DNA of 5,642 nucleotides from Candidatus Latescibacterota bacterium (GTDB lineage: Bacteria > JAAXHH01 > JABIQT01), in contig JABIQT010000748.1 of NCBI GenBank assembly GCA_018667995.1, forward strand, positions 1 through 5,642, read 5' to 3'. This document shows, piece by piece, positions 1-5,642 of this stretch. The notes beneath the pieces were generated by a model. That model was given only the letters and a program-made list of their open reading frames with translations, was not told the origin of the DNA and made no database searches. Positions within the stretch are counted from its first letter, which is position 1, and every line of letters begins with the position of its first letter. The position numbers were made by a program, and so were the translations under genes.

Positions 1-177
1 ACAGGCCCGACCGGGCGAACAGAGCGGAAACGGTGTATAGGCATTGTCGAATCGGACTCCCTGGTTGGCAAGTCTATCCAGGTTTGGCGTCTGTACAACC
101 GGATGTCCATATACACCGGTGAGTGCTGCCACCATTTGATCGGATACGATACACAGAATGTTTGGCTGGTCTGACAT
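1..177 (-). CDS. Sulfatase (formylglycine-dependent, arylsulfatase/choline-sulfatase-like), N-terminal part only
   Basis: Only the first 59 codons are present; the gene runs off the left edge of the window. The protein starts MSDQPNILCIVSDQ, the usual first beta-strand of the alkaline-phosphatase-like sulfatase fold, with D13 as the expected metal ligand (Gln follows where many family members have a second Asp). TPNLDRLA at residues 30-37 is a standard sulfatase motif. Residues 53-57 read C-S-P-G-R, the C-x-P-x-R signature whose Cys is converted to the catalytic formylglycine, so the enzyme needs a maturation factor encoded elsewhere. There is no signal peptide at the start, which suggests a cytoplasmic enzyme like choline sulfatase, but the substrate cannot be told. 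The start is well supported by the sequence AGGAGGTGA, with AGGAGG 8 nt before the ATG. It is divergent from the PhyH gene, which fits joint use in a catabolic locus (inference). Confidence 0.93.
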   Translation of the reverse strand, partial: MSDQPNILCIVSDQMVAALTGVYGHPVVQTPNLDRLANQGVRFDNAYTPFPLCSPGRAC

Positions 178-185
178 GATTTTCA

Positions 186-191
186 CCTCCT
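186..191 (-). promoter_or_regulatory. Ribosome binding site of the sulfatase gene
   Basis: AGGAGG, extended to AGGAGGTGA, is a near-perfect complement of the 16S rRNA 3' end and lies 8 nt upstream of the ATG at 177. It fixes the sulfatase start and is much stronger than the leader of any other gene in the window. Confidence 0.85.
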
Positions 192-235
192 GAAGCCTTC
201 GAGTGATAAACCGGAAGCGCGAACTCTGTGGGGAG

Positions 236-265
236 ATTATATTGCATCTGGATCCCATATAACAA
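236..265 (-). promoter_or_regulatory. Putative sigma70-type promoter for the sulfatase gene
   Basis: On the minus strand TTGTTA (260-265) and a perfect TATAAT (236-241) are separated by 18 bp. A start of transcription near 229 would give a leader of about 50 nt containing the strong ribosome binding site. This is a consensus match by eye only. No equally good promoter is seen on the plus strand for the divergent PhyH gene, although TATAAC at 258-263 overlaps this site without a good -35. Confidence 0.4.
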
Positions 266-309
266 CCAATCATTTCTCCAGCCGCCCCGATCACCAGCGA
301 TACTCTGAC

Positions 310-1080
310 ATGCCATTCATCTTCAGCGAAGAGCACATCTCTGATTATTACCATCACGGCTATACGGTATTTCGGGGCATACTTCCGCCATCCCTCATAG
401 GCGATCTTAGGCGTGTCACCGACGTAGCCAGAGAGATTGCCTATGAGCTGCACGGACCATCAGCTCAGCGGCTTCAACCTATCGGAAGATTCGCTGATCG
501 CCTGGACCTGGGTCCTTTTCGGTCCTACGAAGAACTGCCCGCCTTGAACGACGCGCTGCACAGAGTTCTGACACCCAATCACACCATTGCCGGTATTACA
601 AGGATGGGTGTATTCTTTGAACCTGCAGAACGGCCCTGGTGTACCCGATGGCATCGTGATATCACGGCGAATTCAAAGGGAGTTGATGCCGATGAATATG
701 CCCTCATCTCCCGTGATGCCACGTTCTTTACCCAGGTCAATTGTGTGCTTTACACCGATGTCAGTACCTGGTACGTACCCGGAAGCGACGGCAGGCCAGA
801 CCTGCCCGAAGAACCTATCAAGGCCGAGGCCTACCCTGAGACGTCGGACCTGGACAACGAAGCCGTCGAACACGTCAACTTGGCCTACTGCATGTCCATG
901 CCGGGCGGCATACAGTTTATTCTGGAACCGGGTGATTTTGCACTATATCGCCCCAATGCCTGGCACATAGGCAACTATGCACCATATAGAAAACGGGCAA
1001 CCATTCATGACGGGGTCTGGAAGCCCGAAGTCAGGGCATGGTATGACCGGCGCAGTGAACTGTTGAAAAACGAAGAATGA
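310..1080 (+). CDS. Phytanoyl-CoA dioxygenase (PhyH) family Fe(II)/2-oxoglutarate oxygenase
   Basis: A 256-residue protein of normal length for bacterial PhyH-family enzymes, which use Fe(II), O2 and 2-oxoglutarate to hydroxylate small substrates. The N-terminus (FSEEHISDYYHHGYTVFRGI, residues 4-23) matches the typical 'dive into helix, then HGY-x-V-x-RG' opening of the family. The iron-binding facial triad is visible: H115-x-D117 in RWHRD and the distal H219 in NAWHIGNY. R229, ten residues after the distal His, is placed to bind the 2-oxoglutarate carboxylate. EPGDFALYRPNAWH (206-219) is the characteristic strand leading into the distal His. All catalytic residues are intact, so the gene is probably functional. 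No Shine-Dalgarno is evident before the ATG, but no better start exists and the family N-terminus begins here. It is followed closely by an enolase-superfamily gene, probably in one operon. The substrate is unknown; phytanoyl-CoA itself is unlikely in this context (inference). Confidence 0.93.
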   Translation: MPFIFSEEHISDYYHHGYTVFRGILPPSLIGDLRRVTDVAREIAYELHGPSAQRLQPIGRFADRLDLGPFRSYEELPALNDALHRVLTPNHTIAGITRMGVFFEPAERPWCTRWHRDITANSKGVDADEYALISRDATFFTQVNCVLYTDVSTWYVPGSDGRPDLPEEPIKAEAYPETSDLDNEAVEHVNLAYCMSMPGGIQFILEPGDFALYRPNAWHIGNYAPYRKRATIHDGVWKPEVRAWYDRRSELLKNEE

Positions 1081-1091
1081 AGGAACGGGAG

Positions 1092-1096
1092 AGGGG
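1092..1096 (+). promoter_or_regulatory. Ribosome binding site that decides the start of the first enolase-superfamily gene
   Basis: The purine-rich GGGAGAGGGG at 1087-1096 ends 7 nt before the ATG at 1104. The upstream in-frame ATG at 1077, which overlaps the PhyH stop codon as ATGA, has no Shine-Dalgarno and would add nine residues (MKERERGPT) that are not family-like, so 1104 is preferred. Confidence 0.6.
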
Positions 1097-1103
1097 ACCT
1101 ACA

Positions 1104-2261
1104 ATGACATCTGAGAAGAACCATGTACGAATCACGGCGCTTAAAGCCATGGAACTGATAAATAGCGCCGGGCAATCTCTGGTCAAGGTTGAGACCGATA
1201 GTGGGTTGGTGGGTTACGGCGAGGCGGGTGCATCTGGACCGGTCGTGCGAGCTAATCTTGCGGTTATGGAGAAGATGCTGCTGGGAGAGGACCCGTTGGG
1301 GGTAGAAAGACTCTATTCGAAGATGGTCTCCAGCCAACATACCTACCGGGCTCATATTCCCACGGTCAGCGGTGTTGATATCGCTCTATGGGACCTGGCA
1401 GGTAAAATATTGGACCAATCGGTCTCCAAACTCATCACTGGACGGTTTCGTGATGAAATATCCATGTACTACACAGAAAACCCGCCCGACATGGCCGATT
1501 TGAGCAGTTGCAGAGAATGGGTATCGCGAGTAACCTCTCATCCTGATGGATACCGGACCATTAAGGCGGGATTTGAATCTCTTTGCGGTCGGGGCATTCC
1601 TCATTTCGAGGGGGCGGTTCCATCTCAGACGCTGACAGCCATGGAAATTGAGAAGATACGATGCGGTTTCGAGATCGTCCGAGAAGCCATGGGACAAGAT
1701 CTCGACCTGATCGTGCACTGCCACAACGAGTGGGATCTTCCAAGCATGATCAGCCTGGGTGAGGCTATGGCAAGCGTGAAACCGCTATGGATAGAGGATC
1801 CTCTGCCTGTATGGTACTCTGAAAGTTGGAAGGCACTAAAAATGGCCTCGCCGGTACGCATCTGTACGGGCGAAAAGTTAGAGGGACTTCGTGAATTCCA
1901 TCCCTTTATCACCAATAGCGCCGTGGATGCCGTACACCCTGACTTGGCCTTTGCTGGAGGCATTACTGGCTGTCGGCAGATCGCGGCGTTGGCCGATCTT
2001 TACTACATTCCGGTGGTCACGCATAATGTGGGCACACTGATTCAAAACGTTGCGACCGCACACTTTGGGGCGTCCACACGGAATTTCCTAATGAGTGAAA
2101 CAAGAATCTACGAACGACCATTCATTCGTGATATGGGTGTGGAACAGATCGTGGTTAAGAACGGGGCCATGAAGGTTCCAGATGGACCTGGATTAGGAGT
2201 CACCCTTCTGCCCGAAGTGCTGAAGGACAACTTGAAGGATGGCGAGCCGTACTGGGATTGA
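1104..2261 (+). CDS. Mandelate racemase/enolase-superfamily enzyme, probable acid-sugar dehydratase-like
   Basis: A 385-residue protein (394 if started at 1077) with the two-domain enolase-superfamily build: an N-terminal capping domain to about residue 115, then a TIM barrel. Enzymes of this group abstract the alpha-proton of a carboxylate with help from a bound Mg2+. Barrel landmarks: K154 in TIKAG, where mandelate racemase has K-x-K (the second Lys is absent here, G156); metal positions H205 (in VHCHNEWD), E231 (WIEDPLP) and E257 (TGEKLE); D280 (HPDLAFAGG) and H307 (VTHNVG), forming the His-Asp dyad of the mandelate racemase subgroup; E332 at the end of strand 8. The 26-residue spacings H205-E231-E257 equal those of mandelate racemase (195-221-247), so H205 really occupies the Asp ligand position. 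A long insert after K154 recalls mannonate/galactonate dehydratases. It lies 23 bp behind the PhyH gene and is probably co-transcribed. A dehydratase is more likely than a racemase, but the substrate is undetermined. Confidence 0.9.
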   Translation: MTSEKNHVRITALKAMELINSAGQSLVKVETDSGLVGYGEAGASGPVVRANLAVMEKMLLGEDPLGVERLYSKMVSSQHTYRAHIPTVSGVDIALWDLAGKILDQSVSKLITGRFRDEISMYYTENPPDMADLSSCREWVSRVTSHPDGYRTIKAGFESLCGRGIPHFEGAVPSQTLTAMEIEKIRCGFEIVREAMGQDLDLIVHCHNEWDLPSMISLGEAMASVKPLWIEDPLPVWYSESWKALKMASPVRICTGEKLEGLREFHPFITNSAVDAVHPDLAFAGGITGCRQIAALADLYYIPVVTHNVGTLIQNVATAHFGASTRNFLMSETRIYERPFIRDMGVEQIVVKNGAMKVPDGPGLGVTLLPEVLKDNLKDGEPYWD

Positions 2262-2343
2262 GGAGCGTGTAAATGTGTCCGGAGACAGGTTAAACTATCA
2301 GGATGTCACGGATCAGAGCTATCTGACGTTATAGCTGTCTCAG

Positions 2344-3396
2344 CTAGCCTACGCGATACCGCTGAACCAGATCCATATCAAGCTCTACCCCGAGCCCAGG
2401 CCCTTCTGGCAACACAAAATGCCCCTGATCCAGCGTCATGCTCCCGCCCAGCAGATCCACATCCCGCACAAATGGCAATTCATCGCAGGGCAGCGTGGCA
2501 TTCTTTAGTGTTGCCTGTAAATGGACCGAATAGGCCGCAAGCACGCCAAGACAGACGCCCCCCATCTGCACCCAGCAGGGCATATCAGCCGCCTCGGCGA
2601 CGGCAGCTGCCTTTCTTACTTCGAGTACCGATCCCCCGAGGGTCGCATAGTCAATACACTCAGCTTTTACAGCACTCAGCACATCACCGGAGCGGCATGG
2701 CCGGGCACCGCCCGCCTGAGGCGCCCCAAAGTGTATAGCCAATGGAAGGTGTGTTTTCTCGCGCAGCATCCTGTAATGGGACAGCTGATTATGAGGAATC
2801 GGGTCCTCAAGATTGGAGACCGTTCCGAAAGCCTCCAATTCCCCGGCCAACCGGGAGGCCACATGGAGTTGTCCGAATTCCAGGTTCGGATCTACACCCA
2901 CCATATATTCCGGTCCAGCTGCCTCCTTCATGAGACGGACTGTCTCCACGATATTCCAGGACCGGGCCTTCAGTTTGTGGTTCGTGAAACCCAATGAAGC
3001 GCCTACTTCTGCCTCGGCTGCTGAGTCTTGTGGCTCCATGGCGCACGACCAGTAGGATACTGGAATCCGATCTCTGACTTTCTGCCCGAAGAATTGCCAG
3101 ACGGGTATTCCATAGGCCTGCCCCGCGATATCAAAGAGGGCGCATTCGAAGAGACTCGGCTGTTCGAATGCGTCTATCAGCAGCGGATTCTTCCCCACAT
3201 ACGATTGTCCGATGCCATCCAGCCTCTCGCGTGACGCAGCGTCCAGATGGTAGACCGCGGACTCCCCGACACCGCATAACCCCTCATCTGTCGTAATGCG
3301 ACAAAGTGTGATGTCGTAGATTTTGGTCCTGTACTTGGCAATAGCGGGTATCATGGGAACATCAACATGGAAAAGCTCGACTGTCGTTACTTTCAT
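2344..3396 (-). CDS. Divergent enolase-superfamily (mandelate racemase/muconate lactonizing type) protein
   Basis: A 350-residue protein with an N-terminal capping domain (MKVTTVELFHVDVP opening; GVGES at 42-46) and a TIM barrel. K141-L-K143 is the K-x-K catalytic motif at the end of strand 2. D169 (VGVDPN) and E197 (NLEDPIP) are the first two Mg2+ ligands. At the third ligand position, where the family has Asp or Glu, the sequence is LAIHFG with H222. D249 sits in the DYATLGG motif at the place of the mandelate racemase Asp, but its partner His on strand 7 is missing (WVQMGG, Q277). The C-terminal PEGPGLGVELD is standard. It could catalyse one-base chemistry with K-x-K only, bind metal differently, or have lost activity. 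GAGGA (3406-3410) lies 9 nt before the ATG. It is convergent with the first enolase gene and lies 119 bp downstream of the hydrolase gene, in the same direction. It is only distantly similar to the first enolase, so not a recent duplicate. Confidence 0.88.
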   Translation of the reverse strand: MKVTTVELFHVDVPMIPAIAKYRTKIYDITLCRITTDEGLCGVGESAVYHLDAASRERLDGIGQSYVGKNPLLIDAFEQPSLFECALFDIAGQAYGIPVWQFFGQKVRDRIPVSYWSCAMEPQDSAAEAEVGASLGFTNHKLKARSWNIVETVRLMKEAAGPEYMVGVDPNLEFGQLHVASRLAGELEAFGTVSNLEDPIPHNQLSHYRMLREKTHLPLAIHFGAPQAGGARPCRSGDVLSAVKAECIDYATLGGSVLEVRKAAAVAEAADMPCWVQMGGVCLGVLAAYSVHLQATLKNATLPCDELPFVRDVDLLGGSMTLDQGHFVLPEGPGLGVELDMDLVQRYRVG

Positions 3397-3515
3397 ACAC
3401 CATTTTCCTCGAATTGGGTGTTTCCGGAGACTTCATCACAGAATGCGCGTAGGAGTCCAACTGTTCTCGACCATTGATCAATATGACTGCAAAAACTAAC
3501 TACAATATCAAGAAG

Positions 3516-4976
3516 CTATTCCCGCTCCAACCGGTTGATCATCTGGATGACACCGCTGGATTCTGAATCGAGGGCCAGTGATTTTCTCAGATGAACCAGA
3601 GCCTCCTCACTACTTCCGTTTTCCATATGAGCCTCGCCCAGGCGCCGATAGCTGTCCGGATTGTCCGGATACGCGTCGACAAGCACTTCGAATAACTTAA
3701 TGGCTTCCTCTAAGCGTCGTTCAATTAGCATGCCCCACCCCACGTCACGAAAGGATCGGTATTCCATCATCGTATATTCCGGAAATGACGCTTTGACAGA
3801 ATAATAGGTCGCCACGCCCTTGTCGACTCCCAGATTGGTGATGATGGCATAGAACTCTTCTTCACTCGGGGGAGCAGGCGTAGCTCTCTTTTCCAGATAG
3901 GTGCCGAATATAGGCGATGATGAGTCACTGGAAAATCCAGCGAAAAGTTCATCTGTATCGGCACCGTGATGATTCAGAAATGCGATAGTATACTCGCACA
4001 TAGCCCGGTACGAGTCCAAAACCGGTTGTGATTGCGTCGAGAACATGAGGTTGAATGAGGAAAACTGCAGATGGTTCCTCCCTTTCATCTTGACCACATG
4101 AGCATCCGCAAATCGATTGTCCTCGAAGAACTTGAATTGATTTACCCTAAACTTATTGCCTGCAAAAACAAGAAATGGAGACCGCAGTGCATCGGCGTCC
4201 AGGTAAGGATAGCTCTGTAGTATCTCATATCCGATACTCGACCCTATTGTACCATCAAAGGAGACCACCGCATCTACATCGACATACCGCATAGCAAACA
4301 CCAAATTGCTTAGTCCTCCCAAACTGAATCCCACAGCATTCATTCTGGAGGTGTCGGCGTTTGGATATCCATGTAGGAATCCGGCTAGGTATTCCAGATC
4401 TCGTACCTGAGCTTCCACACCTGCTGAATTCATGGGCATCTTACGACTGTAGGGTCCTTTCGATGCAACTGATGCGACTATGTACCCGTGACTGGCCAGA
4501 AATTCGCACAACACGGCGTTGTCAAAGGCCGATCCTCCTTGCGAGGGGCCATACACCACTACCGGAAATGAGCCACTCAGTACCTCCGCGTCTCGTACTG
4601 CCCCCATGGCCTGGGAAAAGACGCGGTCAAACGCGTCATCGGTCGATAGGTAGGGGCGGTAGCGGAGGAAGGCCGCCCGTTTTTGGGCTTGGGTAGCTTC
4701 ATCCGGAGTCTCCGCCGAGGCTGTCAAAGCGGTGTAATCACCCAGGGTCATAGAAGTACTGTCGGACGAGTGTGCCGGATACCATATAGCTATTTGGAGT
4801 GGACGGGATCCGTATCGGTCACCCCGTAGATGCGTCCGCCCTGCGTCGTATGTCCGCTCAATACGAAAACCAACCGAAAAATCCCCAGACCCAACAGTCG
4901 GCCGCAGACTCTGTGATGAAGAGACCGTCGGGAGTAACAAGATCAAACCAGGAATGATTGTCTGTATCCGAGTCAC
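3516..4976 (-). CDS. Exported alpha/beta hydrolase (PAF-acetylhydrolase/dienelactone hydrolase-like) with C-terminal TPR repeats
   Basis: A 486-residue protein if started at the GTG at 4976; the reading frame is open to a TTG at 5057, which would add 27 residues. The GTG is preferred because GGAG lies 8 nt upstream and because it places a classical signal peptide at the N-terminus: MTRIQTIIPGLILLLPTVSS, positively charged then hydrophobic, with cleavage near SSSQS and no lipobox Cys. The hydrolase domain (about 35-335) has PVVVYGPSQGG (138-148) near the oxyanion strand, the nucleophile elbow GFSLGG with S218, D241 in SFDG and H302 in RNHLQFSSF. The Ser-Asp spacing of 23 matches mammalian PAF acetylhydrolase (273-296), and the His-x-x-F-x-x-F context is similar. 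Residues about 407-474 form two TPR units (RLEEAIKLFEVLVDAYPDNP, then SSEEALVHLRKSLALD). Likely a periplasmic or secreted esterase or lipase; the substrate is unknown. The triad is intact. Confidence 0.88.
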   Translation of the reverse strand: MTRIQTIIPGLILLLPTVSSSQSLRPTVGSGDFSVGFRIERTYDAGRTHLRGDRYGSRPLQIAIWYPAHSSDSTSMTLGDYTALTASAETPDEATQAQKRAAFLRYRPYLSTDDAFDRVFSQAMGAVRDAEVLSGSFPVVVYGPSQGGSAFDNAVLCEFLASHGYIVASVASKGPYSRKMPMNSAGVEAQVRDLEYLAGFLHGYPNADTSRMNAVGFSLGGLSNLVFAMRYVDVDAVVSFDGTIGSSIGYEILQSYPYLDADALRSPFLVFAGNKFRVNQFKFFEDNRFADAHVVKMKGRNHLQFSSFNLMFSTQSQPVLDSYRAMCEYTIAFLNHHGADTDELFAGFSSDSSSPIFGTYLEKRATPAPPSEEEFYAIITNLGVDKGVATYYSVKASFPEYTMMEYRSFRDVGWGMLIERRLEEAIKLFEVLVDAYPDNPDSYRRLGEAHMENGSSEEALVHLRKSLALDSESSGVIQMINRLERE

Positions 4977-4984
4977 AGCGCTTA

Positions 4985-4988
4985 CTCC
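4985..4988 (-). promoter_or_regulatory. Ribosome binding site that decides the GTG start of the hydrolase gene
   Basis: On the minus strand AAAGGAGTAAGCGCTGTG places GGAG 8 nt before the GTG at 4976. The alternative TTG at 5057 has no comparable site. The choice is supported independently by the signal peptide that begins at this GTG. Confidence 0.65.
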
Positions 4989-5061
4989 TTTCCCGGCTTT
5001 GTAAGATAGATAATCGACGAGTGAAACAACTAACAGACTGGTACCCCAACTAATCAATTAG

Positions 5062-5091
5062 TTTATCTCAAGTGATTTCAGAATCTGTGAA
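5062..5091 (-). promoter_or_regulatory. Weak candidate promoter for the hydrolase gene
   Basis: Minus-strand TTCACA (5086-5091, five of six consensus bases) and GATAAA (5062-5067, four of six) are 18 bp apart, between the strong terminator and the hydrolase start. Transcription would begin near 5055 and leave a leader of about 80 nt. A promoter is expected here because the terminator upstream would block readthrough, but the match is modest. Confidence 0.22.
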
Positions 5092-5121
5092 TATAAAGAG
5101 CAGCAGAGGAAACCTGGCTAC

Positions 5122-5153
5122 AAAAAAAACGGCCGCGAAGACTCGCGGCCGTT
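5122..5153 (-). terminator. Strong Rho-independent terminator (minus strand)
   Basis: A perfect 11-bp inverted repeat (5128-5138 with 5143-5153, mostly G/C) closes a 4-nt loop. On the minus strand it is followed directly by eight T residues (5129-5122). On the plus strand no T-run follows, so it acts on transcription arriving from the right. It must end a transcript starting beyond 5160, yet no convincing protein gene ends just upstream; see the structured region 5122-5585. It also insulates the hydrolase gene. Confidence 0.9.
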
Positions 5154-5585
5154 AGCAAAGTAACAATCTAATTTACCATACAAACCCGTGGGGGAAACAC
5201 CGGGCTTTATGCCTGATTACGATCGAAGTCACACCATCACGGTGCTGTCAACAAGAGTATCTGAGTTTGCCCGTGGTGATAACGCGCGTTGACGCGGTAT
5301 CATCCAACCCCAGATTGTACAACCACTCCGGCCTGGGATGCACATGGCAGCCCACACTGTACTGGTGTGCCCCGATTGTAACCAGATGAGCGCGCCCTCC
5401 GGCTGAAGTCGCTTTCTCAAGCGACCTGGTACCGTCTCCCCTCCATCATCGCCCGTGTGGTGCAACGAGTGATGATGGTGCCGCGTTGGCCGTGCCCAAC
5501 CTGCCCTTCCTACCTCCAGGTAGTCGTTGATCATGTCCAAAAGACCGGACGTCTTGGTACATTCAATTCTCTACGTCGTAGGATA
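5122..5585 (-). ncRNA. Candidate structured non-coding RNA of unknown class, ending at an intrinsic terminator
   Basis: No convincing coding frame is found between 5161 and 5601, but the stretch is packed with local hairpins. In plus coordinates: 5182-5207 (nine pairs, one bulge), 5232-5244 (4 bp), 5278-5301 (composite, CGCG inner stem), 5353-5369 (5 bp), 5408-5425 (7 bp, 4-nt loop), 5443-5478 (8 bp, 20-nt loop), 5485-5500 (5 bp), 5510-5523 (5 bp, 4-nt loop) and 5537-5557 (7 bp with a 2-nt bulge). The minus strand is favoured because the 7-bp stem then carries a GAGA (GNRA) loop, an A-C mismatch in the first stem becomes a G-U pair, and the terminator points that way; one pair near 5276-5303 favours the plus strand. 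I looked for RNase P, tmRNA and SRP RNA signatures and saw none. The 5' end is a guess. Alternatives are a leader with attenuator for the hydrolase gene, or decayed coding or mobile DNA. Confidence 0.3.
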
Positions 5586-5642
5586 CGAAATCTGCATATA
5601 TCAACAATCAGAGTAACCCTTAGAAAGACGATGAATCTCCCT

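Follow-up and report, generated by a model that had tools for sequence, protein, structure and literature searches.

An intrinsic terminator and the noncoding DNA upstream of it at a contig end of a Candidatus Latescibacterota bacterium

An intrinsic transcription terminator lies at 5122-5153 on the minus strand of a 5,642-nt contig (C99) of a Candidatus Latescibacterota bacterium, the whole of which was analysed here as the window. The terminator is real and ordinary. We give about an even chance (roughly 0.5) to the reading in which it closes a minus-strand transcription unit that lies mostly off the contig, while the DNA before it (the body) is non-conserved or decayed noncoding DNA. The unit would enter the window from the right, most of it being beyond the contig end, and the approximately 430 nt before the terminator would be either an extended spacer between genes or the unrecognisable remains of a gene, without function of its own. 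RNA polymerase would read through this body and stop at 5122.

The terminator and its setting

The terminator was identified from its sequence and by a shuffle test. On the minus strand, positions 5153-5143 pair with 5138-5128 to form a perfect G+C-rich stem of 11 bp with a 4-nt loop, and the U run consists of eight U's at 5129-5122, two of which are the final two positions of the stem. An 11-bp terminator in the minus direction with eight U's was what the earlier note had claimed, and it is present as described. When a comparable site was defined as one with at least 8 Watson-Crick pairs and at least 6 U, such sites were found in 0.5 and 0% of the shuffles on the two strands (whole window, 200 shuffles per strand), so that at most 0.5% of the shuffles matched it. 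Within its own genome, the exact stem has no second occurrence. In G011, a relative belonging to another family, an almost identical stem stands behind a flavin-reductase-like gene that is unrelated, a finding that suits a generic kind of terminator rather than a piece of a conserved RNA. The matches to the stem in G004, G008, and G009 were rejected, as they fall inside ruvB-like coding sequence.

The earlier note took the structured stretch as the obvious source of the terminated transcript. This is undercut by the position of the contig end: the window is the entire contig, and its right end at 5642 lies 490 nt upstream of the terminator in the direction of transcription, so an off-contig gene is equally available as the source. 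The source assembly is fragmented, its 6.06 Mb being spread over 1165 contigs, and is 85% complete. The phylum sample that was searched consisted of 16 genomes of a single order including this one, which alone represents the family of the window.

Downstream of the terminator, the minus strand carries a gene for a secreted alpha/beta-hydrolase (DLH-like) with a C-terminal TPR (3516-4976). In the sequence, AAAGGAG at 4991-4985 precedes GTG 4976, and the alignment to the copy in G013 agrees with this. GTG 4976 is likely the start of the hydrolase gene, rather than TTG 5057 of the program-made list of reading frames, and it is separated from the terminator by 145 nt. The only clear, near-full-length relative of the gene within the order is the copy in G013 (G013:C38, L035 2898-3350), which has an internal deletion removing most of the hydrolase domain, as well as an in-frame TAG. 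The DNA upstream of this copy showed no similarity to the upstream DNA of the window, and a GTDB-wide scan for the hydrolase gene returned no relative.

Other genes of the window were noted as well. At 1-177 (minus), the contig end cuts a type I sulfatase gene of which only the first part is present; it includes CSPGR, as expected of a site of formylglycine formation. A 256-residue protein is encoded at 310-1080 (plus); it gave no Pfam match up to E 0.1 and looks phytanoyl-CoA-dioxygenase-like by eye. The convergent genes at 1077-2261 (plus) and 2344-3396 (minus) belong to the enolase superfamily (mandelate racemase/muconate lactonizing) and are sugar-acid dehydratase-like, and both score far under the cut-offs of the named subfamilies.

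Composition, coding potential, and relatives of the body

By composition, the DNA upstream of the terminator falls into three parts. An A+T-rich spacer (5154-5190, 35% G+C) adjoins the terminator and is followed by a G+C-rich (57%) noncoding stretch at 5191-5540, considered on the minus strand, which has no homologue and could be the body of an RNA, a decayed gene, or a spacer. The remainder up to the contig end (5541-5642) is again A+T-rich, with 41% G+C; here a minus-strand RNA would have its promoter, or an off-contig unit its 3' portion. No clear promoter was found in a simple scan. The G+C content of the body is 57%, compared to 45-56%, mostly 48-52%, in the other noncoding gaps of the same genome. 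Noncoding gaps of 300-1000 nt numbered 9 in 125 kb of this genome in a crude count of frames. An imperfect 11-mer (TACAATCKGGG on the minus strand, plus a variant) has three copies in the body, at 5309-5319, 5351-5361, and 5370-5380.

The best 25-codon stretch of the body reached a codon score of at most 5.8, compared to 9.7-11.3 in the four genes of the window. The body gave no match in Pfam, NCBIfam, or PHROG, and its six frames, read through stops, gave nothing against Pfam. The claim that the stretch holds no believable gene was thus borne out, and for the frames across 5229-5540 no protein homologue was found in the genome, GTDB-wide, viral, and plasmid scans.

The translated frame had no relative in viral contigs, in 85,000 species genomes (GTDB-wide pattern scan), in plasmids, or in 288 genomes, and the translated search of genomes with frame -2 also found none. 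Matches of the translated frame near E 1e-3 per genome were few, as chance gives over so many genomes. At the nucleotide level, blastn of the body was negative against the other 15 genomes of the phylum and against 384 genomes. Phages and plasmids held no relative, and exact-pattern scans of viral contigs with two segments of the body were empty. Single-sequence covariance models of two domains, a weak type of model, recovered only the window itself and one chance-level match (E 0.099). As no genome of the same family was among those compared and the single-sequence models are weak, this absence means that outside the family no sharing of the body can be detected; it does not mean that the body is without function. 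In Rfam, no family scored over its gathering threshold and nothing aligned beyond the terminator; the earlier note had recognised no conserved core of RNase P RNA, tmRNA, SRP RNA, or common riboswitches by eye.

Several candidate identities were rejected. A mobile element was dismissed, as the body has no second copy in its own genome and no clear target duplication. A 22-nt inverted repeat (5213-5236/5363-5386) was considered as a pair of terminal repeats, and its score was equalled by 57% of the shuffles. A single weak further match in the genome, at C550:3299 (81% over 37 nt), was attributed to chance and lies inside an ankyrin-repeat gene. A misplaced or divergent RNase P RNA was excluded, since the true RNase P RNA of this genome is on contig C365.

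Stems and folding stability of the body

The two stems that the earlier note singled out as far longer than expected by chance were both found where it placed them. The stem at 5408-5425 has 7 bp and a GAGA loop, and extends to 9 bp in the computed fold; the stem at 5443-5478 has 8 bp, with 5 bp more past one mismatch. Their excess over chance did not hold, as at least one stem of at least 7 bp with a loop of at most 8 nt occurred in 14% of the shuffles and at least one of at least 8 bp with a loop of at most 30 nt in 12.6%. The 8+5-bp imperfect arm at 5443-5478, which was selected post hoc, was matched in less than 1% of 150 shuffles, and the best self-inverted match in the body was equalled by 21%. 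The density of hairpins, which had been described as an array, was raised to a limited degree: stems of at least 5 bp numbered 5 with loops of at most 8 nt, compared to 2.2 expected (P 0.08), and 16 with loops of at most 30 nt, compared to 9 (P 0.03). In the predicted minus-strand fold, the hairpins at 5443-5478 and 5408-5425 form the most stable sub-domain (5395-5495), with a z of -3.7 for a region picked after seeing the fold. A predicted branched domain at 5201-5394, closed by the imperfect 22-nt inverted repeat pairing 5213-5236 with 5363-5386, has a z of about -1.5, which is within chance; the value computed for 5190-5394 was -1.55.

The folding energy, on which the earlier note let its proposal partly depend, placed the body (432 nt) at a z of about -2.5, close to the bottom of the range given by shuffles and equally so on both strands. 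The whole body had -2.5 on the minus strand and -2.7 on the plus strand, and 1/100 and 0/100 shuffles, respectively, folded as well. Over several shuffle tests the values ranged from -2.2 to -2.7 (minus) and from -2.5 to -3.1 (plus). With the terminator included, z reached -3.8, compared to about -2.5 without it, which indicates that part of the apparent folding excess is the terminator itself. Sliding windows of 150 nt were unremarkable over 5176-5475, and z fell to -2.2 only near 5401-5550.

Values of this size were also seen in ordinary DNA of the same genome, where a z of -2 or lower was found in about 7-8% of noncoding or coding pieces. The 26 noncoding strand-pieces had a mean z of -0.2, two of them (one gap, both strands) being below -2.4, and about 7% of 45 coding pieces reached -2 or lower; a few values of this comparison were not computable. 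One noncoding gap of the genome (L044 447-902, G000:C4) folded far more strongly than the body, with a z of about -4 on both strands, which an inverted repeat or an RNA might explain. Four RNase P RNAs of the same order served as positive controls. Their z lay between -2.3 and -4.0 for the sense strand and between -1.2 and -2.7 for the antisense strand (the strands of L067, which was in reverse orientation, being exchanged), and in all four the sense strand folded clearly better. In the same test the body had -2.65 on the minus strand and -3.05 on the plus strand. A structured RNA could have such a stability. Unlike in the four controls, however, the plus strand folds as stably as the minus strand or more so, and a strand preference, which is a supporting rather than a strictly defining sign of a minus-strand RNA, is therefore absent.

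Competing explanations and comparison with known systems

The off-contig reading is favored by a terminator that is far beyond chance and whose orientation needs a transcript from the right, and by a body with stems within chance, no relatives, equal stability on the two strands, and a length at which gaps (300-1000 nt) are not rare. It is weakened by a G+C content of the body above that of the other noncoding gaps of the genome and by a folding z in the range of real structured RNA. Furthermore, the terminator has no stop codon of a plausible upstream gene close by, which would imply an unusually long trailer of more than 400 nt. The earlier note proposed a possible new structured RNA, and the three refuting conditions that it set leave this proposal neither clearly refuted nor clearly upheld; we consider it possible but unlikely that the stretch is a free-standing, lineage-specific, structured minus-strand RNA of about 400 nt, confined to one family, starting near 5541-5600 and without an Rfam relative. 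A G+C-rich island flanked by A+T-rich DNA, with a terminator of its own, no coding signal, a z of about -2.5 within the range of RNase P RNA, and a sub-domain at -3.7 (post hoc) would suit such an RNA, while the lack of strand preference, the chance-level stems, the missing Rfam match, the failure of sequence and covariance-model searches to find a homologue even in the phylum, and the lack of a clear promoter in the simple scan speak against it.

Less probable again is a cis-acting 5' leader of the hydrolase gene, in which the terminator would be an attenuator under the control of alternative pairing. The leader would share its strand with the gene, and the terminator stands 145 nt before the likely start. 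Folding of truncated transcripts showed six bases of the terminator's 5' arm paired with 5480-5485 for as long as the 3' arm had not been transcribed, and in this model the pairing could be an antiterminator; 6-bp matches, however, are common by chance and cheap as competitors, and the completed terminator is favored by about 9 kcal/mol. None of the riboswitch or leader families matched, and similar DNA is lacking upstream of the gene's sole relative in the order. The 145 nt are A+T-rich, include a good ribosome-binding site, and have space for a promoter of the gene's own. The least probable of these alternatives is a short or decayed protein gene, either the 103-codon TTG frame at 5229-5540 (minus) or a frameshifted remnant. 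The open frame of 103 codons and a coding-like G+C content are in its favor, but the codon score is low, the six frames read through stops match no family, the 288 genomes gave chance-level matches only, and the GTDB-wide, viral, and plasmid scans gave no relative. A conserved protein gene at 5229-5540 is largely refuted.

As it stands, the finding is of little import: a contig ends in orphan noncoding DNA with a strong terminator next to it. Covarying stems in a close relative would make the body a new large RNA, and one from a phylum that has been sampled poorly. Several large structured RNAs known from bacteria have turned out to be catalysts or to act broadly.

Among known RNAs, the body resembles RNase P RNA type A (RF00010) in length, G+C content, and folding z, but gives no match to it. 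The sRNA families ncS54 (RF02871), SorY (RF02651), and Hrs13 (RF02631) align with the window at the terminator hairpin and the bases next to it and nowhere else, at scores far under the gathering score (e.g., 22.9 vs. 43 bits). Rho-independent (intrinsic) terminators have the same perfect G+C-rich stem, small loop, and U run, here at the end of an intergenic region in the minus direction. The terminator at 5122-5153 does not differ from them and is a strong but ordinary example.
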